The notes under the pieces are model-generated. The model worked only from the letters and a program-made list of their open reading frames with translations. It did not search any database and was not told the DNA's origin. From positions 62,001 through 126,000 of the forward strand of contig JAFDXR010000020.1 of the NCBI GenBank assembly GCA_018267825.1: a stretch of 64,000 bases of DNA, given 5' to 3'. Below, one piece after another: positions 1 to 64,000 of the stretch. This DNA is from Bacteroidota bacterium (GTDB lineage: Bacteria; Bacteroidota; Bacteroidia; B-17B0; Aurantibacillaceae). How positions within the stretch are numbered: the first letter of the stretch is position 1; the number at the start of each line of letters is the position of its first letter. The position numbers and the translations under genes were made by a program.

Positions 1-1
1 T

Positions 2-271
2 ATTGCCAACTTTGTGGAAATGCGCGATAAAACAGCTGACAAGACTTTCCTCTTACAGAAAAAAATTGAAGCAAAATTCAGTGAAAAGTATCCGGATAAA
101 TGGATACCTTTATACTCCATGGTAACGTTTAGCCCGCACATTCGTTACCATGAAGCGATGTCTTACGGAAAACGCCAGCAGGAGATCATGGACAAGGTAA
201 TGGCCATGCCTGATATCGAAAGCCGTTGGGACAGCGCAGAAGTAGAAAATGAAATTTTAAAACACATTTAA
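2..271 (+). CDS. kmo: Kynurenine 3-monooxygenase, C-terminal fragment (5' end outside window)
   Basis: This is the last 89 residues of a gene that begins before the window; the frame is open from base 2. The segment with MRDKT, FLLQKKIEAKF, YPDKWIPLYSMVTFS and IMDKVM matches the C-terminal membrane-associated part of FAD-dependent kynurenine 3-monooxygenase as I remember it from Bacteroidota. The enzyme hydroxylates kynurenine to 3-hydroxykynurenine in the oxygen-dependent tryptophan degradation/NAD route. The FAD-binding part is not visible, so the call rests on the tail only. The TAA stop overlaps the ATG of the next gene by one base, which suggests co-transcription. Confidence 0.72.
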   Translation: MANFVEMRDKTADKTFLLQKKIEAKFSEKYPDKWIPLYSMVTFSPHIRYHEAMSYGKRQQEIMDKVMAMPDIESRWDSAEVENEILKHI

Positions 272-1308
272 TGAAACGTTCCAGCCTGATTGCCCTGCTG
301 GTGCTCGTCGCACTGGTAGGAGTTTCGATTGCCGTTTATATCCATAAATCGCGGAGTGGCACCATCGACGAGGATGCCAGCAATTTCAAAGTAAAGGATA
401 CAGCCTCTATCGATAAGATTTTTATGGCTGATAAAAATGGAAAATCCGTAACGCTTACCCGCGAAAAGGGAACCTGGATGGTCGATGGTAAGTTTGAAGC
501 CCGCAGCGATATCATGCGTGAATTACTCGCAACTATTTTCAGTGTGGAAGTAAAATCGCCTGTGGCAAAATCTGCCAGGAAAAATGTGATCAAACGTATG
601 GCCGCACAGGGCATTAAGGTAGAGATCTACAGCCAAGGCGACAAAATAAGGCAATACTACGTCGGGAGTTCAACCCAGGATTATACGGGTACATATATGC
701 TCCTGAGCGACCCGGAGAGCGGTGAAAACTTCGAAGAGCCTTTTGTAACCTATATCCCCGGCTTTGAGGGATTTCTGACAAACCGTTACCTCACCGATGC
801 CGCCGAATGGCGCAACCGCCTCGTAATTAATTTTATTCCGCCGCAAATGAAGTCCATCCGGCTGGATCTGCACGAAACACCTGATTCATCGTTTACCATC
901 GACCTGAGTAACAACGCCATGTCCTATAGCCTGAAATCAGGCAAAGGACAACCGCTGAACTTTGATCCGATGCGTATGAAACAATACCTGGCCTATTTCC
1001 AGAATATACACTGCGAAAAATTACTCACCGGTATCAAGGATCATGTAACCGATTCGCTGCAGCATGCGTTGCCTTTTGCCACCATGACAATTACTGAAAC
1101 AGCCGGAAAAACACACGTTTATAATTTCCTGCACAGGCAGCCGAATGCCGGTAAAAACCAGCAATACGGGGTCGATTACAAATACGATCCGGATCGCCTG
1201 TTCCTGAAATTTGACAACGACAAAGAACTGGCAATTATTCAGTACTATGTGTTCGGAAAACTGCTTCAGACCTGGGGATATTTTATGCCGCCCCCTGTTA
1301 AAAAGTAG
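271..1308 (+). CDS. DUF4340-like membrane-anchored protein
   Basis: The 345-aa protein has one N-terminal membrane segment (about residues 5-24) followed by a long soluble part, so it is probably anchored in the inner membrane and faces the periplasm. The pattern of a W-M-V-D-G motif (about 68-75) followed by a helix with LLATI is reminiscent of DUF4340 proteins. In gliding Bacteroidota such proteins are often encoded beside dnaN and near the gldF/gldG ABC-type genes; that is remembered context, and gldF/gldG are not in this window. The start overlaps the upstream stop by one base. The function is unknown; a role near envelope transport is only a guess from context. Confidence 0.55.
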   Translation: MKRSSLIALLVLVALVGVSIAVYIHKSRSGTIDEDASNFKVKDTASIDKIFMADKNGKSVTLTREKGTWMVDGKFEARSDIMRELLATIFSVEVKSPVAKSARKNVIKRMAAQGIKVEIYSQGDKIRQYYVGSSTQDYTGTYMLLSDPESGENFEEPFVTYIPGFEGFLTNRYLTDAAEWRNRLVINFIPPQMKSIRLDLHETPDSSFTIDLSNNAMSYSLKSGKGQPLNFDPMRMKQYLAYFQNIHCEKLLTGIKDHVTDSLQHALPFATMTITETAGKTHVYNFLHRQPNAGKNQQYGVDYKYDPDRLFLKFDNDKELAIIQYYVFGKLLQTWGYFMPPPVKK

Positions 1309-1354
1309 TTTATAAAATCAATCACGGCAATCCGCGCAGACCGGGCTATATGGT

Positions 1355-1362
1355 TATATTTG
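1355..1362 (+). promoter_or_regulatory. Candidate Bacteroidota -7 element for dnaN
   Basis: TATATTTG matches TAnnTTTG exactly. It ends 26 bp before the dnaN ATG. No clear TTTG -33 box lies at the expected distance. Confidence 0.5.
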
Positions 1363-1388
1363 ATTTTGCTTAAAATCGTATAACCATT

Positions 1389-2510
1389 ATGAATTTTGTC
1401 GTATCCTCAACTACTTTATTAAAACACTTAAAGTCTATAAGCGGTGTGCTGAACACCAGCAACACTATACCAATCCTGGATTGTTTCTTATTTGACCTTG
1501 GCAATGGCGACTTAACCATCAGTGCCAGCGATATGGAAACCACCATCACCACCTCCCTGAAGGTGGAGGCCAAAGATGGCGGAATGATTGCTATTCCGGC
1601 CAAAACCCTGCTCGAAGCCCTCACCAATTTACCCGAGCAGCCGGTATCGTTTATTATCGATAACAAGAAATTTTCGGCCAAACTGAAAACAGAAACCGGT
1701 GATTATACCCTGACCGGTCACAATGGCGAAGAATACCCTAAGCTGCCAAAAGTAGATTCAGCTACATCTGTGGTGATCAAAAGCGACGTACTCGCTTCTG
1801 CCATCAATAAAACCATTTTCGCAACCGGTAACGACGATCTGCGCCCTGTAATGAGTGGCGTGTTCTGCCAGTTCAGCGACGATAACTCTATTTTTGTGGC
1901 TACGGATGCTCACAAATTGGTGCGTTATACCCGCAACGATGCAAAAGCAGGCGCTTCCGCCTCTTTCATCATGCCTAAAAAACCGCTGAATGTTCTGAAG
2001 AACCTCCTGGCCGGTGTTGATGATGCCGTGAAAGTAGAGTTCAACAAAACAAACGCCTATTTCAGCTTTGGAAACATAAACCTGGTATGCCGACTCATTG
2101 ACGGAAAATACCCGAACTACGAAGCGGTTATTCCAAAACAAAATCCGAATAAACTCACCATGGACCGCAGTGCATTCCTCGGGGCTATCCGCCGGGTGAG
2201 TGTATTCGCCAATAAAGCCACACACCAGATCCGTCTGAAAATTGCAGGCAGCCGTTTAACCATTTCTGCCGAAGATTTGGATTTTGCAAACGAAGGTCAT
2301 GAAACACTGACTTGTACCTATGTGGGTGAAGACATGGAAATCGGGTTTAACTCCAAGTTTGTACTCGAAATGCTCACCAACCTCGAGAGTGATGAGATTA
2401 CCATTGAGATGAGCGCACCAAACCGCGCAGGTATTATTGTGCCTACACAAAAAGCAAACCCGGCTGAAGATGTCCTGATGCTGGTGATGCCGGTGATGCT
2501 GAATAATTAA
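1389..2510 (+). CDS. dnaN: DNA polymerase III beta subunit (sliding clamp)
   Basis: The 373-aa protein has the full length of a bacterial beta clamp (three repeated clamp folds). It starts MNFVVSSTTLLKHLKSISGVL, with the conserved NTIPILDCFLF segment at about 23-33, and ends in VLMLVMPVML, the usual clamp C-terminus (MPMRL-like). It forms the ring that tethers DNA polymerase III and other replication/repair factors to DNA. The gene has its own candidate promoter at 1355 and a terminator at 2534. dnaA is not in the window, so the gene is not in the classical dnaA-dnaN origin arrangement here. Confidence 0.97.
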   Translation: MNFVVSSTTLLKHLKSISGVLNTSNTIPILDCFLFDLGNGDLTISASDMETTITTSLKVEAKDGGMIAIPAKTLLEALTNLPEQPVSFIIDNKKFSAKLKTETGDYTLTGHNGEEYPKLPKVDSATSVVIKSDVLASAINKTIFATGNDDLRPVMSGVFCQFSDDNSIFVATDAHKLVRYTRNDAKAGASASFIMPKKPLNVLKNLLAGVDDAVKVEFNKTNAYFSFGNINLVCRLIDGKYPNYEAVIPKQNPNKLTMDRSAFLGAIRRVSVFANKATHQIRLKIAGSRLTISAEDLDFANEGHETLTCTYVGEDMEIGFNSKFVLEMLTNLESDEITIEMSAPNRAGIIVPTQKANPAEDVLMLVMPVMLNN

Positions 2511-2533
2511 CAGAAAACAAATTCAAATACCAT

Positions 2534-2565
2534 AAAGCCCTGACGGTTGTTGGGGCTTTTTGTTT
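2534..2565 (+). terminator. Intrinsic terminator after dnaN
   Basis: Stem aaagccc (2534-2540) pairs with gggcttt (2553-2559) across a 12-nt loop and is followed by a T-rich tract. It lies between the dnaN stop and the next start. Confidence 0.75.
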
Positions 2566-2575
2566 TGAGAGAGAA

Positions 2576-3871
2576 ATGCGTCAGTTGTTTTTTTATATAC
2601 TCTTGCTTTATGTGACCTCTGTTTCTGCCCAAATGATGCAGGATACCACGGCCTTTCCCAATTTGCGCAACAAGATCAAAGACCAGGATTTTTTTATTAA
2701 AAACAATCCATCTAATCCTAAACCTTATATGCGGCGTGCCGAATGTAAGTTTGAACTCAACGATTTCAAGGGCAGCCTGGAGGATTATACACGAGCCATA
2801 GAACTTGATCCCAAATCGGACCTGGTATACAGCAAACGATCGAATGTGAAATTTACGGTGGGCGATTACGTAGGAGCCATCAGCGATCTGGATGAAGCCA
2901 TCCGGCTTAATCCGCACGACATCACGCACTATTATAATCGTGGAAGGGCCTATTACAAACTGAACGATTATACAAATGTTGTACGCGATTTTACGATATT
3001 CGTCAATGGCACGGATCCGAAGGCCTACGCCGCGTTTAAATTGCCTTCGGTATATTCATGCATAGGGGAAGCGAAGCTTAACCTCGGTGAGTTTGAAGAA
3101 GCCATTACGTATTTCAATAAATCGCTCGAACTGGCGCCTTCGCGGAGTGGCGATTATTACATGCGGGGTCATGCCCGCTGGGAACTCCAGGATTATGAAG
3201 GCGCAATAACGGATGATTCCTGGGCACTGAAACTCGATTCGACTATTGTAGATGCATACAACGACCGGGGGTTGTCGCGCTACAACCTGAAAAAATACCC
3301 GGAGGGATTGCAGGATCTGAATGCTGCCATCCGGCTGGATTCAACCTATATCAGGGCTTACAACAACCGTGGATTGATTTACACTGAACTAAAAAAATAT
3401 AAAGAGGCAGAGCGCGATTTCAGAAAACTGATCACCGCGCAACCGGATTCCGCACTCGGGTATTGTGCGCTCGGAAACCTGCGGAGCATCGAAAACAATT
3501 ACAAAGAGGCGCTTAGCTGGTATGAAGAAGCGTTGAAACGAAACTCCCGCGATTTTTCATCGTGGTATGGTAAAGCCTATGTATACTATAAAAGCGGGGA
3601 CCTGACCCAGGCCCTCAACGATTATAATAAAAGTATTGAGTTGAATAAAACAAATGCAGGAGCCTGGTATTACCGTGGATTGGTAAAGCTGGATATGAAG
3701 CAATACGAGGAAGCCCTGTCGGATTTTAATTCAGCAATTCAGATTAATCCATACGGTGTGGACGCATACAGGGGTCGTGCCCGTGCCTACGAAAAACTCA
3801 ACAAGCCCCAACAGGCTGCTGCTGACGAGAAACGGGCTAAACTGATTGAAAAACAATACGGGAAACCATGA
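2576..3871 (+). CDS. Exported tetratricopeptide-repeat protein (about 11 TPRs)
   Basis: The 431-aa protein has a short signal peptide (cleavage near residues 18-19, after SVSA). About eleven consecutive 34-residue TPR units fill almost the whole mature chain from residue 48 on; typical helices read AYNNRGLIYTELKKYKEAERDF and WYYRGLVKLDMKQYEEALSDF (each only partly quoted). TPR solenoids mediate protein-protein contacts; here it would act in the periplasm or at the envelope. No catalytic domain is seen. The stop overlaps the start of the VOC gene (ATGA), so the two are probably translated from one message. No specific partner can be named. Confidence 0.85.
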   Translation: MRQLFFYILLLYVTSVSAQMMQDTTAFPNLRNKIKDQDFFIKNNPSNPKPYMRRAECKFELNDFKGSLEDYTRAIELDPKSDLVYSKRSNVKFTVGDYVGAISDLDEAIRLNPHDITHYYNRGRAYYKLNDYTNVVRDFTIFVNGTDPKAYAAFKLPSVYSCIGEAKLNLGEFEEAITYFNKSLELAPSRSGDYYMRGHARWELQDYEGAITDDSWALKLDSTIVDAYNDRGLSRYNLKKYPEGLQDLNAAIRLDSTYIRAYNNRGLIYTELKKYKEAERDFRKLITAQPDSALGYCALGNLRSIENNYKEALSWYEEALKRNSRDFSSWYGKAYVYYKSGDLTQALNDYNKSIELNKTNAGAWYYRGLVKLDMKQYEEALSDFNSAIQINPYGVDAYRGRARAYEKLNKPQQAAADEKRAKLIEKQYGKP

Positions 3872-4257
3872 ACCAAAGCCTGGCACATATAGCTCTTGTG
3901 GTGCGCGACTACGACGAGGCTATTCGTTTTTATACGGAAACCCTTCACTTTACACTGATAGAGGATACGGTATTGAGCGACACCAAACGCTGGGTATTGG
4001 TGGCGCCACCGGGATCAACGGGAACGAATCTGCTGCTGGCAAAAGCAGTGGGTGAAGAGCAGGGGAGCCGCGTCGGGAATCAAGCCGGTGGGCGGGTGTT
4101 TTTATTTTTATATACAGACAATCTGCAACGCGATTATACCGAAATGAAACAGAGAGGCGTTCGCTTTGTCAGGGAGCCGGTGAAGGAAGCCTGGGGCACC
4201 GTGGCTGTATTTGCCGATTTGTATGGCAATCTCTGGGATCTGATCGAACGGAATTAA
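3868..4257 (+). CDS. VOC superfamily (glyoxalase/bleomycin-resistance-like) protein
   Basis: The 129-aa protein has the two beta-alpha-beta-beta-beta modules of the vicinal-oxygen-chelate fold. His7 (in LAHIALVV) and a Glu near the end (NLWDLIE) sit where the first and last metal ligands usually are. Such small proteins can be lyases, dioxygenases or drug-binding proteins, and the substrate cannot be deduced. The start overlaps the TPR gene by four bases. The TAA stop shares a TTAA with the stop of the convergent batE gene, so no terminator separates the two transcripts. Confidence 0.8.
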   Translation: MNQSLAHIALVVRDYDEAIRFYTETLHFTLIEDTVLSDTKRWVLVAPPGSTGTNLLLAKAVGEEQGSRVGNQAGGRVFLFLYTDNLQRDYTEMKQRGVRFVREPVKEAWGTVAVFADLYGNLWDLIERN

Positions 4258-5015
4258 AACAGTCCGATAGCATCTGTTTTCACCCAGCCTTCATTTCCGT
4301 TTTCAAGTTTTACCGACGTCCATTCGGTGTTTGTTTCCATCACTTTGAGGCGTGTACCTTCGTGCAGACTGAATTTCTGCTTATCATCTTCCTGGGGCTC
4401 ATTGTAAATTTTACATTCTTTAGCCAGGATGATGGCAAACTGTGTTTGTTTTTTATCGCGCAGTGAAATAAAGCCAAACACCATGCTGATCACAAAACCA
4501 ATCACACACAGGATTCCGGCAAAGAAACCGATCCGTTTCAGAAGCATGACGGGCGAGGCTACAAACATATATATCATCAGCAATGCTGCTGCAAATGCAA
4601 TAATACTGGCCCAGGCCCAACCGGTAGTACTGATACCATGAACCAGTTTCGCTTTTAAGACGCCGGCAAATAAGTTTGTTTTTGTATCGATCTTATCGAT
4701 CGTTTTATCATTGGCAATGGCCAGGTTCACTTTAATATCTTCATCCGATGGATTCAACTCATGAGCCAGTTCATAGTTATAGATCGCTTTGCCAAGCTGA
4801 TTATCCTTATAATAGGCATTACCCAGGTTGTAATACAGCTTATCGGAAACGAAGCCCTGTTTGAGCAGGTCTTCATACGATTGAACAGCCTCTTTGTATT
4901 TCTTAGACTTATAGGCTTTTTCGGCCCGTTCGATCTTTTCGGTTTGTAATTCCTTATTGGCTTTTAAAGGATAAGCTCCAAGGATGAGCAGCGCTATGTA
5001 TATAAACGTTTTCAT
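4254..5015 (-). CDS. batE: BatE: TPR and SH3-like membrane protein of the aerotolerance operon
   Basis: The 253-aa protein has a signal peptide (about 1-20), two TPR units (about 25-95, with YYNLGNAYYKDNQLGKAIYNYE-like helices), two membrane spans (about 130-155 and 160-190) and a C-terminal bacterial SH3-like domain (about 195-250, ending GNEGWVKTDAIGLF). This architecture and its place as last gene of the Bat cluster identify it as BatE. It is one base from batD. Bat proteins are linked to oxygen-stress tolerance and envelope integrity in Bacteroides and spirochaetes, but the mechanism is not settled. Confidence 0.85.
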   Translation of the reverse strand: MKTFIYIALLILGAYPLKANKELQTEKIERAEKAYKSKKYKEAVQSYEDLLKQGFVSDKLYYNLGNAYYKDNQLGKAIYNYELAHELNPSDEDIKVNLAIANDKTIDKIDTKTNLFAGVLKAKLVHGISTTGWAWASIIAFAAALLMIYMFVASPVMLLKRIGFFAGILCVIGFVISMVFGFISLRDKKQTQFAIILAKECKIYNEPQEDDKQKFSLHEGTRLKVMETNTEWTSVKLENGNEGWVKTDAIGLF

Positions 5016-5016
5016 C

Positions 5017-6834
5017 TTATGAGGCTAATGGTTTAATTTCTTCTTCGAGACTGGTAATGAGCTCAATGGTGTTGTTGTAAACCTGCTGCAGGTCACCACT
5101 CACGGCACCAGGCGCGTAGCGTGCATATTCGCAGGTGTCAAGCGTTTCAAATAGTTTCTGCAGCGTTGTATCTTTCACCTGTTTCTGTACCAGGTTCTGT
5201 TTAATGCTTTCGCGCGACAGGTCAGCCACCGGAATATTCAGCTTATGGCTGATATAGCGGTTCAGGGCAGCATCTACTTCGTTAAAGAACAGTTCCTTCT
5301 GATGGGCTTTCATGTGTTTATCGGCCACGACCAACTGTTTTTTCGCCATTTTGGCTGCTTTACGCTGTTTCACAGCCACTACATCGCTGTTCAGAATAAG
5401 TTGTTTGCGCCTGTAATAAACAAGTCCGGCAAATGCTATACCCGGCAGGATGAGTAAAATATAATGTGTCCATGAAGAGAAGAACTCACTGCCTTTTTGT
5501 TGCAGAGCCAGGTCGCCGGTTTTGATGTAACGTATATCATTTTCGCGCTCATCAATATGATTTTTGCGGGGAGTCATCACCTGAGCACTGCTGTTAGGGT
5601 CTCCGGGAAGCACATGCAGTGAGATGTCGGGCGAAGGAATGGTTACGTATTGTTTTTTTTCGGCATTGAAAAAACTGAATTGCAGGTTCTCGAGTTTAAA
5701 CTCGCCGCTTTCGCGTGGTATGATCAGGTAATCGTATACCTTGGCACCGCTGACACCTCCGTTGGTATTGATCTTTTCATTGATCTTCGGGTCATAAACC
5801 TCAAAGCTCTCACGCAGGTTCAATTGCGGCGGCTCAATCAATTTGATATTGCCTTTACCGCTCAGGGTTATTTTCAGATTAACAGGTTCATTGGCCTTTA
5901 CTTCCTGCTTGTTGATTTCGGTTTTGAAATTGAAATCGCCCACAGCACCATTAAAACCCTCCGGCTTGTTTTGCTCCGGCAATTCGCTTACATCTACCTT
6001 GGCCGTACCACCTTTTATTTTGATTACAACATCTTCGTAACTGCTGGAGCCGAAAAACTGTTCGAATACATTGCGGGGAGCATGTTTTACCTGGCGGCGA
6101 ACCACGCATTCGAGCTCCGTAGGTTCAATATTAAGCGTACCTGCGCGTTGGGGGAACAGGTAGGTACGCTGTAAATCCACTACATTATAGGTAATACCAT
6201 CCAGGTTCTCCTGATGTACTGAATTCGACTGGAAGTTATTATCAGTCTGTGACCAGAAACCGTTGAAAGCTGGAAATTTCACATCCTGGAATCCAACCAG
6301 TGATACACGTGAATACACTTTCTGGGTAAGTACGATTTGTTCGCCCAGGTAACTTTTGGTTTTATTTAAATAAGAGCGAATAAAAAGGTCATCATTATCG
6401 ATCGGTGAGGCATACTGATTTTTTTCGGCAGGCTGTGAGTTTGATCCCTGGGCCTGCTGACTGGCAGCAGCTTTACTTACTTCTATGGTAATTGGTTTTG
6501 TTTCCAGTTTTTGTGTGCCAGCCATAATGCTGGCAGAGCCGATTGTAAACTTTCCTTCTTTTTTTGCAGCGAGGTAAATCGAGTAAGTAATGGTTTGCGA
6601 GAAACTGCCATTCACCATGGTAATACTGGTACTTTGGTTTGGACCACCCTGAATTTCGAAATCTGAAAAATTCGGAAACTTCAGGTTAGAAGCATTGGTA
6701 TTAATGGTAAATGCAATCTGGAATGTTTCACCTACCTGTACTTTGTTTTTGCTCACCTGGGCAACAAAAGCGGCATTTTGAGAAATAGCCATCACTGAGA
6801 TAAAAAGAAAATATATCAGCGCTTTGTACTTCAT
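5017..6834 (-). CDS. batD: BatD: large periplasmic protein of the aerotolerance operon
   Basis: The 605-aa protein has a signal peptide (about 1-19, ending VMAISQ), a long beta-rich periplasmic part with BatD-type segments (QVGETFQIAFTIN near residue 36, the RSYLNKTKSYLGEQIVL region near 155, and FKTEINKQEVKANEPVNLKITLSGKGN further on, quoted in part), one membrane span (about 447-465) and a cytoplasmic helical tail. The order and size match BatD. It sits 1 bp from batE and 26 bp from batC. BatD is thought to work with the von Willebrand proteins BatA/BatB at the inner membrane. Confidence 0.9.
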   Translation of the reverse strand: MKYKALIYFLFISVMAISQNAAFVAQVSKNKVQVGETFQIAFTINTNASNLKFPNFSDFEIQGGPNQSTSITMVNGSFSQTITYSIYLAAKKEGKFTIGSASIMAGTQKLETKPITIEVSKAAASQQAQGSNSQPAEKNQYASPIDNDDLFIRSYLNKTKSYLGEQIVLTQKVYSRVSLVGFQDVKFPAFNGFWSQTDNNFQSNSVHQENLDGITYNVVDLQRTYLFPQRAGTLNIEPTELECVVRRQVKHAPRNVFEQFFGSSSYEDVVIKIKGGTAKVDVSELPEQNKPEGFNGAVGDFNFKTEINKQEVKANEPVNLKITLSGKGNIKLIEPPQLNLRESFEVYDPKINEKINTNGGVSGAKVYDYLIIPRESGEFKLENLQFSFFNAEKKQYVTIPSPDISLHVLPGDPNSSAQVMTPRKNHIDERENDIRYIKTGDLALQQKGSEFFSSWTHYILLILPGIAFAGLVYYRRKQLILNSDVVAVKQRKAAKMAKKQLVVADKHMKAHQKELFFNEVDAALNRYISHKLNIPVADLSRESIKQNLVQKQVKDTTLQKLFETLDTCEYARYAPGAVSGDLQQVYNNTIELITSLEEEIKPLAS

Positions 6835-6860
6835 GTTTTTTTATCCGGTTAAATGTTGGT

Positions 6861-7613
6861 TTACCAATCTTTATCGGGTTTCGTTGTTGAGCCCGACTCA
6901 TTACTTTTTTTACGGTTGGCCTGCAATTTACGCTCAGCATTTTTAAGAGCATTAAGCATCTGTTCGGCCTGTTCCTTGTTCATTTGTGGCTGGGCCGCAT
7001 TTTGCTGGTCTTTGTCGTCTTTATTGTTTACCTTTTGTTTATCTTCCTGTTTCTGATTTTCCTTGTTCTGCTTATCGTTTTTATTATCCTTATTCTGATT
7101 CTGTTGTTGCTTTTTTAACTGTGTCAGTGCATAAGCCAGGTTGTAGCGGGTGTCTTCATCATCGGGTTTGATCTTCAATGATTTTTTATAGGCTGAAATG
7201 GCATCTTCATAGTTTTTCTGCATCAGGCGTGCGTTTCCGTAATTGTGCCAGGCCTTCTGAACCGTATCAGGGCTTGCCACTGATTTCGCGACGATTTCGA
7301 ACTGATCGGCAGCCTGATCGAAAATAAGATTGGCAGCACTGTCGGGGGTCATCTTAGGATCGGGACTTTGAATCTTTTTTTCTTTGATTCCCAACGCTGT
7401 TTTATATAATGCATCTCCCAGATTGAAATTCGCTTTATGGTAATTATTATTGGCTGCGGCCGATTTACGGTAATAGTTGGCAGCCTCCATGGTTTTACCT
7501 CCAAAGTAAGATTGGTTGCCGTTTCTCAGCGTTTTCTTTTCCTCCTGACCATTCACATGAAACGCCAGTAAAAACAAAATAGCTGAAGCTGTATATGAGA
7601 ATAGCTTATGCAT
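6861..7613 (-). CDS. batC: BatC: TPR protein with low-complexity charged linker
   Basis: An exported protein of about 250 aa. I prefer the start at 7613 (MHKLFSY...), which gives a compact signal peptide; an in-frame ATG at 7625 would add four residues. Two to three TPRs fill roughly residues 30-155 (AWHNYGNARLMQKNYEDAISAYKKSL region). They are followed by a linker of about 60 residues made almost only of Gln, Lys, Asn, Asp and Glu, then a short helix and a terminal DKDW, a known feature of BatC tails. The start overlaps the end of batB, pointing to translational coupling. Confidence 0.85.
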   Translation of the reverse strand: MHKLFSYTASAILFLLAFHVNGQEEKKTLRNGNQSYFGGKTMEAANYYRKSAAANNNYHKANFNLGDALYKTALGIKEKKIQSPDPKMTPDSAANLIFDQAADQFEIVAKSVASPDTVQKAWHNYGNARLMQKNYEDAISAYKKSLKIKPDDEDTRYNLAYALTQLKKQQQNQNKDNKNDKQNKENQKQEDKQKVNNKDDKDQQNAAQPQMNKEQAEQMLNALKNAERKLQANRKKSNESGSTTKPDKDW

Positions 7614-8640
7614 GTTTAAATACATTTAATTTTTTCCAGATCCGGCTGACACGTTCCGATAACATACTTTCGATAAAAATAAAAAGTAAAGCTGCACCAA
7701 GGAACCACTGGAACTGGTCTTCATAATCGGTATACATCTTTTCTTCCATCTGTTTTTTATCCAGCTCCCCGATTTTGGTAATAATAGCATCGAGGCCTAC
7801 ATCCGAGTTGGTAGCCTGCACATATACGCCATTGGCTTCTGCTGCAATCTTTTTCAGCATATCGGAGTTTAGCTTGGTAACAATCGTATTGCCCTGTTTG
7901 TCTTTTTTGTATCCGCTCACCACACCATCGACCACATGCGGAATAGGAACACCGCTTTCTGAACCTACACCAATGGTATTGATCATGATATTTTTGTCGG
8001 CAGCCTCCTTAGCTGCTGTAATTGCATCTTCTTCATGATCTTCCCCGTCGGTGATGATAACGATCGACTTGTTCTTGCCTTCATCCTTGCCGAAGCTTTC
8101 CATGGCTTTGTTAATGGCAGCGGTAATATTGGTGCCTTGTGTCGGAACGATACGTGTGTTGATACTTTCCAGGAATAATTTGGCCGCACTGTAATCGGTT
8201 GTAATCGGCAATTGCACATAAGCATCACCTGCAAAAACAACCAGGCCAAGTCTGTCGCCTTCGAGTTTATCGATCATTTTTTCGAGGGCAAATTTAGCAC
8301 GTTCCAGCCTGTTGGGTGATAGATCCTGAGCCAGCATGCTGTTCGATACGTCGAGACAAACGATAATGTCAGCACCTTCGCGTTTTACATTCTGGGTTTT
8401 GGTACCGCTCTGCAGATTGCATAAACCCAGGATCAGCAGTGTGAGGCCGAGTGTCCATAAAATAAACCGGGTGTTACGTTTGGCCCTCGACACATTTGGT
8501 ATAAGCTGTTTGATAAGCGCAGGGTCTCCCAGTTTTTTCAGCTTGCGCCTGATCCGTAGGGTATACCAGATATAAATACCGATACAGAGCGGGATAAGCG
8601 CAAAAGCATAATAGAATATGTGATTTTCAAATCTGAACAT
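7606..8640 (-). CDS. batB: BatB: membrane-anchored von Willebrand factor A protein
   Basis: The 344-aa protein has two N-terminal membrane spans (about 10-30 and 57-75), a VWA domain with an intact MIDAS motif D97-V-S99-N-S101, the later ITTDYS and IITDGEDHEEDA segments, and a C-terminal span (about 313-332). VWA domains bind partners through a divalent metal, and BatA/BatB face the periplasm. The gene overlaps batA by one base and batC by several bases. BatB is distinguished from BatA by its position second of the VWA pair. Confidence 0.9.
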   Translation of the reverse strand: MFRFENHIFYYAFALIPLCIGIYIWYTLRIRRKLKKLGDPALIKQLIPNVSRAKRNTRFILWTLGLTLLILGLCNLQSGTKTQNVKREGADIIVCLDVSNSMLAQDLSPNRLERAKFALEKMIDKLEGDRLGLVVFAGDAYVQLPITTDYSAAKLFLESINTRIVPTQGTNITAAINKAMESFGKDEGKNKSIVIITDGEDHEEDAITAAKEAADKNIMINTIGVGSESGVPIPHVVDGVVSGYKKDKQGNTIVTKLNSDMLKKIAAEANGVYVQATNSDVGLDAIITKIGELDKKQMEEKMYTDYEDQFQWFLGAALLFIFIESMLSERVSRIWKKLNVFKHA

Positions 8641-9650
8641 TAGGGGATGGATTTGAATACAAAACGTTTTAATAAAAACTCAAGCATCAGGCTGATCAGT
8701 GCACCAATGGCCAGCGGCAAGAAGTGTTCTGCTTTATTGGTGAAACTCTTTTCGCTGATGATGGTTTTTTCAAGCTTGTCAATCTCTGCGTATGTTTTTT
8801 CGAGGCTTTCCTTATCGGTGGCCCGGAAGTATTTTCCGCCGGTCATCTTCGCAATTTGTGTCATTACTTCTTCATCTATCTTCACGTCCACATAGTCGTA
8901 CTCAGGGCTGCCGTCCGGGTTAAGATATACAGGTTGGAGGGCTTTGCCGCGGGTACCAACACCAATGCAATATACGCGGATGCCAAATGTTTTGGCAATT
9001 TCGGCAGCAGTCAGCGGAGCAATTTCACCCACGTTGTTCACCCCGTCGGATACCAGAATAATAACCTTGCTTTTAGCCTTACTGTCTTTGATCCTGGCTA
9101 CAGCATCCGCCAACCCGAGGCCAATTGCTGTTCCGTTATTCAGGCTGCCGGGGTTTATGTCGTTGAACATGTTTTTAATGATCTTATGATCTGTGGTGAG
9201 CGGGCATTGGGTAAATGCTTCACCGCTGAAAATCACAAGGCCTATTTTATCGTTCGGACGGGCATCAATAAAATCTTTAAGTACATCTTTGGCAACTTCG
9301 ATCCGGTTTGGTTTAAAATCTTTTGCCAGCATCGATAATGAAATATCGAGACTCACCACAATGTCAATTCCCTCGGTTTTCACATCTTTCCAGCTGCTGC
9401 GCGATTGCGGGCGGGCAATAGCCAGTATAAGCAGCGATACGGTAATAAGGCGCAATACAAAAAGCACATGCCTGAATTTGGCCTTTAAAGATGACCTGAT
9501 GCCACCAAGCAGGCTGAACGAAGAGAAATTTAATTCACCTTCCTGGGTCCGCCATTTCCAGATGTACCAGGCAATCATGACCGGGACAATGGCAAACAAC
9601 CAGAACCAGTGCTTTTCGGCAAATTGAATATCTTTAAAATAACTGAGCAC
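8640..9650 (-). CDS. batA: BatA: membrane-anchored von Willebrand factor A protein
   Basis: The 336-aa protein has two N-terminal spans (about 14-32 and 61-79), a VWA domain with MIDAS residues D102-I-S104-L-S106, an LVSDGVNNVGEI segment and a C-terminal span near 308-326. It is paralogous to the adjacent BatB, including the MLA(K/Q)D..PNR(I/L)E stretch after the MIDAS. The spacing to the upstream gene is 2 bp, and it overlaps batB by 1 bp. It is thought to form a complex with BatB and the TPR proteins at the inner membrane. Confidence 0.9.
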   Translation of the reverse strand: MLSYFKDIQFAEKHWFWLFAIVPVMIAWYIWKWRTQEGELNFSSFSLLGGIRSSLKAKFRHVLFVLRLITVSLLILAIARPQSRSSWKDVKTEGIDIVVSLDISLSMLAKDFKPNRIEVAKDVLKDFIDARPNDKIGLVIFSGEAFTQCPLTTDHKIIKNMFNDINPGSLNNGTAIGLGLADAVARIKDSKAKSKVIILVSDGVNNVGEIAPLTAAEIAKTFGIRVYCIGVGTRGKALQPVYLNPDGSPEYDYVDVKIDEEVMTQIAKMTGGKYFRATDKESLEKTYAEIDKLEKTIISEKSFTNKAEHFLPLAIGALISLMLEFLLKRFVFKSIP

Positions 9651-9652
9651 GT

Positions 9653-10639
9653 TTAGTTGTTTGTTTGAGATGATGGTTTCTGAATAGCCGGATCGTCCAT
9701 ATCGCGTTTGGTACCATTCACAAAATCAAAGGCATTATTCAGCGTGAGCGTGTGTTCGGCTTCAATAGGTGTTTGTTTGGCAAATTTGGCAAGATCCGAG
9801 AGAGTTAAGAGCTGGCGCAGTTTTTCCTTACTTTCCGAATCCACCACCTGTGAGCGGAACACGTGCAGAATCTCATCCGAAGTTAATTCAAGCGCATTGA
9901 TATGGAAGCGCCCTTCGATGTACTGACGTACTGTATCGGCAATATCCGAATAGTATTCCTTTACTTTCCCTTCCTTCCAGATAGCTTCCTGTTTGATCTT
10001 TTCGAGCGACTCAAGAGCCGGGATATGCGCCGGAATCTTTGGAACATCCGGAACGACGATCTGTTGCTTTTTGTTTTTATTCAAATAGCGGATCACCAGA
10101 ATCAGGATAATGATGAAAGCCAGGATCCCAAGCCCGATATAAGCATAAGGCAAATACCAGCGCCAGTCGAATGGCTCATCAAAAGGAGGCTTGATATCTT
10201 TTATTTTAGTGAGTGTTGAATCTGTCGGCACGGTATGTACTTCCAATAACATGGCTTCTGTATACAATGGCTTGGCAGTATCATTGTTTAAAACGAACTT
10301 AAACGGTGCTATGGCAAAGTATCCCGAATCGAATGCTGTAACCGTAACACGCAGGTGCTGCTGAACAATATTGGGTTTGTTTTTATCCGGAATGGTCGTA
10401 TCCACTTCAGTAACCCCAACCACTTCGAGTTCTTTTCTCGAAAGGGTATCTTCAATTAAAGGCCAGTTGATCTGCAGATTTTTCTGCTCCCTGGCATCAT
10501 AGGTCAGGTAGAGATCAATTTTGGCTTGTTCTCCGATACGTATTTTTCCGGTGTCGAGCACAGCATTTACTGTAACCTGCGCATTTAATCGGGCCAGTCC
10601 AAGGAGTGATAAACATATCAGGAGAATTTTTTTCAGCAT
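9653..10639 (-). CDS. BatD-like/DUF4381-like membrane protein of the Bat operon
   Basis: The 328-aa protein has a signal peptide (about 1-20, ending RLNA), a beta-rich periplasmic domain (21-160) that begins with a BatD-like 'VRIGEQAKIDLYLTY' type strand pattern, one membrane span (about 167-188) and a cytoplasmic helical domain (210-310) containing YYSDIADTVRQYIEGRF and ALELTSDEI. The layout resembles the DUF4381 genes that follow DUF58 genes in MoxR-Bat loci. It is probably a structural partner of BatA/B. No enzyme motif is seen. It sits 2 bp before batA and 16 bp after the DUF58 gene. Confidence 0.65.
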   Translation of the reverse strand: MLKKILLICLSLLGLARLNAQVTVNAVLDTGKIRIGEQAKIDLYLTYDAREQKNLQINWPLIEDTLSRKELEVVGVTEVDTTIPDKNKPNIVQQHLRVTVTAFDSGYFAIAPFKFVLNNDTAKPLYTEAMLLEVHTVPTDSTLTKIKDIKPPFDEPFDWRWYLPYAYIGLGILAFIIILILVIRYLNKNKKQQIVVPDVPKIPAHIPALESLEKIKQEAIWKEGKVKEYYSDIADTVRQYIEGRFHINALELTSDEILHVFRSQVVDSESKEKLRQLLTLSDLAKFAKQTPIEAEHTLTLNNAFDFVNGTKRDMDDPAIQKPSSQTNN

Positions 10640-10655
10640 AAAAGCAGGTTCTGGA

Positions 10656-11522
10656 TTATCTGTTTTTAAATAAGGTCATGAGGGGTTTTATATACCCTTC
10701 GTGTGTATATATGTTTGTATAGTCTACGCCGCTTTTGGTAAACAGATCTTTCAGGGTGGCTTCCAATTTCACCTGGTTCAACTGCATTTGTTTCCGGAAC
10801 GATTTGCTGCCAGTATCTACCCAGACCATTTTGCCGCTTTCATTGTCGCGCAGTTTCACAAGGCCTACATCCGGCAGATTCAATTCGTTTTTGTCGGCAA
10901 TACGCAGTGCAACAAGGTCGTGTTTGCGGTTGGCAATTTTCAGGGCATCCTGGTAATGATGTGTATCCAGGAAATCCGAGATCAGGAACACAATGCTTTT
11001 CTTTTTGATCACATTGGTCATGTACCTTAGCGCCACTTCCAGGTTGGTGCCCGTATTGTCGGGCTTGAAGTCGATCAGCTCGCGGATGATCCGCAGAATG
11101 TGGGTGCGCCCTTTTTTAGGCGGGATGAATTTTTCAATTTTATCACTGAAAAAAATCACCCCGATTTTATCATTGTTTTGAACAGCCGAAAATGAAATAA
11201 CGGCACAGAGTTCTGTAATAAGCTCCTGCTTCAGTTGTTTACTGGTTCCAAAATTTCCGCTGGCACTCACATCCACCATGATCACAACGCTCAGTTCACG
11301 TTCCTCTTCAAACACTTTCACAAAAGGCGAATTAAAACGCGCTGTTACGTTCCAGTCTATCGTGCGTACATCGTCGCCGGGCGTATATTCCCGCACTTCG
11401 CTGAAAGCCATACCGCGCCCTTTAAAGGCAGAGTGATACTCGCCCGAAAAGACCTGACTGCTCAGGCCCCGGGTTTTGATTTCAATCTTTCTGACTTTTT
11501 TTAAAAGTTCGGCTGTATCCAC
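10656..11522 (-). CDS. DUF58 domain protein of the MoxR-Bat operon
   Basis: The 288-aa soluble protein has the DUF58 signature REYTPGDDVRTIDW at residues 44-57, followed by a VWA-like domain with D84-V-S86-A-S88 and an IVFLISDFLD segment. DUF58 proteins are nearly always encoded directly after a MoxR AAA ATPase and are thought to be adaptors or substrates of that ATPase. The gap to moxR is 51 bp, and the 16-bp gap to the next gene supports one operon. Confidence 0.88.
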   Translation of the reverse strand: MDTAELLKKVRKIEIKTRGLSSQVFSGEYHSAFKGRGMAFSEVREYTPGDDVRTIDWNVTARFNSPFVKVFEEERELSVVIMVDVSASGNFGTSKQLKQELITELCAVISFSAVQNNDKIGVIFFSDKIEKFIPPKKGRTHILRIIRELIDFKPDNTGTNLEVALRYMTNVIKKKSIVFLISDFLDTHHYQDALKIANRKHDLVALRIADKNELNLPDVGLVKLRDNESGKMVWVDTGSKSFRKQMQLNQVKLEATLKDLFTKSGVDYTNIYTHEGYIKPLMTLFKNR

Positions 11523-11573
11523 ACTTGAAATATTAAATGAAACGGTTTATTCGGTACGGTTCCTTCGTGGCGA

Positions 11574-12563
11574 CTATGGAACTTCAACGGTATTCAATAC
11601 TTCATTAATGATGTGTTCGGTAGAAATGTTTTCGGCTTCGGCCTCATACGTCAGACCAATACGGTGCCGCATCACATCCGGGCACACGGCCCGAACGTCT
11701 TCCGGAATGACGTATCCTCTGCGTTTAATGAAAGCATAAGCTTTGGCAGCTAATGCCAGGTTAATACTGGCACGTGGCGAACCACCATAAGAAATGAGCG
11801 GAGCAAATTTCTCCAGTTTATATTCTTTAGGGAAGCGGGTTGCAAATACAATGTCTACAATGTAACGCTCGATTTTCTCGTCCATGTATACATCTTTCAC
11901 CACAGCTCTGGCTTTTACAATATCATCGGGTTTTAAAACCACATTGGGTGCAGGCATACCAGTAGGCGATATATTCGAGGCAATAATTCGGCGTTCTTCT
12001 TCTTTGTTTGGATAATTAATCACCACTTTCAGCATAAAACGGTCCATCTGTGCTTCCGGCAGGGGATAGGTACCTTCCTGTTCAACCGGGTTTTGTGTGG
12101 CAAGAACCAGGAATGGATTAGGCAGCTTAAAGGTCTGATCGCCGATGGTAACCTGTTTCTCCTGCATGGCTTCGAGCAGGGCCGACTGAACTTTTGCCGG
12201 GGCACGGTTGATCTCATCAGCCAGTACGAAGTTGGCAAAAATAGGTCCTTTGCGGATGGAGAATTGCTCCTGTTTCTGATTGTAGATTTGTGTACCGATC
12301 AAATCGGCCGGTAATAAATCCGGTGTGAACTGAATTCTGCTGAATTGGCCGTCAACACATTTGGCCAGCGTGTTAATAGCGAGTGTTTTGGCGAGCCCTG
12401 GAACACCCTCCAGTAAGATGTGCCCATTGCTGAGCAACCCGATCAGGAGACGGTCTACCATGTGCTTTTGCCCCACAATCACTTTGTCCATCTCAATTGT
12501 GAGCAGGTCAACGAATGCACTTTCACGCTGAATACGCTCATTCAGCTCTTTAATATCTACCAT
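11574..12563 (-). CDS. MoxR-family AAA ATPase, first gene of the Bat operon
   Basis: The 329-aa protein has a Walker A at 53-60 (GVPGLAKT), a Walker B with FVLADEINRAPAKVQ, sensor-1 region ATQNPVEQEGTYPLPEAQMDRF (quoted in part, GTYPLPEAQ and DRF being typical MoxR) and a sensor-2 GGSPRASINL. MoxR ATPases act as chaperones that assemble or load metals into VWA-containing complexes. It heads an operon of eight genes on the minus strand. A -7 promoter element lies at 12590-12597, and a palindrome lies further upstream at 12619. Confidence 0.93.
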   Translation of the reverse strand: MVDIKELNERIQRESAFVDLLTIEMDKVIVGQKHMVDRLLIGLLSNGHILLEGVPGLAKTLAINTLAKCVDGQFSRIQFTPDLLPADLIGTQIYNQKQEQFSIRKGPIFANFVLADEINRAPAKVQSALLEAMQEKQVTIGDQTFKLPNPFLVLATQNPVEQEGTYPLPEAQMDRFMLKVVINYPNKEEERRIIASNISPTGMPAPNVVLKPDDIVKARAVVKDVYMDEKIERYIVDIVFATRFPKEYKLEKFAPLISYGGSPRASINLALAAKAYAFIKRRGYVIPEDVRAVCPDVMRHRIGLTYEAEAENISTEHIINEVLNTVEVP

Positions 12564-12589
12564 AAGAAAATAATTATAAACAACGTCGA

Positions 12590-12597
12590 CAAAGTTA
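12590..12597 (-). promoter_or_regulatory. Candidate -7 element for the moxR-bat operon
   Basis: The plus-strand CAAAGTTA reads TAACTTTG on the minus strand, an exact TAnnTTTG. It lies 26 bp before the moxR start. No clear -33 box is seen; the palindrome at 12619-12637 occupies that area. Confidence 0.5.
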
Positions 12598-12804
12598 GCA
12601 TTGACAAGGGTTTTAGCGTTTTAACAGCCTGTTAAAATTTGTTAACCACACAATAGGGTTTAACGATATTTGGGAGGAGTGAAAAAATAGTTAAAACCCC
12701 TTTAATGCCTCTTGCTTCCTTTATTGTGGCTGGAAACCGTGATTTTAAAATGTGTTTCTTCGTTCCGCATTTGCCCTGAATTAGGCTATATGAAAGGCTT
12801 TTCG

Positions 12805-12812
12805 TACTTTTG
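12805..12812 (+). promoter_or_regulatory. Candidate -7 element for the ornithine aminotransferase gene
   Basis: TACTTTTG matches TAnnTTTG exactly, 20 bp before the ATG at 12833. The -33 region is not clear. Confidence 0.45.
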
Positions 12813-12832
12813 GTTATCAAAAATAACTAACG

Positions 12833-14062
12833 ATGATTACCGAAATGAACACAAAAAGCGAACAACTGATCAGCCTGGAAGATAAACACGGAGCCCATAA
12901 TTACCATCCTTTGCCGGTGGTGCTCGAACGGGGTGAAGGTGTTTATGTGTGGGATGTTGAGGGAAAACGTTATTTTGATTTTCTGTCGGCTTATAGTGCG
13001 GTGAACCAGGGACATTGCCACCCACGCATCGTTAAAACCATGGTAGATCAGGCCCAGAAGCTGGCCCTGACCTCGCGTGCATTTTACAACAATGTACTCG
13101 GTGAGTACGAACAATTTATTACCGGTTTATTCGGTTATGATAAAGTATTGCCGATGAATACCGGTGCCGAAGGTGTGGAAACAGCCCTGAAACTGGCCCG
13201 CAAATGGGGATATGAGAAGAAGGGCGTGGCCGAAAATCAGGCGAAAATTATTGTATGTGCCGGTAATTTCCATGGCCGTACCATTTCTATTATTTCTGCC
13301 AGCTCGGATTCCGATTCCCGTGGCGGCTTTGGTCCATATACCCCGGGTTTCATTACCATTCCATACAACAGTACATCGGCATTGGCCGAAGCCCTGAAAG
13401 ATAAAAATGTAGTAGGGTTCATGGTAGAGCCTATACAGGGCGAGGCGGGAGTCATGGTGCCTGATGAAGGCTATCTGCAAACCTGTCAGGCGATGTGTAA
13501 AGATGCAAACGTATTGTTTATAGCTGACGAAATTCAGACCGGGATCGCCCGTACGGGTAAAATGCTGGCCTGCGACCATGAAGGCGTGCGTGCCGATATC
13601 CTGATCCTGGGCAAAGCCCTGAGTGGTGGGATGTATCCGGTGTCAGCGATTCTTGCGGACGATGAAGTGATGTTATGTATCAAACCCGGACAACATGGTT
13701 CTACCTATGGTGGAAACCCGCTCGGTTGTAAAGTTGCCATGACAGCCATGCAGGTTGTTACAGAAGAGAAACTGGCTGAAAATGCCGAAGAAATGGGTAA
13801 AATTCTTCGTGCGGAACTGAAAGCCATTCAATCGGATATACTCACCACAGTGAGAGGCAAAGGCCTGCTCAATGCCATTGTGATCAAAGAAAAAAATGGT
13901 AAAACAGCCTGGGATGTTTGTCTGAAACTGGCAGAAAACGGCCTGCTCGCCAAGCCTACACATGGCGATATCATTCGCTTTGCACCGCCACTGGTTATTA
14001 CAAAAAGCCAGATCATGGAGTGTGCCGCAATTATCCGTAAAACAATCGAATCGTTTTCCTGA
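12833..14062 (+). CDS. rocD: Ornithine--oxo-acid aminotransferase
   Basis: The 409-aa class-III PLP aminotransferase begins with the [22 protein letters not shown] region typical of ornithine transaminase (quoted in part). It has the [19 protein letters not shown] substrate/PLP region, an ADEIQTG motif and the Schiff-base lysine K261 in [11 protein letters not shown]. It converts ornithine and 2-oxoglutarate to glutamate semialdehyde and glutamate, linking arginine and proline metabolism. An alternative ATG at 12845 would shorten it by four residues. It ends 7 bp from the convergent nadE gene, with no terminator between. Confidence 0.93.
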
Positions 14063-14069
14063 TCAGCCT

Positions 14070-14855
14070 TTAATGAAACAGATCCTTCGGGATCAGGCAC
14101 ACTGGAATAGCTTCCATTTTATGTTTATTGGCTTTATGGCGTGTGGTGTATATTTCCATCACGTGTTTCTGATGGGCATTCAGTTCATCCGGTGAACCAT
14201 TCTGTTCGAGGTAGGTCATGGCCCATTCCAGGTCGTCGTAGGTGGCACCGATCTGTTCTTCGTCGGTACGGCCATCTGCAAACAAACCATCGGTAGGGCG
14301 GGCATTCAATATAGAAGGGGTTACGCCTAATTCAGCAGCAAGGCTGTATACCTGCGATTTCATAAGATCAGCAATGGGACTCAGGTCTACACCGCCATCG
14401 CCGTATTTGGTAAAGAATCCAATGCCAAAGTCCTCAATTTTATTGCCTGTTCCGGCCACCAGCAGTTTATAGCGGCAGGCATAGGCATACAGGGTGGTCA
14501 TGCGCAGTCGGGCGCGGGTATTGGCCATCGCCAGGAAATCGTCGGTAACTGTTTTCTCAAAAGTGTTTTCCAGGGATTCAAAAGCGCTTGTCAGGTTGAC
14601 TTCAGCAGAGGATACATTACTGAAATTTTTTTTAAGCCATTCAATATGTTCGCTGCCCCTGTCGAATTCCGCTTTATGCTGGCGGATCGGCATATTCAGA
14701 ACCAGTGTTTTCTTGCCGGTGAGGGCACATAATGTAGAAGTTAAGGCTGAATCAATGCCTCCTGAAATACCGATAACGAAGCCTTCCGTACGGGAATTAT
14801 CGGCATAGGTATTGAGCCAGTTTACAATGTGTTTAATGATTTCCTGTTTGCGCAT
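14070..14855 (-). CDS. nadE: NH3-dependent NAD+ synthetase
   Basis: The 261-aa protein has the PP-loop SGGIDS at 31-36, the NTRARLRMTTLYAYA helix and GTGNKIEDFGIGFFTKYGDGGVDL (partly quoted), which are NadE active-site segments. It lacks the nitrilase-type glutaminase domain, so it uses free ammonia to amidate deamido-NAD. It is transcribed on the minus strand downstream of the barrel gene at 14936, but a strong terminator at 14885-14914 lies between, so it probably has its own promoter just upstream of 14855. Adjacency to gldB is something I recall from gliding flavobacteria. Confidence 0.93.
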   Translation of the reverse strand: MRKQEIIKHIVNWLNTYADNSRTEGFVIGISGGIDSALTSTLCALTGKKTLVLNMPIRQHKAEFDRGSEHIEWLKKNFSNVSSAEVNLTSAFESLENTFEKTVTDDFLAMANTRARLRMTTLYAYACRYKLLVAGTGNKIEDFGIGFFTKYGDGGVDLSPIADLMKSQVYSLAAELGVTPSILNARPTDGLFADGRTDEEQIGATYDDLEWAMTYLEQNGSPDELNAHQKHVMEIYTTRHKANKHKMEAIPVCLIPKDLFH

Positions 14856-14884
14856 GGCTAAAAATAAGACTTTCTTTCAGAAGC

Positions 14885-14914
14885 AAAAAATCCCGGCTTG
14901 TGGCCGGGATTTTT
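14885..14914 (-). terminator. Intrinsic terminator after the PorT-like gene
   Basis: An 11-bp stem (14887-14897 with 14903-14913; aaaatcccggc / gccgggatttt) closes a 5-nt loop. A and T runs on either side make it usable in both directions. On the minus strand it ends the transcript of 14936-15811. Confidence 0.85.
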
Positions 14915-14935
14915 CAATAAGATAAGATGGATGAT

Positions 14936-15811
14936 TTAGAACATGATACCAACATTGATACGGATGGCATTCGCCAGGAGATTTTGTTTTAAATGGGTAA
15001 AGCTCATGGTGCCGTCTGTTGCATTGTAACTTGAATTAGTAACAGCATATTTTGATTCATTACGCATGAGGTTGGTAAAGCTATGGAAATAGTTTACGCT
15101 CAGCATCAATGAGGTACTACCTGCAATACGATATTCTGTACCGATTCCCAGATTCATACCTACCCGCATTGGTATTAAGGTTGCATCGGAACCAATATTG
15201 ATGTTTGAATTCGTACCACTACCTCCAACAGTCGAAGAACCGCTATTGATGTTATACAGGTATTTGTCTTCCGCTTTTGCTTTTAAACGGAAACCAATTT
15301 CGCCACCGAACATACCGAAGTAACGAAAGCCACTGTATTCATTTGTAAGGAGTTTAAGTGATAAGGGAATAGTAAGATAGGTTGTTTTAATTTTACGTTC
15401 CGTAATAGGATAGAAAGCTGTGTTACCGCTACTGTATAAAGATGATTGTTGCATGCCATTTTCTGTTTTCACCAAAGAGCTGTTATTGTCCAGAACGTAA
15501 CCAACGTAATAATTATTCGGATTGGTAGCAGTATAATCGTTGCGGTATTTGATTTTACCGGTTTCAAAATCCCCCCCAATACCTGTGCTGAAATGTACGA
15601 TGTCCGATAATTTGAACTCCGTAATCAAACCGAAACCAAACCCAAAACCGGCACCATTACCTTTGGTATTATTGTCGCCGGATTTAAGCCAGGTCGGCTG
15701 ACCAGCTACTTTTAAACCAAAACGGAATTTCTTATCGAAATTATCATCCTGGGCACGGAAGCTATTGGAAAGAAGTAATAAGCCGGATACTGCGAATAAA
15801 ATTTTTTTCAT
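14936..15811 (-). CDS. PorT-like outer-membrane beta-barrel protein
   Basis: The 291-aa protein has a signal peptide (about 1-20, ending SFRAQ) and alternating amphipathic strands such as FRFGLKVAGQPTWL, YLTIPLSLKLL and MRVGMNLGIGTEYRI, ending in NVGIMF with a terminal Phe as in many barrels inserted by BAM. The pattern fits the PorT family of small outer-membrane barrels. PorT/SprT itself belongs to the type IX secretion system, and divergence from gldB is suggestive, but membership in the strict PorT subfamily cannot be decided here. A minus-strand -7 element lies at 15840-15847. Confidence 0.75.
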   Translation of the reverse strand: MKKILFAVSGLLLLSNSFRAQDDNFDKKFRFGLKVAGQPTWLKSGDNNTKGNGAGFGFGFGLITEFKLSDIVHFSTGIGGDFETGKIKYRNDYTATNPNNYYVGYVLDNNSSLVKTENGMQQSSLYSSGNTAFYPITERKIKTTYLTIPLSLKLLTNEYSGFRYFGMFGGEIGFRLKAKAEDKYLYNINSGSSTVGGSGTNSNINIGSDATLIPMRVGMNLGIGTEYRIAGSTSLMLSVNYFHSFTNLMRNESKYAVTNSSYNATDGTMSFTHLKQNLLANAIRINVGIMF

Positions 15812-15839
15812 TTTTACGTGTATTAAAAAATTAACTTTA

Positions 15840-15847
15840 CAAAATTA
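15840..15847 (-). promoter_or_regulatory. Candidate -7 element for the PorT-like gene
   Basis: The plus-strand CAAAATTA reads TAATTTTG on the minus strand, 28 bp before the start at 15811. The gldB start at 15861 lies only 13 bp away on the other strand. Confidence 0.45.
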
Positions 15848-15860
15848 AACAAATTTGTTT

Positions 15861-16883
15861 ATGCTGCGACGCTGCCTGCCAATTGTAAGTATTTTGTTAA
15901 TAGTAATATTTTACTCCTGTCACCCCGATAAAACCGAGGTCGACACCAGTAAAGTGACGATACCTCCGGTGCAGTTTATGCGCCTCGACAAGGATGTGTT
16001 CTCACTGACACCGGCCAACATCGATGCCCGGACAAAAGAGTACCAGAAAAAATACAAACAGTTTTACAACCGTTATGTATCCAATATTCTCAATAATGGT
16101 GGTGTTGTTGATTCCAGCTACTCCGAAAGCCTGCTTCGTTTTGTGAACGATAAAGACATGAGCGAAGCCTATCGCGAAATCGAAAAAAAATATTCAGACA
16201 ACGATGTGGCACTGATCGGCGAGGCACTCGAAGAACCGGTGAAACGTTTCAAGGCTTTGTTTCCGGCCCGCCGCATCCCGGCCCGTTATGTTACATTTAT
16301 GAGTGGTTTCAATTACAACGTGGTGTATGTCGATTCCACAATTGGTATTGGTCTCGACAAATACCTGGGAGCCGATAATCGTTTTTACAGCATGCTGCAA
16401 TGGCCTCGTTTCCAGGTGCGCCTTATGGACAAACCCTACATTGTGCCCGATGTGGTGCGTGGCTGGATGATTACCGAATTTGATAATTCAGACCCCGTAA
16501 ACAATCTGCTGAATCACATGGTATTTTATGGTAAAATTTATTACCTCTGCGATGTGCTTTTGCCCGATACCGACGATTCACTTAAAATAGGTTATACCAC
16601 GGCCCAGATGAAATACTGCCATGAATACGAGAAGAATCTCTGGGGCTATTTTGTGAAAGATAATCAGCTCTATGAAAACGACCTGAAACTGATTGCGCAA
16701 TATACAACCGATGGGCCCTTTACAGGTGCTATCAGCAAGGAATGCCCACCGCGTATAGCGATGTGGGTGGGCTGGCAGATTGTGAGAGCGTATATGGCCA
16801 ATAACCCGGAAGTAACACCGGAACAACTGATGAAAGAAAAGGACGTTCAAAAAATCCTTTCAAAGTCGAAGTATAAGCCCTGA
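15861..16883 (+). CDS. gldB: Gliding motility lipoprotein GldB-like protein
   Basis: A 340-aa lipoprotein. I chose the ATG at 15861 because it gives a clean lipoprotein signal with Cys20 (IVIFYSC); an in-frame TTG at 15855 is less likely. The body carries GldB landmarks: MRLDKDVFSL near residue 38, a PARYVTFMSGFNYNVVY segment near 138, GIGLDKYLG, an ending of RIAMWVGWQIVRAYM and a final VQKILSKSKYKP. GldB is an essential gliding lipoprotein in Flavobacterium and is often encoded by gldC; here gldC does not follow. The fold recalls zinc peptidases but no HExxH is present. The gene is probably co-transcribed with the flavoprotein gene 42 bp downstream. Confidence 0.85.
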   Translation: MLRRCLPIVSILLIVIFYSCHPDKTEVDTSKVTIPPVQFMRLDKDVFSLTPANIDARTKEYQKKYKQFYNRYVSNILNNGGVVDSSYSESLLRFVNDKDMSEAYREIEKKYSDNDVALIGEALEEPVKRFKALFPARRIPARYVTFMSGFNYNVVYVDSTIGIGLDKYLGADNRFYSMLQWPRFQVRLMDKPYIVPDVVRGWMITEFDNSDPVNNLLNHMVFYGKIYYLCDVLLPDTDDSLKIGYTTAQMKYCHEYEKNLWGYFVKDNQLYENDLKLIAQYTTDGPFTGAISKECPPRIAMWVGWQIVRAYMANNPEVTPEQLMKEKDVQKILSKSKYKP

Positions 16884-16925
16884 GGTTTACACAGCGATTG
16901 AACTATAAAACTGGAATGCACAGCT

Positions 16926-18404
16926 ATGGAACATTATGATCTGATTGTGATTGGAGGAGGCCCCAGCGGGTATGCAGGCGCCATGCGGGCTGTAGACTTT
17001 AAGAAAAAAGTACTGCTGGTTGAGAAAAAACGAATTGGCGGAGCCGGCATTTATGAAGGCGTACTCACATCGAAGACACTCTGGGAATTTTCACAAAAAA
17101 TATCGTCTATCCGTGAAATGCTCCCGGATTATAAAGTCGATTACGCCGATATTGTCAGGACCATGAAAGAGGCTGTATTTGAGCGCAAGACGCAAATGAC
17201 AGTTCACCTTCAGTTGCTGCAGAACTATATGGATAACAAAATGTTTTCCTATGAAAAAGGAGAAGCCCGCTTTATAGATAAACATACGATCTGCATCGTG
17301 AAAGAAGATGGGAATTTCAAGACTGTTTCTGCTGACAATATTCTGATTGCTACAGGAAGCCGCCCCCGTTATCTTTCACATATTCCGATCGACGAAAAAA
17401 TAATCATGACCAGTGATGGCATCCGCAATCTTACGGATATTCCGAAAAGCCTGGTGGTGCTTGGGGCCGGGGTTATAGGTTGTGAGTTTGCAACGATCTT
17501 TTCGAATTTCGGGCAAACAAAAGTATACCTCATTGATAAGGCCGATCGGATTCTTCCGTTTGAAGATGAGGATGTAGCAGCTGTTGTAACCGAGAATCTC
17601 GAGAAGCAGGGTGCTACCGTGCATCATGGTGTATCACTTAAACGCATGGAAATCATTAATGGTGAAGTGGAGTATGAGTTGGCTCATAAAGATGGCAGCA
17701 CCGAAGTATTGCGCGTAGAGAAAGCCCTGGTTTCGGTGGGCCGTGTGCCGAATATTGAAGGACTGGCACTCGAAAATGCAGGCGTGAAACTCAATGAGCG
17801 CGGCTGTATCTGGGATGATGATACACAGACCAATATCAGTAACATATTTGTAGCCGGCGATGTTACCACAGAGATGGCGCTCGTGAATGTTGGTGAGCGT
17901 GAAGCCCGCCATGCTGTTGTGCGCATGTACGGGCCTATTGTGAAGCCACTCTCTTATAAAAATATTTCCACCATCATGTTCCTCAATCCGGAAGTGGCCT
18001 GTGTGGGCATGAGCGAACAGGAACTCAATCAAAAAGGAATTCCGCATAAAGTAGTGAAGCTCGATTACAGTACCAATGCCCGGGCCATAGCCATGCGTAA
18101 GACCAAAGGTTTTTTCAAGATCATTGTAACCAACGATAATGGGATGCGTATTTTAGGTATGCGTGCTGTGGGAGAGCATGCCAGCTCAGCGATCCAGGCT
18201 GTGGCCTATTTGATCCATACCAACCAGGGCATCCGCGACCTGGCCGATATGATGCACCCGCACCCAAGTATTATTGAAGGAATCCAGGAATGTTTGCGTA
18301 TGCTGCTTGGCAAATCGATATACAAATCCTGGGTATTTAAAGATAAGCTGAAGTGCTATGTGTGCGAAAACGGTGTGTGTACACCGCTTGAGCAGTTGGT
18401 TTAA
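16926..18404 (+). CDS. Dihydrolipoamide-dehydrogenase-like flavoprotein lacking the redox disulfide
   Basis: The 492-aa protein has the class-I disulfide oxidoreductase layout: FAD-binding GGGPSGYAGA at 10-19, NAD(P)-binding VLGAGVIGCEFA in the middle, a second FAD motif NIFVAGDVT, and a C-terminal dimerisation domain ending with the HPHPSIIE dyad region. Where the family has GGxCxNxGCxPSK, this protein reads GGAGIYEGVLTSK (38-50), so both redox cysteines are replaced (by Gly41 and Val46). It therefore cannot work as a normal lipoamide or glutathione reductase; a transhydrogenase-like role resembling SthA is one possibility. A C-terminal cluster C477, C480 and C485 (CYVCENGVC) is unusual. It follows gldB by 42 bp. 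Confidence 0.85.
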   Translation: MEHYDLIVIGGGPSGYAGAMRAVDFKKKVLLVEKKRIGGAGIYEGVLTSKTLWEFSQKISSIREMLPDYKVDYADIVRTMKEAVFERKTQMTVHLQLLQNYMDNKMFSYEKGEARFIDKHTICIVKEDGNFKTVSADNILIATGSRPRYLSHIPIDEKIIMTSDGIRNLTDIPKSLVVLGAGVIGCEFATIFSNFGQTKVYLIDKADRILPFEDEDVAAVVTENLEKQGATVHHGVSLKRMEIINGEVEYELAHKDGSTEVLRVEKALVSVGRVPNIEGLALENAGVKLNERGCIWDDDTQTNISNIFVAGDVTTEMALVNVGEREARHAVVRMYGPIVKPLSYKNISTIMFLNPEVACVGMSEQELNQKGIPHKVVKLDYSTNARAIAMRKTKGFFKIIVTNDNGMRILGMRAVGEHASSAIQAVAYLIHTNQGIRDLADMMHPHPSIIEGIQECLRMLLGKSIYKSWVFKDKLKCYVCENGVCTPLEQLV

Positions 18405-18486
18405 ATACGCTGATATTTCTGACTTGTCGGGAAATCCCATGTGCAGAGATGTCTCCACCGTGATTGCTGCGTTCTAAATGATAAAT

Positions 18487-18518
18487 AAAAAAGGGAGCTG
18501 AATCATCAGCTCCCTTTT
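18487..18518. terminator. Bidirectional intrinsic terminator between convergent genes
   Basis: An 11-bp perfect stem (18491-18501 with 18506-18516; aagggagctga / tcagctccctt) with a 4-nt loop is flanked by an A run and a T run. It serves both the flavoprotein gene (+) and the thiolase gene (-). Confidence 0.9.
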
Positions 18519-18537
18519 CAGTTTTATAAGGAATATG

Positions 18538-19719
18538 TTATTGCACGTTTTCGATCACGAGCGCTGTAGCACCACCGCCACCGTTACAGATACCTGCTGC
18601 ACCGTATTTGGCATTGTTTTGCTTCAGTACATTGATCAGGGTTACAATAACGCGTGCACCGCTGGCTCCCAACGGGTGACCTAAAGAAACAGCGCCGCCA
18701 TTTACGTTCACTTTCGACGGGTCGAGGTTCATCAGCTGCATGTTGGCAAGACCAACCACAGCAAACGCTTCGTTTAATTCGAAGTAACTGATGTCGCTTA
18801 ATTTCAATCCGGCTTTTTCAACGGCTTTAGGCACAGCAATAGATGGAGTGGTAGTGAACCACTCAGGAGCCTGCTCTGCATCGGCATAACCAATAATTTT
18901 AGCCAGTGGTTTTAATCCCAGTTTATCAGCCTGTTCTTTGCTCATCAATACCAGGGCCGCAGCACCATCATTCATAGTCGATGCATTGGCAGCGGTAACA
19001 GTACCGTCTTTTACAAACACAGGTTTGAGTGTCGGGATTTTATCGAAGTTTACATTTTTATATTCTTCATCTTCGGCAAAAAGTACATCTCCTTTTTTGG
19101 TTTTTACCTCTACAGGTATAATTTCTTCTTTGAATTTTCCGGCGCTCCATGCGGCTGCAGAGCGTTTATACGACTCAATGGCAAAAGCATCCTGTTGTTC
19201 GCGGGTAAATCCTTTTTCTTTGGCACAAAGCTCAGCACAATTTCCCATGGCTACGTTTCCGTATACATCGGTTAAACCGTCTTTGGCCAAACCGTCGATC
19301 ACCTGGCCATGACCATATTTTGCTCCCCAGCGATTGTTATCGAGGTAGTATGGAACCTGGCTCATGTTTTCCATCCCACCGGCCACTACAATACTATTGT
19401 CGCCCAGCATGATACTTTGTGCTGCCAGCGAAATAGATTTCATACCACTGGCACACACTTTATTTACAGTTGTACAATTTACATGATCCGGCAAACCCGC
19501 AAATTTAGCGGCCTGGCGGGCAGGAGCCTGACCCAGGTTTGCCTGGAGCACAGAGCCCATAAATACTTCATTCACACTGTTTGGATCCAGTTTAATGCGG
19601 TCAATAGCACCTTTGATAGCTGTAGCGCCCAGTTTTGTAGCAGGTACACCTGCCAGTGTTCCACCAAATGAACCCATTGGAGTTCTTACGGCAGATACGA
19701 TATATACTTCTTTCATCAT
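18538..19719 (-). CDS. Acetyl-CoA C-acyltransferase (thiolase)
   Basis: The 393-aa protein is a full-length thiolase. The nucleophile is Cys89 in NKVCASGMKS, the HPLGASGAR motif carries the catalytic His, and the second Cys lies in AGICNGGGGA. Short loops and the length fit a biosynthetic/degradative acetyl-CoA acetyltransferase (AtoB/PhaA type), which condenses or cleaves acetoacetyl-CoA, rather than a long-chain FadA, but specificity is inferred. A promoter element lies at 19767-19774. A 3-hydroxybutyrate-dehydrogenase-like gene is also present in the window at 36987, not adjacent. Confidence 0.93.
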   Translation of the reverse strand: MMKEVYIVSAVRTPMGSFGGTLAGVPATKLGATAIKGAIDRIKLDPNSVNEVFMGSVLQANLGQAPARQAAKFAGLPDHVNCTTVNKVCASGMKSISLAAQSIMLGDNSIVVAGGMENMSQVPYYLDNNRWGAKYGHGQVIDGLAKDGLTDVYGNVAMGNCAELCAKEKGFTREQQDAFAIESYKRSAAAWSAGKFKEEIIPVEVKTKKGDVLFAEDEEYKNVNFDKIPTLKPVFVKDGTVTAANASTMNDGAAALVLMSKEQADKLGLKPLAKIIGYADAEQAPEWFTTTPSIAVPKAVEKAGLKLSDISYFELNEAFAVVGLANMQLMNLDPSKVNVNGGAVSLGHPLGASGARVIVTLINVLKQNNAKYGAAGICNGGGGATALVIENVQ

Positions 19720-19766
19720 GTTATTCTTTAGTTGTGTTTAAGCTTTGTGAGATTATTTTTCGCCGC

Positions 19767-19774
19767 CAAATGTA
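19767..19774 (-). promoter_or_regulatory. Candidate -7 element for the thiolase gene
   Basis: The plus-strand CAAATGTA reads TACATTTG on the minus strand, 47 bp before the start. The rest of the 188-bp gap up to 19907 shows only a weak 6-bp hairpin (GTCGTT/AACGAC near 19849-19875). Confidence 0.4.
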
Positions 19775-19907
19775 AGGTTTTGGTTCAATTATGGTCGCCC
19801 CGTTCATACTTTTTGATTAACATTTTATAAAATCAGGTTTATCTGTCGTTAAAGCCTTAAAAATCAACGACGAACATGGGGTTGTGTGGAGGGAAAAACA
19901 GTGATAG

Positions 19908-21164
19908 CTAATTCCCGAGCTGTGAGGCAATCCAGGCTGTAGACCACGCATTTTGAAAGTTGAAACCGCCGGTAATACCATCGATATTGAGCACCTCGCC
20001 GCAAAAATACAAGCCGGGTATTTTTTTACTTTGCATGGTTTTAAAGTCAATCTCATTGAGCTTTACACCGCCACTCGTAACAAACTCTTCCTTGAATGTT
20101 GTTTTGCCCTGCATGTGATAAATATCGTTGATGAGGAACTCAACGAGTTTGTTATTTTCTTTTTTGCCAAGCTCCATCCAGCTTTTTTGTGAAGCAATCC
20201 CGGCCTTCGATACCAGGTATTCCCAGAGCCTGCGCGGAATTTCAAACAAGGGTGTATTGATGATCATGGCTTTGGAGCCCTGTTGTTTTTCCAGGATGGT
20301 TTTCACATCGGTCTCTTTCAGCTCACCGGTCCAGTTCACTGAAATGCCGGCATCATAACGGCAGTTGTATAAATCGATGGCCGCAAATGCCGATAGTTTC
20401 AGAACCGCCGGCCCACTCATGCCCCAGTGTGTGATCAGCAGAGGGCCAGTGAATTTATAAGAAGTCGAAAGAATTTTTACAGTGGCCGACTTTACACTTA
20501 AACCCATGAGTTCGCAAACCGGATCGCCGGGCAGATTAAATGTAAAGAGACTGGGCACCGGCTCCGATAAGGTATGTCCGGTTTTTTTTATAAAGTCGTA
20601 ATGTTTGCTTTGTGCATGTCCGCCAATACAACAGATGATCGCGTCAGCTTCATAAACCTGTTTACTTGTACTAAGCGTCAAACGCCCGTCCGGCAATGAT
20701 TTCATCGACAGGGCTTCTTCCTGTATCCGGATTTGGATATGGCGTTTATCGGCTTCTCTCAGAAAACATGCGATAATGGTTTCCGAGGAGTTGCTCACCG
20801 GGAACATACGTCCATCGGGTTCGGTTTTAAGTTTAACACCTCTGTCCGCAAACCAGGCAATGCAATGCTGTACATCGAAACGTGAAAATACCTGCCGCAG
20901 TTCTTTTTCACCCCGTGGGTAATTTTTTACCAGTTGGGCATGATCAAAGCAGTGATTGGTTACATTGCAACGGCCACCTCCACTGATTCGCACCTTCGAT
21001 AAAATCTTATTGCTTTTTTCGATCATGATGATCTTTGCCTCCGGGAAACGGATAGCACAATTAATGGCCGCAAAGAAGCCGGAAGCTCCGGCACCAATCA
21101 CTATTATATCTTTGTGTTTCACGCTCTGCAAAGATGCATTTAAAGTTTTTTTAACGCATGGCAA
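19908..21164 (-). CDS. BaiN/HI0933-like NAD(P)/FAD-dependent oxidoreductase
   Basis: The 418-aa protein has an N-terminal FAD motif IVIGAGASGFFAA, a KVRISGGGRCNVTN segment (lysine-rich, diagnostic for the HI0933/BaiN family), a middle SLFTFNL...PVCELMGLSV domain, and the C-terminal TSGGVKLNEIDFKTMQSKKIPGLYFCGEVLNIDGITGGFNFQNAWSTA region (short parts quoted). Family members include the flavoprotein BaiN of bile-acid metabolism, but most are uncharacterised, so no substrate is claimed. Translation could also start at TTG or GTG codons 12-15 residues downstream. It diverges from the SPFH gene, with 48 bp between starts. Confidence 0.85.
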   Translation of the reverse strand: MPCVKKTLNASLQSVKHKDIIVIGAGASGFFAAINCAIRFPEAKIIMIEKSNKILSKVRISGGGRCNVTNHCFDHAQLVKNYPRGEKELRQVFSRFDVQHCIAWFADRGVKLKTEPDGRMFPVSNSSETIIACFLREADKRHIQIRIQEEALSMKSLPDGRLTLSTSKQVYEADAIICCIGGHAQSKHYDFIKKTGHTLSEPVPSLFTFNLPGDPVCELMGLSVKSATVKILSTSYKFTGPLLITHWGMSGPAVLKLSAFAAIDLYNCRYDAGISVNWTGELKETDVKTILEKQQGSKAMIINTPLFEIPRRLWEYLVSKAGIASQKSWMELGKKENNKLVEFLINDIYHMQGKTTFKEEFVTSGGVKLNEIDFKTMQSKKIPGLYFCGEVLNIDGITGGFNFQNAWSTAWIASQLGN

Positions 21165-21212
21165 TTCCTAAAAAAGTTATACATTTATGTTTACTTTTTA
21201 AAAACAAAATTC

Positions 21213-22319
21213 ATGGGATTATTTGATAAGATCAGGAATGAGTTTATCGACATTATTGAATGGACCGATAACTCAAACGATACGATTGTATGGAAATTTC
21301 CTCGTTACCAGAACGAGATCAAGATGAACGCCAAGCTTACGGTTCGCGAGAGCCAGGAAGCTATTTTTCTGAATGAAGGAACTATTGCCGACGTATTTAA
21401 ACCCGGCATGTACAACCTGACGACGCAGAATATGCCGATTATGACCACGCTGAAAGGCTGGAAATATGGCTTTAACAGCCCGTTCAAGGCAGATGTATTT
21501 TATGTAAATACCAAACAGTTTACCAACCAGAAATGGGGTACTAAAAATCCGATCATGCTGCGTGATGCTGAATTCGGGCCGATCCGCCTGCGTGCATTTG
21601 GTTCTTATGCATTCCGGGTGATTGATAGTGCTAAATTTTTGAAGGAGGTTGTTGGTACCAACCAGGAGTTTACCACCGATGAAATCAACGAGCAGCTTCG
21701 CAACCTGGCGGTAACACGCGGGATGGATGCAGTGGCTGAAAGTAAGATTCCGGTGCTCGATTTAGCATCGAACTATGATGAAGTGTCGAAACTCATTACG
21801 GATAAAATCCGTCCGGAGTTTAATGAACTCGGATTGGATCTGACGAAGTTCCTGATCGAAAATATTTCCCTGCCACCGGAAGTGGAAGCTGCACTCGATA
21901 AGCGTAGCAGCATGGGAATTATTGGAAACCTGGGGGCTTATACGCAATTCCAGGCCGCGAATGCGATGGAAGATGCCGCCAAGAACCCAAGTGGTGGAAT
22001 GATGGGAGCCGGCATGGGAGCCGGTATGGGCTTTGGAATGATGAACCAGATGGGAAATGCATTTCAAAATCAACAATTTAATGCGCAAAGCGGGATGAAT
22101 ACACCGCCGCCACCACCACCGGTAGTACAGTTTTTTGTGGCTGTAAACGGGCAGCAAACAGGACCATTTAATATCCAGCAACTTCAGGCCATGGCCACCA
22201 GCGGACAGTTCAATAAGCAATCGCTCGTTTGGAAACAAGGCATGAGTGGTTGGTTAGCAGCCGAAACACAGCCGGAATTGATAGCTATGTTTGGCGCAGT
22301 TCCGCCTCCTATTGTGTAA
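21213..22319 (+). CDS. SPFH-domain protein with C-terminal GYF_2 domain
   Basis: A 368-aa protein with three parts. The SPFH/band-7-like domain covers about 1-235 (virion-core/YdjI type: starts MGLFDKIRNEFIDIIEW, then ESQEAIFLNEGTIADVFKPG). A Met/Gly-rich low-complexity segment (about 250-285) and a proline run (about 297-302) follow. A GYF_2 domain covers about 305-360 (QTGPFNIQQLQAMATSGQF, W..GM..W). SPFH proteins form membrane-associated oligomers, and GYF_2 domains bind proline-rich partners. No membrane span is evident. This architecture is known in many bacteria; the role is not established. A strong terminator follows at 22341. Confidence 0.88.
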   Translation: MGLFDKIRNEFIDIIEWTDNSNDTIVWKFPRYQNEIKMNAKLTVRESQEAIFLNEGTIADVFKPGMYNLTTQNMPIMTTLKGWKYGFNSPFKADVFYVNTKQFTNQKWGTKNPIMLRDAEFGPIRLRAFGSYAFRVIDSAKFLKEVVGTNQEFTTDEINEQLRNLAVTRGMDAVAESKIPVLDLASNYDEVSKLITDKIRPEFNELGLDLTKFLIENISLPPEVEAALDKRSSMGIIGNLGAYTQFQAANAMEDAAKNPSGGMMGAGMGAGMGFGMMNQMGNAFQNQQFNAQSGMNTPPPPPPVVQFFVAVNGQQTGPFNIQQLQAMATSGQFNKQSLVWKQGMSGWLAAETQPELIAMFGAVPPPIV

Positions 22320-22340
22320 TTAACTCGTAGTCAATTGTTT

Positions 22341-22375
22341 AAAAGCCTTTTCGAATAGCTGAAAAGGCTTTTTTT
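22341..22375 (+). terminator. Intrinsic terminator after the SPFH gene
   Basis: A 12-bp stem (22341-22352 with 22361-22372; aaaagccttttc / gaaaaggctttt) with an 8-nt loop runs into a T tract. Confidence 0.9.
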
Positions 22376-22476
22376 ATTAACATTTATTATGGTGTTAGTT
22401 GAAATAAAAGCCTTTATTTAGTTTGATTAACCACATATAATTCATAAAATTGCCAATTGTAAAAACGAAGATTATT

Positions 22477-22824
22477 ATGGCAGAGATTCACATTTTAGGG
22501 ATTAAATATGTAGAGCAAAACACTCAGGAAGGTCTTGAATTTAAATACAAACCAGAGGTTCCGAAATTAAAAGTTGTAGGCAGTATTTTAATTGCCGAAG
22601 AAGAAGAAGAAGATCAGGGCTGTGTGTTCCTGACCCAGAAACAACTTAACCAGGTTCTGATCAATAAAGAAATTGACCTGAAATTAACTGATGACCGCTG
22701 GTACCCTGCCAAGCCGATGAGCAAAGAGCAGATCAAAAAAGTAGGTCTCGTAAATATTGAAGCTGAGTACCTTGGTACGGCAGGCGATGTGCGTTGCTAC
22801 GAGGCACTTCGCATCGAAGAATAA
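22477..22824 (+). CDS. Small soluble protein of unknown function
   Basis: A 115-aa protein whose family I do not recognise. I place the start at the ATG at 22477 (MAEIHILGIKYVEQN); an upstream in-frame TTG at 22450 would add nine residues. It is acidic in the middle with a run of five Glu (about 47-51), has no signal peptide, membrane span or cysteine-rich motif, and ends LGTAGDVRCYEALRIEE. It is framed by terminators at 22341 and 22851, so it is a monocistronic gene. Its isolation and good coding character argue that it is real. Confidence 0.75.
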   Translation: MAEIHILGIKYVEQNTQEGLEFKYKPEVPKLKVVGSILIAEEEEEDQGCVFLTQKQLNQVLINKEIDLKLTDDRWYPAKPMSKEQIKKVGLVNIEAEYLGTAGDVRCYEALRIEE

Positions 22825-22850
22825 TTCATGCTTTAACCCGGCATAAAATG

Positions 22851-22879
22851 ATCCCGAATCTATGTTCGGGATTTTTTTT
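22851..22879 (+). terminator. Intrinsic terminator before cdsA
   Basis: Stem atcccgaa (22851-22858) pairs with ttcgggat (22865-22872), with a 6-nt loop and an eight-base T run. Confidence 0.9.
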
Positions 22880-22889
22880 AACCTTTTCT

Positions 22890-23804
22890 ATGGCACTTAA
22901 TATAAAAACACTCACCACCCGAACCCTTACAGCTGCTGTATTTGTGGCAGTACTGCTAACCTGTATCAACCTGAGTTTTTTGAGTTTCGCAGGTTTGTTT
23001 TTTATGGTATCATTATGGGGGCTCTATGAATTTTATCAGCTGGCCGAAAAGCTCGGTGCACAGCCCTACAGGTGGCCGGGCTATATCTGTGGTGTGTTTG
23101 TTTTCGGGGCTGGTATCCTGGCCAATATGAACAACAGCGATTTCCTGGGAGACCCCGTGCTCATTCTGAAAATTCACAAACTGGCTAAGGTTTTCTGGTT
23201 GCTGGCTTTACTGACCGGCTTCGGATTTTTTGTTCGTGCCCTTTTCGGAAAAGAACAAAATCCTGTTCTCAATATTGCCTATACACTGACAGGTGTGGTT
23301 TATGCGGTGTTGCCATTTACAATGCTTACCTATGCCACATGCATTCAAAAAGCATTTGCTTCCATACATATTGTGCCGGCTATAGGCCCTCTGATAGCAC
23401 CGTATAACCCGCATATTATTCTGGGAGTTATTCTGCTCATCTGGGTTTCCGATTCAGGAGCTTACCTCGTAGGAAGTCTTGTCGGGAAACATAAACTGTA
23501 TGAACGAATCTCGCCGGGTAAAACCTGGGAAGGTTCTATTGGTGGTGCACTCATTACAATGGGATGCTCGTATGTCATTGCATCCTGGTATCCTGAAATT
23601 GCATTTAAACACTGGATCGTGATTGCCCTGATGGTTTGTGTATTTGGAACCATTGGTGATCTTATTGAATCCATGCTCAAACGTCAGGCGGGTGTAAAAG
23701 ACTCCGGACGTATCATGCCCGGACATGGCGGAATTCTTGACCGTTTCGATAGCCTGTTGTTTGTGTCGCCTTTCGTATGTGCGTATTTATACGTCATACA
23801 ATAA
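22890..23804 (+). CDS. cdsA: Phosphatidate cytidylyltransferase
   Basis: A 304-aa multi-span inner-membrane enzyme. The start at 22890 (MALNIKTLTTRTLTA) lies just after a terminator; longer in-frame reading from 22794 would run through that hairpin and the previous gene's end. The C-terminal signature KRQAGVKDSGRIMPGHGG...DRFDSL is the CDP-diglyceride synthetase pattern with its metal-binding Asp residues. LIWVSDSGAYLVG and SPGKTWEGSIGG are further family motifs. It makes CDP-diacylglycerol, the precursor of all membrane phospholipids. The gene ends 10 bp before the convergent pyrophosphatase stop. Confidence 0.95.
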   Translation: MALNIKTLTTRTLTAAVFVAVLLTCINLSFLSFAGLFFMVSLWGLYEFYQLAEKLGAQPYRWPGYICGVFVFGAGILANMNNSDFLGDPVLILKIHKLAKVFWLLALLTGFGFFVRALFGKEQNPVLNIAYTLTGVVYAVLPFTMLTYATCIQKAFASIHIVPAIGPLIAPYNPHIILGVILLIWVSDSGAYLVGSLVGKHKLYERISPGKTWEGSIGGALITMGCSYVIASWYPEIAFKHWIVIALMVCVFGTIGDLIESMLKRQAGVKDSGRIMPGHGGILDRFDSLLFVSPFVCAYLYVIQ

Positions 23805-23814
23805 CGCGAAATTT

Positions 23815-24450
23815 TTACATCCCCAGATCCATGTGTGTTCTGAACGATTTGTTATAATCGTCGATGCTCCTTAGAATCACTTCGTGTGCTTTGGCTTTAT
23901 CGTATACTTCAGCAATTTCAACCACGGCTTTCTCAGCACCAGGAATATTTTTGTAGGTGAGAAAGTAATGCTTTAAGCGATTGATGAGGGATTCAGGGCA
24001 TTCATTGAGATCTTTCCACTGGCTGTATATTTCATCTTTGGCCATGACGGCAATGATTTTGTCATCGGCCTCGTCTTTATCGATCATGCGGAAACCACCA
24101 ATGGGTATAGCCTCCAGGATAATATCGCCACTGGTAATATTGCGTTCGGTGAGTACACATATATCGAGCGGATCACCATCGCCTTTGATATTGGTACGGT
24201 TGGTGGCTTTATTGGCAAGCTCCGCAACGCCTTCGCCGCAATAGGTCTGTGGTATAAAACCGTAAAGTGCCGGAATGATATTGGAAAATTTCTGAGGACG
24301 GTCTACCTTACGATACCCGGTTTCCTTGTCGATTTCATATTTCACATGATCATCAGGAACCATTTCGATATACGTTGTAACAATATCTGGTGCTTTGGCA
24401 CCATAAGAGATTCCATGCCAGGGGTGAGGTTTGTGTAACTGTACTTTCAT
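23815..24450 (-). CDS. ppa: Inorganic pyrophosphatase (family I)
   Basis: A 211-aa protein. I start it at 24450 (MKVQLHKPHPWHGISYG); an upstream in-frame codon at 24495 would read through the terminator at 24478. It contains the family-I active-site motif GDGDPLDICV, with the metal-binding Asp residues, plus EIDKETGYRKVDRPQ and YGFIPQTYCGEG. It hydrolyses pyrophosphate made by polymerases and activating enzymes. The short hydrophobic N-terminal extension of the longer ORF looks like noncoding sequence. Confidence 0.95.
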   Translation of the reverse strand: MKVQLHKPHPWHGISYGAKAPDIVTTYIEMVPDDHVKYEIDKETGYRKVDRPQKFSNIIPALYGFIPQTYCGEGVAELANKATNRTNIKGDGDPLDICVLTERNITSGDIILEAIPIGGFRMIDKDEADDKIIAVMAKDEIYSQWKDLNECPESLINRLKHYFLTYKNIPGAEKAVVEIAEVYDKAKAHEVILRSIDDYNKSFRTHMDLGM

Positions 24451-24477
24451 AAGGATGATTGGAGTGACGAAAATTAA

Positions 24478-24505
24478 TAAAAAAACCCGGTGCACGCACC
24501 GGGTT
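24478..24505 (-). terminator. Intrinsic terminator after the Cys/Lys-rich peptide gene
   Basis: Stem aacccggtg (24484-24492) pairs with caccgggtt (24497-24505), giving a run of U on the minus-strand transcript from 24485 down to 24479. Confidence 0.88.
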
Positions 24506-24528
24506 CCGAATATATAGTTCTGAAAAAA

Positions 24529-24783
24529 TTATTTGGTTGTTTCAGGTTTTGTTTCAGCCTGCATTTTGTCTTTGCAGCATGATTTTTTTTCAGAGCCAGC
24601 TGTTTTTTTATCGGCAGAGCAGGATTTACCTTCGCCTTTACCTTTACAGCAAGATTTTTCACCGTCTTTTTTGCACTCTTTTTTACCTTTATCTTTATCG
24701 CCGTCGCCTGTAGTTTTAACAACAGAAGCAGAAACACTTCCTACCATTCCGGCGAAAGCAACCATTAAAAATAATTTTTTCAT
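24529..24783 (-). CDS. Small exported Cys/Lys-rich protein
   Basis: The 84-aa protein has a signal peptide (about 1-20, ending GSVSAS). The mature chain of about 64 residues is dominated by Lys, with Asp/Glu, Gly and six Cys arranged as KKEC, SCCK, KSCS and SCCK. There is no hydrophobic core, so it may be disordered or fold around metal. Similar small MKKLF-type exported proteins are common in Bacteroidota, but I know no assigned function. It has its own -7 element at 24809 and a strong terminator at 24478, so it is a dedicated monocistronic unit. Metal binding or thiol buffering is a guess. Confidence 0.8.
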   Translation of the reverse strand: MKKLFLMVAFAGMVGSVSASVVKTTGDGDKDKGKKECKKDGEKSCCKGKGEGKSCSADKKTAGSEKKSCCKDKMQAETKPETTK

Positions 24784-24808
24784 GAGATGTGATTTTAAAT
24801 TTATAAAA

Positions 24809-24816
24809 CAAATGTA
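24809..24816 (-). promoter_or_regulatory. Candidate -7 element for the Cys/Lys-rich peptide gene
   Basis: The plus-strand CAAATGTA reads TACATTTG on the minus strand, 25 bp before the start. Confidence 0.5.
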
Positions 24817-24926
24817 CGTAAATTTAAACAGTAAAAGTCCTGATTCTGCTCAGCTTTTTGTTAAAAAAGTTAAAAGGAATTAGACGGATTTTATGGAGAT
24901 TTTAAAGCTCCACGTCTTATTAAAAA

Positions 24927-26255
24927 ATGAACCGCTTTATATATATCATATTCACAATTCTTCTGATCCAGGGAGCTCTGAAGGCCCAGCAAAACTGTGT
25001 GATCTATGGGAGGGTGCTTGAGGAGTCGGGGGGGCGAAATGGTATTTATGCCGTATCTGTTCAGGTGCTCAATTCCAATTATGCCACAACCAGTGATAAG
25101 CAGGGGTATTTCCGGCTGACGATCCCATTCAAAAAGCATGTTTCCCTGTTGTTTTCGCATGTGGCCTATCAGAATCGTGTGAAAGAACTTGATCCTGTAT
25201 CCGATAGCCTGCATTGTATTGTGGTGATGAAGGAAAAGGCGGTCGACCTGGAAGGTATTTCTGTGTCGGCACGGTCGAAACCCGATACACTGGTGGGTTC
25301 TCCACAATACAGCATTTATGATTTTGATTTTTATGAAGATAAATTTATTCTGCTGACTGCCGAGAGGAACCTCGATAAAGCAGAACTGAAGCTGGCCGAC
25401 AGAAGCCGCAAAATTCTGTACTCTGTGAAACTGCCTGCCGATGCCGGTATAGCCAAGGAATTATACCGCGATTACATGGGCTTTGTGAATGTTATTTGTG
25501 AACAGGCAATCTATCGGATCAATGTTTACAATGATGCTTTTGTTTTATTTTCACTGAATCCCGAAGACTACAACGCGTTTGTGAAGCCTATCGTCGATAC
25601 CATTCACGGGAAGCTGATCTTTTCGGATTACTGGAAAGATTACCCGATGTTTAATTATTATAGCTACTCTGAGAAAGACAGTGCCCGCAGGCAATTGATT
25701 ACCATTACAAACGCAGATTTGCTGGAGGCTTATAATTTTGAGTACTACTCCCTGAAACCCCGTGAGAAACTGGAGGCGAGAAGGATGGCCATGGACCTGA
25801 AAACCGATAAACGCATTGTAGCAGCTCTGATGAGCGGATTTACGAAGAGCCTGTTTTATGAGCCCTTGTATGCACCGCTGTTTATTGTGAAAGATACCAT
25901 GTGCGTGTTTGATCATTACAAAGATATGTTATTTCATTTCGATAAACAGGGTAATAAAATTGATTCTACAGTTATATCGTATAACCATCCGAAGAACTGG
26001 AAGGAGTGGAAACGGGTGATGGTAAAAGATGATGTTGAAAATACCATTTACGCAGTGTATGACCGGAACGGGCATAAATACCTGCGCTTAATCGATTACA
26101 GAACCGGGAAAAATAAAGGTCTTTATAACCTGCAGTTTCACAGTGCTGATAAAATCAAGATACGCGATGGGTATGCGTATTACATTTACCGGCCATTTGA
26201 GAGTACACAGCAAAAGTTTCTTTACCGTGAACTGATTCGGCTTGAATCAGATTAG
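24927..26255 (+). CDS. Exported protein with carboxypeptidase-regulatory-like domain and possible beta-propeller
   Basis: The 442-aa protein has a signal peptide (about 1-20, ending ALKAQ). A CarboxypepD_reg-like beta-sandwich (about 24-108) follows: IYGRVLEES, a TTSDKQGYFRLTIPF segment and VVMKEKAVDLEGISVSA. These are features shared with the N-terminus of TonB-dependent receptors. The remaining 330 residues show recurring strands of the kind DFDFYEDKFILLTAE and DGYAYYIYRPF and may form a beta-propeller, but no barrel and no catalytic motif are seen. It converges on the MscS gene with one base between stops. The function is unknown; a surface or periplasmic location is inferred. Confidence 0.75.
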   Translation: MNRFIYIIFTILLIQGALKAQQNCVIYGRVLEESGGRNGIYAVSVQVLNSNYATTSDKQGYFRLTIPFKKHVSLLFSHVAYQNRVKELDPVSDSLHCIVVMKEKAVDLEGISVSARSKPDTLVGSPQYSIYDFDFYEDKFILLTAERNLDKAELKLADRSRKILYSVKLPADAGIAKELYRDYMGFVNVICEQAIYRINVYNDAFVLFSLNPEDYNAFVKPIVDTIHGKLIFSDYWKDYPMFNYYSYSEKDSARRQLITITNADLLEAYNFEYYSLKPREKLEARRMAMDLKTDKRIVAALMSGFTKSLFYEPLYAPLFIVKDTMCVFDHYKDMLFHFDKQGNKIDSTVISYNHPKNWKEWKRVMVKDDVENTIYAVYDRNGHKYLRLIDYRTGKNKGLYNLQFHSADKIKIRDGYAYYIYRPFESTQQKFLYRELIRLESD

Positions 26256-26256
26256 A

Positions 26257-27063
26257 TCAGGCACTCACCATGATTTTTTGCAGGGGAGGTCCTGCAATTT
26301 TGTTTTTCAGCAGAATACCGTTAACCACTTCATTGGTAAGCGTGAGCATATCGCCTGAATTGGCGTGATCGGAATAGGCTCTGATGGATAATATGGCGGC
26401 CCCTTCATTTATGCGGATAACAACCACAGTAGGAGCAGGGATTTTGGAAACGATTTCTTCAGCCAGAAGGCCATCAATAATCAGTTTGCGCAGGGCTTCC
26501 AGGTCATTGGTGGCCGATACGGTGATGCTTATTTCAGTACGGATAGTGCCATGCTTGCTGTGATTGATGATGGTTCCGTTTGATACTGCACCGTTCGGAA
26601 GGATCACTGTTTTTAATTCACCTGTCAGCAGGATGGTATTAAATACCTGGATTTCTTTTACACTCCCGGTTTGTCCCTGTGCCTCGATCGTATCGCCCAC
26701 TTTATATGGTTTGAAAATAAGGATGAGCACACCACCTGCGAAATTAGAGAGTGAGCCTTGTAATGCCAGGCCTACGGCCAGACCCGCGGCACCCAGTATA
26801 GTTACAAAGGAAGTGGTGCCGATACCAACCATACCGGCAACAGTAACGATCAGAAATATTTTAAGCCCGATTGAAATCAGGCTGCGCAAAAAAGAGCGGA
26901 GTGAAACATCCAGGTCCCGTTTTTCCATAGCCTTGGCAGACAAACGGGTTACCCGCTTAATGAGCCACATCCCCACAATCAATACCAGCAATGCACCCAG
27001 AACATGTGGTGTATATTCTACTACAAGGTTCATCAGGTGTTCAAGATGTTTGTCCATATTCAT
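26257..27063 (-). CDS. mscS: MscS-family small-conductance mechanosensitive channel
   Basis: The 268-aa protein is close to the size of E. coli MscS. It has three membrane spans (about 16-35, 57-78 and 85-110) and the pore-lining third helix GLALQGSLSNFAGGVLIL, followed by the beta-domain start KPYKVGDTIEAQGQTGSVKEI (partly quoted). It opens on hypo-osmotic shock to release solutes. Its promoter element lies at 27092-27099, in the 50-bp gap to the divergent DUF4421 gene. Confidence 0.93.
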   Translation of the reverse strand: MNMDKHLEHLMNLVVEYTPHVLGALLVLIVGMWLIKRVTRLSAKAMEKRDLDVSLRSFLRSLISIGLKIFLIVTVAGMVGIGTTSFVTILGAAGLAVGLALQGSLSNFAGGVLILIFKPYKVGDTIEAQGQTGSVKEIQVFNTILLTGELKTVILPNGAVSNGTIINHSKHGTIRTEISITVSATNDLEALRKLIIDGLLAEEIVSKIPAPTVVVIRINEGAAILSIRAYSDHANSGDMLTLTNEVVNGILLKNKIAGPPLQKIMVSA

Positions 27064-27091
27064 AACAATTCAGGAAAAAAAATTAACTTGC

Positions 27092-27099
27092 CAAAAATA
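27092..27099 (-). promoter_or_regulatory. Candidate -7 element for mscS
   Basis: The plus-strand CAAAAATA reads TATTTTTG on the minus strand, 28 bp before the start at 27063. Confidence 0.45.
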
Positions 27100-27113
27100 A
27101 TTCATTTTATTGT

Positions 27114-28166
27114 TTGAGGTATATCCCGCTGATACTTTTTATGAGCGTTTTTTGCATGAACTCATTTTCCCAGAAAAGAGTTCGTGACTCCGTGTATTAC
27201 GTAAAGTATCGCGACCGGCTGATTGTATCCGTGTTTCAATCGTACCGCTATTATAATGTCAGCATTAGTCAAACCGGGATGAAAGACAGCCTGGCGCAAT
27301 CAAAATTGTCGTACCAGGCGGAAGCAAGTCATATTACGGGGCTTGAGCTGAACTACGATAAGTTCAATATTGCAGTTGGATTCAAATCCAATTCGTCGAG
27401 TCAGCAGAGTGCCAAAGGAAATACGAAGTACACCAACCTGATGTTTAACGTGGGTGGTAATGAATGGGTCTGGGAAAACAGTTACAGGCGTTATAAAGGG
27501 TTTTATGATCTGAATACGTCGCATTACGATACTTTAACCTCCAAAACAGGCAATTACACCAAGCTGCCATTGCTCGAATCGCAGGCATATAAAATGCGGT
27601 TCATGTTTTTCACGAACCACAATAAATTCTCTTTTAAATCAGGCTATTCCTGCAGTTACCGCCAGGTGCGAACTGCGGCTTCGTTTGTACTCACGGGCAA
27701 TATCTATTACAACAGATTGAATTCAGACAGTTCGTTTATTCCTTACCAGGTGCGATCCTATTATGGTAATTTTGCTGATATCAACGGCCTTAATGTTTTT
27801 GCGTTTTCTGTGTATGGAGGCGGGAGTGCCAATTTTGTCATCTGGAAATCACTCTTCCTGAATCTTACTCTGGTTATAGGACCAGAGGAGCAGTGGCGCA
27901 CGTATCATTACCTGGGCAGTGCCAGTTCCACTTCACTCAATTATCTGTCTATTTCCGGGGATTTCAGGGCTTCGTTCGGACTGAATTATCACCGGTTTTT
28001 TATTTTGTTGAGTGGAACCAATGATTTCAGCTGGTACAACAACAACCGGATTGATGTATTATCCAAGTATGCTTCGGTAAACTTTTCCCTGGGCTACCGT
28101 TTCAATATGAAGCCGACAAAACTGTATCAGAAATTACAACAGACAAAGCTCTATAAGCTTTTATAA
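27114..28166 (+). CDS. DUF4421-like outer-membrane protein, TTG start
   Basis: A 350-aa protein reading from a TTG at 27114, which gives a good signal peptide (MRYIPLILFMSVFCMNSFSQ). The next ATG (27141) would leave too short a signal. The mature part alternates aromatic, amphipathic strands (HITGLELNYDKFNIAVGFKS, FASVNFSLGYRFNM-like end) as in a beta-barrel, and resembles DUF4421 proteins of Bacteroidota. The function is unknown. It converges with the SnoaL-like gene with a single base between the two stop codons. Confidence 0.75.
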   Translation: MRYIPLILFMSVFCMNSFSQKRVRDSVYYVKYRDRLIVSVFQSYRYYNVSISQTGMKDSLAQSKLSYQAEASHITGLELNYDKFNIAVGFKSNSSSQQSAKGNTKYTNLMFNVGGNEWVWENSYRRYKGFYDLNTSHYDTLTSKTGNYTKLPLLESQAYKMRFMFFTNHNKFSFKSGYSCSYRQVRTAASFVLTGNIYYNRLNSDSSFIPYQVRSYYGNFADINGLNVFAFSVYGGGSANFVIWKSLFLNLTLVIGPEEQWRTYHYLGSASSTSLNYLSISGDFRASFGLNYHRFFILLSGTNDFSWYNNNRIDVLSKYASVNFSLGYRFNMKPTKLYQKLQQTKLYKLL

Positions 28167-28167
28167 A

Positions 28168-28530
28168 TTAACCGTGGTATACGCGGGAAGCAACAATTTT
28201 TCCGTTTTCGATCTGAAGTACTTCGCCCACAGAAAGAGGCTCTTCACCATCCACATAACGTGTGTATTCCATAAATACCTGTTCTTCATCGGCGGTGAGT
28301 TTGATTACCTCGTATTTCAAACTTGGCAGGCGGTCAAACGCATCTTTCCACCAGCTGCGCAATGCATCTTTCCCCTTCACAAAACCACGTGTTTCGGGCA
28401 TCCGGACTTTTAGTTTGGGACTGTAGTGTTGCGCATCCTCGTCGTACAGTGCCAGCAGATTTTCGAGGTGATGATCATTAAATGCTTTGAACCACTGATG
28501 GGCTATTTGTTTATTGTCTGTTGCAGTCAT
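28168..28530 (-). CDS. SnoaL-like/NTF2-fold protein
   Basis: The 120-aa protein matches the SnoaL/NTF2 alpha+beta cone: N-terminal helix IAHQWFKAFNDHHLENLLALYDEDAQHYSP (partly quoted), then KGKDALRSWWKDAFDRLPSLKYEV and strands ending IENGKIVASRVYHG. Such proteins are polyketide-cyclase-like enzymes or small-ligand binders; nothing here fixes a substrate. Its start lies 29 bp from the divergent amidohydrolase start at 28560. Confidence 0.82.
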   Translation of the reverse strand: MTATDNKQIAHQWFKAFNDHHLENLLALYDEDAQHYSPKLKVRMPETRGFVKGKDALRSWWKDAFDRLPSLKYEVIKLTADEEQVFMEYTRYVDGEEPLSVGEVLQIENGKIVASRVYHG

Positions 28531-28559
28531 ATTTCTTTATAAGTGTTACCTTAGCCGGT

Positions 28560-30305
28560 ATGAAAAAACTCCTGTTTTTTGCTGTCATCTGCAGTTTGTT
28601 TGTGGCTTGTAGAGCTCCCAAACAACCGGCCGACCTCATTGTGCATCATGCCATGATTTATTCGGTAGACTCTGCATTTACAGTATACCAGGCTATGGCC
28701 ATCAAAGATGGGAAAATTATTGCATTAAATACAAATGACTCTATCATGCAATGTTTTTCATCTGAGCAGATTATTGATGCTGGAGGCAAAGCTGTTTTTC
28801 CGGGTTTTATTGATGCGCATTGCCATTTTCTGGGCTATGCTATGGGATTACAGCAATGCGACCTGGTGGGTACAAAATCTTTTCAGGATGTGTTATCGAA
28901 ACTGGTTACGTATTCGCAAACCTGCAAAACTGAGTGGATTGTTGGTCGTGGCTGGGATCAGAACGACTGGACCGATAAGACATTTCCCAATCGTAAAAAA
29001 CTGGATTCATTATTTCCGGATCGCCCGGTGTTTTTGGTTCGCATAGATGGCCATGCGGCTCTGGCGAATCGCGAAGCCCTGTTGAGAGCCGGAATTCACA
29101 GTGCCACAAAAGTAGATGGTGGTGTCATCGAATACACCTTTGAAAAAGACAGTACCTGGACTTTGCCCGAATACCGGAAGGATATAGCACATCTTCATTA
29201 TCCTTACTGGTCGCCAACGGGTATTTTGATCGATAATGCCGTTGACATGGTTAAGCAGGTGATCCCCGACGCTACTGCCGGAACCACGGAATCTGCTTTA
29301 CTTCAGGCTCAGAAGAATTGTTTTGAAATGGGACTGACCACAGTGGATGAAGCCGGCATTCATAAACAGGATGTAGAGCTCATGGACAAGCTGCAAAAAG
29401 ACGGAAAGCTGAAAATGAGAATCTATGCCATGCTGAGCGACGATTCGGCCAATTACACATACCTGAATACCGGGCCTTATAAAACCGACCGGATGAATGT
29501 GCGGTCTTTTAAGTTTTATGCAGATGGTGCGCTGGGTTCAAGAGGAGCCTGCCTGTTACAGGATTACAGCGACAAACCCGGCTGGAGAGGTTTTCTGCTA
29601 AGTAACCCTGAACATTTTATGAAATATGCAAAACTGCTTTACGATAGGGGATTCCAGATGAACACACATTGCATCGGTGATTCGGCTGTGAGGTTGTTGC
29701 AATGGATCTATAATCATCCGGGAAATATCAGTTTGAGTAAAAACGGAATGGTAATCGCTACACCGAATACAGCACAAACTCCTGTAAAAGAGAGGCGCTG
29801 GCGCATAGAGCATTACCAGGTATGCAATACGGCCGATTTAAAAAATAACCATGGCATCATTCCTTCTATACAGCCAACTCACGCAACCAGCGATATGTAT
29901 TGGGCAGAAGAGCGTCTCGGAAAAGACCGCATCCGCGAGGCCTATGCCTATAAAAAGTTACTGGATGCCGCTGGTATGGTGGCGCTCGGAACGGATTTTC
30001 CGGTAGAAGATATCAGCCCGTTCAAAACTTTTTATGCGGCTGCCGTACGCAAGGATAGCAAAGGTTTTCCGGCCGGAGGCTTTCAGAAAGAGAATGCACT
30101 GTCGCGCCGGGAAACGATCCGGGGGATGACAATCTGGGCGGCATATGCTAACTTTGAAGAGTCGGAAAAAGGAAGTCTTGAAAAAGGGAAGTTCGCCGAT
30201 TTTATTATTCTGGATACCGACCTGATGACCTGCGATGAGAACGCGATTTTGAATACAAAGGTTGTCGGTACATTTATAAACGGAGAGCAGGTTTACAAAC
30301 GCTGA
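28560..30305 (+). CDS. YtcJ-like amidohydrolase, lipoprotein
   Basis: A 581-aa protein. The start at 28560 (MKKLLFFAVICSLFVAC) gives a lipoprotein signal with Cys17; the longer ORF from 28521 overlaps the divergent gene and lacks a signal. Metal-site motifs of the amidohydrolase superfamily are present: IDAHCHFLG (HxH), the MNTHCIGDSA and RWRIEHYQ histidines, and ALGTDFPVEDISP with the catalytic Asp. Members of the YtcJ/COG1574 group hydrolyse C-N bonds of exported or imported amides, and specificity is unknown. It is an envelope-anchored enzyme, probably in one unit with the UbiD gene 23 bp downstream. Confidence 0.88.
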   Translation: MKKLLFFAVICSLFVACRAPKQPADLIVHHAMIYSVDSAFTVYQAMAIKDGKIIALNTNDSIMQCFSSEQIIDAGGKAVFPGFIDAHCHFLGYAMGLQQCDLVGTKSFQDVLSKLVTYSQTCKTEWIVGRGWDQNDWTDKTFPNRKKLDSLFPDRPVFLVRIDGHAALANREALLRAGIHSATKVDGGVIEYTFEKDSTWTLPEYRKDIAHLHYPYWSPTGILIDNAVDMVKQVIPDATAGTTESALLQAQKNCFEMGLTTVDEAGIHKQDVELMDKLQKDGKLKMRIYAMLSDDSANYTYLNTGPYKTDRMNVRSFKFYADGALGSRGACLLQDYSDKPGWRGFLLSNPEHFMKYAKLLYDRGFQMNTHCIGDSAVRLLQWIYNHPGNISLSKNGMVIATPNTAQTPVKERRWRIEHYQVCNTADLKNNHGIIPSIQPTHATSDMYWAEERLGKDRIREAYAYKKLLDAAGMVALGTDFPVEDISPFKTFYAAAVRKDSKGFPAGGFQKENALSRRETIRGMTIWAAYANFEESEKGSLEKGKFADFIILDTDLMTCDENAILNTKVVGTFINGEQVYKR

Positions 30306-30328
30306 TAACAGGCCTTAAAACAAAAGAT

Positions 30329-32167
30329 ATGGCATACAAGAGTTTACGTGAATGTTTGATTAACCTGGAGCGTCACGGTCATTTGATCCGGGTGAAAGAG
30401 GAAGTAGATCCTAACCTCGAGATGGCTGCAATTCATTTGCGTGTGCACGAAATGGGCGGACCGGCATTGTGGTTCGAAAATGTAAAAGGCTCGTCGTTTC
30501 AGTGTGCATCCAATATATTCGGAACCCTTGAGCGCAGTAAGTTTATTTTCAGAGATACGCTATCGCACATGCAGACCCTTGTGGATATTAAAAATAATCC
30601 CATGCAGGCGATCCGACATCCCTTCAGGTATATGAACGTGTCGCTTACGGCACTTTCGGCTTTGCCAAAGAAGAATCCATTTTCGAAACCCGTATTGTTT
30701 AAGGAAACAAGCATCGGCAAGCTGCCCCAGATAAAGCACTGGCCTATGGATGGCGGTGCTTTTGTAACCTTGCCGCAGGTATACAGTGAAGATATTGACA
30801 GGCCCGGCATTATGAATGCCAACCTGGGCATGTACCGTATTCAACTAAGTGGAAATACTTATGTACAAGACCGGGAAATTGGTCTGCATTACCAGTTGCA
30901 TCGTGGTATAGGGGTACATCAGTCTAAAGCCAATGCGAAAGGAAAACCCCTGAAAGTATCGGTGTTTGTGGGAGGCCCGCCAAGCCACAGCCTTGCGGCT
31001 GTTATGCCCTTACCCGAAGGACTCAGTGAAATGACATTTGCGGGTGCGCTCGGTAAAAAAAGGTTTGGTTACACATACATCGACGGTTATTGCATCAGTA
31101 CGGATGCCGATTTTGTCATCACCGGCGAAGTATATCCCGGCGAAAATAAACCCGAAGGACCTTTCGGCGACCATCTCGGTTATTATAGCCTGAAGCACGA
31201 TTTTCCGGTGATGCGTGTGCACAAAGTTTATCATCGCGAAAATGCTATATGGCCTTTTACGGTGGTGGGCAGGCCTCCGCAGGAAGATACCAGCTTTGGC
31301 GCATTGATTCATGAAATTGCAGGAAATGCATTGCAACTCGAAATTCCCGGACTGAAAGAAGTAAACGCCGTAGATGCTGCCGGTGTTCATCCTTTATTGC
31401 TGGCCATCGGCAGTGAACGTTATACACCATACAGCCAGACAAAACAACCGGCCGAATTGCTCACCATTGCCAATCACATTTTAGGAAAAGGACAATTGAG
31501 CCTCGCGAAATACCTGTTCATTACAGCCGATGATTCGCAGAAACTAAGCACACATCCGGAAGCGGATTTTTATAAATTCATATTGGAGCGCATCGATCTT
31601 CGCCGCGATATTCATTTCTATACAAATACCAGCATCGACACACTCGACTACAGTGGTACCGGTCTCAACAGCGGAAGTAAAGTAGTATTTGCAGCTTATG
31701 GTGAAATTAAACGGAGCCTGGCGATTGAGGCACCGCAGGCACTTTCGGAACTTCGGACGGCGCGTAATCCAAGACTTGCTCTGCCGGGCGTGGTCGTGAT
31801 GCAAATGGATAAATTTTCGGATTATACGCATGCTCAAAAAGAGTTCGAAGCGTTTCAGGAAGAATGCATTCAGAAAAATATGGATTTCGGAAATGTCCCG
31901 ATGCTTGTAATTGCCGATGACTCCTCGTTTACAGCAGAAACACTCAATAACTGGTTATGGGTTACATTCACAAGATCTAATCCAAGTCATGATATTTACG
32001 GGATCAATGCCATAACAAAATTCAAACACTGGGGATGCGATACAGTGATTATTGATGCGCGTATAAAACCACATCACGCACCTGCACTTGAAAAAGATGC
32101 AGCTGTTGAAAAAAGAGTGGATGCCCTCTTTGCCAATAATGGCAGTCTTTCCGGGCTGAAGAAGTAA
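30329..32167 (+). CDS. UbiD-family decarboxylase
   Basis: The 612-aa protein is longer than E. coli UbiD (about 500 aa) but carries the family core: MAYKSLRECLINLERHGHL at the start, the GIGVHQSKANAKGKPLKVSVFVGGPPSH region, GEVYPGENKPEGPFGDHLGYYSL and VVGRPPQEDTSFG (all quoted in part). UbiD enzymes use prenylated FMN made by UbiX to decarboxylate aromatic acids such as quinone precursors. No ubiX is seen nearby. In Bacteroidota this branch is often tied to menaquinone synthesis, but that is inference. No terminator with a T tract follows; an 8-bp hairpin lies at 32199. Confidence 0.88.
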   Translation: MAYKSLRECLINLERHGHLIRVKEEVDPNLEMAAIHLRVHEMGGPALWFENVKGSSFQCASNIFGTLERSKFIFRDTLSHMQTLVDIKNNPMQAIRHPFRYMNVSLTALSALPKKNPFSKPVLFKETSIGKLPQIKHWPMDGGAFVTLPQVYSEDIDRPGIMNANLGMYRIQLSGNTYVQDREIGLHYQLHRGIGVHQSKANAKGKPLKVSVFVGGPPSHSLAAVMPLPEGLSEMTFAGALGKKRFGYTYIDGYCISTDADFVITGEVYPGENKPEGPFGDHLGYYSLKHDFPVMRVHKVYHRENAIWPFTVVGRPPQEDTSFGALIHEIAGNALQLEIPGLKEVNAVDAAGVHPLLLAIGSERYTPYSQTKQPAELLTIANHILGKGQLSLAKYLFITADDSQKLSTHPEADFYKFILERIDLRRDIHFYTNTSIDTLDYSGTGLNSGSKVVFAAYGEIKRSLAIEAPQALSELRTARNPRLALPGVVVMQMDKFSDYTHAQKEFEAFQEECIQKNMDFGNVPMLVIADDSSFTAETLNNWLWVTFTRSNPSHDIYGINAITKFKHWGCDTVIIDARIKPHHAPALEKDAAVEKRVDALFANNGSLSGLKK

Positions 32168-32198
32168 GCTAAAATTTTTAGTGTTTTTTGTTTTCACT

Positions 32199-32220
32199 CA
32201 ATGGGGGGGCAGCCCCATTG
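32199..32220. other. Hairpin without T tract upstream of the repeat protein gene
   Basis: CAATGGGG (32199-32206) pairs exactly with CCCCATTG (32213-32220) over a 6-nt loop. It lies 31 bp after the ubiD-family stop and 78 bp before the next start. No U run follows, so it may be a weak terminator, a processing site or part of the leader of the downstream gene. Confidence 0.4.
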
Positions 32221-32298
32221 TGCTTGGCATCGTATTTCTCAAATTTTACTCTTATAAAGTACCCCCGATTTTTCAAACCAAATCAAAAACTTCCTTTG

Positions 32299-35200
32299 AT
32301 GAAAAAACAACTATTCTTCTCTATTGTTTGGGTGCTGGGCCTTGCAGCAACCGCCCAGGTAAACCTGGATTTCGAATCAGGAAATTTCACCGGCTGGACT
32401 GGCAGAGTGGGTTATACAAGTGGAGTAGGTCAGATGACAGCAGTGGGTTCACCAACGATATGGACAACCGGTGTGAACGCCAATTTGTATGTACAATCCT
32501 ATCATACCATTATGACAGGTGCGGGTAACGATTATTTTGGCCCTTTTCCACGCGTGGCTCCGGGTGGCAGTTTCTCGGCTCGTCTCGGAAACATGGGTAC
32601 AAACGTAAATACCACCGGCGATTCGCCGGCAGACTGTTCAGGTATTACGCCTGCTTACTATTGTCCGGGTACCGATTTTATAAATGGACCTGTACCGGCG
32701 CCATGGTCGGGTGCAGAATCGCTCGAGCAATCGTTTGTCGTCACACCAGCCAATGCCATGGTAACACTTCAGTATGCGGCCGTATTTAATAACGGAACCC
32801 ATAGCGGAGCTGCCTCTGTAAATCCCTGGTTCAGGGCAGAAGTACTGAACAGCAGCGGAAATCCGATATCGAGCTGTTTGACTTATACATTTGTACTGAA
32901 TACATCGGGTCTGCCTGCAGGATCCGCAAAATCAACATTGTCACCTTGCTGGTATCCGGCACCAGCCACATCTTCTGTGGTAGTATATATGCCATGGCAG
33001 CAGAAAATATTTGACCTTACGTCTGTAATCGGGCAAACAGTAACAGTGAAGTTTTCGGCAGGTGGTTGCGATGAAGGCGGGCACTTCGGTTATGCATATA
33101 TTGATGCTTCTGCCGGCCCCAAATCCATTATACAAACAGGTGGTGCAGGTTGTGTCGGACCGATTACTCTTACCGGTCCTACGCAGTATGGCAGCACCTA
33201 TTCCTGGGCGGGCCCTGCAGGTGGTATTACAGCCAGTTCGGCAAACTCTGCAACCGTCAATGCTTCGGGGATATATACACTCACCGTGGGCGGAACCTGC
33301 CCGGTAACATTTACAACATCCGTTTCACTTTCGACGCCGTCAATTACCGTTATTCCTTCAAACCAGACCGTTTGTTCGGGGGGTAATATTTCTGCAATGA
33401 CATTCACGAGTAACCCGGCAGGAGCTACTGTGAGCTGGACAAATACCAACGTGTCAGACGGACTCCCGGCAACGGGCAGCGGCGATATCAGTGCATATAC
33501 ATCACCAACGGTGAGTACCCAGCAGATTGGTGTTATTACAGCTGTGCCTTCATTCAGTGGTTGTACAGGCCCGGCCAAAACATTTACGATTACCATCAAT
33601 CCATATCCAACAGTGAATCCCGGAACAGATAAAGTATTGACCTGTGCATCACCATCCGTTATTATAAACGGATCGTCATCCACACCCGGTACCACATATT
33701 CCTGGACAGGACCAACATCAGGAACTCCGGCCGGTTCAGCCCCCACTACCACAGCCACTGCTGTAACTGCGCCGGGGTCTTATACCTTAACAGCTGCTGT
33801 AGGCAGTTGCAGTACTTCGGCCATTGTGAGTGTAAGCAGCAATACATCTACGCCGAATATCAGTGCGGCTGCAAATCCAACAGTAACATGCAGCGCAACA
33901 ACGGCTGTTCTATCGGGTACATCTACTACTTCAGGGGCAACCTATTCCTGGTCTCCGGGCGGAACTTCACCGACAACAGCAACGACATCGGTTTCATCGG
34001 CAGGGAATTATACATTTAGCGTTACTGATCCTTCAAACAGTTGTAAGTCAAATACAGTGGTGAGTGTTGTCTCCAATACCACACTACCCAATGCCAATGC
34101 AGGCACATCGCCTACCATTACATGTTCTGCAAACACGGTAACGCTAAATGGAAGTTCCTCCACATCCGGTGCCACTTTTTCCTGGACAGGGCCTGTTGGT
34201 GCAGTACCGGCAGGATCAACCCCTACGAACTCGACCACCGTTGTTAATGCAAATGGAACCTATACTCTCACTGTCACAGACCCTTCCAATGGATGCGTAA
34301 AAACCGCAATGGTTTCTGTGAACTCTAATACGACAGCCCCGAATGTAAGTGCCGGCTCCACACAAACCATCACCTGTACAAGTTCTACTGTTACACTGAA
34401 CGGAAGTTCATCTACACCCGGCGCAGGCTATGCATGGACCGGGCCGTTGGCCGGAAACCCGGCAGGATCAACACCTTCTGCATCCACAACAGCCGTATCT
34501 GAAAACGGAACATATACCCTTACGGTAACCAATCCGGCTAATGGTTGTTCCGCTTCATCTGTTGTTGCGGTCACTACAAATTCTACACAACCACAGGTAA
34601 GTGTTGGCAGCGATCAGCTTATTACCTGTGCAGCTTCATCCGCCACTATCAGCGGAAGCTCATCCACACCAGGAGCCGGTTATGCATGGACTGGTCCCTC
34701 AGCAGGAACGCCTGCCGGTACTACCCCGACATCATCCACTACCGCGGTATCATCGGCAGGCTCCTACACATTAACGGTAACGAATCCGACTAATGGTTGC
34801 ACTAACTCGGCGGTTATTTCGGTTTCCACAAGCTCATCTATTCCCCAGGTTACAGCCAATGCAAATCCGACGATTACCTGCGCAGCATTGAATGCCGTAC
34901 TCAGCGGAACATCATCCACATCGGGAGTTACATACGCCTGGTCAGGCCCGGCTACAGCAACACCGGCAGGCACCACACCCAATACTTACAGCACGAGCGT
35001 CACAGCGCCGGGTATCTATACATTAACGGTGGTTGATCCTACGAATGGCTGCCAGGCACAATATCCGGTAACGGTGATTTCCAATACAACAATTCCAAAT
35101 GTGAATGCCGGATCATCACAGACGATTACGTGTACAAGCTCAAGTGTGCAGTTGCAGGGGAGCTCTTCAACACCGGGTGTAAACTACAGCTGGACCGGTC

Positions 35201-36858
35201 CACAGGCCGGCGCACCTGCGGGATCAAATCCAACGGGTTCTGTAACAGCGGTGAACAGCTCCGGTACATATACATTAACCGTAACAGATGCCGGTAATGC
35301 CTGTCTGAATACAGCAGTGGTTTCGGTTTCGACCAATACAACTTTACCCGATGTTAATGCGGGACTTTCGCAAACACTCACCTGCAGCAGTACATCTGTT
35401 TCTTTGAATGGCAGTTCTTCAACAGCGGGAGTGAGCTATTCATGGACAGGGCCATCTGCGGGTACGCCTGCGGGCTCAGCTCCTACAACATCCGTGACGA
35501 CGGTGACCAGCGCAGGTACATATACATTGCTGGTAACGGATCCTGTAAACGGATGTATGGATTCTGCCACGGTCAATGTTGTTGCAGATGCCGCTATACC
35601 GCAGTTGACTGCGGTTGCCGACCAGACCATTACCTGTGCAGCATCTTCTGTTTTATTATCGGGGAGTTCAACAAATACCAATGTGGCATATTCATGGACA
35701 GGGCCATCAGCGGGAACACCGGCAGGTTCAGCACCAACAACATCGGCGACGACAGTATCCTCCGCAGGTGTTTATACGCTTACCGTGACGGATCCGAACA
35801 ATAACTGCATGGCATCACTGCAGGTCAGTGTGAGCACTAATACAACCGTCCCAACCCTGAGTATCAATGTCGGTGGAACGGGCAGCACCATTATTACCTG
35901 CAGCAACAGTGTTGTGTCATTTACAGGAACTGCCAGCGGTAATACATCTGTTACCTGGACCGGACCCTCAGGTGCATTAAGTGGAAACCCGGTTGTTGTT
36001 TCATCGGCTGGAGTGTATACGGTAACGGCCACAGATAACGGCAGCAGTTGTACAACCACAAATACCATCGCTGTATCAACGAATACCATGGCACCGGCAG
36101 TTACTGCAACAGCAGGGGCCGATACCATAAATTGTGCAAATCCGTCAACTTCCTTTACGGCGTCTTCCGGTCCCAATGTTATTTACGGCTGGACAGGGCC
36201 GGGTGCATTTAACTCCGGACAGCAAAATCCGACAGGTATAAATTCAGCCGGGGTGTATACACTTACGGTAACCGATACCACGAATGGTTGTACGTCAACA
36301 GCCACACTGGCTGTTACGCAAGGCACAAATCCTGCGGTGAGCTTTACCAATACGCCTTCTACGGGTTATGCGCCCTTGAATGTCGGCTTTACAAATACAA
36401 GCACCGGAGGCTTCACCGGTTTTGGGTGGAGTTTCGGGAATCAGGATACATCGGCAGCAAATAATCCATCGACGGTTTACAATACACCGGGTACCTATAC
36501 GGTTGTACTGGTAGGTATTGCGGGTAATGCTGCCTGTAATGATACGGCAACAACAATAATCATTGTAAACGAAGAAGACGCCATTGAAATACCAAATGTG
36601 TTTACACCCAACGGTGACGGCACCAACGACGTATTCCTTATTAACAGTAAAGGCTATAAAGATCTGAGGGTTGAGATATATAACCGCTGGGGGCAAATCC
36701 TGGCAACACTCGATGGAATTCATGCTACCTGGGATGGAACAAGCCCGAATGGCTCAAAGGTTCCGGATGGTACATATTTCTATCTCCTGACGGCTACCAG
36801 CTCTGTTTCGGCTGGTAAAACCCTGGAAAAACAGGGATACATTACTTTACTAAGGTAA
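32299..36858 (+). CDS. Giant secreted repeat protein with PKD-like and CHU_C (T9SS type B) C-terminal domains
   Basis: A 1519-aa protein; the start at 32299 gives a signal peptide ending LAATAQ (about 1-20). An N-terminal jelly-roll-like domain (VNLDFESGNFTGW onward, about 21-275) is followed by two divergent Ig/PKD-like units. Eleven tandem units of roughly 78-84 residues come next (33613-36333; about residues 439-1345). Each has a Cys near its start (TITC type), a central YSWTGP, then PAGS.PT, SAGTYTLTVTDP.NGC and a VSV.TNTT.P linker. A PKD-type domain and a CHU_C/gliding-associated C-terminal domain beginning EIPNVFTPNGDGTND follow. Such proteins are exported by type IX secretion as adhesins or surface fibres. 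It is monocistronic with a terminator at 36886. Confidence 0.92.
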   Translation: MKKQLFFSIVWVLGLAATAQVNLDFESGNFTGWTGRVGYTSGVGQMTAVGSPTIWTTGVNANLYVQSYHTIMTGAGNDYFGPFPRVAPGGSFSARLGNMGTNVNTTGDSPADCSGITPAYYCPGTDFINGPVPAPWSGAESLEQSFVVTPANAMVTLQYAAVFNNGTHSGAASVNPWFRAEVLNSSGNPISSCLTYTFVLNTSGLPAGSAKSTLSPCWYPAPATSSVVVYMPWQQKIFDLTSVIGQTVTVKFSAGGCDEGGHFGYAYIDASAGPKSIIQTGGAGCVGPITLTGPTQYGSTYSWAGPAGGITASSANSATVNASGIYTLTVGGTCPVTFTTSVSLSTPSITVIPSNQTVCSGGNISAMTFTSNPAGATVSWTNTNVSDGLPATGSGDISAYTSPTVSTQQIGVITAVPSFSGCTGPAKTFTITINPYPTVNPGTDKVLTCASPSVIINGSSSTPGTTYSWTGPTSGTPAGSAPTTTATAVTAPGSYTLTAAVGSCSTSAIVSVSSNTSTPNISAAANPTVTCSATTAVLSGTSTTSGATYSWSPGGTSPTTATTSVSSAGNYTFSVTDPSNSCKSNTVVSVVSNTTLPNANAGTSPTITCSANTVTLNGSSSTSGATFSWTGPVGAVPAGSTPTNSTTVVNANGTYTLTVTDPSNGCVKTAMVSVNSNTTAPNVSAGSTQTITCTSSTVTLNGSSSTPGAGYAWTGPLAGNPAGSTPSASTTAVSENGTYTLTVTNPANGCSASSVVAVTTNSTQPQVSVGSDQLITCAASSATISGSSSTPGAGYAWTGPSAGTPAGTTPTSSTTAVSSAGSYTLTVTNPTNGCTNSAVISVSTSSSIPQVTANANPTITCAALNAVLSGTSSTSGVTYAWSGPATATPAGTTPNTYSTSVTAPGIYTLTVVDPTNGCQAQYPVTVISNTTIPNVNAGSSQTITCTSSSVQLQGSSSTPGVNYSWTGPQAGAPAGSNPTGSVTAVNSSGTYTLTVTDAGNACLNTAVVSVSTNTTLPDVNAGLSQTLTCSSTSVSLNGSSSTAGVSYSWTGPSAGTPAGSAPTTSVTTVTSAGTYTLLVTDPVNGCMDSATVNVVADAAIPQLTAVADQTITCAASSVLLSGSSTNTNVAYSWTGPSAGTPAGSAPTTSATTVSSAGVYTLTVTDPNNNCMASLQVSVSTNTTVPTLSINVGGTGSTIITCSNSVVSFTGTASGNTSVTWTGPSGALSGNPVVVSSAGVYTVTATDNGSSCTTTNTIAVSTNTMAPAVTATAGADTINCANPSTSFTASSGPNVIYGWTGPGAFNSGQQNPTGINSAGVYTLTVTDTTNGCTSTATLAVTQGTNPAVSFTNTPSTGYAPLNVGFTNTSTGGFTGFGWSFGNQDTSAANNPSTVYNTPGTYTVVLVGIAGNAACNDTATTIIIVNEEDAIEIPNVFTPNGDGTNDVFLINSKGYKDLRVEIYNRWGQILATLDGIHATWDGTSPNGSKVPDGTYFYLLTATSSVSAGKTLEKQGYITLLR
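33613..36333 (+). repeat. Eleven tandem ~252-bp coding repeats
   Basis: The region encodes eleven consecutive units, most 84 aa (252 bp); the second and the last two are shorter. Protein similarity between units is high in YSWTGP, PAG and YTLTVTDP, whereas DNA identity is lower and varied in codon choice. Units 4-5 and 8-9 look most alike. The paired Cys in each unit suggest one disulfide per domain. Confidence 0.85.
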
Positions 36859-36885
36859 TTTTGAAACAGTACTTGTTTTGGTGAG

Positions 36886-36917
36886 AACGGCCCTGGAAAC
36901 AGGGCCGTTTATTTTTT
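36886..36917 (+). terminator. Intrinsic terminator after the repeat protein gene
   Basis: Stem aacggccct (36886-36894) pairs with agggccgtt (36901-36909) with a 6-nt loop and a T-rich tail. Confidence 0.9.
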
Positions 36918-36986
36918 AAATAATTTAGTAGCTTTACGTGTCGTAAGCAATTTCGATAGTATTGACATCTTAAACCATATTTCATC

Positions 36987-37757
36987 ATGAAAACAATTCT
37001 TATTACAGGAAGCACCAGCGGTATTGGATTGGGTATAGCCCGCGAATTTGCCAAAACCAAACAGTATAATATCGTATTTAACGGACTTGAGCCGAATGGC
37101 CCTGAAATTGCAGAGGGGGTAGGGAAAGAATTTGGAATTCAGGTGATGTTTTCTCCGGCAAATATGATGAAGCCGGAAGAGCTGAAGAAAATGGTAGATG
37201 ATGCTATCGTAAAATTCGGAGCTATCGATATCCTCGTGAACAATGCCGGTATCCAACATGTATCGCCCATCGAAGATTTTCCGGAAGATAAATGGAACGC
37301 TATTATTGCCATTAACCTGACTTCGGTGTTTCACCTTACCAAGGCTGTCTGGAAAGGGATGAAGGAGCGTAAATTCGGGCGCATCATTAATATAGCATCT
37401 GCGCATGGACTTGTGGCTTCGGAGTTCAAGAGTGCTTATGTGGCGGCTAAACATGGTATTGTCGGATTTACCAAAACCATCGCTTTGGAAGGCGCACCTT
37501 TCAATATCACGGCCAATGCGATTTGTCCGGGTTACGTGAAAACACCGCTCGTGGAAAAACAAATTGCCGACCAGGCGAAGGCCCACCAGATGAGTGAGGC
37601 TGATATTGTGAATAAGGTAATGCTCTATAAGCAGGCCGTTAAAGAATTTGTGCCTGTGGAAGTGCTGGGTCAACTGGCTCTTTTCCTGGCATCTGAAGGG
37701 GCTACAACCCTTACAGGTACTGCCCTCCCGGTAGATGGAGGCTGGAATGCCCAGTAA
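36987..37757 (+). CDS. 3-hydroxybutyrate dehydrogenase-like short-chain dehydrogenase
   Basis: The 256-aa classical SDR has the NAD site TGSTSGIG near residue 8, NNAGIQHVSPIEDFP, catalytic Ser in IASAHGLVAS, Tyr/Lys in SAYVAAKHG, and a C-terminal TGTALPVDGGWNAQ. The GIQHVSPIE, AHGLVAS and ICPGYVKTPLVEKQI motifs are those of 3-hydroxybutyrate dehydrogenase, which interconverts 3-hydroxybutyrate and acetoacetate. A thiolase gene elsewhere in the window would give a matching acetoacetyl-CoA step, but the genes are not linked. The gene stands alone after a strong terminator. Confidence 0.87.
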   Translation: MKTILITGSTSGIGLGIAREFAKTKQYNIVFNGLEPNGPEIAEGVGKEFGIQVMFSPANMMKPEELKKMVDDAIVKFGAIDILVNNAGIQHVSPIEDFPEDKWNAIIAINLTSVFHLTKAVWKGMKERKFGRIINIASAHGLVASEFKSAYVAAKHGIVGFTKTIALEGAPFNITANAICPGYVKTPLVEKQIADQAKAHQMSEADIVNKVMLYKQAVKEFVPVEVLGQLALFLASEGATTLTGTALPVDGGWNAQ

Positions 37758-37771
37758 TAGTTGTACAGGCC

Positions 37772-37795
37772 ATACTAAATCAGTATATTTAGTAT
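37772..37795. promoter_or_regulatory. Perfect 9-bp inverted repeat before the patatin gene
   Basis: ATACTAAAT (37772-37780) and ATTTAGTAT (37787-37795) are exact inverted copies with a 6-bp spacer. The site lies 15 bp before the ATG at 37811. It is AT-rich with no T run, so an operator is more likely than a terminator. Confidence 0.45.
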
Positions 37796-37810
37796 AGCTT
37801 CGTTCCGTTT

Positions 37811-40102
37811 ATGCCAGTATCTGCCACATCAAAAATCAAAAAGTATTTCAGGACACACCCTGCATTCAGGAGGTTTTTTTATTCCTTCTATTTCCGTTTG
37901 TTCCTGCTCGATTTTAAAAAGAATCATTTTTTACTGGCGTTGTGGTTGTTGTTATTTGGCATGGTTACAAGCCAGGTGCTTCCGCGTTATGGGATCGCAT
38001 TTATTTTCCTGGGACCCGAATACCTCAATAAAATAAGTTTCTTTTCTTACTTTATTACAGGCTTTGCCTGTGGTGGATTTATCATGGCTTATAACATGGC
38101 CAGTTTTATTAAAAATGCCTTTCGATTCCCGTTCCTGGCTACTTTGCGCAGACCGTTTGCCAAATATAGTCTGAACAATTTCTTTTTTCCTTTGCTGTTT
38201 ATTATCATTTATAGTTACCAGATTGCTGTTTTTCTGAAACATGAGGAACTGATGCCTTTCGGTAAAATTTTGCTCATGTTGTTTTCGTTCTGGGTAGGGA
38301 TTGCGGTTTTTATTTTTATTCTGAATACCTATTTATTCGGTGCCAATAAAAATGTTCATAAAGCCTATGGCATTATCAATACCGATGAGCCTGAGCGAAA
38401 AGCATCTGTCGCCAAAAAAGCGGATCGCGACCGTAACCCTTACCTGGTAAAGGAATCGCGCGATTGGTATGTTGAGACATACCTCACGGTGCCTTTTATG
38501 GCCCGTCGTGTCAGATCAGTACGGCATTATAAAAAAGAAGTATTGAATGCAGTACTGAAACGCTATCAACGCTCTGCTTTTATTTTTCAGCTCCTCGCTA
38601 TACTCAGCCTCATTGCCATGGGGCTTGTTTCCAATTCAACCATTTTTATTCTGCCTACAAGTGCCAGTATTCTTCTTTTTCTTACCGTGTTTGTGATGCT
38701 TTTCAGTTCCTTTTATATCTGGTTCCGTGGCTGGACAACCGTTGTTTTTATTTTGTTCCTGGTGGCACTCAATTATATGCATAAGGTCAATTTTCTGCGA
38801 ACCGAAAACAGGGCCTATGGATTGAATTATTCGTCAACAGCTATCTACAGTTATCAGCAACTTCGCAGTACATCGACCCGCGAAACCGCATTGAACTTTG
38901 ATATAAACACAACACTCGATATTCTTGGAAAGTGGAAAAAGAAAAATGAGATAACCGGTCATCCGGAACAAAAACCCAAGCTGATACTGGTAAATACCAG
39001 TGGCGGCGGGCTTCGCTCATCATTATGGTCTTTATATAGCCTGCAGTATGCCGATAGTGTATGTGGCGGTGAATTACTGAAGCACATCCAAATGATTACC
39101 GGGTCTTCCGGTGGTATGATAGGTGCCGCATACATGCGTGAACTTTACCTGCGTAAATGTAAAGGAGAGATCGAAAATTATTATTCGAATGAATACCGGC
39201 GTAATATGGCTAAGGATATTCTGAGTCCAATTGCTTTTTCGATTGTTACCAATGAATGGGTATTTCCGTTTCGGTCGTTTACCGTCGACCAGCAACAGTA
39301 TCCGCAGGACAGGGGTTATGTATTTGAGCGTACACTCCAGGATAATGTGGGAAATGTATTCAATAAGCGCCTGGAGGATTATCGCCAGCCCGAAATGAAT
39401 TCGGAAATTCCGATGATGGTATTTTCATCGACTATTGTGAACGATGGCCGCAAGCTGTTGATCTCTCCCCTGGGTATATCTTACCTGACGCAGAACCGCC
39501 GGACATACCATGTGAAATATGATCCGCTGTTTGATGCTATTGAATATTCGCGGTTCTTTAAACAACAGGATGCCGGTAAAACACTTTTTACGAGTGTGAT
39601 GCGAATGAGTGCTACGTTCCCTTACATTATGCCGATGGTTTCTCTGCCAAGTAAACCACGCATTGAAATGATTGATGCCGGTTTGCGCGATAATTATGGA
39701 CTGGAAACAAGTCTGCAGTTTATTAAAACATTCAACGACTGGATTGCGGAGAATACTTCCGGGGTTATTATTATCCAGATTCGTGATAAACATAAAAAAG
39801 CAGAAATAGATGATAATCCGCCGCAAACCCTGGCGCAAACTTTAAACCGACCTATGGGTAGTTTCTACGGAAATCTTTTCCAGGTACAGGATTTCAACCA
39901 GAATGAACAACTTCAAACCATGGAGCTCTGGACCAAATCGAATGTCGAAATTATTGATTTTCAACTCCGGAATGAAGCCAATGATCGTATATCTTTAAGC
40001 TGGCACTTGACCGACAAGGAAAAGGAAAAGGTCATGAAATCCATCGACCTGCCTGAAAATCAGAAAGCTATCAGGCATCTCCGTGAACTTCTTAATCAGT
40101 AA
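37811..40102 (+). CDS. Patatin-like phospholipase with about seven membrane spans
   Basis: The 763-aa protein combines an N-terminal half with about seven hydrophobic spans (near 35-52, 68-90, 120-140, 150-175, 257-275, 282-307 and 312-328) with a C-terminal patatin-type lipase. The oxyanion motif is SGGGLRS near 396, the nucleophile elbow is GSSGG at 431-435 with Ser433, and the catalytic Asp is D622 in IDAGLRDNYG. All dyad residues are present. Patatins cleave acyl chains of phospholipids or other esters. The membrane half is not a known transporter to my eye. The gene stands alone, 53 bp after the SDR gene. Confidence 0.82.
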   Translation: MPVSATSKIKKYFRTHPAFRRFFYSFYFRLFLLDFKKNHFLLALWLLLFGMVTSQVLPRYGIAFIFLGPEYLNKISFFSYFITGFACGGFIMAYNMASFIKNAFRFPFLATLRRPFAKYSLNNFFFPLLFIIIYSYQIAVFLKHEELMPFGKILLMLFSFWVGIAVFIFILNTYLFGANKNVHKAYGIINTDEPERKASVAKKADRDRNPYLVKESRDWYVETYLTVPFMARRVRSVRHYKKEVLNAVLKRYQRSAFIFQLLAILSLIAMGLVSNSTIFILPTSASILLFLTVFVMLFSSFYIWFRGWTTVVFILFLVALNYMHKVNFLRTENRAYGLNYSSTAIYSYQQLRSTSTRETALNFDINTTLDILGKWKKKNEITGHPEQKPKLILVNTSGGGLRSSLWSLYSLQYADSVCGGELLKHIQMITGSSGGMIGAAYMRELYLRKCKGEIENYYSNEYRRNMAKDILSPIAFSIVTNEWVFPFRSFTVDQQQYPQDRGYVFERTLQDNVGNVFNKRLEDYRQPEMNSEIPMMVFSSTIVNDGRKLLISPLGISYLTQNRRTYHVKYDPLFDAIEYSRFFKQQDAGKTLFTSVMRMSATFPYIMPMVSLPSKPRIEMIDAGLRDNYGLETSLQFIKTFNDWIAENTSGVIIIQIRDKHKKAEIDDNPPQTLAQTLNRPMGSFYGNLFQVQDFNQNEQLQTMELWTKSNVEIIDFQLRNEANDRISLSWHLTDKEKEKVMKSIDLPENQKAIRHLRELLNQ

Positions 40103-40126
40103 AAATCTTTTTAGAGCGGAGTGATA

Positions 40127-40154
40127 TTTGTATATACAATTATCATTACCTTTG
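40127..40154 (+). promoter_or_regulatory. Candidate -33/-7 promoter for the ABC exporter gene
   Basis: TTTG (40127-40130), a 16-bp spacer and TACCTTTG (40147-40154) resemble the Bacteroidota promoter. The spacer is slightly short. It would give a leader of about 100 nt before the ATG at 40260; I see no riboswitch-like structure in that leader. Confidence 0.45.
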
Positions 40155-40259
40155 TGGTCTCAATTTTCAAATTTTCTCAGGGGAATCCGGGTTGCTTAAC
40201 GAGGTGTTTTCTACTTTTACGTTTTCAAATGCGGGTCGACTGAAACAAAAGAGCCATCC

Positions 40260-42041
40260 ATGAAACTATTATATTCTTACCTTAAAAAACATAAAAAACT
40301 GCTGGCCTTTGCACTGGTACTGGCCGCTATTAACCAGTGTTTTTCACTGTGTGACTCCATCATTACAGGTCAGCTGATTAATCGCTTTGGAAAAATTCAT
40401 GCGGATTCCGCCATGGCATACAGCTGGCATGTAGGCGATACCTTGACTGAATTTATGAAGAGCCTGATGTTCTTTCTGGCTTTATCTATAGGCGCTGCGA
40501 TGGCATCCCGTATTGCCAAAAACTTCCAGGATTACTTTACCAATATTGTTATTCAGCGCACTGGTGCCAATATGTATACCGATGGTATTAAAAAAGCCTT
40601 AGGCCTGCCTTACCAGGATTTTGAGGATCAGCGCAGCGGTGAAACACTGGGTCGTCTGCAAAAGGTGAAAACCGATACCGAGAAATTCGTAAACGTTGCT
40701 ATTTCCCTGATTTTCCAGTCGATTGTGGGAATCATTTTCGTTTTCGTTTATGCCATGAGCATTGATCCATGGCTGGGCCCGGTTTACCTGGCTACTGTAC
40801 CGGTTGTGGCCATTGTAAGTTCGTTTCTCGGAAAGAAAATCAAAGTGGTATCAAAACAGATTCTTGGCGAAACCACAGCACTGGCCGGTGCCACCACCGA
40901 ATCATTACGAAACATTGAACTGGTGAAAAGCCTCGGGCTGACAGAGCAGGAGGAAAGCCGCCTGAACAGAACCACGCTGAAAATCCTGGGACTCGAATTG
41001 AAAAAAGTACGGTTTATCCGGAGTCTGAGTTTTATCCAGGGTACTACAGTGCACCTGATGCGTACCATTCTTGTATTTGTTCTTTACACATTTGTATTCC
41101 GCAATAAAATCCAGGTGGGAGATCTTATTACTTTAATGTTCTTCTCGTTTTTCCTGTTTAACCCGCTCCAGGAGCTTGGTAATGCTATTGCCACTTACAA
41201 CGAAACCAAAGTGAGCATGGATAACTTTGCGAAACTGATGCAGGCTCCTTCAGAAAGTGTGCCGCACATGCCAGCCAAATTGGGGGTTCTGGAGTCTCTC
41301 GAATTTTCAGGGGTAAGTTTTAAACATCAATCGGCCAATACGCATGCCGTCGAGAATATTTCTTTCTCCATACGGGCCGGTGAAACAGTGGCCTTTGTGG
41401 GCCCGAGTGGAAGCGGTAAAACAACACTGGTGAAATTACTGGTGGGGCTGTACCGCCCGAATACCGGTCAGGTAAGCTACAATGGGATTCATTTCGAAGA
41501 TATCAATATAAACGAGTTAAGGCAGCAGCTGGGCTTTGTAACGCAGGATCCACAGCTTTTCTCGGGTACCATCCGCGACAACCTGCGTTTTGTGAAACCC
41601 GATGCCTCCGATGAAGAAATTATGGATGCACTTTCCAAAGCAGCCTGCCACAACCTGTTGCGACGTGCCGAAAAAGGTATTGATACAACCATTGGTGAAG
41701 GCGGGATCAAAGTATCCGGTGGCGAAAAACAGCGCTTATCCATTGCCCGTGCATTGCTCCGGAATCCACACCTGCTTATTTTCGATGAAGCCACATCGGC
41801 GCTCGATTCCATTACCGAAGAAGAAATTACCAATACCATCCGGGGCATCTCGTCTAACCGGGATCAGATCACCGTTTTAATTGCACACCGTCTTTCGACC
41901 ATTATGCATGCCGACCGCATTATTGTACTCGAACAGGGTAAAATGATTGAACAGGGCAGGCATGAAGACCTTCTGCAGGAAAGAGGCTTATACTATGCTA
42001 TGTGGCGTCAGCAGATCGGTGAACGTAAAGCCTATGTCTGA
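40260..42041 (+). CDS. ABC exporter, fused permease and ATPase
   Basis: The 593-aa half-transporter has six spans in the first 320 residues (type IV exporter fold) and a nucleotide-binding domain with Walker A GPSGSGKTT, signature VSGGEKQRLS, Walker B LLIFDEATSALD and H-loop IAHRLSTI. It would work as a dimer exporting lipids, peptides or drugs; MsbA-type lipid export is one option, but the substrate cannot be read. It has its own promoter region with a long leader and is followed by a separate cyclophilin gene. Confidence 0.92.
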   Translation: MKLLYSYLKKHKKLLAFALVLAAINQCFSLCDSIITGQLINRFGKIHADSAMAYSWHVGDTLTEFMKSLMFFLALSIGAAMASRIAKNFQDYFTNIVIQRTGANMYTDGIKKALGLPYQDFEDQRSGETLGRLQKVKTDTEKFVNVAISLIFQSIVGIIFVFVYAMSIDPWLGPVYLATVPVVAIVSSFLGKKIKVVSKQILGETTALAGATTESLRNIELVKSLGLTEQEESRLNRTTLKILGLELKKVRFIRSLSFIQGTTVHLMRTILVFVLYTFVFRNKIQVGDLITLMFFSFFLFNPLQELGNAIATYNETKVSMDNFAKLMQAPSESVPHMPAKLGVLESLEFSGVSFKHQSANTHAVENISFSIRAGETVAFVGPSGSGKTTLVKLLVGLYRPNTGQVSYNGIHFEDININELRQQLGFVTQDPQLFSGTIRDNLRFVKPDASDEEIMDALSKAACHNLLRRAEKGIDTTIGEGGIKVSGGEKQRLSIARALLRNPHLLIFDEATSALDSITEEEITNTIRGISSNRDQITVLIAHRLSTIMHADRIIVLEQGKMIEQGRHEDLLQERGLYYAMWRQQIGERKAYV

Positions 42042-42151
42042 TAAGAGCTTATTGTTTCTGCATCATGAGCTATTGATTTAGCTGTATATTTCCTGCTGCG
42101 GGCGGAACTGATCTTGCTTCAAAATGCGTATCTTAACGCAAAAAATAAAGC

Positions 42152-42586
42152 ATGTCAAAAGCAGAAATACATACAGCACATGGCATCATGCATGTGGATC
42201 TATACGACCAGGAAACACCCATTGCCGTTTCCAATTTTATTAAGCTCAGCAAATCCGGTTTTTATGACGGCCTGATCTTTCATCGCGTGATTCCTGATTT
42301 CATGGTGCAGGCCGGATGTCCGAACGGTATTGGTAACGGAGGACCCGGTTACACCATTAAATGTGAGGTAAATGCTGAGAAACAATATCACGAAAAAGGG
42401 GTCTTATCTATGGCACACCGTGGCCGCGATACAGGCGGGTCCCAGTTTTTTATCTGTCACAACCGCAGCAACACCCAGCACCTCGATGGTAATCATACCT
42501 GTTTCGGAAAAGTAGCCGAAGGCATTGAAATCGTTGATAAAATCCGCCAGGGCGATAAAATCACGAAGATTGTGATTACTGAATAA
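42152..42586 (+). CDS. Cyclophilin-type peptidyl-prolyl cis-trans isomerase
   Basis: The 144-aa protein is the minimal bacterial cyclophilin core without a signal peptide, so it is cytoplasmic. It has GLIFHRVIPDFMVQAGCP with the catalytic Arg, GGPGYTIKCEV, LSMAHRGRDTGGSQFFICH and LDGNHTCFGKV (quoted in part). It speeds proline isomerisation during folding. It lies 15 bp before the rhomboid gene, so the two may be co-transcribed. Confidence 0.94.
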   Translation: MSKAEIHTAHGIMHVDLYDQETPIAVSNFIKLSKSGFYDGLIFHRVIPDFMVQAGCPNGIGNGGPGYTIKCEVNAEKQYHEKGVLSMAHRGRDTGGSQFFICHNRSNTQHLDGNHTCFGKVAEGIEIVDKIRQGDKITKIVITE

Positions 42587-42601
42587 ACATAAAACTGCAG
42601 G

Positions 42602-43258
42602 ATGAATTATCCGATTATTACCATAGCTATTATTCTGCTCACTACAGGTTTCTCACTGTATTGCATGAATAATCCTGCACTGAAGTTTAAGTATATTTTT
42701 CATCCGTATTCCATTTATCATTATAAGCAGCATTACCGCTTTCTGTCGCATGCCTTTATTCATGCCGATTACATGCACTTATTATTTAATATGTATGCCT
42801 TATGGATGTTTGGTGATATACTCGAACGAGCCGCTTTGCCGGTTTTATTTGAAGGTAATCTGGTGAAGGCGAAGTTGTTTTATCTTTTATTATATACAGG
42901 TGCAATTTACGCAGCCTCCATTACCGAGTACTTTCGTTATCGCAGAGTTGAAAGTTATACATCGCTGGGCGCGAGCGGGGCGGTGAATGCAGTTATTTTC
43001 AGCAGTATTCTTATGATTCCGCTTGGAGGGATTCGGATGTTCTTAATTCCTTTCGATATGCCGGCATGGGCTTTTGGAATTATTTTTCTTGGCATCAGTT
43101 ATTACCTGGCCAAGCGTCAGCGCGAAGGACGTGGCCTGGGCGACAATGTAGGGCACGAAGCACATTTCTGGGGAGCGATCTTTGGATTTGTGTTAACCGG
43201 TTTGATGAAACCCGAATTATTTGTTGAATTTTTCAGATCTATATTCCATTGGTCGTAA
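42602..43258 (+). CDS. Rhomboid-family intramembrane serine protease
   Basis: The 218-aa protein has six hydrophobic spans. The HADYMHLLFNMYALW segment carries the H-x-x-x-N region of the second span, GASGAVNAV carries the catalytic Ser, and GHEAHFWGAIFGFVLTG near the C-terminus carries the catalytic His (second His of HEAH). These residues make an active rhomboid likely; such enzymes cleave membrane-embedded substrates. The 3' end overlaps the following MBL gene by ten bases. Confidence 0.88.
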   Translation: MNYPIITIAIILLTTGFSLYCMNNPALKFKYIFHPYSIYHYKQHYRFLSHAFIHADYMHLLFNMYALWMFGDILERAALPVLFEGNLVKAKLFYLLLYTGAIYAASITEYFRYRRVESYTSLGASGAVNAVIFSSILMIPLGGIRMFLIPFDMPAWAFGIIFLGISYYLAKRQREGRGLGDNVGHEAHFWGAIFGFVLTGLMKPELFVEFFRSIFHWS

Positions 43259-44010
43259 CATTCATAGGTACCGGTACATCCCAGGGAGTTCCTGTTATAG
43301 CCTGCAATTGCGAGGTCTGTAAATCTTCCGATCCCCGTGATCAGCGTCTGCGCACATCCGTTCTTATAGAGAGTGCAGATACGCGTATAGCCATTGATGC
43401 GGGTCCGGATTTTCGCCAGCAATTGCTGCGTGAAAGCGTGAAGAAACTCGATGCTGTTGTATTTACCCACGAACATAAAGATCATATTGCAGGCCTGGAC
43501 GAAGTGCGTGCTTTCAATTATTTCAACCGCATGCGTATGCCTGCTTATGCCACGCCGCGTGTTCAGCAGGCGATTCGTCGTGAATTTGCCTATGCTTTTT
43601 CCGAAGAGAAATATCCGGGTATTCCCGAAATTGACCTGTATGATATCGGCGACGATCCTTTTTCAGTAGGGGATATTAACCTGGTTCCGATCAATGTGCT
43701 GCATTATAAACTTCCTGTAAAAGCCTTTCGTATCGGTAACTTCACCTACATTACCGATGCCAATTTTATTTCGGAAGCGGAAAAAGAGAAAATCAAAGGA
43801 TCTGAAATTATCGTCGTGAATGCACTTCGCCGCGAACTGCATGTGTCCCATTTTACACTTCACCAGGCTATTGAACTGATGGAGGAACTGAAACCCCGCA
43901 AGGCTTATCTCACACATATTTCACATCAATTGGGGAAACATGAATCGGTTTCCGGGGAGCTTCCGGGGTTTATTGAACTGGCTTACGACGGACTAAAAAT
44001 TGAAATCTGA
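43249..44010 (+). CDS. PhnP-like MBL-fold phosphodiesterase, TTG start
   Basis: The 253-aa protein reads from a TTG at 43249 inside the end of the rhomboid gene; the first residues MVVTFIGTGTSQGVPV fit the family start, so the rare start is likely real. It has the metal-binding H74-x-H76-x-D78-H79 motif, an early CNCEVC cysteine cluster (C19, C21, C24) as in PhnP-type proteins that bind an extra zinc, and late ITDANFI and LTHISHQLGKH motifs. The family hydrolyses cyclic or phosphonate-derived phosphodiesters. It converges on the next gene with a 6-bp gap. Confidence 0.85.
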   Translation: MVVTFIGTGTSQGVPVIACNCEVCKSSDPRDQRLRTSVLIESADTRIAIDAGPDFRQQLLRESVKKLDAVVFTHEHKDHIAGLDEVRAFNYFNRMRMPAYATPRVQQAIRREFAYAFSEEKYPGIPEIDLYDIGDDPFSVGDINLVPINVLHYKLPVKAFRIGNFTYITDANFISEAEKEKIKGSEIIVVNALRRELHVSHFTLHQAIELMEELKPRKAYLTHISHQLGKHESVSGELPGFIELAYDGLKIEI

Positions 44011-44016
44011 CCTGAT

Positions 44017-44856
44017 TTATTTAACGTAGGAAACGGTTACATTGAAGGCCAGTCCGCCCCCGCGTATCCGGCTCCATTTCATGAACTTGGTAACCCTCAC
44101 ATAAGAGGGTTCACTGACTTCGCCCGAAAAACAAAATGATTTCATGTTTATTTTATCTTCCAGGCATTCCAGGCTGATGAAAAAATCTTCGTCGGTATGA
44201 ATGAAATAGTCTTTTAAATTCACTTTCACAGGTCCTTCTTTCACCGCCGTTTTAAACACGATAGACCTGTTCATGAGATTATCTCCCGGCATGCCATTCT
44301 CCCTGGCTTTATAAAAATTGAGACGAAATGTGAGCGAATCATTCAGGGTATTTTTGATGATGTAGAAATTGAAATCTTCCATGTAAACGGTTTGCCCTTT
44401 GCTGTGATGGGCCATAATGGCCGATTCCTGGCCTTTCCAGTTGGTTTCTTCACCACCATAAGCCGAGCAGTTTGTTTTGTTGAATTTCTGCACGCCTAAA
44501 ATCTTCTGCATGCTTTTTCCGGGTTTTACATTCACCGTCGTTAGCTGCACAGCTTCGGGTTTCAGTTCTATGGTTATGGGTTTAGCGGGAGACAGATGGC
44601 TGATAGCGAAACCACTGCTTTTATATCCGATAGCCGAAAACTTAAGACTGTCATTGGATGTGCCTGCAGGGATGTTTAATTCAAAAACACCTTTTTCGTC
44701 GCATACTGTTCCAATGGGTTTGTCTTTAATCCCTACAGTGGCATAGGCTACAGGAAGTGTGCTTTGCTTATCGGTAACAACGCCGCGTATGGTCATTTGC
44801 GCATGCCCCCACAGGGTGAAACACATCAGCAAAAGAATCCGGCAGCAGGTTTTCAT
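44017..44856 (-). CDS. Exported carboxypeptidase-regulatory-like surface protein
   Basis: The 279-aa protein has a signal peptide (about 1-19, ending LWGHAQ). The regulatory-like beta-sandwich (about 22-100: TIRGVVTDKQSTLPVAYATVGIKD start, then CDEKGVFELNI, quoted in part) is followed by about 170 residues of strand-rich sequence ending LAFNVTVSYVK. There is no TonB plug or catalytic motif. It is the last gene of a minus-strand cassette and lies one base after the alpha/beta-hydrolase gene. The function is unknown; a cell-surface role is inferred from export. Confidence 0.7.
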   Translation of the reverse strand: MKTCCRILLLMCFTLWGHAQMTIRGVVTDKQSTLPVAYATVGIKDKPIGTVCDEKGVFELNIPAGTSNDSLKFSAIGYKSSGFAISHLSPAKPITIELKPEAVQLTTVNVKPGKSMQKILGVQKFNKTNCSAYGGEETNWKGQESAIMAHHSKGQTVYMEDFNFYIIKNTLNDSLTFRLNFYKARENGMPGDNLMNRSIVFKTAVKEGPVKVNLKDYFIHTDEDFFISLECLEDKINMKSFCFSGEVSEPSYVRVTKFMKWSRIRGGGLAFNVTVSYVK

Positions 44857-44857
44857 G

Positions 44858-46174
44858 TTAATGCAGTTTTAAAAAGTCAGCAATATCATCTATAACGGCC
44901 TGGGGAATATGTCTTGGAATGTCGTAGTCGGCAGGGCCCGGCTTGCTGCTGCCCTCTATGAATAAATGCGTGAGCTCCGGATACGATTTAAAAGATACAT
45001 TCGGATGATCTTTCAGTGCCTGTTTCCAGCCATCAAACTCCGTCATCCTGACCTGGTAGTCGCGCTCTCCGTTCATAATTAAAATGGGGAGTTTCAGGCT
45101 TTGTGCGGTTGCCACCTGGTTATAATCCATGAAGCTTTTCCAGTAATACAGGTTGGCACCCATCAATGGCATTGTCGCCGCTTTTGCATCGGGATGTTTT
45201 ATTTTATCGGCCATCCATTTCACGGCTGTGATATTCATTTGTTCGGCGGTACTGATGGAGTCATCGAGCCCGGCCAGGTATTCTATTTGTTCAGGAATAA
45301 TATCAACAATAGAGCGGGTTGGACCGGCCATCATCACTATTGCTTTTAGCCTGGGTTCAAGTTCTGCTATTTTAGGAGCACACATAGCGCCCTGGCTGTG
45401 ACCGACAAGATAGACTCTTGTGGTGTCAATGAATGTATAGGTTTTGATATGCCTCACGGCATCTACAGCATCGTTCATGGTTTCTGTATAAATCGTCATG
45501 CTATCGCTGCGGGGTTTCATATCATAGGTATGTGCAAAGGTGCGCTTGTCGTAGCGGAAAACAGCAAAGCCTTTTTGCGATAGCCCCTGGGCCAGATCAC
45601 GAAAACATTTATTAGGTCCCATGGTTTCATCGCGGTCATTAGGGCCTGAGCCATGCACGAGAATCACTACAGGGAGTTTTTTGCTGGTGTCTGAAAACGA
45701 GATGCTGGCCCCAAGCTTAACACCATCGCGGCTTACAAAAGATGTGCTCAGATCAGTAACTTCGGCAAGTCCCTTGTAGCCTTTCAGAATATAAAAGGGT
45801 TGTTCAACCGCTTTGCCGGTATGTATCTGCTGTATTTGCATCTGTTCATTGAAGAGGATGTACAACACAACAGTGTCATTTTTAAAACGGATGTATTGCG
45901 CTGTTTTGGTTTTGCAACCTTCCTGATCTTCTTCGTAACGCAACATTTTTTTTATTTTTCCATGCGATTCAAGGGCTGTTGCGATGGTTTGCATGGATTG
46001 TCCGCGAACCAGTTTGCCAAGACCTGTTGTATCAAACATGGTATTGATAGCAGAAAGATGGCCGCTTTTCATATGATTGAAAACCTCCATGCTCTTTTTC
46101 TGATACGGGCTGTTTTGCGCCGGAAGTATCAGCCGGAAAAAAACAAAAAAAGTAAGAAAGAGTGATTTAAACAT
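44858..46174 (-). CDS. Exported alpha/beta hydrolase with N-terminal DUF3887-like domain
   Basis: The 438-aa protein has a signal peptide (about 1-19, ending ILPAQ). An N-terminal DUF3887-like domain (about 25-115) is followed by an alpha/beta-hydrolase fold: oxyanion ILVHGSGPNDRDETMGPN, nucleophile in VYLVGHSQGAMCAPK (GxSxG), acid in ILIMNGERDYQV and His in YPELTHLFIEG. The catalytic triad is complete, so it is probably an active periplasmic esterase, possibly acting on a xenobiotic or lipid. It is between the TlpA-like gene (3 bp) and the regulatory-like protein (1 bp), suggesting an operon. Confidence 0.88.
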   Translation of the reverse strand: MFKSLFLTFFVFFRLILPAQNSPYQKKSMEVFNHMKSGHLSAINTMFDTTGLGKLVRGQSMQTIATALESHGKIKKMLRYEEDQEGCKTKTAQYIRFKNDTVVLYILFNEQMQIQQIHTGKAVEQPFYILKGYKGLAEVTDLSTSFVSRDGVKLGASISFSDTSKKLPVVILVHGSGPNDRDETMGPNKCFRDLAQGLSQKGFAVFRYDKRTFAHTYDMKPRSDSMTIYTETMNDAVDAVRHIKTYTFIDTTRVYLVGHSQGAMCAPKIAELEPRLKAIVMMAGPTRSIVDIIPEQIEYLAGLDDSISTAEQMNITAVKWMADKIKHPDAKAATMPLMGANLYYWKSFMDYNQVATAQSLKLPILIMNGERDYQVRMTEFDGWKQALKDHPNVSFKSYPELTHLFIEGSSKPGPADYDIPRHIPQAVIDDIADFLKLH

Positions 46175-46177
46175 GAA

Positions 46178-46681
46178 TCAGGGAGTTTGTAGTTTCTTTA
46201 TCTCTTCCACAATCACAGCCTCCGTCAGTTTCTTCTCCAGGAACACTTGCCGGGATTTGTTGCGTGTGGTAATCAGTGTGGCGGGGATCGCACCTGACCA
46301 TTTTTCGGAAACCTGGTTTATAAAGCTGTTGCCGTTTACTTCATCCAGCAAAACAATGTTTGTGGTGTAATTATTTTTCCGGAGAAAGGGGATGAGTTTA
46401 CCAGCCATGTCCTCTTTGAAATCCAGAGACACGAGCAGAACTTTTACCATGCTGTCTTTATACTGGGTATGCAGTTTCTCAAATTCCGGCAATTCGGCTA
46501 CGCAGGGCTTACACCAGGTTGCCCAGAAGTTGACAACATATACCGTGTCGCTTGCATTATGAATACGTTTCAGCAGATCCCCGATTTTATATACCGGTAC
46601 CTGTTGCGCCATCATGCTCCAGGTGCAAAGGCAGAAAATAACAAGGGATCTAATTGTTTTTTTCTTTATAGGTGTATTCAT
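46178..46681 (-). CDS. TlpA-like thiol-disulfide oxidoreductase
   Basis: The 167-aa protein has a signal peptide (about 1-25, ending MMAQ) and a thioredoxin fold with the active-site W-C57-K-P-C60 in FWATWCKPCVAELPEF. This is the ResA/TlpA type of periplasmic reductase, which keeps cysteines reduced for cytochrome or copper-site assembly. It overlaps the end of the upstream SCO gene by 32 bp, so translation is probably coupled; the pair fits a role in copper loading of cytochrome oxidase. Confidence 0.88.
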   Translation of the reverse strand: MNTPIKKKTIRSLVIFCLCTWSMMAQQVPVYKIGDLLKRIHNASDTVYVVNFWATWCKPCVAELPEFEKLHTQYKDSMVKVLLVSLDFKEDMAGKLIPFLRKNNYTTNIVLLDEVNGNSFINQVSEKWSGAIPATLITTRNKSRQVFLEKKLTEAVIVEEIKKLQTP

Positions 46682-47315
46682 CCAGTAAAATATTAATGTC
46701 GGTAATTAAACGAGAAACCTCTGCACTGTCGGTGCCATCATAAAACCCGCGGAGGTGGCGTTCTTTGTCAACCAGTGCAAAATTTTGTGTGTGTATAAAG
46801 TCATCTTCCCCGCCATCGCCTTCTTCGGCATTGAGCAGGTAACTTTTTCGCGCCATTTCATAGAGATGTTTCTTTTCGCCGGTAACAAATAACCAGCGTT
46901 TATCATGCACGCCATGCAGACCGGCGTATTGCTTTAAAACAGAAACACTGTCTTCTTCGGGATCAACGGTGTGCGACAGAATCATAACCGATGGATTGCT
47001 GGCAAATGCTTTGTAAACGCGCTCCAGCTCACCGCTCATAATTGGGCAAATGGAATGGCAGGTGGTAAAAAAGAAATCGCAGACATATATTTTACCCTTT
47101 ACGGTTTGTTCGGTAACTGGTTCATTATACTGGTCTTTGAAAAAAAACGGACTGACCTGATGGAAGACGGTATCTCCCGGGTTTATGCTGTTTTTAGCAC
47201 CAAAATAAGGGAGTGTGCGCATGGGTTTTTGTTCGTGCCGGTTGAAAAAAAACAAGGCAACAAAAATGACCGGGACCAGCAATAAAAGCCAAATATAGTT
47301 TAAATTCGTATTCAC
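46650..47315 (-). CDS. SCO1/SenC-family copper chaperone, GTG start
   Basis: The 221-aa protein has one N-terminal membrane span (about 8-24) and a thioredoxin-like SCO domain. The copper ligands are present: C86 and C90 in TTCHSIC, and H175 in DDFIHTQNF. SCO proteins deliver copper to the Cu-A site of cytochrome c oxidase. The reading frame starts with GTG at 47315; the first ATG-like codons are out of frame. A -7 element (TACCTTTG on the minus strand) ends only four bases before the GTG, so the mRNA would be nearly leaderless if that promoter is used. Confidence 0.88.
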   Translation of the reverse strand: MNTNLNYIWLLLLVPVIFVALFFFNRHEQKPMRTLPYFGAKNSINPGDTVFHQVSPFFFKDQYNEPVTEQTVKGKIYVCDFFFTTCHSICPIMSGELERVYKAFASNPSVMILSHTVDPEEDSVSVLKQYAGLHGVHDKRWLFVTGEKKHLYEMARKSYLLNAEEGDGGEDDFIHTQNFALVDKERHLRGFYDGTDSAEVSRLITDINILLDEYTYKEKNN

Positions 47316-47319
47316 ATCA

Positions 47320-47327
47320 CAAAGGTA
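47320..47327 (-). promoter_or_regulatory. Candidate -7 element for SCO gene, overlapping the kir start
   Basis: The plus-strand CAAAGGTA reads TACCTTTG on the minus strand, four bases from the GTG at 47315 and touching the ATG of the divergent gene at 47327. Only 11 bp separate the two starts. Confidence 0.35.
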
Positions 47328-48286
47328 TGATTAAAGAGATGTTTAGCAACAAAAAGAAAGAGACCGTTGAGCTGGGATTTGGAGCGAAAAACTACAATAG
47401 TTCGGTACGTTTTCTCAATAAAGACGGGTCTGTAAATATAAGAAGGAATGTAGGCGGTTTCCTGGATCGTTTTGATATTTATCACTGGCTGATTTCGATT
47501 TCGTGGAGCCGTTTTTTTGTATTGGTGCTGTTCAGCTATATTGTAGCAAACACCCTGTTTGCCTGTATTTATTATACGATTGGCTCTGAGAGTTTTGGGG
47601 GACTATCGGTAGCAGGCAGTATGGATGCCTTTCTGCAGTTGTTCTTCTTCAGCGCACAAACACTTACCACGGTAGGTTACGGGCATATTTACCCGGCCAC
47701 ATCGCTCACCGGCACTGTGGCGGCGATGGAATCCATGCTTGGTTTGCTTGGCTTTGCCATTGCCACCGGGATTCTTTATGGACGTTTTTCGCGACCGGTG
47801 GCTCATATCGAATACAGCGATAAAGCGGTTGTAGCCCCGTACCGCGATATGACAGCGTTTATGTTTCGCATTGCCAATAAGACCCAGAACGAACTTATTG
47901 AAACGGAATGTCAGCTGGTATTGGCGATTAATAACCCGGAAACAAAACGCCGCGACTTTAACCGCTTGAACCTGGAATTACCCCGCGTTAATTTTCTGCC
48001 ACTCACCTGGACTATTGTACATCCGATCGATGAAAACAGCCCGATGTATGGCATGACCAGCGAGGATCTTTCCAATGGCGATGCCGAATTTATTATTCTC
48101 ATCAAGTCGGTGAACGATACCTATTTCCAGACCGTATATTCGCGCAGTTCCTACAAATTTTCAGAGGTTGTATGGGATGCGAAATTTGTTCCTATTCCGT
48201 CAAAACCGAACAGGGATGGAAGCATCAGTATCAATGTGAAGGATATACACCATTACGAAAGAGTGGAAACCGTATTGAGTGTTTAA
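47327..48286 (+). CDS. Inward-rectifier potassium channel (KirBac-like)
   Basis: The 319-aa protein has two membrane helices (about 63-84 and 132-152) flanking a pore loop with selectivity filter TVGYGH at 115-120, and a C-terminal beta-sandwich (about 160-310) with FRIANKTQNELIE, LPLTWTIVHPIDENSP and RSSYKFSEVVWDAKF motifs characteristic of Kir channels (quoted in part). It conducts K+ across the inner membrane. It diverges from the SCO gene with only 11 bp between starts. ATG at 47339 is an alternative start. Confidence 0.92.
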   Translation: MIKEMFSNKKKETVELGFGAKNYNSSVRFLNKDGSVNIRRNVGGFLDRFDIYHWLISISWSRFFVLVLFSYIVANTLFACIYYTIGSESFGGLSVAGSMDAFLQLFFFSAQTLTTVGYGHIYPATSLTGTVAAMESMLGLLGFAIATGILYGRFSRPVAHIEYSDKAVVAPYRDMTAFMFRIANKTQNELIETECQLVLAINNPETKRRDFNRLNLELPRVNFLPLTWTIVHPIDENSPMYGMTSEDLSNGDAEFIILIKSVNDTYFQTVYSRSSYKFSEVVWDAKFVPIPSKPNRDGSISINVKDIHHYERVETVLSV

Positions 48287-48375
48287 CTTACTTTACATTT
48301 TTTTAACGAGTTCATGTGACTTTTGCGTTTCACAGTCGTTATTATTTCTTTTTCTTTGCGTATTCATACGTGTCT

Positions 48376-51138
48376 ATGCTCAAACCACTACTCAGGCAGC
48401 TGATCTGCGTTTGTATTGCTTCGCTTATTCCTGCCCTGGCTCTGGGGCAAAACATCAGTATTGGCGGTAATGTACAGGATACCATCGAAAAGGCTCCCCT
48501 TCGCAATGCCGTTGTTGTTGTTTCGCGTTTGCTCGATTCCACGCTGGTTACTTTCACACGAACCGATGCCAATGGATTTTTTAAAATCAAAGGCTTGCCC
48601 ATAGACACCTATCAGGTAGTGGTTTCGCATCCAAAATTCAACGATCAGCCTTTTTTTATTTTCGGTAACAAAAAAGAAACGGAATATGATTTTGGGAAGA
48701 TTATCCTCCCCACCAAAGACCATAACCTCAATGAAGTGGTCATTTTTGCGTATAAAGATCCCGTATATTATAAAGGCGATACCCTTATTTATGCCGCCGA
48801 TTCCTTTAAAACCAAAGCTAATGCCACAGTGGAAGACCTGTTGAAAAAACTCCCGGGGATTAAGGTAGATGCCCAGGGGAAGATTACCTCCCAGGGTAAA
48901 TCTGTTGACCAGGTGTTGGTTGATGGTGATGAGTTTTTCGGGACGGACCCTACTGTAGCCACCAAAAACCTGAATGCCAGTGCCATCGAATCGGTGCAGG
49001 TTTACGATAAGAAAAAAGAAGATGCTACATCCGATAAGGGCGAGGAAACTGTCAAGGTAATGAACCTTAAACTGAAGGAAGATGCCAAAAAAGGCTATTT
49101 CGGAAAAGTGAGTGGCGCCTCCGATTTTCAGAAGTTCTATGAAGGAGAACTACTGGCCAACCGATTTAAGAATAAACAGAAGATCTCAGTTTTCGGTTTA
49201 GCCAGTAATACGCCAAAATCATCGCTTGGCTGGAATGATGTGTTTAAATACGGCCTCGATAATGAAATGAATACAGGCATGAGCGATGAAGGTGATACGT
49301 ATTATTATATGAACAATAACCGGAATCAGGGGATTCCACAGACCCTGAAAAGTGGGTTTTATTACGCAGATAAATTATTTAATAAAACAAAAATCAATGC
49401 GAATTATACCTATGGGAATAATCAGCTTAATACCAAATCCGATACAAAATCACAGTATTTTCTGCAGGATACAAGCTACATTACAAATAATGAAGTGGTC
49501 ACCCTGCAGAAAAATCAATCGCATGCGTTTAATTTTAATGTCACACAGCCTATCGATTCACTCACCGAACTGCAGGTTAAATCGGCCCTGAAATATTCCC
49601 TCACAGATGAAAATCAGCTGAACCTCACAGACTTCAATACCATTACCAATGAGCTGACCCGGCAGACAAATATCTCCAACGTGAAGCATGCCGAAAACTA
49701 CGATATTACCAACAACCTGAAGCTTACCCGTAATTTCAAAAAGAAAGACCGAATCCTTACTATTCTGTACAACCAGCAGTACTCCGACCTGAGCTCAACC
49801 GGGAAATTGAAAACGGACAATATTTTCTTTTCCGGCTCCATGCTGAATTCCTATATCGATCAGCGCAAAACGGGAGGAACCAATAGCCAATCCCATAGCC
49901 CTTCTCTCCTTTTTGTGGAACCGCTTACCAAAAAGATCAAACTTGAATTTTCCTACGACTATATTTATACAAACAACAAACAGGATAAATTTACCTACAA
50001 CAGCACCAACGGTGAGTATACCCTCCTGGACTCCCTGTACACCAATAACTTCAGGACCCTGAAGCAAACCAACCGCGCGGGACTTAAGTTCATATATGAG
50101 GTTAAGAAATACCGTATTGCCTTTGGCGGGCGTTTCCGGAATGTGTCCATTCATAATGAAAACGTTTTTAAAAACTCACTGATCAATCAGAATGTTAATA
50201 ATGTGCTGCCTTATGCCGGCATCCGTTATAAATTCTCAGATAATAAAAACCTGAGTGTAAATTATTATACCGGCTCCGAACAACCTTCGGTAAGCCAGTT
50301 GCAACCGGTGAAAGATAATACCAATCCCAATTTTATCAATATCGGGAACCCTTCACTGTTACCAACATTTCAGCACCATGTAGAACTTAACTACTACTCA
50401 TTCAAGCCTGTCAGCGGTAAGTACAGCTGGCTGGGATTCTATGGAAACCAGACTGACAATGCATTCTCATCTGCCACATCGTACGATAGCATTGGTCGTA
50501 CTGTGTCGCAGACCATCAACGTCAATGGAAATATAAATGCCAATGCATACGCTGGGATGAACTGGCCTTTCCTTTCCAAAAAACTGGTGGTGAGTCCGAA
50601 TATGGATGCCAGCTATAACAAATACAAAAATTATATCAATGGCCTGCAGAATATCACACAAACGCGCAGCGTGACAGGGAACCTGGAGCTAAGTTACGAT
50701 CTCGATAAATTTTCAGCGACCGTTTCGGGGTCCTATTCCTATAACGATCCGAAATCAACGATCAACAGCCAGAGTAACAAACCTTATTCCTCGCAGCAGT
50801 ACTACGGAAAAGTAAGCGCCAAGCTTCCGCTTAAATTCGGTCTTGAAACCGAAGCTACATATCACGTCAACAACCGGCTAAATCAGGGATATAATATCAA
50901 TTACCTGGTTTGGAATGCATCTGCTTCCAAATCTTTCTTCAAAAAGGAAAGCCTGATCGTATCATTCCATGCATTCGATATGTTGAACCAGAACATCAGC
51001 GTGAACCGTAATGTGCAGAGCAACATTATTACAGATACCAAAACCAATATTATTTCCAGGTATTTCCTGTTACGCTTAACCTATAAATTTACCAGCAATA
51101 AAACCGAAGGCGGCAACGATGATGAAGGCGATTTTTAA
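48376..51138 (+). CDS. TonB-dependent-receptor-like outer-membrane beta-barrel
   Basis: A 920-aa protein. The start at 48376 gives a signal peptide ending ALALGQ (about 1-24). It carries a carboxypeptidase-regulatory-like domain (about 27-105, NVQDTIEKAPLRNAVV and TDANGFFKIKGLP), a plug-like segment (about 140-215, VEDLLKKLPGIKVDAQGK, VDGDEFFG) and a long barrel of about 650 residues ending YFLLRLTYKFTSNK. A TonB box is not obvious and the length is near the lower range for SusC-type receptors; these OMP_b-brl forms are common in Bacteroidota. The 3' end overlaps the GLPGLI gene by 20 bp. Confidence 0.88.
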   Translation: MLKPLLRQLICVCIASLIPALALGQNISIGGNVQDTIEKAPLRNAVVVVSRLLDSTLVTFTRTDANGFFKIKGLPIDTYQVVVSHPKFNDQPFFIFGNKKETEYDFGKIILPTKDHNLNEVVIFAYKDPVYYKGDTLIYAADSFKTKANATVEDLLKKLPGIKVDAQGKITSQGKSVDQVLVDGDEFFGTDPTVATKNLNASAIESVQVYDKKKEDATSDKGEETVKVMNLKLKEDAKKGYFGKVSGASDFQKFYEGELLANRFKNKQKISVFGLASNTPKSSLGWNDVFKYGLDNEMNTGMSDEGDTYYYMNNNRNQGIPQTLKSGFYYADKLFNKTKINANYTYGNNQLNTKSDTKSQYFLQDTSYITNNEVVTLQKNQSHAFNFNVTQPIDSLTELQVKSALKYSLTDENQLNLTDFNTITNELTRQTNISNVKHAENYDITNNLKLTRNFKKKDRILTILYNQQYSDLSSTGKLKTDNIFFSGSMLNSYIDQRKTGGTNSQSHSPSLLFVEPLTKKIKLEFSYDYIYTNNKQDKFTYNSTNGEYTLLDSLYTNNFRTLKQTNRAGLKFIYEVKKYRIAFGGRFRNVSIHNENVFKNSLINQNVNNVLPYAGIRYKFSDNKNLSVNYYTGSEQPSVSQLQPVKDNTNPNFINIGNPSLLPTFQHHVELNYYSFKPVSGKYSWLGFYGNQTDNAFSSATSYDSIGRTVSQTINVNGNINANAYAGMNWPFLSKKLVVSPNMDASYNKYKNYINGLQNITQTRSVTGNLELSYDLDKFSATVSGSYSYNDPKSTINSQSNKPYSSQQYYGKVSAKLPLKFGLETEATYHVNNRLNQGYNINYLVWNASASKSFFKKESLIVSFHAFDMLNQNISVNRNVQSNIITDTKTNIISRYFLLRLTYKFTSNKTEGGNDDEGDF

Positions 51139-51859
51139 ACATAAACAGATACATGGAATCCTCTTCTGCCTGCTCATTTCTGTGAGCATGCTTGGACAAA
51201 TTACGTACGGAAAAATCACCTATGAGCGCAAAACCAACCTGTATAAGCGTTTCAAAGACTGGCCCGATGTAAAGGAATGGATTAAGGAATCCGATAAATC
51301 CAAGGTCGATATTTTTGAATTGTATTTCAATGATACCCTCACGGCCTTTAAGCCCCAGGAAAGCGACATCAAAGAGCAACTCGACTGGGCAACAGTTAAA
51401 AATGTAGTATATCAGAACACGAAAGAAAACAAACGCATCACGTTCAAAAAAATATGGGGCGAAGAATTTATCATGCAGGATAGCCTCTGGAAACGCCGGT
51501 GGAAAATAACAGACAGTAAACGGGTGATCTGTGGTTACACATGCCGTAAGGCTGTATGGCAGGCCAACGATAGTACACGTATATACGCATGGTATTGCAA
51601 TGAAATCGAAAATTCAATCGGCCCGGAAAGCTTCAGTGGCTTGCCCGGCGCTATCCTGGGCCTTGCAACCGAGGATGGAGGCGTTATTTACTTTGCCAAA
51701 AGTGTGGAAGTCATTAAACCGGATCCGTTGAAGATGCTACCCGGGAAGATCAGGCAGAAAATATATGCAACCTCCGAATTAAAAGCCCAGCTCGAAAAAG
51801 ATTTCGGAAAAGAAAAATGGGGAAAAGTAATGATTGCCAATAATTTTGGAGTCTGGTAA
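51119..51859 (+). CDS. GLPGLI-family exported protein
   Basis: The 246-aa protein has a signal peptide (about 1-26, ending SMLGQ) and the family core: ITYGKITYERKTN, a GYTCRKAVW central motif, WYCNEIENSIGPESFSGLPGAILGLATEDG (short part quoted) in which the name-giving GLPG(L/A)I is present, and the usual IYFAKSVEV strand. The function of the family is unknown, but it is often encoded with a receptor-like barrel, as here. The start lies inside the receptor gene's last codons (20-bp overlap), giving translational coupling. Confidence 0.88.
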   Translation: MMKAIFKHKQIHGILFCLLISVSMLGQITYGKITYERKTNLYKRFKDWPDVKEWIKESDKSKVDIFELYFNDTLTAFKPQESDIKEQLDWATVKNVVYQNTKENKRITFKKIWGEEFIMQDSLWKRRWKITDSKRVICGYTCRKAVWQANDSTRIYAWYCNEIENSIGPESFSGLPGAILGLATEDGGVIYFAKSVEVIKPDPLKMLPGKIRQKIYATSELKAQLEKDFGKEKWGKVMIANNFGVW

Positions 51860-51884
51860 CCGTTGTTTATTTTGCAGGTCATTC

Positions 51885-52499
51885 ATGAGGGTATTCTGTT
51901 TCATATTCATTTCACTTATTTACACCTCTGTTTTTGCGCAGGACAAAAAGGATAAAGAAACTTCTGTTCCAAAAACACAGGTGTTTATCGGGGCACAGCA
52001 GAGTATTCAGGTTGATGCGGGAGCCAAGCCGGTGAGTCATGATGTTATAAATGTATCTACATTGTGGTGCCGTTTCATACCGTCAAATAATCAACTGAGC
52101 CTGGCTGCCGGACCATCTTTTGCTTCTTTGAGCGGGTTTAATAATAGTCTTTTCGGCGGCTCCGTCAATCTGCAGGTATTGTTTGCCAAACAACCTTACA
52201 ATACGCTGATGCTTGATATGGGGCTTCGGATACTTGGAAATAAATATCCGGAAAACACGTATCCGTATTCAACCGGAAAGTACCGGTACAACTCGGCAAG
52301 CCTGGGGCTTGGTTATAAACGGACTTTCGGTAAAAACAAACGCCTGTTCCTTTCGCTCATTGCAGATGCCTGTCTCAATATATATACATCGGTTCTCAGC
52401 GAATCGGCACCCGGGCCGCACAGCTCCTCAGGGAGTAATTACTCCTCGGTCAGGTTACTTCCGGCCGCTTCGTTCGAAATAGCTTACAGGCTTAATTGA
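51885..52499 (+). CDS. Small outer-membrane beta-barrel protein
   Basis: A 204-aa protein. The start at 51885 ([15 protein letters not shown]) gives a signal peptide ending VFAQ; the longer ORF from 51834 lacks one. Amphipathic strands ([59 protein letters not shown] at the end; short parts quoted) suggest an eight- to ten-stranded barrel. The family is not recognised. It follows the GLPGLI gene by 25 bp and its stop overlaps the end of aroC by 8 bp on the other strand. Confidence 0.72.
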
Positions 52500-53574
52500 T
52501 CCGGGATGTTTTGTGCCGCAATAAATGATCGGCTATAACCAGAGCCGCCATGCTCTCCACAATGGGCACAGCGCGTGGTAATACACATGGGTCGTGTCGG
52601 CCGCGGCCTTCCAGTATAATGTCATTACCTTTTTTATCGAGACTATGCTGTTTTTGCATGATGGTTGCCACAGGCTTAAACGCCACATTAAAATAAATAG
52701 CTTCGCCGTTGCTGATACCACCCTGGATACCACCGCTATGATTCGTGGCGGTGTGTACAGCATCTTCTTTCGATACAAAACGGTCATTCATCTCTGATCC
52801 TTTCAGATGAACGGATCGGAAACCTTCGCCATATTCAAAACCTTTAACGGCATTGATACTCAGCATGGCCTTGCCAAGATCGGCATGAAGCCGGTCAAAC
52901 ACGGGTTCTCCAAGCCCCGCAGGGCAGCCGTTTATAACGCAGGTGATGATCCCGCCAACGGTGTCACCGGCTTTACGGGTAGCTTCAATGAGCCCGATCA
53001 TGCGGTCGGCTGTTTCAGCATCCGGGCAACGAACAATGGAGTCGTCTGTTTTTGAGAGATCGAGACTGTTGTATGTTTTTTCCAATATAACATGCCCAAC
53101 GGTGCTCACATAAGCCTGCACCTGTATATGGTAATGCGCCAGCAATAATTTGGCAATGGCACCACCAACCACGCGACAGGCGGTTTCGCGGGCACTGCTT
53201 CTGCCACCACCCCTGTAATCGCGTATACCATATTTTTGTTCATAGGTATAGTCGGCGTGATTCGGCCGGTATGTATCCTTTAAATGATCGTAGTCTGCCG
53301 GTTTCTGGTTTTCGTTTTCTATCGTAAAACCGATCGGAGCCCCGGTGGTTTTACCTTCAAAAATACCTGATAGAAATTTAACCCTATCACTTTCACGGCG
53401 TTGTGTGGTAATGTTCGATTGGCCTGGTTTGCGGCGATCCAGTTCATGCTGAACGAAATCGAAATCGATAAGCAGTCCGGCCGGGCAGCCATCAATCATA
53501 CCTCCAATGGCTTCCCCGTGGCTCTCGCCAAAGGTGCTCAGTTTAAATAAGGTTCCAAATGAATTTCCGGCCAT
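52492..53574 (-). CDS. aroC: Chorismate synthase
   Basis: The 360-aa protein matches AroC over its full length: [19 protein letters not shown] near the start, [33 protein letters not shown] region with the FMN-contacting residues (quoted in part) and [15 protein letters not shown] near residue 280. It performs the last step of the shikimate pathway, EPSP to chorismate, using reduced FMN. No other aro genes are in the window. The tail overlaps the convergent barrel gene by 8 bp. Confidence 0.97.
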
Positions 53575-53651
53575 ACCGGTAAAATTACGAATTATACAGC
53601 AAGCGAAAATTAAAATTAAATAAATAACTTGGCAGTCTATTCCCTCTGGAT

Positions 53652-54905
53652 ATGCAGAAACTTCTGATCAAAAATATTAAGACACTCGTACAGGTTCGCG
53701 AAGAAGCCATCGAAAAAGTAAGCGGTAAAGATATGGCCGTACTGCCCTGTATTCATAATGCCTGGCTGGCTGTTGATAACGGTCTCATCGCCGATTTTGG
53801 TTCTATGGATGATTTTCCGGGCATTACCGACTGGAAAAATCTACAGGTAATCGATGCTACCGGAAAGATTGTGATGCCATGCTATGTGGATAGTCACACC
53901 CATATTGTTTACGCCGGGAACCGCGAACAGGAATTTGTTGATCGCATCAATGGACTCTCTTACGAAGAAATTTTTAAAAGGGGAGGAGGGATCCTGAATT
54001 CGGCTGCACGCGTTGCAAATGCCACAGAGGATCAGCTTTTTGATGAAGCCATGATTCGCCTCAAAGAAGTCATAGCACAGGGCACCGGTGCTATTGAAAT
54101 AAAAAGCGGTTATGGTTTGTCGACCGAAGCTGAATTGAAAATGCTGCGCGTCATCAAACGCATTAAAGACCTGAACCTGCTGCCTGTAAAGGCAACTTTC
54201 CTGGGAGCACACGCTCTGCCACAAGTATATAAAGAGAATAAAGCAGGATACCTCGACCTTATTATAGAGGAGATGCTGCCAAAAATTGCAGAAGAAAAAC
54301 TGGCGGACTATATCGATATTTTTTGTGAGCGGGGTTATTTCACAGCCGAAGAAACAGAACGCGTACTCCTGGCCGGAAAAAAATACGGTTTAAAAGGGAA
54401 AGTACATGCCGAGCAAATGAGCCACAGTGGCGGAATTCAGACAGGTGTAAAGTGCGGGGCTCTGAGTGTGGACCATCTCGAATATTGTAATGACGAAGAT
54501 ATTGAAGCGCTGAAAAATTCGGCAACCATGCCAACTGTATTACCGGGTGCGGCTTTCTTTGTGAGCCTTCCGCTGCCACCGGCCCGCAAAATGATCGATG
54601 CCGGGCTGCCGGTGGCTTTTGCCAGCGATTTTAACCCGGGTACAAGCCCGAGTGGTAACATGAATTTCATGATGAGTCTGGGCTGTGTGCAGTATAAAAT
54701 GACTCCCGAAGAAACCATCAATGCGTGTACCATCAATGCAGCTTACGCCATGGATGTAGTTCACGAGGTCGGAAGCATTACACCGGGCAAAAAGGCCAAT
54801 TTCTTTATTACCAAAGAAATCAGCTCCTATGCATTTATTCCATACTCATTCGGAAGCAATCTTATAGAAACCGTTTTCCTGAATGGGGTAGAGCAAACTT
54901 CCTGA
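53652..54905 (+). CDS. hutI: Imidazolonepropionase
   Basis: The 417-aa amidohydrolase has the HutI landmarks [17 protein letters not shown] (metal-binding HxH), [37 protein letters not shown] (metal His) and [17 protein letters not shown] with the catalytic Asp (quoted in part). It opens imidazolone propionate to formiminoglutamate in histidine degradation. The other hut genes (hutH, hutU, hutG) are not adjacent, so the pathway is split in this genome or partly absent. After the stop there is a short degenerate repeat (GAGTCT) and then msrB. Confidence 0.95.
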
Positions 54906-54946
54906 GTCTTTAGGTCATGAGTCTTTGCGCCCTTAATCTTGAGTCT
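54904..54946. repeat. Degenerate short direct repeats (GAGTCT)
   Basis: GAGTCTT at 54904-54910 and 54919-54925 and GAGTCT at 54941-54946 recur with spacers in the gap between hutI and msrB. It looks like a decayed low-complexity repeat; the first copy overlaps the hutI stop codon. Confidence 0.4.
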
Positions 54947-54950
54947 GCCT

Positions 54951-55478
54951 CTATTTTACCTTCGTGCTGTCGGCCGGTGTAAAATCAATACTCACCGAAT
55001 TGACGCAATAACGCTGACCGGTTTTTGTTGGTCCGTCATCAAAAATATGTCCGAGGTGACCACCGCAACGCGCGCATACAATCTCCGTGCGGATCATGCC
55101 GAATGAAGTATCTTTTATCTTTTTGATGCGTTCGCCATTCCCGATTTCGTTATCGAAGCTTGGCCAGCCGCAATGCGACTCAAATTTCTGATCGCTGTTA
55201 AATAATTCGTAGCCGCAGGCTGCACATTTATAAACGCCTTTTTCAAAATGCATGTTGTATTTGCCTGTTCCCGGACGTTCGGTACCTTTCTCACGCAAAA
55301 TATAATACTGTTCAGGAGTCAGTTCTTTTTTCCACTCCTCTTCTGTTTTAGTGTAATTTGTTTCCATAGGTTTTTTTGTATTGATCAGTGGTTCGTGTTT
55401 ATCGGGCTTCGCTGTATTGGTCTGGCACGAGGCCTGGAGCAGAGTCACCCAGAAAGCGATTAAGAATAAATATTTCAT
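54951..55478 (-). CDS. msrB: Peptide-methionine (R)-S-oxide reductase, lipoprotein form
   Basis: A protein of about 175 aa. The start at 55478 (MKYLFLIAF) or 55484 gives a lipoprotein signal with LLQASC and a Cys at 18 (20 from the longer start). A linker follows, then an MsrB domain with the zinc cysteines in CAACGYELF and CARCGGHLGHIF and the catalytic Cys in RYCVNSVSIDF. It reduces methionine-R-sulfoxide in proteins. The lipoprotein signal places it at the envelope, which fits repair of oxidised exported proteins. Confidence 0.93.
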   Translation of the reverse strand: MKYLFLIAFWVTLLQASCQTNTAKPDKHEPLINTKKPMETNYTKTEEEWKKELTPEQYYILREKGTERPGTGKYNMHFEKGVYKCAACGYELFNSDQKFESHCGWPSFDNEIGNGERIKKIKDTSFGMIRTEIVCARCGGHLGHIFDDGPTKTGQRYCVNSVSIDFTPADSTKVK

Positions 55479-55552
55479 GGCCATGTTGTTTTAACTCTAC
55501 ATACGCTGTGTGCAAGCAAGCGGATTTTTGAAATCGGCATACTTTACACAAA

Positions 55553-56692
55553 TTAACGAATCAGGCTTTTTTCTTTTATCTCATCCAGCAGAGCTTCCTG
55601 CGATTTAGCGCGGCTTTTAATATGAATAAAATCGCCTTTCCCGATGCGTGCAATATCTTTGAGGTTATCCATGGCTTCCTTGTCATTACCAAAAGCTACG
55701 GTCGACAACACCACCTGTTTATCATGTTGTTTGTCTTTGAATTTCTGCTGGTCTTCGCTGTAAAACCTGAATTTACCATCTGTCGCCAGGATAATCTGGT
55801 TATTCCCTCCTTCGATATAATTTTTCACAGCCACATCCAGTCCGTATAAAATGGCTTTATTCCCTTTTGTGAGACCTTTAGCCTTAAGCCGGTCTACCAT
55901 ATCGTGCAGTTCTTTCTTCTGGCTGCCGCTGATATTATCTTTCAGCAGTTTCACCGAATCGGCATAGGTTATAAAAGTAACGCGGTCGGTAGGTCGCAGG
56001 GCATCAATCAGGTGATGCAGTGAACTCTGCATTACCGGCAATTTCAATGAGTCTTTCATAGAGTTGGATACATCCACCACAAACACAATATTATTAGGTT
56101 TATAAAGTGAGGCATCAAGCATCGTTTCATCTTTGGGTTTCACAGGCTCTGTTGTGTGTGGTACGGGAGTCTCTGTTGCCGCAGAAGGTGTCGAATGGTC
56201 GGGTATTTTATTGGACTGATCCCTGGGTTTAGAATCGGTTACGATAGCAAGGGGCATATCGGTTTTTACACCGGCTTTATTTGGTTTTCCGAAATAATAG
56301 CAGGCTGTTTTATCGTCTGTTTTTATACTTTTTATGGTTCCGCTTAAGTTAAGCACAAAGGGAGCGCCGTCGGCACTGGTAATAAGTTTGATAGACTTGC
56401 TGAATTTGCCTGTAGATTCCGGAATAAATTCAATCGTGATCAGGGCAGTGTCACCCGGTTTTAACGTTTTTTTGGAAGTGTGAATGGTAAGGCCTTTATC
56501 GGCATCTCCCCGCATCAGGTAAAGGTTTTTTGCCAGGTGGTTTTCAAGCACATAATCGGCATGGATTTTATAAATGTTCTCAACGGTCCCGATATCTTTA
56601 TGCGCCTGATCCACTCCGATACCCGAATTTTGAGCCTGCAGGGGGAGTACCAGGCTGGCCATAAAGAGGAGAAAAAAATACCTGAAAAACAT
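55553..56692 (-). CDS. Exported DUF1573-like and VWA domain protein
   Basis: A 379-aa protein; the start at 56692 (MFFRYFFLLFMASL) gives a signal peptide ending PLQAQ. The N-terminal 100 residues of the mature chain form an Ig-like domain of the DUF1573 kind (AHKDIGTVENIYKIHADYVL, DTALITIEFIPESTGKFSKSI, quoted in part). A low-complexity linker follows, then a VWA domain with MIDAS D-V-S-N-S in VVDVSNSM and an ILATDGKF strand. It has no membrane anchor, so it is probably periplasmic or surface-associated. VWA domains bind partners through a metal. No partner is evident in the neighbourhood. Confidence 0.8.
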   Translation of the reverse strand: MFFRYFFLLFMASLVLPLQAQNSGIGVDQAHKDIGTVENIYKIHADYVLENHLAKNLYLMRGDADKGLTIHTSKKTLKPGDTALITIEFIPESTGKFSKSIKLITSADGAPFVLNLSGTIKSIKTDDKTACYYFGKPNKAGVKTDMPLAIVTDSKPRDQSNKIPDHSTPSAATETPVPHTTEPVKPKDETMLDASLYKPNNIVFVVDVSNSMKDSLKLPVMQSSLHHLIDALRPTDRVTFITYADSVKLLKDNISGSQKKELHDMVDRLKAKGLTKGNKAILYGLDVAVKNYIEGGNNQIILATDGKFRFYSEDQQKFKDKQHDKQVVLSTVAFGNDKEAMDNLKDIARIGKGDFIHIKSRAKSQEALLDEIKEKSLIR

Positions 56693-56767
56693 ATACACGA
56701 ATGTACAAAGCAATGGCTTATTTTTCCTGTGTTTTAACGATTTTAAGCACTTTTATATGATTTTATA

Positions 56768-56814
56768 AAAAATAGGGTAAAATTGTTTGCCATAATGATA
56801 AAAACCCTATTTTT
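56768..56814. promoter_or_regulatory. Perfect 11-bp inverted repeat flanking the sucC promoter
   Basis: AAAAATAGGGT (56768-56778) and ACCCTATTTTT (56804-56814) are exact inverted copies 25 bp apart. The right arm covers most of the -7 element and the pair encloses the -33 box. Because transcription would start downstream, this is more likely a DNA-level operator than an RNA hairpin. Confidence 0.5.
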
Positions 56815-56815
56815 G
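56786..56815 (+). promoter_or_regulatory. Candidate -33/-7 promoter for sucC
   Basis: TTTG (56786-56789), 18 bp, then TATTTTTG (56808-56815) match the Bacteroidota promoter in both boxes. It ends 28 bp before the sucC ATG and is the best promoter match in the window. Confidence 0.65.
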
Positions 56816-56843
56816 AAAGCAAAATCTGTAAACTTATAGTTCT

Positions 56844-58037
56844 ATGAACATTCACGAGTACCAAGGTAAAAGTATCCTAAAAAGTTTTGGCGTTGCAATA
56901 CAGGAAGGTATTGTAGCCGATACACCTGAACAGGCTGTAGAAGCTGCCAAAGAACTGAAAACAAAATATAACAGCGACTGGGTTGTTGTGAAAGCCCAGA
57001 TTCACGCAGGCGGACGCGGTAAAGGTGGTGGGGTGAAACTCGCTAAAAACCTTGACGAAGTGAAAGAGAAAGCAACAGCCATTATTGGTATGCAGCTTAT
57101 TACTCCGCAGACCAGTGCTGCCGGAAAACGTGTGAATAAAGTGCTTATTGCCCAGGATGTATACTATCCGGGAGCCAGCCCAACCAAAGAATTTTACATG
57201 AGTATTCTGCTCAACCGTTCAACCGGCCGTAACATTATTATGTACAGCACCGAAGGCGGAATGGACATTGAAGAAGTAGCAGAAAAAACACCACACCTTA
57301 TCTGGAAAGAAGAAATTGATCCGAAAGTGGGACTTCGCGATTTCCAATGCCGCAAAGTGGCCTTTAACCTGGGCCTCAGCGGAAATGCTTTCAAAGAAAT
57401 GACCAAATTTGTGGCTGCTCTTTATAAAGCATACGAAAGCACCGATTCAGCTATGTTTGAAATCAACCCGGTTTTAAAAACATCTGACGATAAAATCATT
57501 GCAGTAGATGCTAAAGTAACCCTGGAAGATAACGCCCTATACCGTCATAAAGACCTCGAAGGTTTACGCGATATTACAGAAGAAGATCCAACAGAAGTTG
57601 AAGCAAAAGCTGCTGAACTGAACTATGTAAAACTCGACGGTAACGTAGGCTGTATGGTAAACGGTGCTGGTCTGGCTATGGCTACCATGGATATCATCAA
57701 ATTAAGCGGTGGCGAACCTGCAAACTTCCTCGATGTAGGTGGTACAGCCAATGCTGAGCGTGTAGAAAAAGCCTTCCGTATTATTCTGAAAGACAAAAAT
57801 GTTAAAGCCATTCTGGTAAATATATTTGGTGGTATTGTTCGTTGCGACCGTGTTGCACAGGGTATCGTGGATGCCTACAATAATATGGGATCTATCAATG
57901 TGCCTATTATTGTTCGTTTACAGGGTACCAACGCCGAAGCAGCTAAAAAACTGATTGATGAGTCGGGACTTAAAGTATACTCTGCCATCCAGTTACAGGA
58001 AGCAGCCGACCTCGTTAAAAAACTTGTAGTAAACTAA
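56844..58037 (+). CDS. sucC: Succinyl-CoA ligase (ADP-forming) subunit beta
   Basis: The 397-aa protein starts MNIHEYQGKSILKSFGV and has the ATP-grasp region VVKAQIHAGGRGKGGGVKL, the FEINPVLKT and VDAKVTLEDNALYRH segments, GCMVNGAGLAMATMD and NFLDVGGTANAERV, and NIFGGIVRCDRVAQGI near the end (quoted in part). It is the nucleotide-binding subunit of the TCA-cycle enzyme. sucD is not next to it here. The gene has a well-matched promoter with a flanking inverted repeat. It is followed after 29 bp by an unknown lipoprotein gene. Confidence 0.97.
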   Translation: MNIHEYQGKSILKSFGVAIQEGIVADTPEQAVEAAKELKTKYNSDWVVVKAQIHAGGRGKGGGVKLAKNLDEVKEKATAIIGMQLITPQTSAAGKRVNKVLIAQDVYYPGASPTKEFYMSILLNRSTGRNIIMYSTEGGMDIEEVAEKTPHLIWKEEIDPKVGLRDFQCRKVAFNLGLSGNAFKEMTKFVAALYKAYESTDSAMFEINPVLKTSDDKIIAVDAKVTLEDNALYRHKDLEGLRDITEEDPTEVEAKAAELNYVKLDGNVGCMVNGAGLAMATMDIIKLSGGEPANFLDVGGTANAERVEKAFRIILKDKNVKAILVNIFGGIVRCDRVAQGIVDAYNNMGSINVPIIVRLQGTNAEAAKKLIDESGLKVYSAIQLQEAADLVKKLVVN

Positions 58038-58066
58038 CCTTAATTTTTTAAAACGGATATACCACT

Positions 58067-58966
58067 ATGATTATGCGATACAAATATCTCTTAGCGTTGC
58101 CAATTGTTGCGGCCATAGCATTAACCTCGTGTGGCGGCGATAAGCCCGAAGAAGGTGATGTGAATGCCGTCGATTCAGCAAAAACAGAACAGCCGGTTGT
58201 TCAATCCAATGAAACATTTTTCCAGGTGCCATCACCGGGCGAAATGCTCACTTTCATTAAAATGGTTGGTGGTACAAAAAATAAAAATACCTCTTTCCTG
58301 AACAGTGTTGATAACCAGAAAAATTATACCGACAACAAATTGAAAGCTCTCAACTTTGGTATCTACAGCTGCGACCTGAGCTACTGCAGTATTTTTGAAA
58401 TCGGTGCCGACGCTTTAAAATACTTTAAAGTGGTAAAGCAATTGGGTGATCAGATCGGTGTATCCAATGCCATTAAACCGGAAGTTTTAAAACGCCTGGA
58501 AGGTAACCTCGGAAATCCCGATTCACTCGCAGTGATTACCGATGATGTTTATTTCTCGTCATTCGAAACACTCGAAAGCGGTCAGCAGGGCCCGACACTC
58601 GCCCTGGTTGTTGCAGGTGGATGGATCGAAAGCCTTCATATTGCTACAAACCTGGCTAAATACGAAGAAAACAGCCCGATCATCAGCCGCCTTGCCGATC
58701 AGAAATATACATTGGATAACCTCGTTGAATTTTTGAAAAAATACGAAAGCGATGCCAATGTAGCTTCTATCATCCCACAGTTCACCGAACTGCAGGCTGA
58801 ATTCAACAAAATTGCCGAGAAAGATGCTGCAGCTGCTGATACAAAAGACAGCAAAGGCAAAAAAATACTCGGTGGCGGTAAAGAACTTGTAATGTCTGCT
58901 GACCAGTACAAAGTTATTGTCGAAAAAATCAAAACGATCCGCAACTCTTATACCTTAAACAAATAA
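58067..58966 (+). CDS. Lipoprotein of unknown function
   Basis: The 299-aa protein has a lipoprotein signal with LTSC (Cys22 from the first ATG; ATG at 58073 is an alternative). The mature part is acidic at its start, then mostly helical, with FQVPSPGEMLTFIKMVGG and LNFGIYSCDLSYCSIFEIG (quoted in part, two cysteines) followed by long amphipathic helices. I recall similar PSPGEML-type lipoproteins in Bacteroidota without function. It lies 29 bp after sucC and 4 bp before the next gene, so the three may share a transcript. Confidence 0.7.
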   Translation: MIMRYKYLLALPIVAAIALTSCGGDKPEEGDVNAVDSAKTEQPVVQSNETFFQVPSPGEMLTFIKMVGGTKNKNTSFLNSVDNQKNYTDNKLKALNFGIYSCDLSYCSIFEIGADALKYFKVVKQLGDQIGVSNAIKPEVLKRLEGNLGNPDSLAVITDDVYFSSFETLESGQQGPTLALVVAGGWIESLHIATNLAKYEENSPIISRLADQKYTLDNLVEFLKKYESDANVASIIPQFTELQAEFNKIAEKDAAAADTKDSKGKKILGGGKELVMSADQYKVIVEKIKTIRNSYTLNK

Positions 58967-58970
58967 TCTT

Positions 58971-59462
58971 ATGAAGAAATTAATATTAGCCTTTAGCCTT
59001 CTGTTCTCAGCCAGCTTCGCCTTTTCCCAGGCAGGTGTATGCGGCCAGTTTCATAAAAAATACTGTGGCCAGGAAGAAGATGGAAAGACGGATAAGGCCT
59101 GGATGTATAACGCTCAGTCTAAAAGCGGTTTATTTAACCAGGGAATGACTTCTAAGATCCGCTGTGTAATCTACAAAGGAATGGATTATAAAATCAGCGT
59201 TTGTTGCGAAACTGTACTTGGCGATAAACTGAATTACAAAATTTTTGATGCACGTACCAACGAATTATTATTCGATAATGCCTCTGCTCAGAATGCACAG
59301 TCTTTCGAATTCCAGAGTACATCCACCCGTCAGCTTATTATTGAAGTAAGTGTTCCTCACGGAGCTACCGAACAGGATAAACATAAACCCGTAGACGCAG
59401 CCTGTGTGGGATTACTCATACTCCATAAAGTAACCGATAAGCAGGGTTTCTCTCAGTACTAG
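58971..59462 (+). CDS. Exported Cys-containing protein of unknown function
   Basis: The 163-aa protein has a signal peptide (about 1-19, ending FAFSQ). Cysteines at VCGQF, KYCGQ, IRCVI, VCCET and AACVG (six in total) suggest disulfides or a metal site. The C-terminal half is strand-rich (LNYKIFDARTNELLFDNAS, SFEFQSTSTRQLIIEVSVPHG, short parts quoted), like a small beta-sandwich. It follows the lipoprotein by 4 bp and ends before a strong terminator. The family is not recognised. Confidence 0.75.
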   Translation: MKKLILAFSLLFSASFAFSQAGVCGQFHKKYCGQEEDGKTDKAWMYNAQSKSGLFNQGMTSKIRCVIYKGMDYKISVCCETVLGDKLNYKIFDARTNELLFDNASAQNAQSFEFQSTSTRQLIIEVSVPHGATEQDKHKPVDAACVGLLILHKVTDKQGFSQY

Positions 59463-59485
59463 AAGAGAACAAAATATCATCTTTG

Positions 59486-59521
59486 AATCCCCTGGTAATT
59501 ATTTATTAGGGGATTTTTTTT
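59486..59521 (+). terminator. Intrinsic terminator after the sucC group
   Basis: Stem aatcccct (59486-59493) pairs with aggggatt (59508-59515) with a 14-nt loop and an eight-base T run. Confidence 0.8.
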
Positions 59522-59537
59522 ACACAATCTATCATAT

Positions 59538-61028
59538 ATGATTCAGAATTACGAAAACTATAGAAAGCACATGGCTAAAGTTGCCGACATCAACTACTCA
59601 TGTGCCATGCTCGGCTGGGACCAGGAAACCTACATGCCCGAAGGCGCATCAGATCTTCGCAGCCGCCAGTTATCGACCCTTTCGGGCCTTGCCCACCAGT
59701 TGTTTACCGATGCCGCATTCGGTGATCTGCTTGCCACCCTGAAAGACGATACCTCTCTTTCGGCTGCTGAAAAAAGCAATGTGCTCAATACAATCGACGA
59801 TTATAAAAAGCAAACCTGCCTGAGCACCGATTTTGTAGAAGCAATGTCAAAGGCCATAAGTCAGAGTTTTAATGCCTGGCAGAAAGCCCGCCAGGACAAT
59901 AATTTCAAGCTCTTTGCCCCGCATCTGAAAGAAATTATTGCACTCAAAAAAGAAGAAACTTCCAGGAAAGGTTACACCAATGTATACGATGGCATGCTCG
60001 ATACACACGAAAAAGGATTGACAATTCAGAAACTCGATGCTTTGTTCAGCGATGTCAGGGAACAGCTCGTACCCTTTATCAAAAAAATAGCAGCATCAAA
60101 ACAGGTTGATGATGCATTTATGTTTAAACAATATCCGTCGGACTTGCAATGGCAATACAGCCTGGATGTACTGAAACATATCGGTTTTGATTTCAATACG
60201 GGGCGCCAGGATAAATCCACACATCCCTTCACCACATCATTCGGAAGTGCCGATGTGAGGGTTACAACCCGTATCAGTGAACATGATCTGAGCGAAATTA
60301 TCTGGAGCACCATACACGAAGGTGGGCACGCACTTTATGAGCAGGGACTGCCTGTATCGGAATACGGTTTGCCGGCCTCCGAAGCAGCAGGGCTGGGCCT
60401 TCACGAAAGCCAGTCTCGCCTTTGGGAAAACAATGTCGGGAGAAGCCTTCCTTTCTGGGAAAATCAATTCAGTAAGCTCCTTAATGTTTTTCCGGCACAA
60501 CTTTCCGGAGTTTCAACCGATGATTTTTACAGGGGAATGAACAAAGTACAGCCTTCTTTTATCCGTACCAGTGCCGATGAATTGACCTATCACTTACACA
60601 TCATGATCCGCTACGAAATCGAGAAAGCCATGGTATTCGACGAAGTAAGCGTGGAAGATCTGCCGGCTCTGTGGAACTCGAAATATAAAAGCTATCTGGG
60701 CATTGATGTACCCGACGATAAAACCGGAATTTTGCAGGATGTGCACTGGAGTCATGGATCCCTGGGATATTTCCCAACCTATAGCGTAGGTAGCTTTTAT
60801 GCAGCTCAGTTTTTTGCAGCGGCAACACACCAGATTCCGGCACTCAAAACAACCATTGCTGAGGGTAACTGTCACCCTCTGCTCACATGGCTTCGGGAGA
60901 ACATACATCAGTATGGCCGGAGATTTACCTCTGAGGAATTATGCAAAAAAATCTGTGGCGAAGGCCTGAATTTTTCGCATTTCATGAAGTACGCTACTGA
61001 AAAATACACTTATATTTATAGTCTATAA
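59538..61028 (+). CDS. Carboxypeptidase M32 (Taq carboxypeptidase family)
   Basis: The 496-aa protein is full length for M32 and has the zinc motif H260-E261-G-G-H264 in TIHEGGHALYEQG, the third-ligand Glu in GLHESQSRLWENNVGR (quoted in part), and a SFIRTSADELTYHLHI motif. It removes C-terminal residues from peptides and has no signal, so it is cytoplasmic. It follows a terminator and precedes a small lipoprotein gene by 13 bp. Confidence 0.95.
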   Translation: MIQNYENYRKHMAKVADINYSCAMLGWDQETYMPEGASDLRSRQLSTLSGLAHQLFTDAAFGDLLATLKDDTSLSAAEKSNVLNTIDDYKKQTCLSTDFVEAMSKAISQSFNAWQKARQDNNFKLFAPHLKEIIALKKEETSRKGYTNVYDGMLDTHEKGLTIQKLDALFSDVREQLVPFIKKIAASKQVDDAFMFKQYPSDLQWQYSLDVLKHIGFDFNTGRQDKSTHPFTTSFGSADVRVTTRISEHDLSEIIWSTIHEGGHALYEQGLPVSEYGLPASEAAGLGLHESQSRLWENNVGRSLPFWENQFSKLLNVFPAQLSGVSTDDFYRGMNKVQPSFIRTSADELTYHLHIMIRYEIEKAMVFDEVSVEDLPALWNSKYKSYLGIDVPDDKTGILQDVHWSHGSLGYFPTYSVGSFYAAQFFAAATHQIPALKTTIAEGNCHPLLTWLRENIHQYGRRFTSEELCKKICGEGLNFSHFMKYATEKYTYIYSL

Positions 61029-61041
61029 CACACAAACACAC

Positions 61042-61467
61042 ATGAAACACCTTCCTAAAACACTGATCCTGGTATCGCTCCTGGCTGTTTTTACAGCCTG
61101 TAAATCGCATAAGGATGCAGGAGCATCATCGGCAACTTCTTCGACGCAAAGTAGCAGCGATAATACCGCTAAAGAAACTTACAGGCTTATTGTATCTTTT
61201 ATGAGCAAAGGCAATGGGGCAAATTCAGACCAACGCCAGAAATTTCTGGATTATGTTGCACAACACCCTAAAAAACCGGAATACAAATCGGTGATGTGGG
61301 GTAGAGAAGGAGAAACAGATTATTGTTTTAAACTCACTGAACTGTCAAAAAAAGAACAAACAGAATTTGTGGATGCCGTCAAAAAAATAACAGAGGGCAC
61401 CACACTGGTCGGGATCAAGGAAAACGTAGAATGCGAGCATAAAGGTCGCCTGCAGACCAAGCAATAA
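61042..61467 (+). CDS. Small lipoprotein of unknown function
   Basis: The 141-aa protein has a lipoprotein signal with FTAC (Cys20) and a Ser/Thr-rich linker. A compact domain (about 50-135) follows, of which YRLIVSFMSKGNGANSDQRQKF, YKSVMWGREGETDYCFKL and LVGIKENVECEHKGR are conserved-looking strands and helices (quoted in part). I do not know the family. It follows the carboxypeptidase gene closely and ends at a strong terminator. Confidence 0.75.
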   Translation: MKHLPKTLILVSLLAVFTACKSHKDAGASSATSSTQSSSDNTAKETYRLIVSFMSKGNGANSDQRQKFLDYVAQHPKKPEYKSVMWGREGETDYCFKLTELSKKEQTEFVDAVKKITEGTTLVGIKENVECEHKGRLQTKQ

Positions 61468-61480
61468 AAAAAACGAAATA

Positions 61481-61512
61481 AAAAAGCCTTCCCTAAGCAG
61501 GGAAGGCTTTTT
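61481..61512. terminator. Bidirectional intrinsic terminator between convergent genes
   Basis: A 14-bp perfect stem (61481-61494 with 61499-61512; ends aaaaagcc / ggcttttt) with a 4-nt loop has A and T runs on both sides. It serves the lipoprotein gene (+) and the SRPBCC gene (-). Confidence 0.93.
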
Positions 61513-61530
61513 TATTGGATATAATATCAA

Positions 61531-61935
61531 TTAAAGTTTTAGCGCAGCTAATTTGGTTGCCATTGTCGTTACAAGCTCCGTCAGTGGCTTTTCAGCCATG
61601 ACTTTAATGAATGGGTTCATATCGCCCTCCAGTTCAACCTGGCAGGTTTCGGGCGTTGTTTTATTTAAATGTATATGGAGCGTGAAGACAAACTTAGCCA
61701 GGCCACTTGTTTCGAAGGTAATACGGCTTGGGGCTACTTTCTCCTTAATGCGAATCGTGAGCGTGGTAATACCTTTAATGTCAAAGGAACATTGATCCGA
61801 AGTGCAGGTAAAATTTTCGATCTTATCCTCAGGTAATAAATGCCTGAAATTATTGAAGTCGCCCATGAGCTCATAAAGCTTTTCAACAGGCGATGCCGTT
61901 TCAAGGGTATTACTTTGTATTGTGAAATGTGCCAT
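61531..61935 (-). CDS. SRPBCC (START-like) protein
   Basis: The 134-aa protein has the SRPBCC/START-like pattern: AHFTIQSNTLETASPVEKLYELMGDFNNFRHLLP near the start (quoted in part), central strands around VAPSRITFETSGLAKF, and a C-terminal helix ALKPLTELVTTMATKLAAL-like. Such folds bind hydrophobic ligands. The neighbourhood (pyrE 26 bp upstream) recurs in Bacteroidota, from memory. Exact ligand unknown. Confidence 0.75.
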   Translation of the reverse strand: MAHFTIQSNTLETASPVEKLYELMGDFNNFRHLLPEDKIENFTCTSDQCSFDIKGITTLTIRIKEKVAPSRITFETSGLAKFVFTLHIHLNKTTPETCQVELEGDMNPFIKVMAEKPLTELVTTMATKLAALKL

Positions 61936-61961
61936 GAAGGAGATAAATTAATGCAATAGCC

Positions 61962-62612
61962 TTAGGCTTGTTTCCACGTAGCCGGATTTTCGCGCCATTG
62001 CTTTAATGAAGCAAGGTCACTTTCGGCAATATAGTTTTGTTTCAGGGCAACTTCCACCAGCGTGTTATAATCGCAAAGCGTCTGGGTCGGGCAATTAATT
62101 TGTTTCAGACTTTCCGTTGCCACATCAAAGTTGTAGGTAAATATAGCAACCATGCCTTTCACTTTGCAACCCTGTTCGCGTAAAGCCTCAATTGCTTTAA
62201 TGCTGCTTCCGGCTGTCGAAATAAGATCCTCAATAACAACGACCGATTGGTTTTTTTCAACCACACCTTCCACCATATTGGTAAGCCCGTGTTTTTTTGC
62301 TTCGCTTCGCACATACACAAATGGTAAGCCCATATCCTGTGCAATTAAGGCGCCCTGTGCAATTCCACCGGTAGCCACACCGGCAATAACATCCGGTTTT
62401 CCAAACGATTCATTGATCACATTCACAAATTGCTGGCGAATGTAAGTACGAATCTGCGGATACGATAAGGTTTTACGGTTATCACAGTAAATAGGGGATT
62501 TCCATCCGCTCGCCCAGGTAAATGGTTGATCGGGTTGTAATTTGATAGCTTTGATTTGTAATAAAAATTCGGCAATTTTAACCGCCGCATCGTCAAATGG
62601 TGTCATCGTCAT
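61962..62612 (-). CDS. pyrE: Orotate phosphoribosyltransferase
   Basis: The 216-aa protein has the PRPP-binding motif VVVIEDLISTAGSSIKAIEAL (quoted in part), with the preceding FVYVRSEAKKHGL active-site loop and a SPIYCDNRKTLSYPQ N-terminal segment. It makes orotidine monophosphate in pyrimidine synthesis. The frame starts at 62612 (MTMTPFDD); a second ATG at 62606 is as plausible because the -7 element is only seven bases upstream. It converges with nothing and diverges from the Nudix gene across 46 bp. Confidence 0.95.
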   Translation of the reverse strand: MTMTPFDDAAVKIAEFLLQIKAIKLQPDQPFTWASGWKSPIYCDNRKTLSYPQIRTYIRQQFVNVINESFGKPDVIAGVATGGIAQGALIAQDMGLPFVYVRSEAKKHGLTNMVEGVVEKNQSVVVIEDLISTAGSSIKAIEALREQGCKVKGMVAIFTYNFDVATESLKQINCPTQTLCDYNTLVEVALKQNYIAESDLASLKQWRENPATWKQA

Positions 62613-62619
62613 AACGTTG

Positions 62620-62627
62620 CAAAATTA
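62620..62627 (-). promoter_or_regulatory. Candidate -7 element for pyrE
   Basis: The plus-strand CAAAATTA reads TAATTTTG on the minus strand, seven bases before the ATG at 62612 and 13 before the ATG at 62606, implying a very short leader. Confidence 0.4.
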
Positions 62628-62658
62628 ACAGGATTCATGCGTGTAAACACATCTTTTT

Positions 62659-63264
62659 ATGAACATCACGGTATACTACCAGGGTAAGAAAATTTGTATA
62701 AATCAATCTTCACAGGATCAGGTGGTTACCGATTTAGATTTGCTGAATCCATTGGAGTTTAAAGAGATCTTTCTGAAATTTATTCAACAAAACGACGAAT
62801 CCGTTTTGAATTTCAAAACCCTGCATCTCCAGGCAGGTATGCTCAAAGTAAACCTGGCCTTTAAAGTCATTGAAGCGGCTGGCGGACTTATCGAACAAAA
62901 CGCTAAGTACTTATTCATATACCGGCACAATCGCTGGGACCTGCCCAAAGGAAAACTCGATAAGAAAGAAACACCGGAACGGGCAGCGATTCGCGAATGT
63001 GAAGAAGAGTGTGGTATTACAAAGCTCAGCATCGATCACCTGATAAGCAATACCTATCATATCTACGATTATAAAGGCGATTACGCCCTGAAAAAAACCT
63101 GGTGGTATGCTATGAAATCGCAGCACACCGGGAAACTCGTGCCTCAACTGGAAGAAGATATCAGCAGGGTGGAGTGGTTCGATAAAAATGAAATCAGGAA
63201 CGAAGTGCTCAAAAATACCTATCCGCTTATTCAGGATATTTTATCGCAGAATGATTTAGTGTAA
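62659..63264 (+). CDS. Nudix hydrolase with N-terminal extension
   Basis: The 201-aa protein has a complete Nudix box from G98 to I120 (GKLDKKE then RECEEECGI, all required Glu residues present), so it should hydrolyse a nucleoside-diphosphate-linked compound. The first 70 residues are an extension of strands and a helix not belonging to the Nudix fold. The substrate is unknown. It diverges from pyrE. The adjacency of Nudix, pyrE and SRPBCC genes is one I remember from other Bacteroidota. Confidence 0.9.
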   Translation: MNITVYYQGKKICINQSSQDQVVTDLDLLNPLEFKEIFLKFIQQNDESVLNFKTLHLQAGMLKVNLAFKVIEAAGGLIEQNAKYLFIYRHNRWDLPKGKLDKKETPERAAIRECEEECGITKLSIDHLISNTYHIYDYKGDYALKKTWWYAMKSQHTGKLVPQLEEDISRVEWFDKNEIRNEVLKNTYPLIQDILSQNDLV

Positions 63265-63269
63265 TTTTG
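63262..63269 (+). promoter_or_regulatory. Candidate -7 element for pth
   Basis: TAATTTTG matches TAnnTTTG exactly, 23 bp before the pth ATG. It overlaps the Nudix stop codon. Confidence 0.45.
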
Positions 63270-63292
63270 TACCCGGATAACTTCGAAGGATT

Positions 63293-63859
63293 ATGAGTAA
63301 ATTTTTAATTGTTGGTTTAGGGAATATTGGTGAGGAATATGCAGGCACACGGCATAATATCGGATTCGATATTGTGGATCGCCTGGCAAAAGACCTGGAA
63401 GGGAAATTTAAAAGCGACCGCCTGGCCGATGTAGCCGAAGTGAAATACAAAGGCAAACAACTCATCCTGGTGAAACCTACAACCTATATGAATTTGAGTG
63501 GTAAGGCTGTAAACTACTGGATGCAGGCCGAAAAAATTTCAATCGAAAATACACTCGTTATCGTAGATGAGCTGGCACTGCCATTTGGCAAAATAAGACT
63601 CGGCCCCAAAGGAAGCGACGGCGGACACAATGGATTAAAAAATATTCAGGAAACACTCAATACCACAAATTATCCCCGCTTGCGCTTTGGTATCAGCCAT
63701 GAGTTCAGCAAAGGCCACCAGGTAAATTATGTGCTCGGAAAATGGAGCGATGAAGAAAAAAAGACCCTCGACGATCGCATTAAAATAGCCACAGACGCCA
63801 TCCGGGCATTTGCATTCATTGGACTCGAACGGGCCATGAATGACTACAATAAAAAATAG
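63293..63859 (+). CDS. pth: Peptidyl-tRNA hydrolase
   Basis: The 188-aa protein matches Pth with GLGNIGEEYAGTRHNIGF (conserved Asn and catalytic His), KPTTYMNLSGKAV, IVDELALPFGKIRLGPKGSDGGHNGLKNI (quoted in part; the Asp and the GGHNG motif are in place) and RLRFGIS. It releases tRNA from peptidyl-tRNA that drops off ribosomes. The start has an AAGGA close before the ATG, more SD-like than most starts in the window. A -7 element lies at 63262. Confidence 0.95.
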   Translation: MSKFLIVGLGNIGEEYAGTRHNIGFDIVDRLAKDLEGKFKSDRLADVAEVKYKGKQLILVKPTTYMNLSGKAVNYWMQAEKISIENTLVIVDELALPFGKIRLGPKGSDGGHNGLKNIQETLNTTNYPRLRFGISHEFSKGHQVNYVLGKWSDEEKKTLDDRIKIATDAIRAFAFIGLERAMNDYNKK

Positions 63860-63867
63860 ATCGTGTA

Positions 63868-64000
63868 TTAACTGAAATCCTCTTCCGTAGAAGCGGAGGC
63901 TCCGTAACCGAGACGTTTGCCGATACGCAGGTTCATACTGTTCATTTTCTCCTGGATTTCATTAACGGATACTTCGCGTACAGCCTCAAATGGTGGCGTA
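63868..64000 (-). CDS. C-terminal fragment of an unidentified gene (5' end outside window)
   Basis: The minus strand is open from the window edge to a TAA at 63868-63870 and encodes about 44 residues ending GYGASASTEEDFS, preceded by NEIQEKMNSMNLRIGKR. The codon use looks like its neighbours and the position after pth fits a convergent gene end. The fragment is too short for a family call. Confidence 0.5.
   Translation of the reverse strand, partial: TPPFEAVREVSVNEIQEKMNSMNLRIGKRLGYGASASTEEDFS

Follow-up and report, generated by a model that had tools for sequence, protein, structure and literature searches.

On sequence grounds, the gene analysed here belongs to a separate, conserved subfamily of glutathione-reductase/Lpd-fold proteins in the Bacteroidota, as yet unnamed, that is without the redox disulfide. 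Its probable function is direct hydride transfer. The gene lies in a window of 64,000 nucleotides, this being the whole stretch of DNA analysed (positions 62,001 to 126,000 of contig JAFDXR010000020.1), and its features are listed in Table 1. The reading frame is open from ATG to TAA, and the Pfam domains Pyr_redox_2 (residues 4-327) and Pyr_redox_dim (residues 347-455) both match the encoded protein far above their cut-offs.

Table 1. Features of the gene and of its upstream neighbour, with positions in the window.
Feature	Position	Strand	Evidence or conservation
gldB, same-strand upstream neighbour	15855..16883	+	GldB PF25594, 321 bits; neighbour not conserved
CDS P0001, 492 aa, Lpd/STH-like FAD oxidoreductase, cysteine-free (box)	16926..18404	+	translation, Pfam
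G38-K50, former redox-disulfide box GGAGIYEGVLTSK	17037..17075	+	positions 41 and 46 cysteine-free in all 135 members
NAD(P)-binding motif G180-D204, GAGVIGCE...LID	17463..17537	+	E187 135/135, C186 134/135, D204 129/135
R328	17907..17909	+	invariant in family, STH and LpdA-type rows; missing from Lpd rows
H446-E451 catalytic dyad, HPSIIE	18261..18278	+	135/135
C456	18291..18293	+	132/135 in family; Ala in canonical rows
C-terminal extension 468-492	18327..18401	+	helix 468-473, hairpin 476-481/484-487
C477	18354..18356	+	tail cysteine
C480	18363..18365	+	tail cysteine
C485	18378..18380	+	tail cysteine

Loss of the redox disulfide and retention of the dyad

In Lpd, GR and MerA, cysteines occupy the positions equivalent to G41 and V46. 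In the window protein the box reads in full R36-I-G-G-A-G41-I-Y-E-G45-V46-L-T-S-K50, with both cysteine positions of GGxCxxxxCxxSK substituted. A first-pass annotation of this DNA had described these two substitutions beside an intact HPSIIE dyad, and its residue numbers are borne out by translation. It had also proposed a survey of the box among homologues, and the conservation counts given here rest on an alignment of 135 distinct full-length members. Position 41 is occupied by G (116), A (17), Q (1) or S (1) and position 46 by V (69) or A (66); with no cysteine at either place in any of these members, the annotation was right that ordinary disulfide chemistry is not possible. The canonical Lpd-like comparison rows, by contrast, have cysteine at both positions in 27 out of 27 cases. 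Private decay or sequencing error is therefore excluded as an explanation for the window sequence.

In the box and the dyad region, G38, G39, G45, S49, K50, H446, P447, E451, G452, and R458 are invariant (each in 135/135), as are E187, E324, and R328 elsewhere in the protein. The best-kept cysteines of the family are C186 and C456. The first is also found in Escherichia coli SthA, and the second is replaced by Ala in 26 of the 27 canonical rows, with no comparison group having Cys there.

An AlphaFold2 model of the window protein, for which the input was 34 close sequences, has a mean pLDDT of 75.4. The pLDDT is below 50 at residues 40-47 and 444-448, therefore the model supports no claim about active-site geometry. 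When the model was used as a Foldseek query against the PDB, Lpd (6uzi) ranked first and a filamentous STH (9n4y) sixth; as both structure types are retrieved together, the fold search cannot separate the Lpd and STH hypotheses. Sequence and model establish the Lpd fold of the window protein, and likewise its cofactor motifs.

Distribution of the family

Of 87 genomes of the Aurantibacillaceae, the family of the window, 78 carry the gene, in one copy each (E <= 1e-120); among the 62 with a completeness of 90 % or more and no more than 5 % contamination, the number is 59. The gene is also found in 110 of 396 sampled genomes of the class Bacteroidia, to which the window belongs (E <= 1e-110), and in 11 out of 99 genomes of one order of another Bacteroidota class (E <= 1e-90). 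Across 296 genomes sampled from the whole phylum, the scores drop, among the matches listed, from at least 500 bits straight to 243 bits. The higher-scoring set comes from seven genomes, the window's own among them, and the inspected matches at 243 bits and under have the canonical CxxxxC. The class sample contains a further, more distant group (f85) at about 400 bits and 43-46 % identity, the three sampled boxes of which (L160-L162) are also cysteine-free. Among the plasmid matches listed, in a search limited to 5000 records, none was near the family, the best listed identity being 32.7 %, and no paper on this Bacteroidota family was found in the open-licence full-text literature.

Three further Lpd-like proteins with an intact canonical CxxxxC are encoded in the window's genome, and these cover the E3 needs. 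Ordinary SthA was above its cut-off in one of the 396 class genomes (G650) and missing from the other 395. This sole protein over the cut-off (L240) has GGAGINTGTIPSK, a GXXXXT motif instead of CXXXXT; it carries the sequence GGAGINTGTIPSKTL and the dyad region NYPTLGD. Its box indicates that Gly at the place of the first cysteine occurs inside STH as well.

Placement among Lpd-fold relatives

In an NCBIfam scan of the window protein, for which the best 25 of 52 rows were considered, lipoamide_DH (TIGR01350) came first with 367.9 bits against a cut-off of 408.8. Scores for the STH model NF003585 (294.2 bits, cut-off 465), MerA (286.4 bits, cut-off 454.45), and the NAD(P)H-quinone dehydrogenase NF005883 (280.4 bits, cut-off 479) were lower, and no cut-off in these 25 rows was reached. 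The best-scoring family model thus invites mislabelling as dihydrolipoyl dehydrogenase, which the window protein cannot be.

A maximum-likelihood tree of 54 rows, from which the box, dyad, and tail columns were left out, places the window family in a clade of its own (support 100/100, stem 1.14). The Lpd rows (100/99), STH rows (100/100), and LpdA-type rows (100/100) form separate clades. The window family joins the STH and LpdA-type rows at a weak 85/78. In AU tests, none of the placements of the family as sister to STH (p 0.35), to the LpdA type (p 0.28) or to Lpd (p 0.24) was rejected, so that the tree is compatible with each of the three.

Individual residues point in more than one direction. 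R328 is present in all 135 family members, 10/10 STH and 3/3 LpdA-type rows and in none of 29 Lpd rows, and E54 is common to the window family and 70 % of STH rows. The equivalent of H446 is found in 29/29 Lpd rows, 0/10 STH rows, and 0/3 LpdA-type rows. Twenty positions, including W53, N321, L353, R391, R413, Q454, C456, and K467, are conserved in at least 95 % of the family and in at most 12 % of every other group. The acidic D204, after the second strand, suggests a preference for NAD(H). It was dropped as proof of NAD specificity, and hence as an argument against transhydrogenation, because several STH rows also have Asp or Glu there.

The C-terminal extension and its cysteines

Three cysteines within the last 16 residues had been pointed out previously, and translation places them at 477, 480, and 485. 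Their conservation, which had been left as a question, is uneven: C477 is mostly kept (125/135), whereas C480 (67/135) and C485 (75/135) are present in only about half of the family. At position 477, six rows have A, H, I or S and four have no residue. Residues are present at both 480 and 485 in 131 rows; of these, 66 have Cys at both, 55 at neither, one at 480 alone and nine at 485 alone. With the tail columns left out of the tree, at least five changes are needed for C477, 14 for C480, and 15 for C485. Ten independent pairs differ in C480; C485 changed in the same direction in eight of these, in the opposite direction in none, and was unchanged in two (sign test p 0.0078). In the same test, no link was seen between C477 and changes in C480.

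In the AlphaFold2 model (mean pLDDT 75.4), the two tail strands flank N482-G483, and by hairpin geometry residues 480 and 485 would oppose each other across this two-residue turn. Since they are gained and lost together and would face each other in such a hairpin, C480 and C485 probably form an optional cross-strand pair, either a disulfide or a metal site.

The tail thiols had been suggested as a substitute redox centre, and this is not supported. Besides the counts above, the three f85 proteins (L160-L162) stop short of the tail region and yet have a cysteine-free box. With the cysteines optional and the tail itself missing from these proteins, the tail is no general replacement for the lost disulfide, and this candidate is rejected on conservation.

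Gene neighbourhood

The first-pass annotation had noted that the gene directly follows gldB and had raised the linkage as something to follow across genomes. The upstream position of gldB in the window is supported by the PF25594 match; elsewhere, a gldB homologue was found in none of 122 other loci, in clusters above 28 % identity over 60 % of length and with low power, as contig ends truncate many loci. The gldB partnership was therefore set aside as a functional clue. Near gldB, at 14070..14855 on the reverse strand of the window, is what we take to be an NAD-synthetase-like gene. The arrangement of such a gene near gldB is one known from gliding Bacteroidota.

Other neighbours recur. By Pfam, an H+-pyrophosphatase gene is directly adjacent in 25 out of 120 distinct loci. 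In Aurantibacillaceae, a fusion of a membrane H+-pyrophosphatase (PF03030) with a C-terminal YceI-like domain (PF04264), about 930-970 aa in length, divergently adjoins the orthologue (L048:1038-3824, reverse strand; also L020, L025, L059, and L063), and both domains were present in 5/5 proteins scanned. The gene for a putative metal-chelating CxxCxxCC protein (PF03692, one member scanned) lies near the orthologue, upstream on the opposite strand, in seven loci outside the window's family (L175, L177, L180, L181, L182, L184, and L186). A di-haem cytochrome c peroxidase gene (CCP_MauG, PF03150, one member scanned) adjoins it in several families (L164, L165, L178, L190, L210, L212, L215, and L217).

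The genes pntA or pntB are at most two genes away in six of the 120 distinct loci, which come from five families (two g141 genomes, from the window's family, and one genome each from f56, f71, f81, and f78). In the g141, f56, f71, and f81 loci the pnt genes are downstream on the same strand, and in f78 they are convergent. Locus L182 has an extra ORF before the pnt genes, and L058 has no gene call for a separate small subunit. Pfam matches in one pnt locus were AlaDh_PNT_N/C, PNTB_4TM, and PNTB. On the tree, the trait of having a pnt neighbour requires at least five changes. Outside the window's family it is seen in four of 54 rows, with a Poisson probability for at least four of approximately 1e-6 if the chance per locus is assumed to be 4 in 3000 and kinship is ignored. 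Co-occurrence of the gene with PntB in the 396 class genomes is not positive: both are present in 54, the gene only in 56, PntB only in 181, and neither in 105 (odds ratio 0.56, p 0.012, uncorrected for phylogeny). In the window's genome, pntB is present on another contig. A role as an accessory subunit of Pnt was rejected on this lack of positive co-occurrence, although the pnt neighbourhood recurs.

Proposed function and rival explanations

The family is given an even chance of being a direct-hydride-transfer NAD(P)H oxidoreductase without a disulfide, with the other pyridine nucleotide as the first choice of acceptor and a quinone-like compound as the second. NAD(P)H would, with good reason, be expected to bind at the re face and reduce FAD. 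With G or A at 41 and V or A at 46 there would be no charge-transfer thiol, and the reduced flavin, having no thiol at these positions, would pass hydride directly to a second two-electron acceptor and not to a disulfide. That acceptor might be soluble, the reaction being transhydrogenase-like if it were the other pyridine nucleotide. Less surely, the retained His446-Glu451 of the partner subunit may act as an acid/base or pocket residue, and in about half of the family the C480/C485 hairpin pair could serve as an accessory cross-strand disulfide, a metal site or a redox switch.

R328 with E54, the pnt neighbourhoods, and the near-absence of SthA hint that the acceptor may be the other nicotinamide nucleotide, whereas the retained His446 and the lack of positive co-occurrence with Pnt argue against it, as does the NCBIfam ranking of lipoamide_DH above STH; a quinone-like or other small acceptor is nearly as likely. 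The transhydrogenase-like reading offered by the first-pass annotation thus stays live through R328, the 85/78 grouping in the tree, and the pnt neighbours in five families, but a strict transhydrogenase is disfavoured by His446, which is present in 135/135 members where STH has Tyr in 10/10. As a single-copy gene in 59 of the 62 good genomes of one family, it would be either the missing soluble transhydrogenase of an SthA-poor group or a new flavin reductase. Either identity, if true, would mean revising how NADPH balance in Bacteroidota is modelled.

It is possible, if doubtful, that these proteins are NAD(P)H:quinone or small-electrophile reductases, in which a quinone-like acceptor sits in the disulfide-free si-face pocket and is protonated by His446-Glu451. 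The pattern recurs in Irc15p, where the cysteines are replaced by Tyr and Ala and the dyad is kept; Irc15p reduces menadione, and Mycobacterium tuberculosis LpdA reduces quinones (both as described in excerpts from PMC6296175). The invariant dyad and the 20-position signature of the family also fit such a reductase. However, diaphorase or quinone activity is likely to be generic to disulfide-free flavins, so that the acceptor in the cell can hardly be read from this precedent, and there is no quinone-related gene among the recurrent neighbours for which domains were looked up. An unlikely proposal is that of a new catalytic class of the Lpd fold, namely a flavin reductase with two sites, one on the re face for NAD(P)H and the other, for a dedicated substrate, in the si-face cavity left empty. 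Hydride transfer would be direct, with protonation by the His446-Glu451 of the partner, in a family-specific pocket (candidates W53, E54, N321, R391, R413, Q454, C456, and K467) gated in half of the members by the co-evolving hairpin cysteine pair. The substrate would be a Bacteroidota metabolite for which reduction by an Lpd-fold enzyme is not known.

Very unlikely is a non-enzymatic or regulatory flavoprotein that binds FAD and nucleotide as a redox sensor. The optional cross-strand cysteine pair could act as a switch, and a change of shape under H2O2 has been proposed for Irc15p (excerpts from PMC6296175), but K50, E187, H446, and E451 in 135/135 and the 20 family-only positions point to catalysis. 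A dithiol enzyme like MerA or high-Mr thioredoxin reductase, with C-terminal cysteines from the partner subunit in the role of the lost disulfide, is extremely improbable. The retention of C477, the co-variation of C480 with C485, and the location of the tail after the dyad region, like the C-terminal CC in the MerA row, would fit it. Against this, a redox centre that was needed would not be optional, as C480 and C485 are, nor be replaced or missing in ten rows, as C477 is, and the f85 proteins that end before the tail still have a cysteine-free box. The family also provides a natural series on the role of the His-Glu dyad where the disulfide is gone.

Comparison with known systems

Dihydrolipoyl dehydrogenase (TIGR01350) provides the best NCBIfam score and the best fold match (6uzi), and the His-Glu dyad is common to both. 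It has a redox CxxxxC, whereas the window family has Cys at either position in 0/135 members and the window protein scores below the TIGR01350 cut-off. SthA/UdhA is a flavoenzyme of the same fold without a redox disulfide, with R328 in 10/10 rows and SKTLxE or similar past the box in most. Excerpts from PMC9460512 define STH by CXXXXT (SXXXXT in Streptomyces avermitilis) and Tyr in place of the dyad His, and report that E. coli SthA C45A retains transhydrogenation at about one-tenth of the rate, with more leak to H2O2. The STH rows likewise have Thr at position 46 and Tyr for His446 in 10/10, whereas the window family has V or A at 46, His in 135/135, and G or A (Q and S once each) at 41, and so does not conform to the STH motif.

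The actinobacterial LpdA type (NF005883) has the same fold and, like the window family, R328 (3/3). In the Arthrobacter row both cysteines are missing (GGSAVLTDVVPSK), as in the window family, and the other two of the three rows retain both (GGACVLTDC and GGACVLFDC). The LpdA type has lost both the His and the Glu of the dyad (YPSLTG/YPSLSG), which the window family keeps. M. tuberculosis LpdA, the quinone reductase mentioned above, is without one Cys and the dyad, according to excerpts from PMC6296175. MerA and high-Mr thioredoxin reductase combine a C-terminal cysteine pair with CxxxxC, whereas the window family is without CxxxxC and its tail cysteines are optional.

Irc15p of Saccharomyces cerevisiae, compared here by its description in excerpts from PMC6296175, is an Lpd paralogue in which, like the window family, both redox cysteines are replaced and the dyad (H457-E462) is kept. 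It is the nearest measured example found of a disulfide-free oxidoreductase of the Lpd fold. In those excerpts it is reduced by both NADH and NADPH and itself reduces menadione, DCPIP, MTT, and ferricyanide, and not lipoamide, glutathione or cystine. It is stated there to have arisen after the yeast whole-genome duplication, and an origin independent of the window family is presumed. The data on Irc15p, SthA C45A, and LpdA show that a disulfide-free Lpd fold can act by direct transfer from reduced FAD. By anatomy, Irc15p is the closest known protein; by R328 and the weak grouping in the tree, the closest are STH and the LpdA-type quinone reductases. The window family fits the defining features of none of Lpd, STH or the LpdA type.
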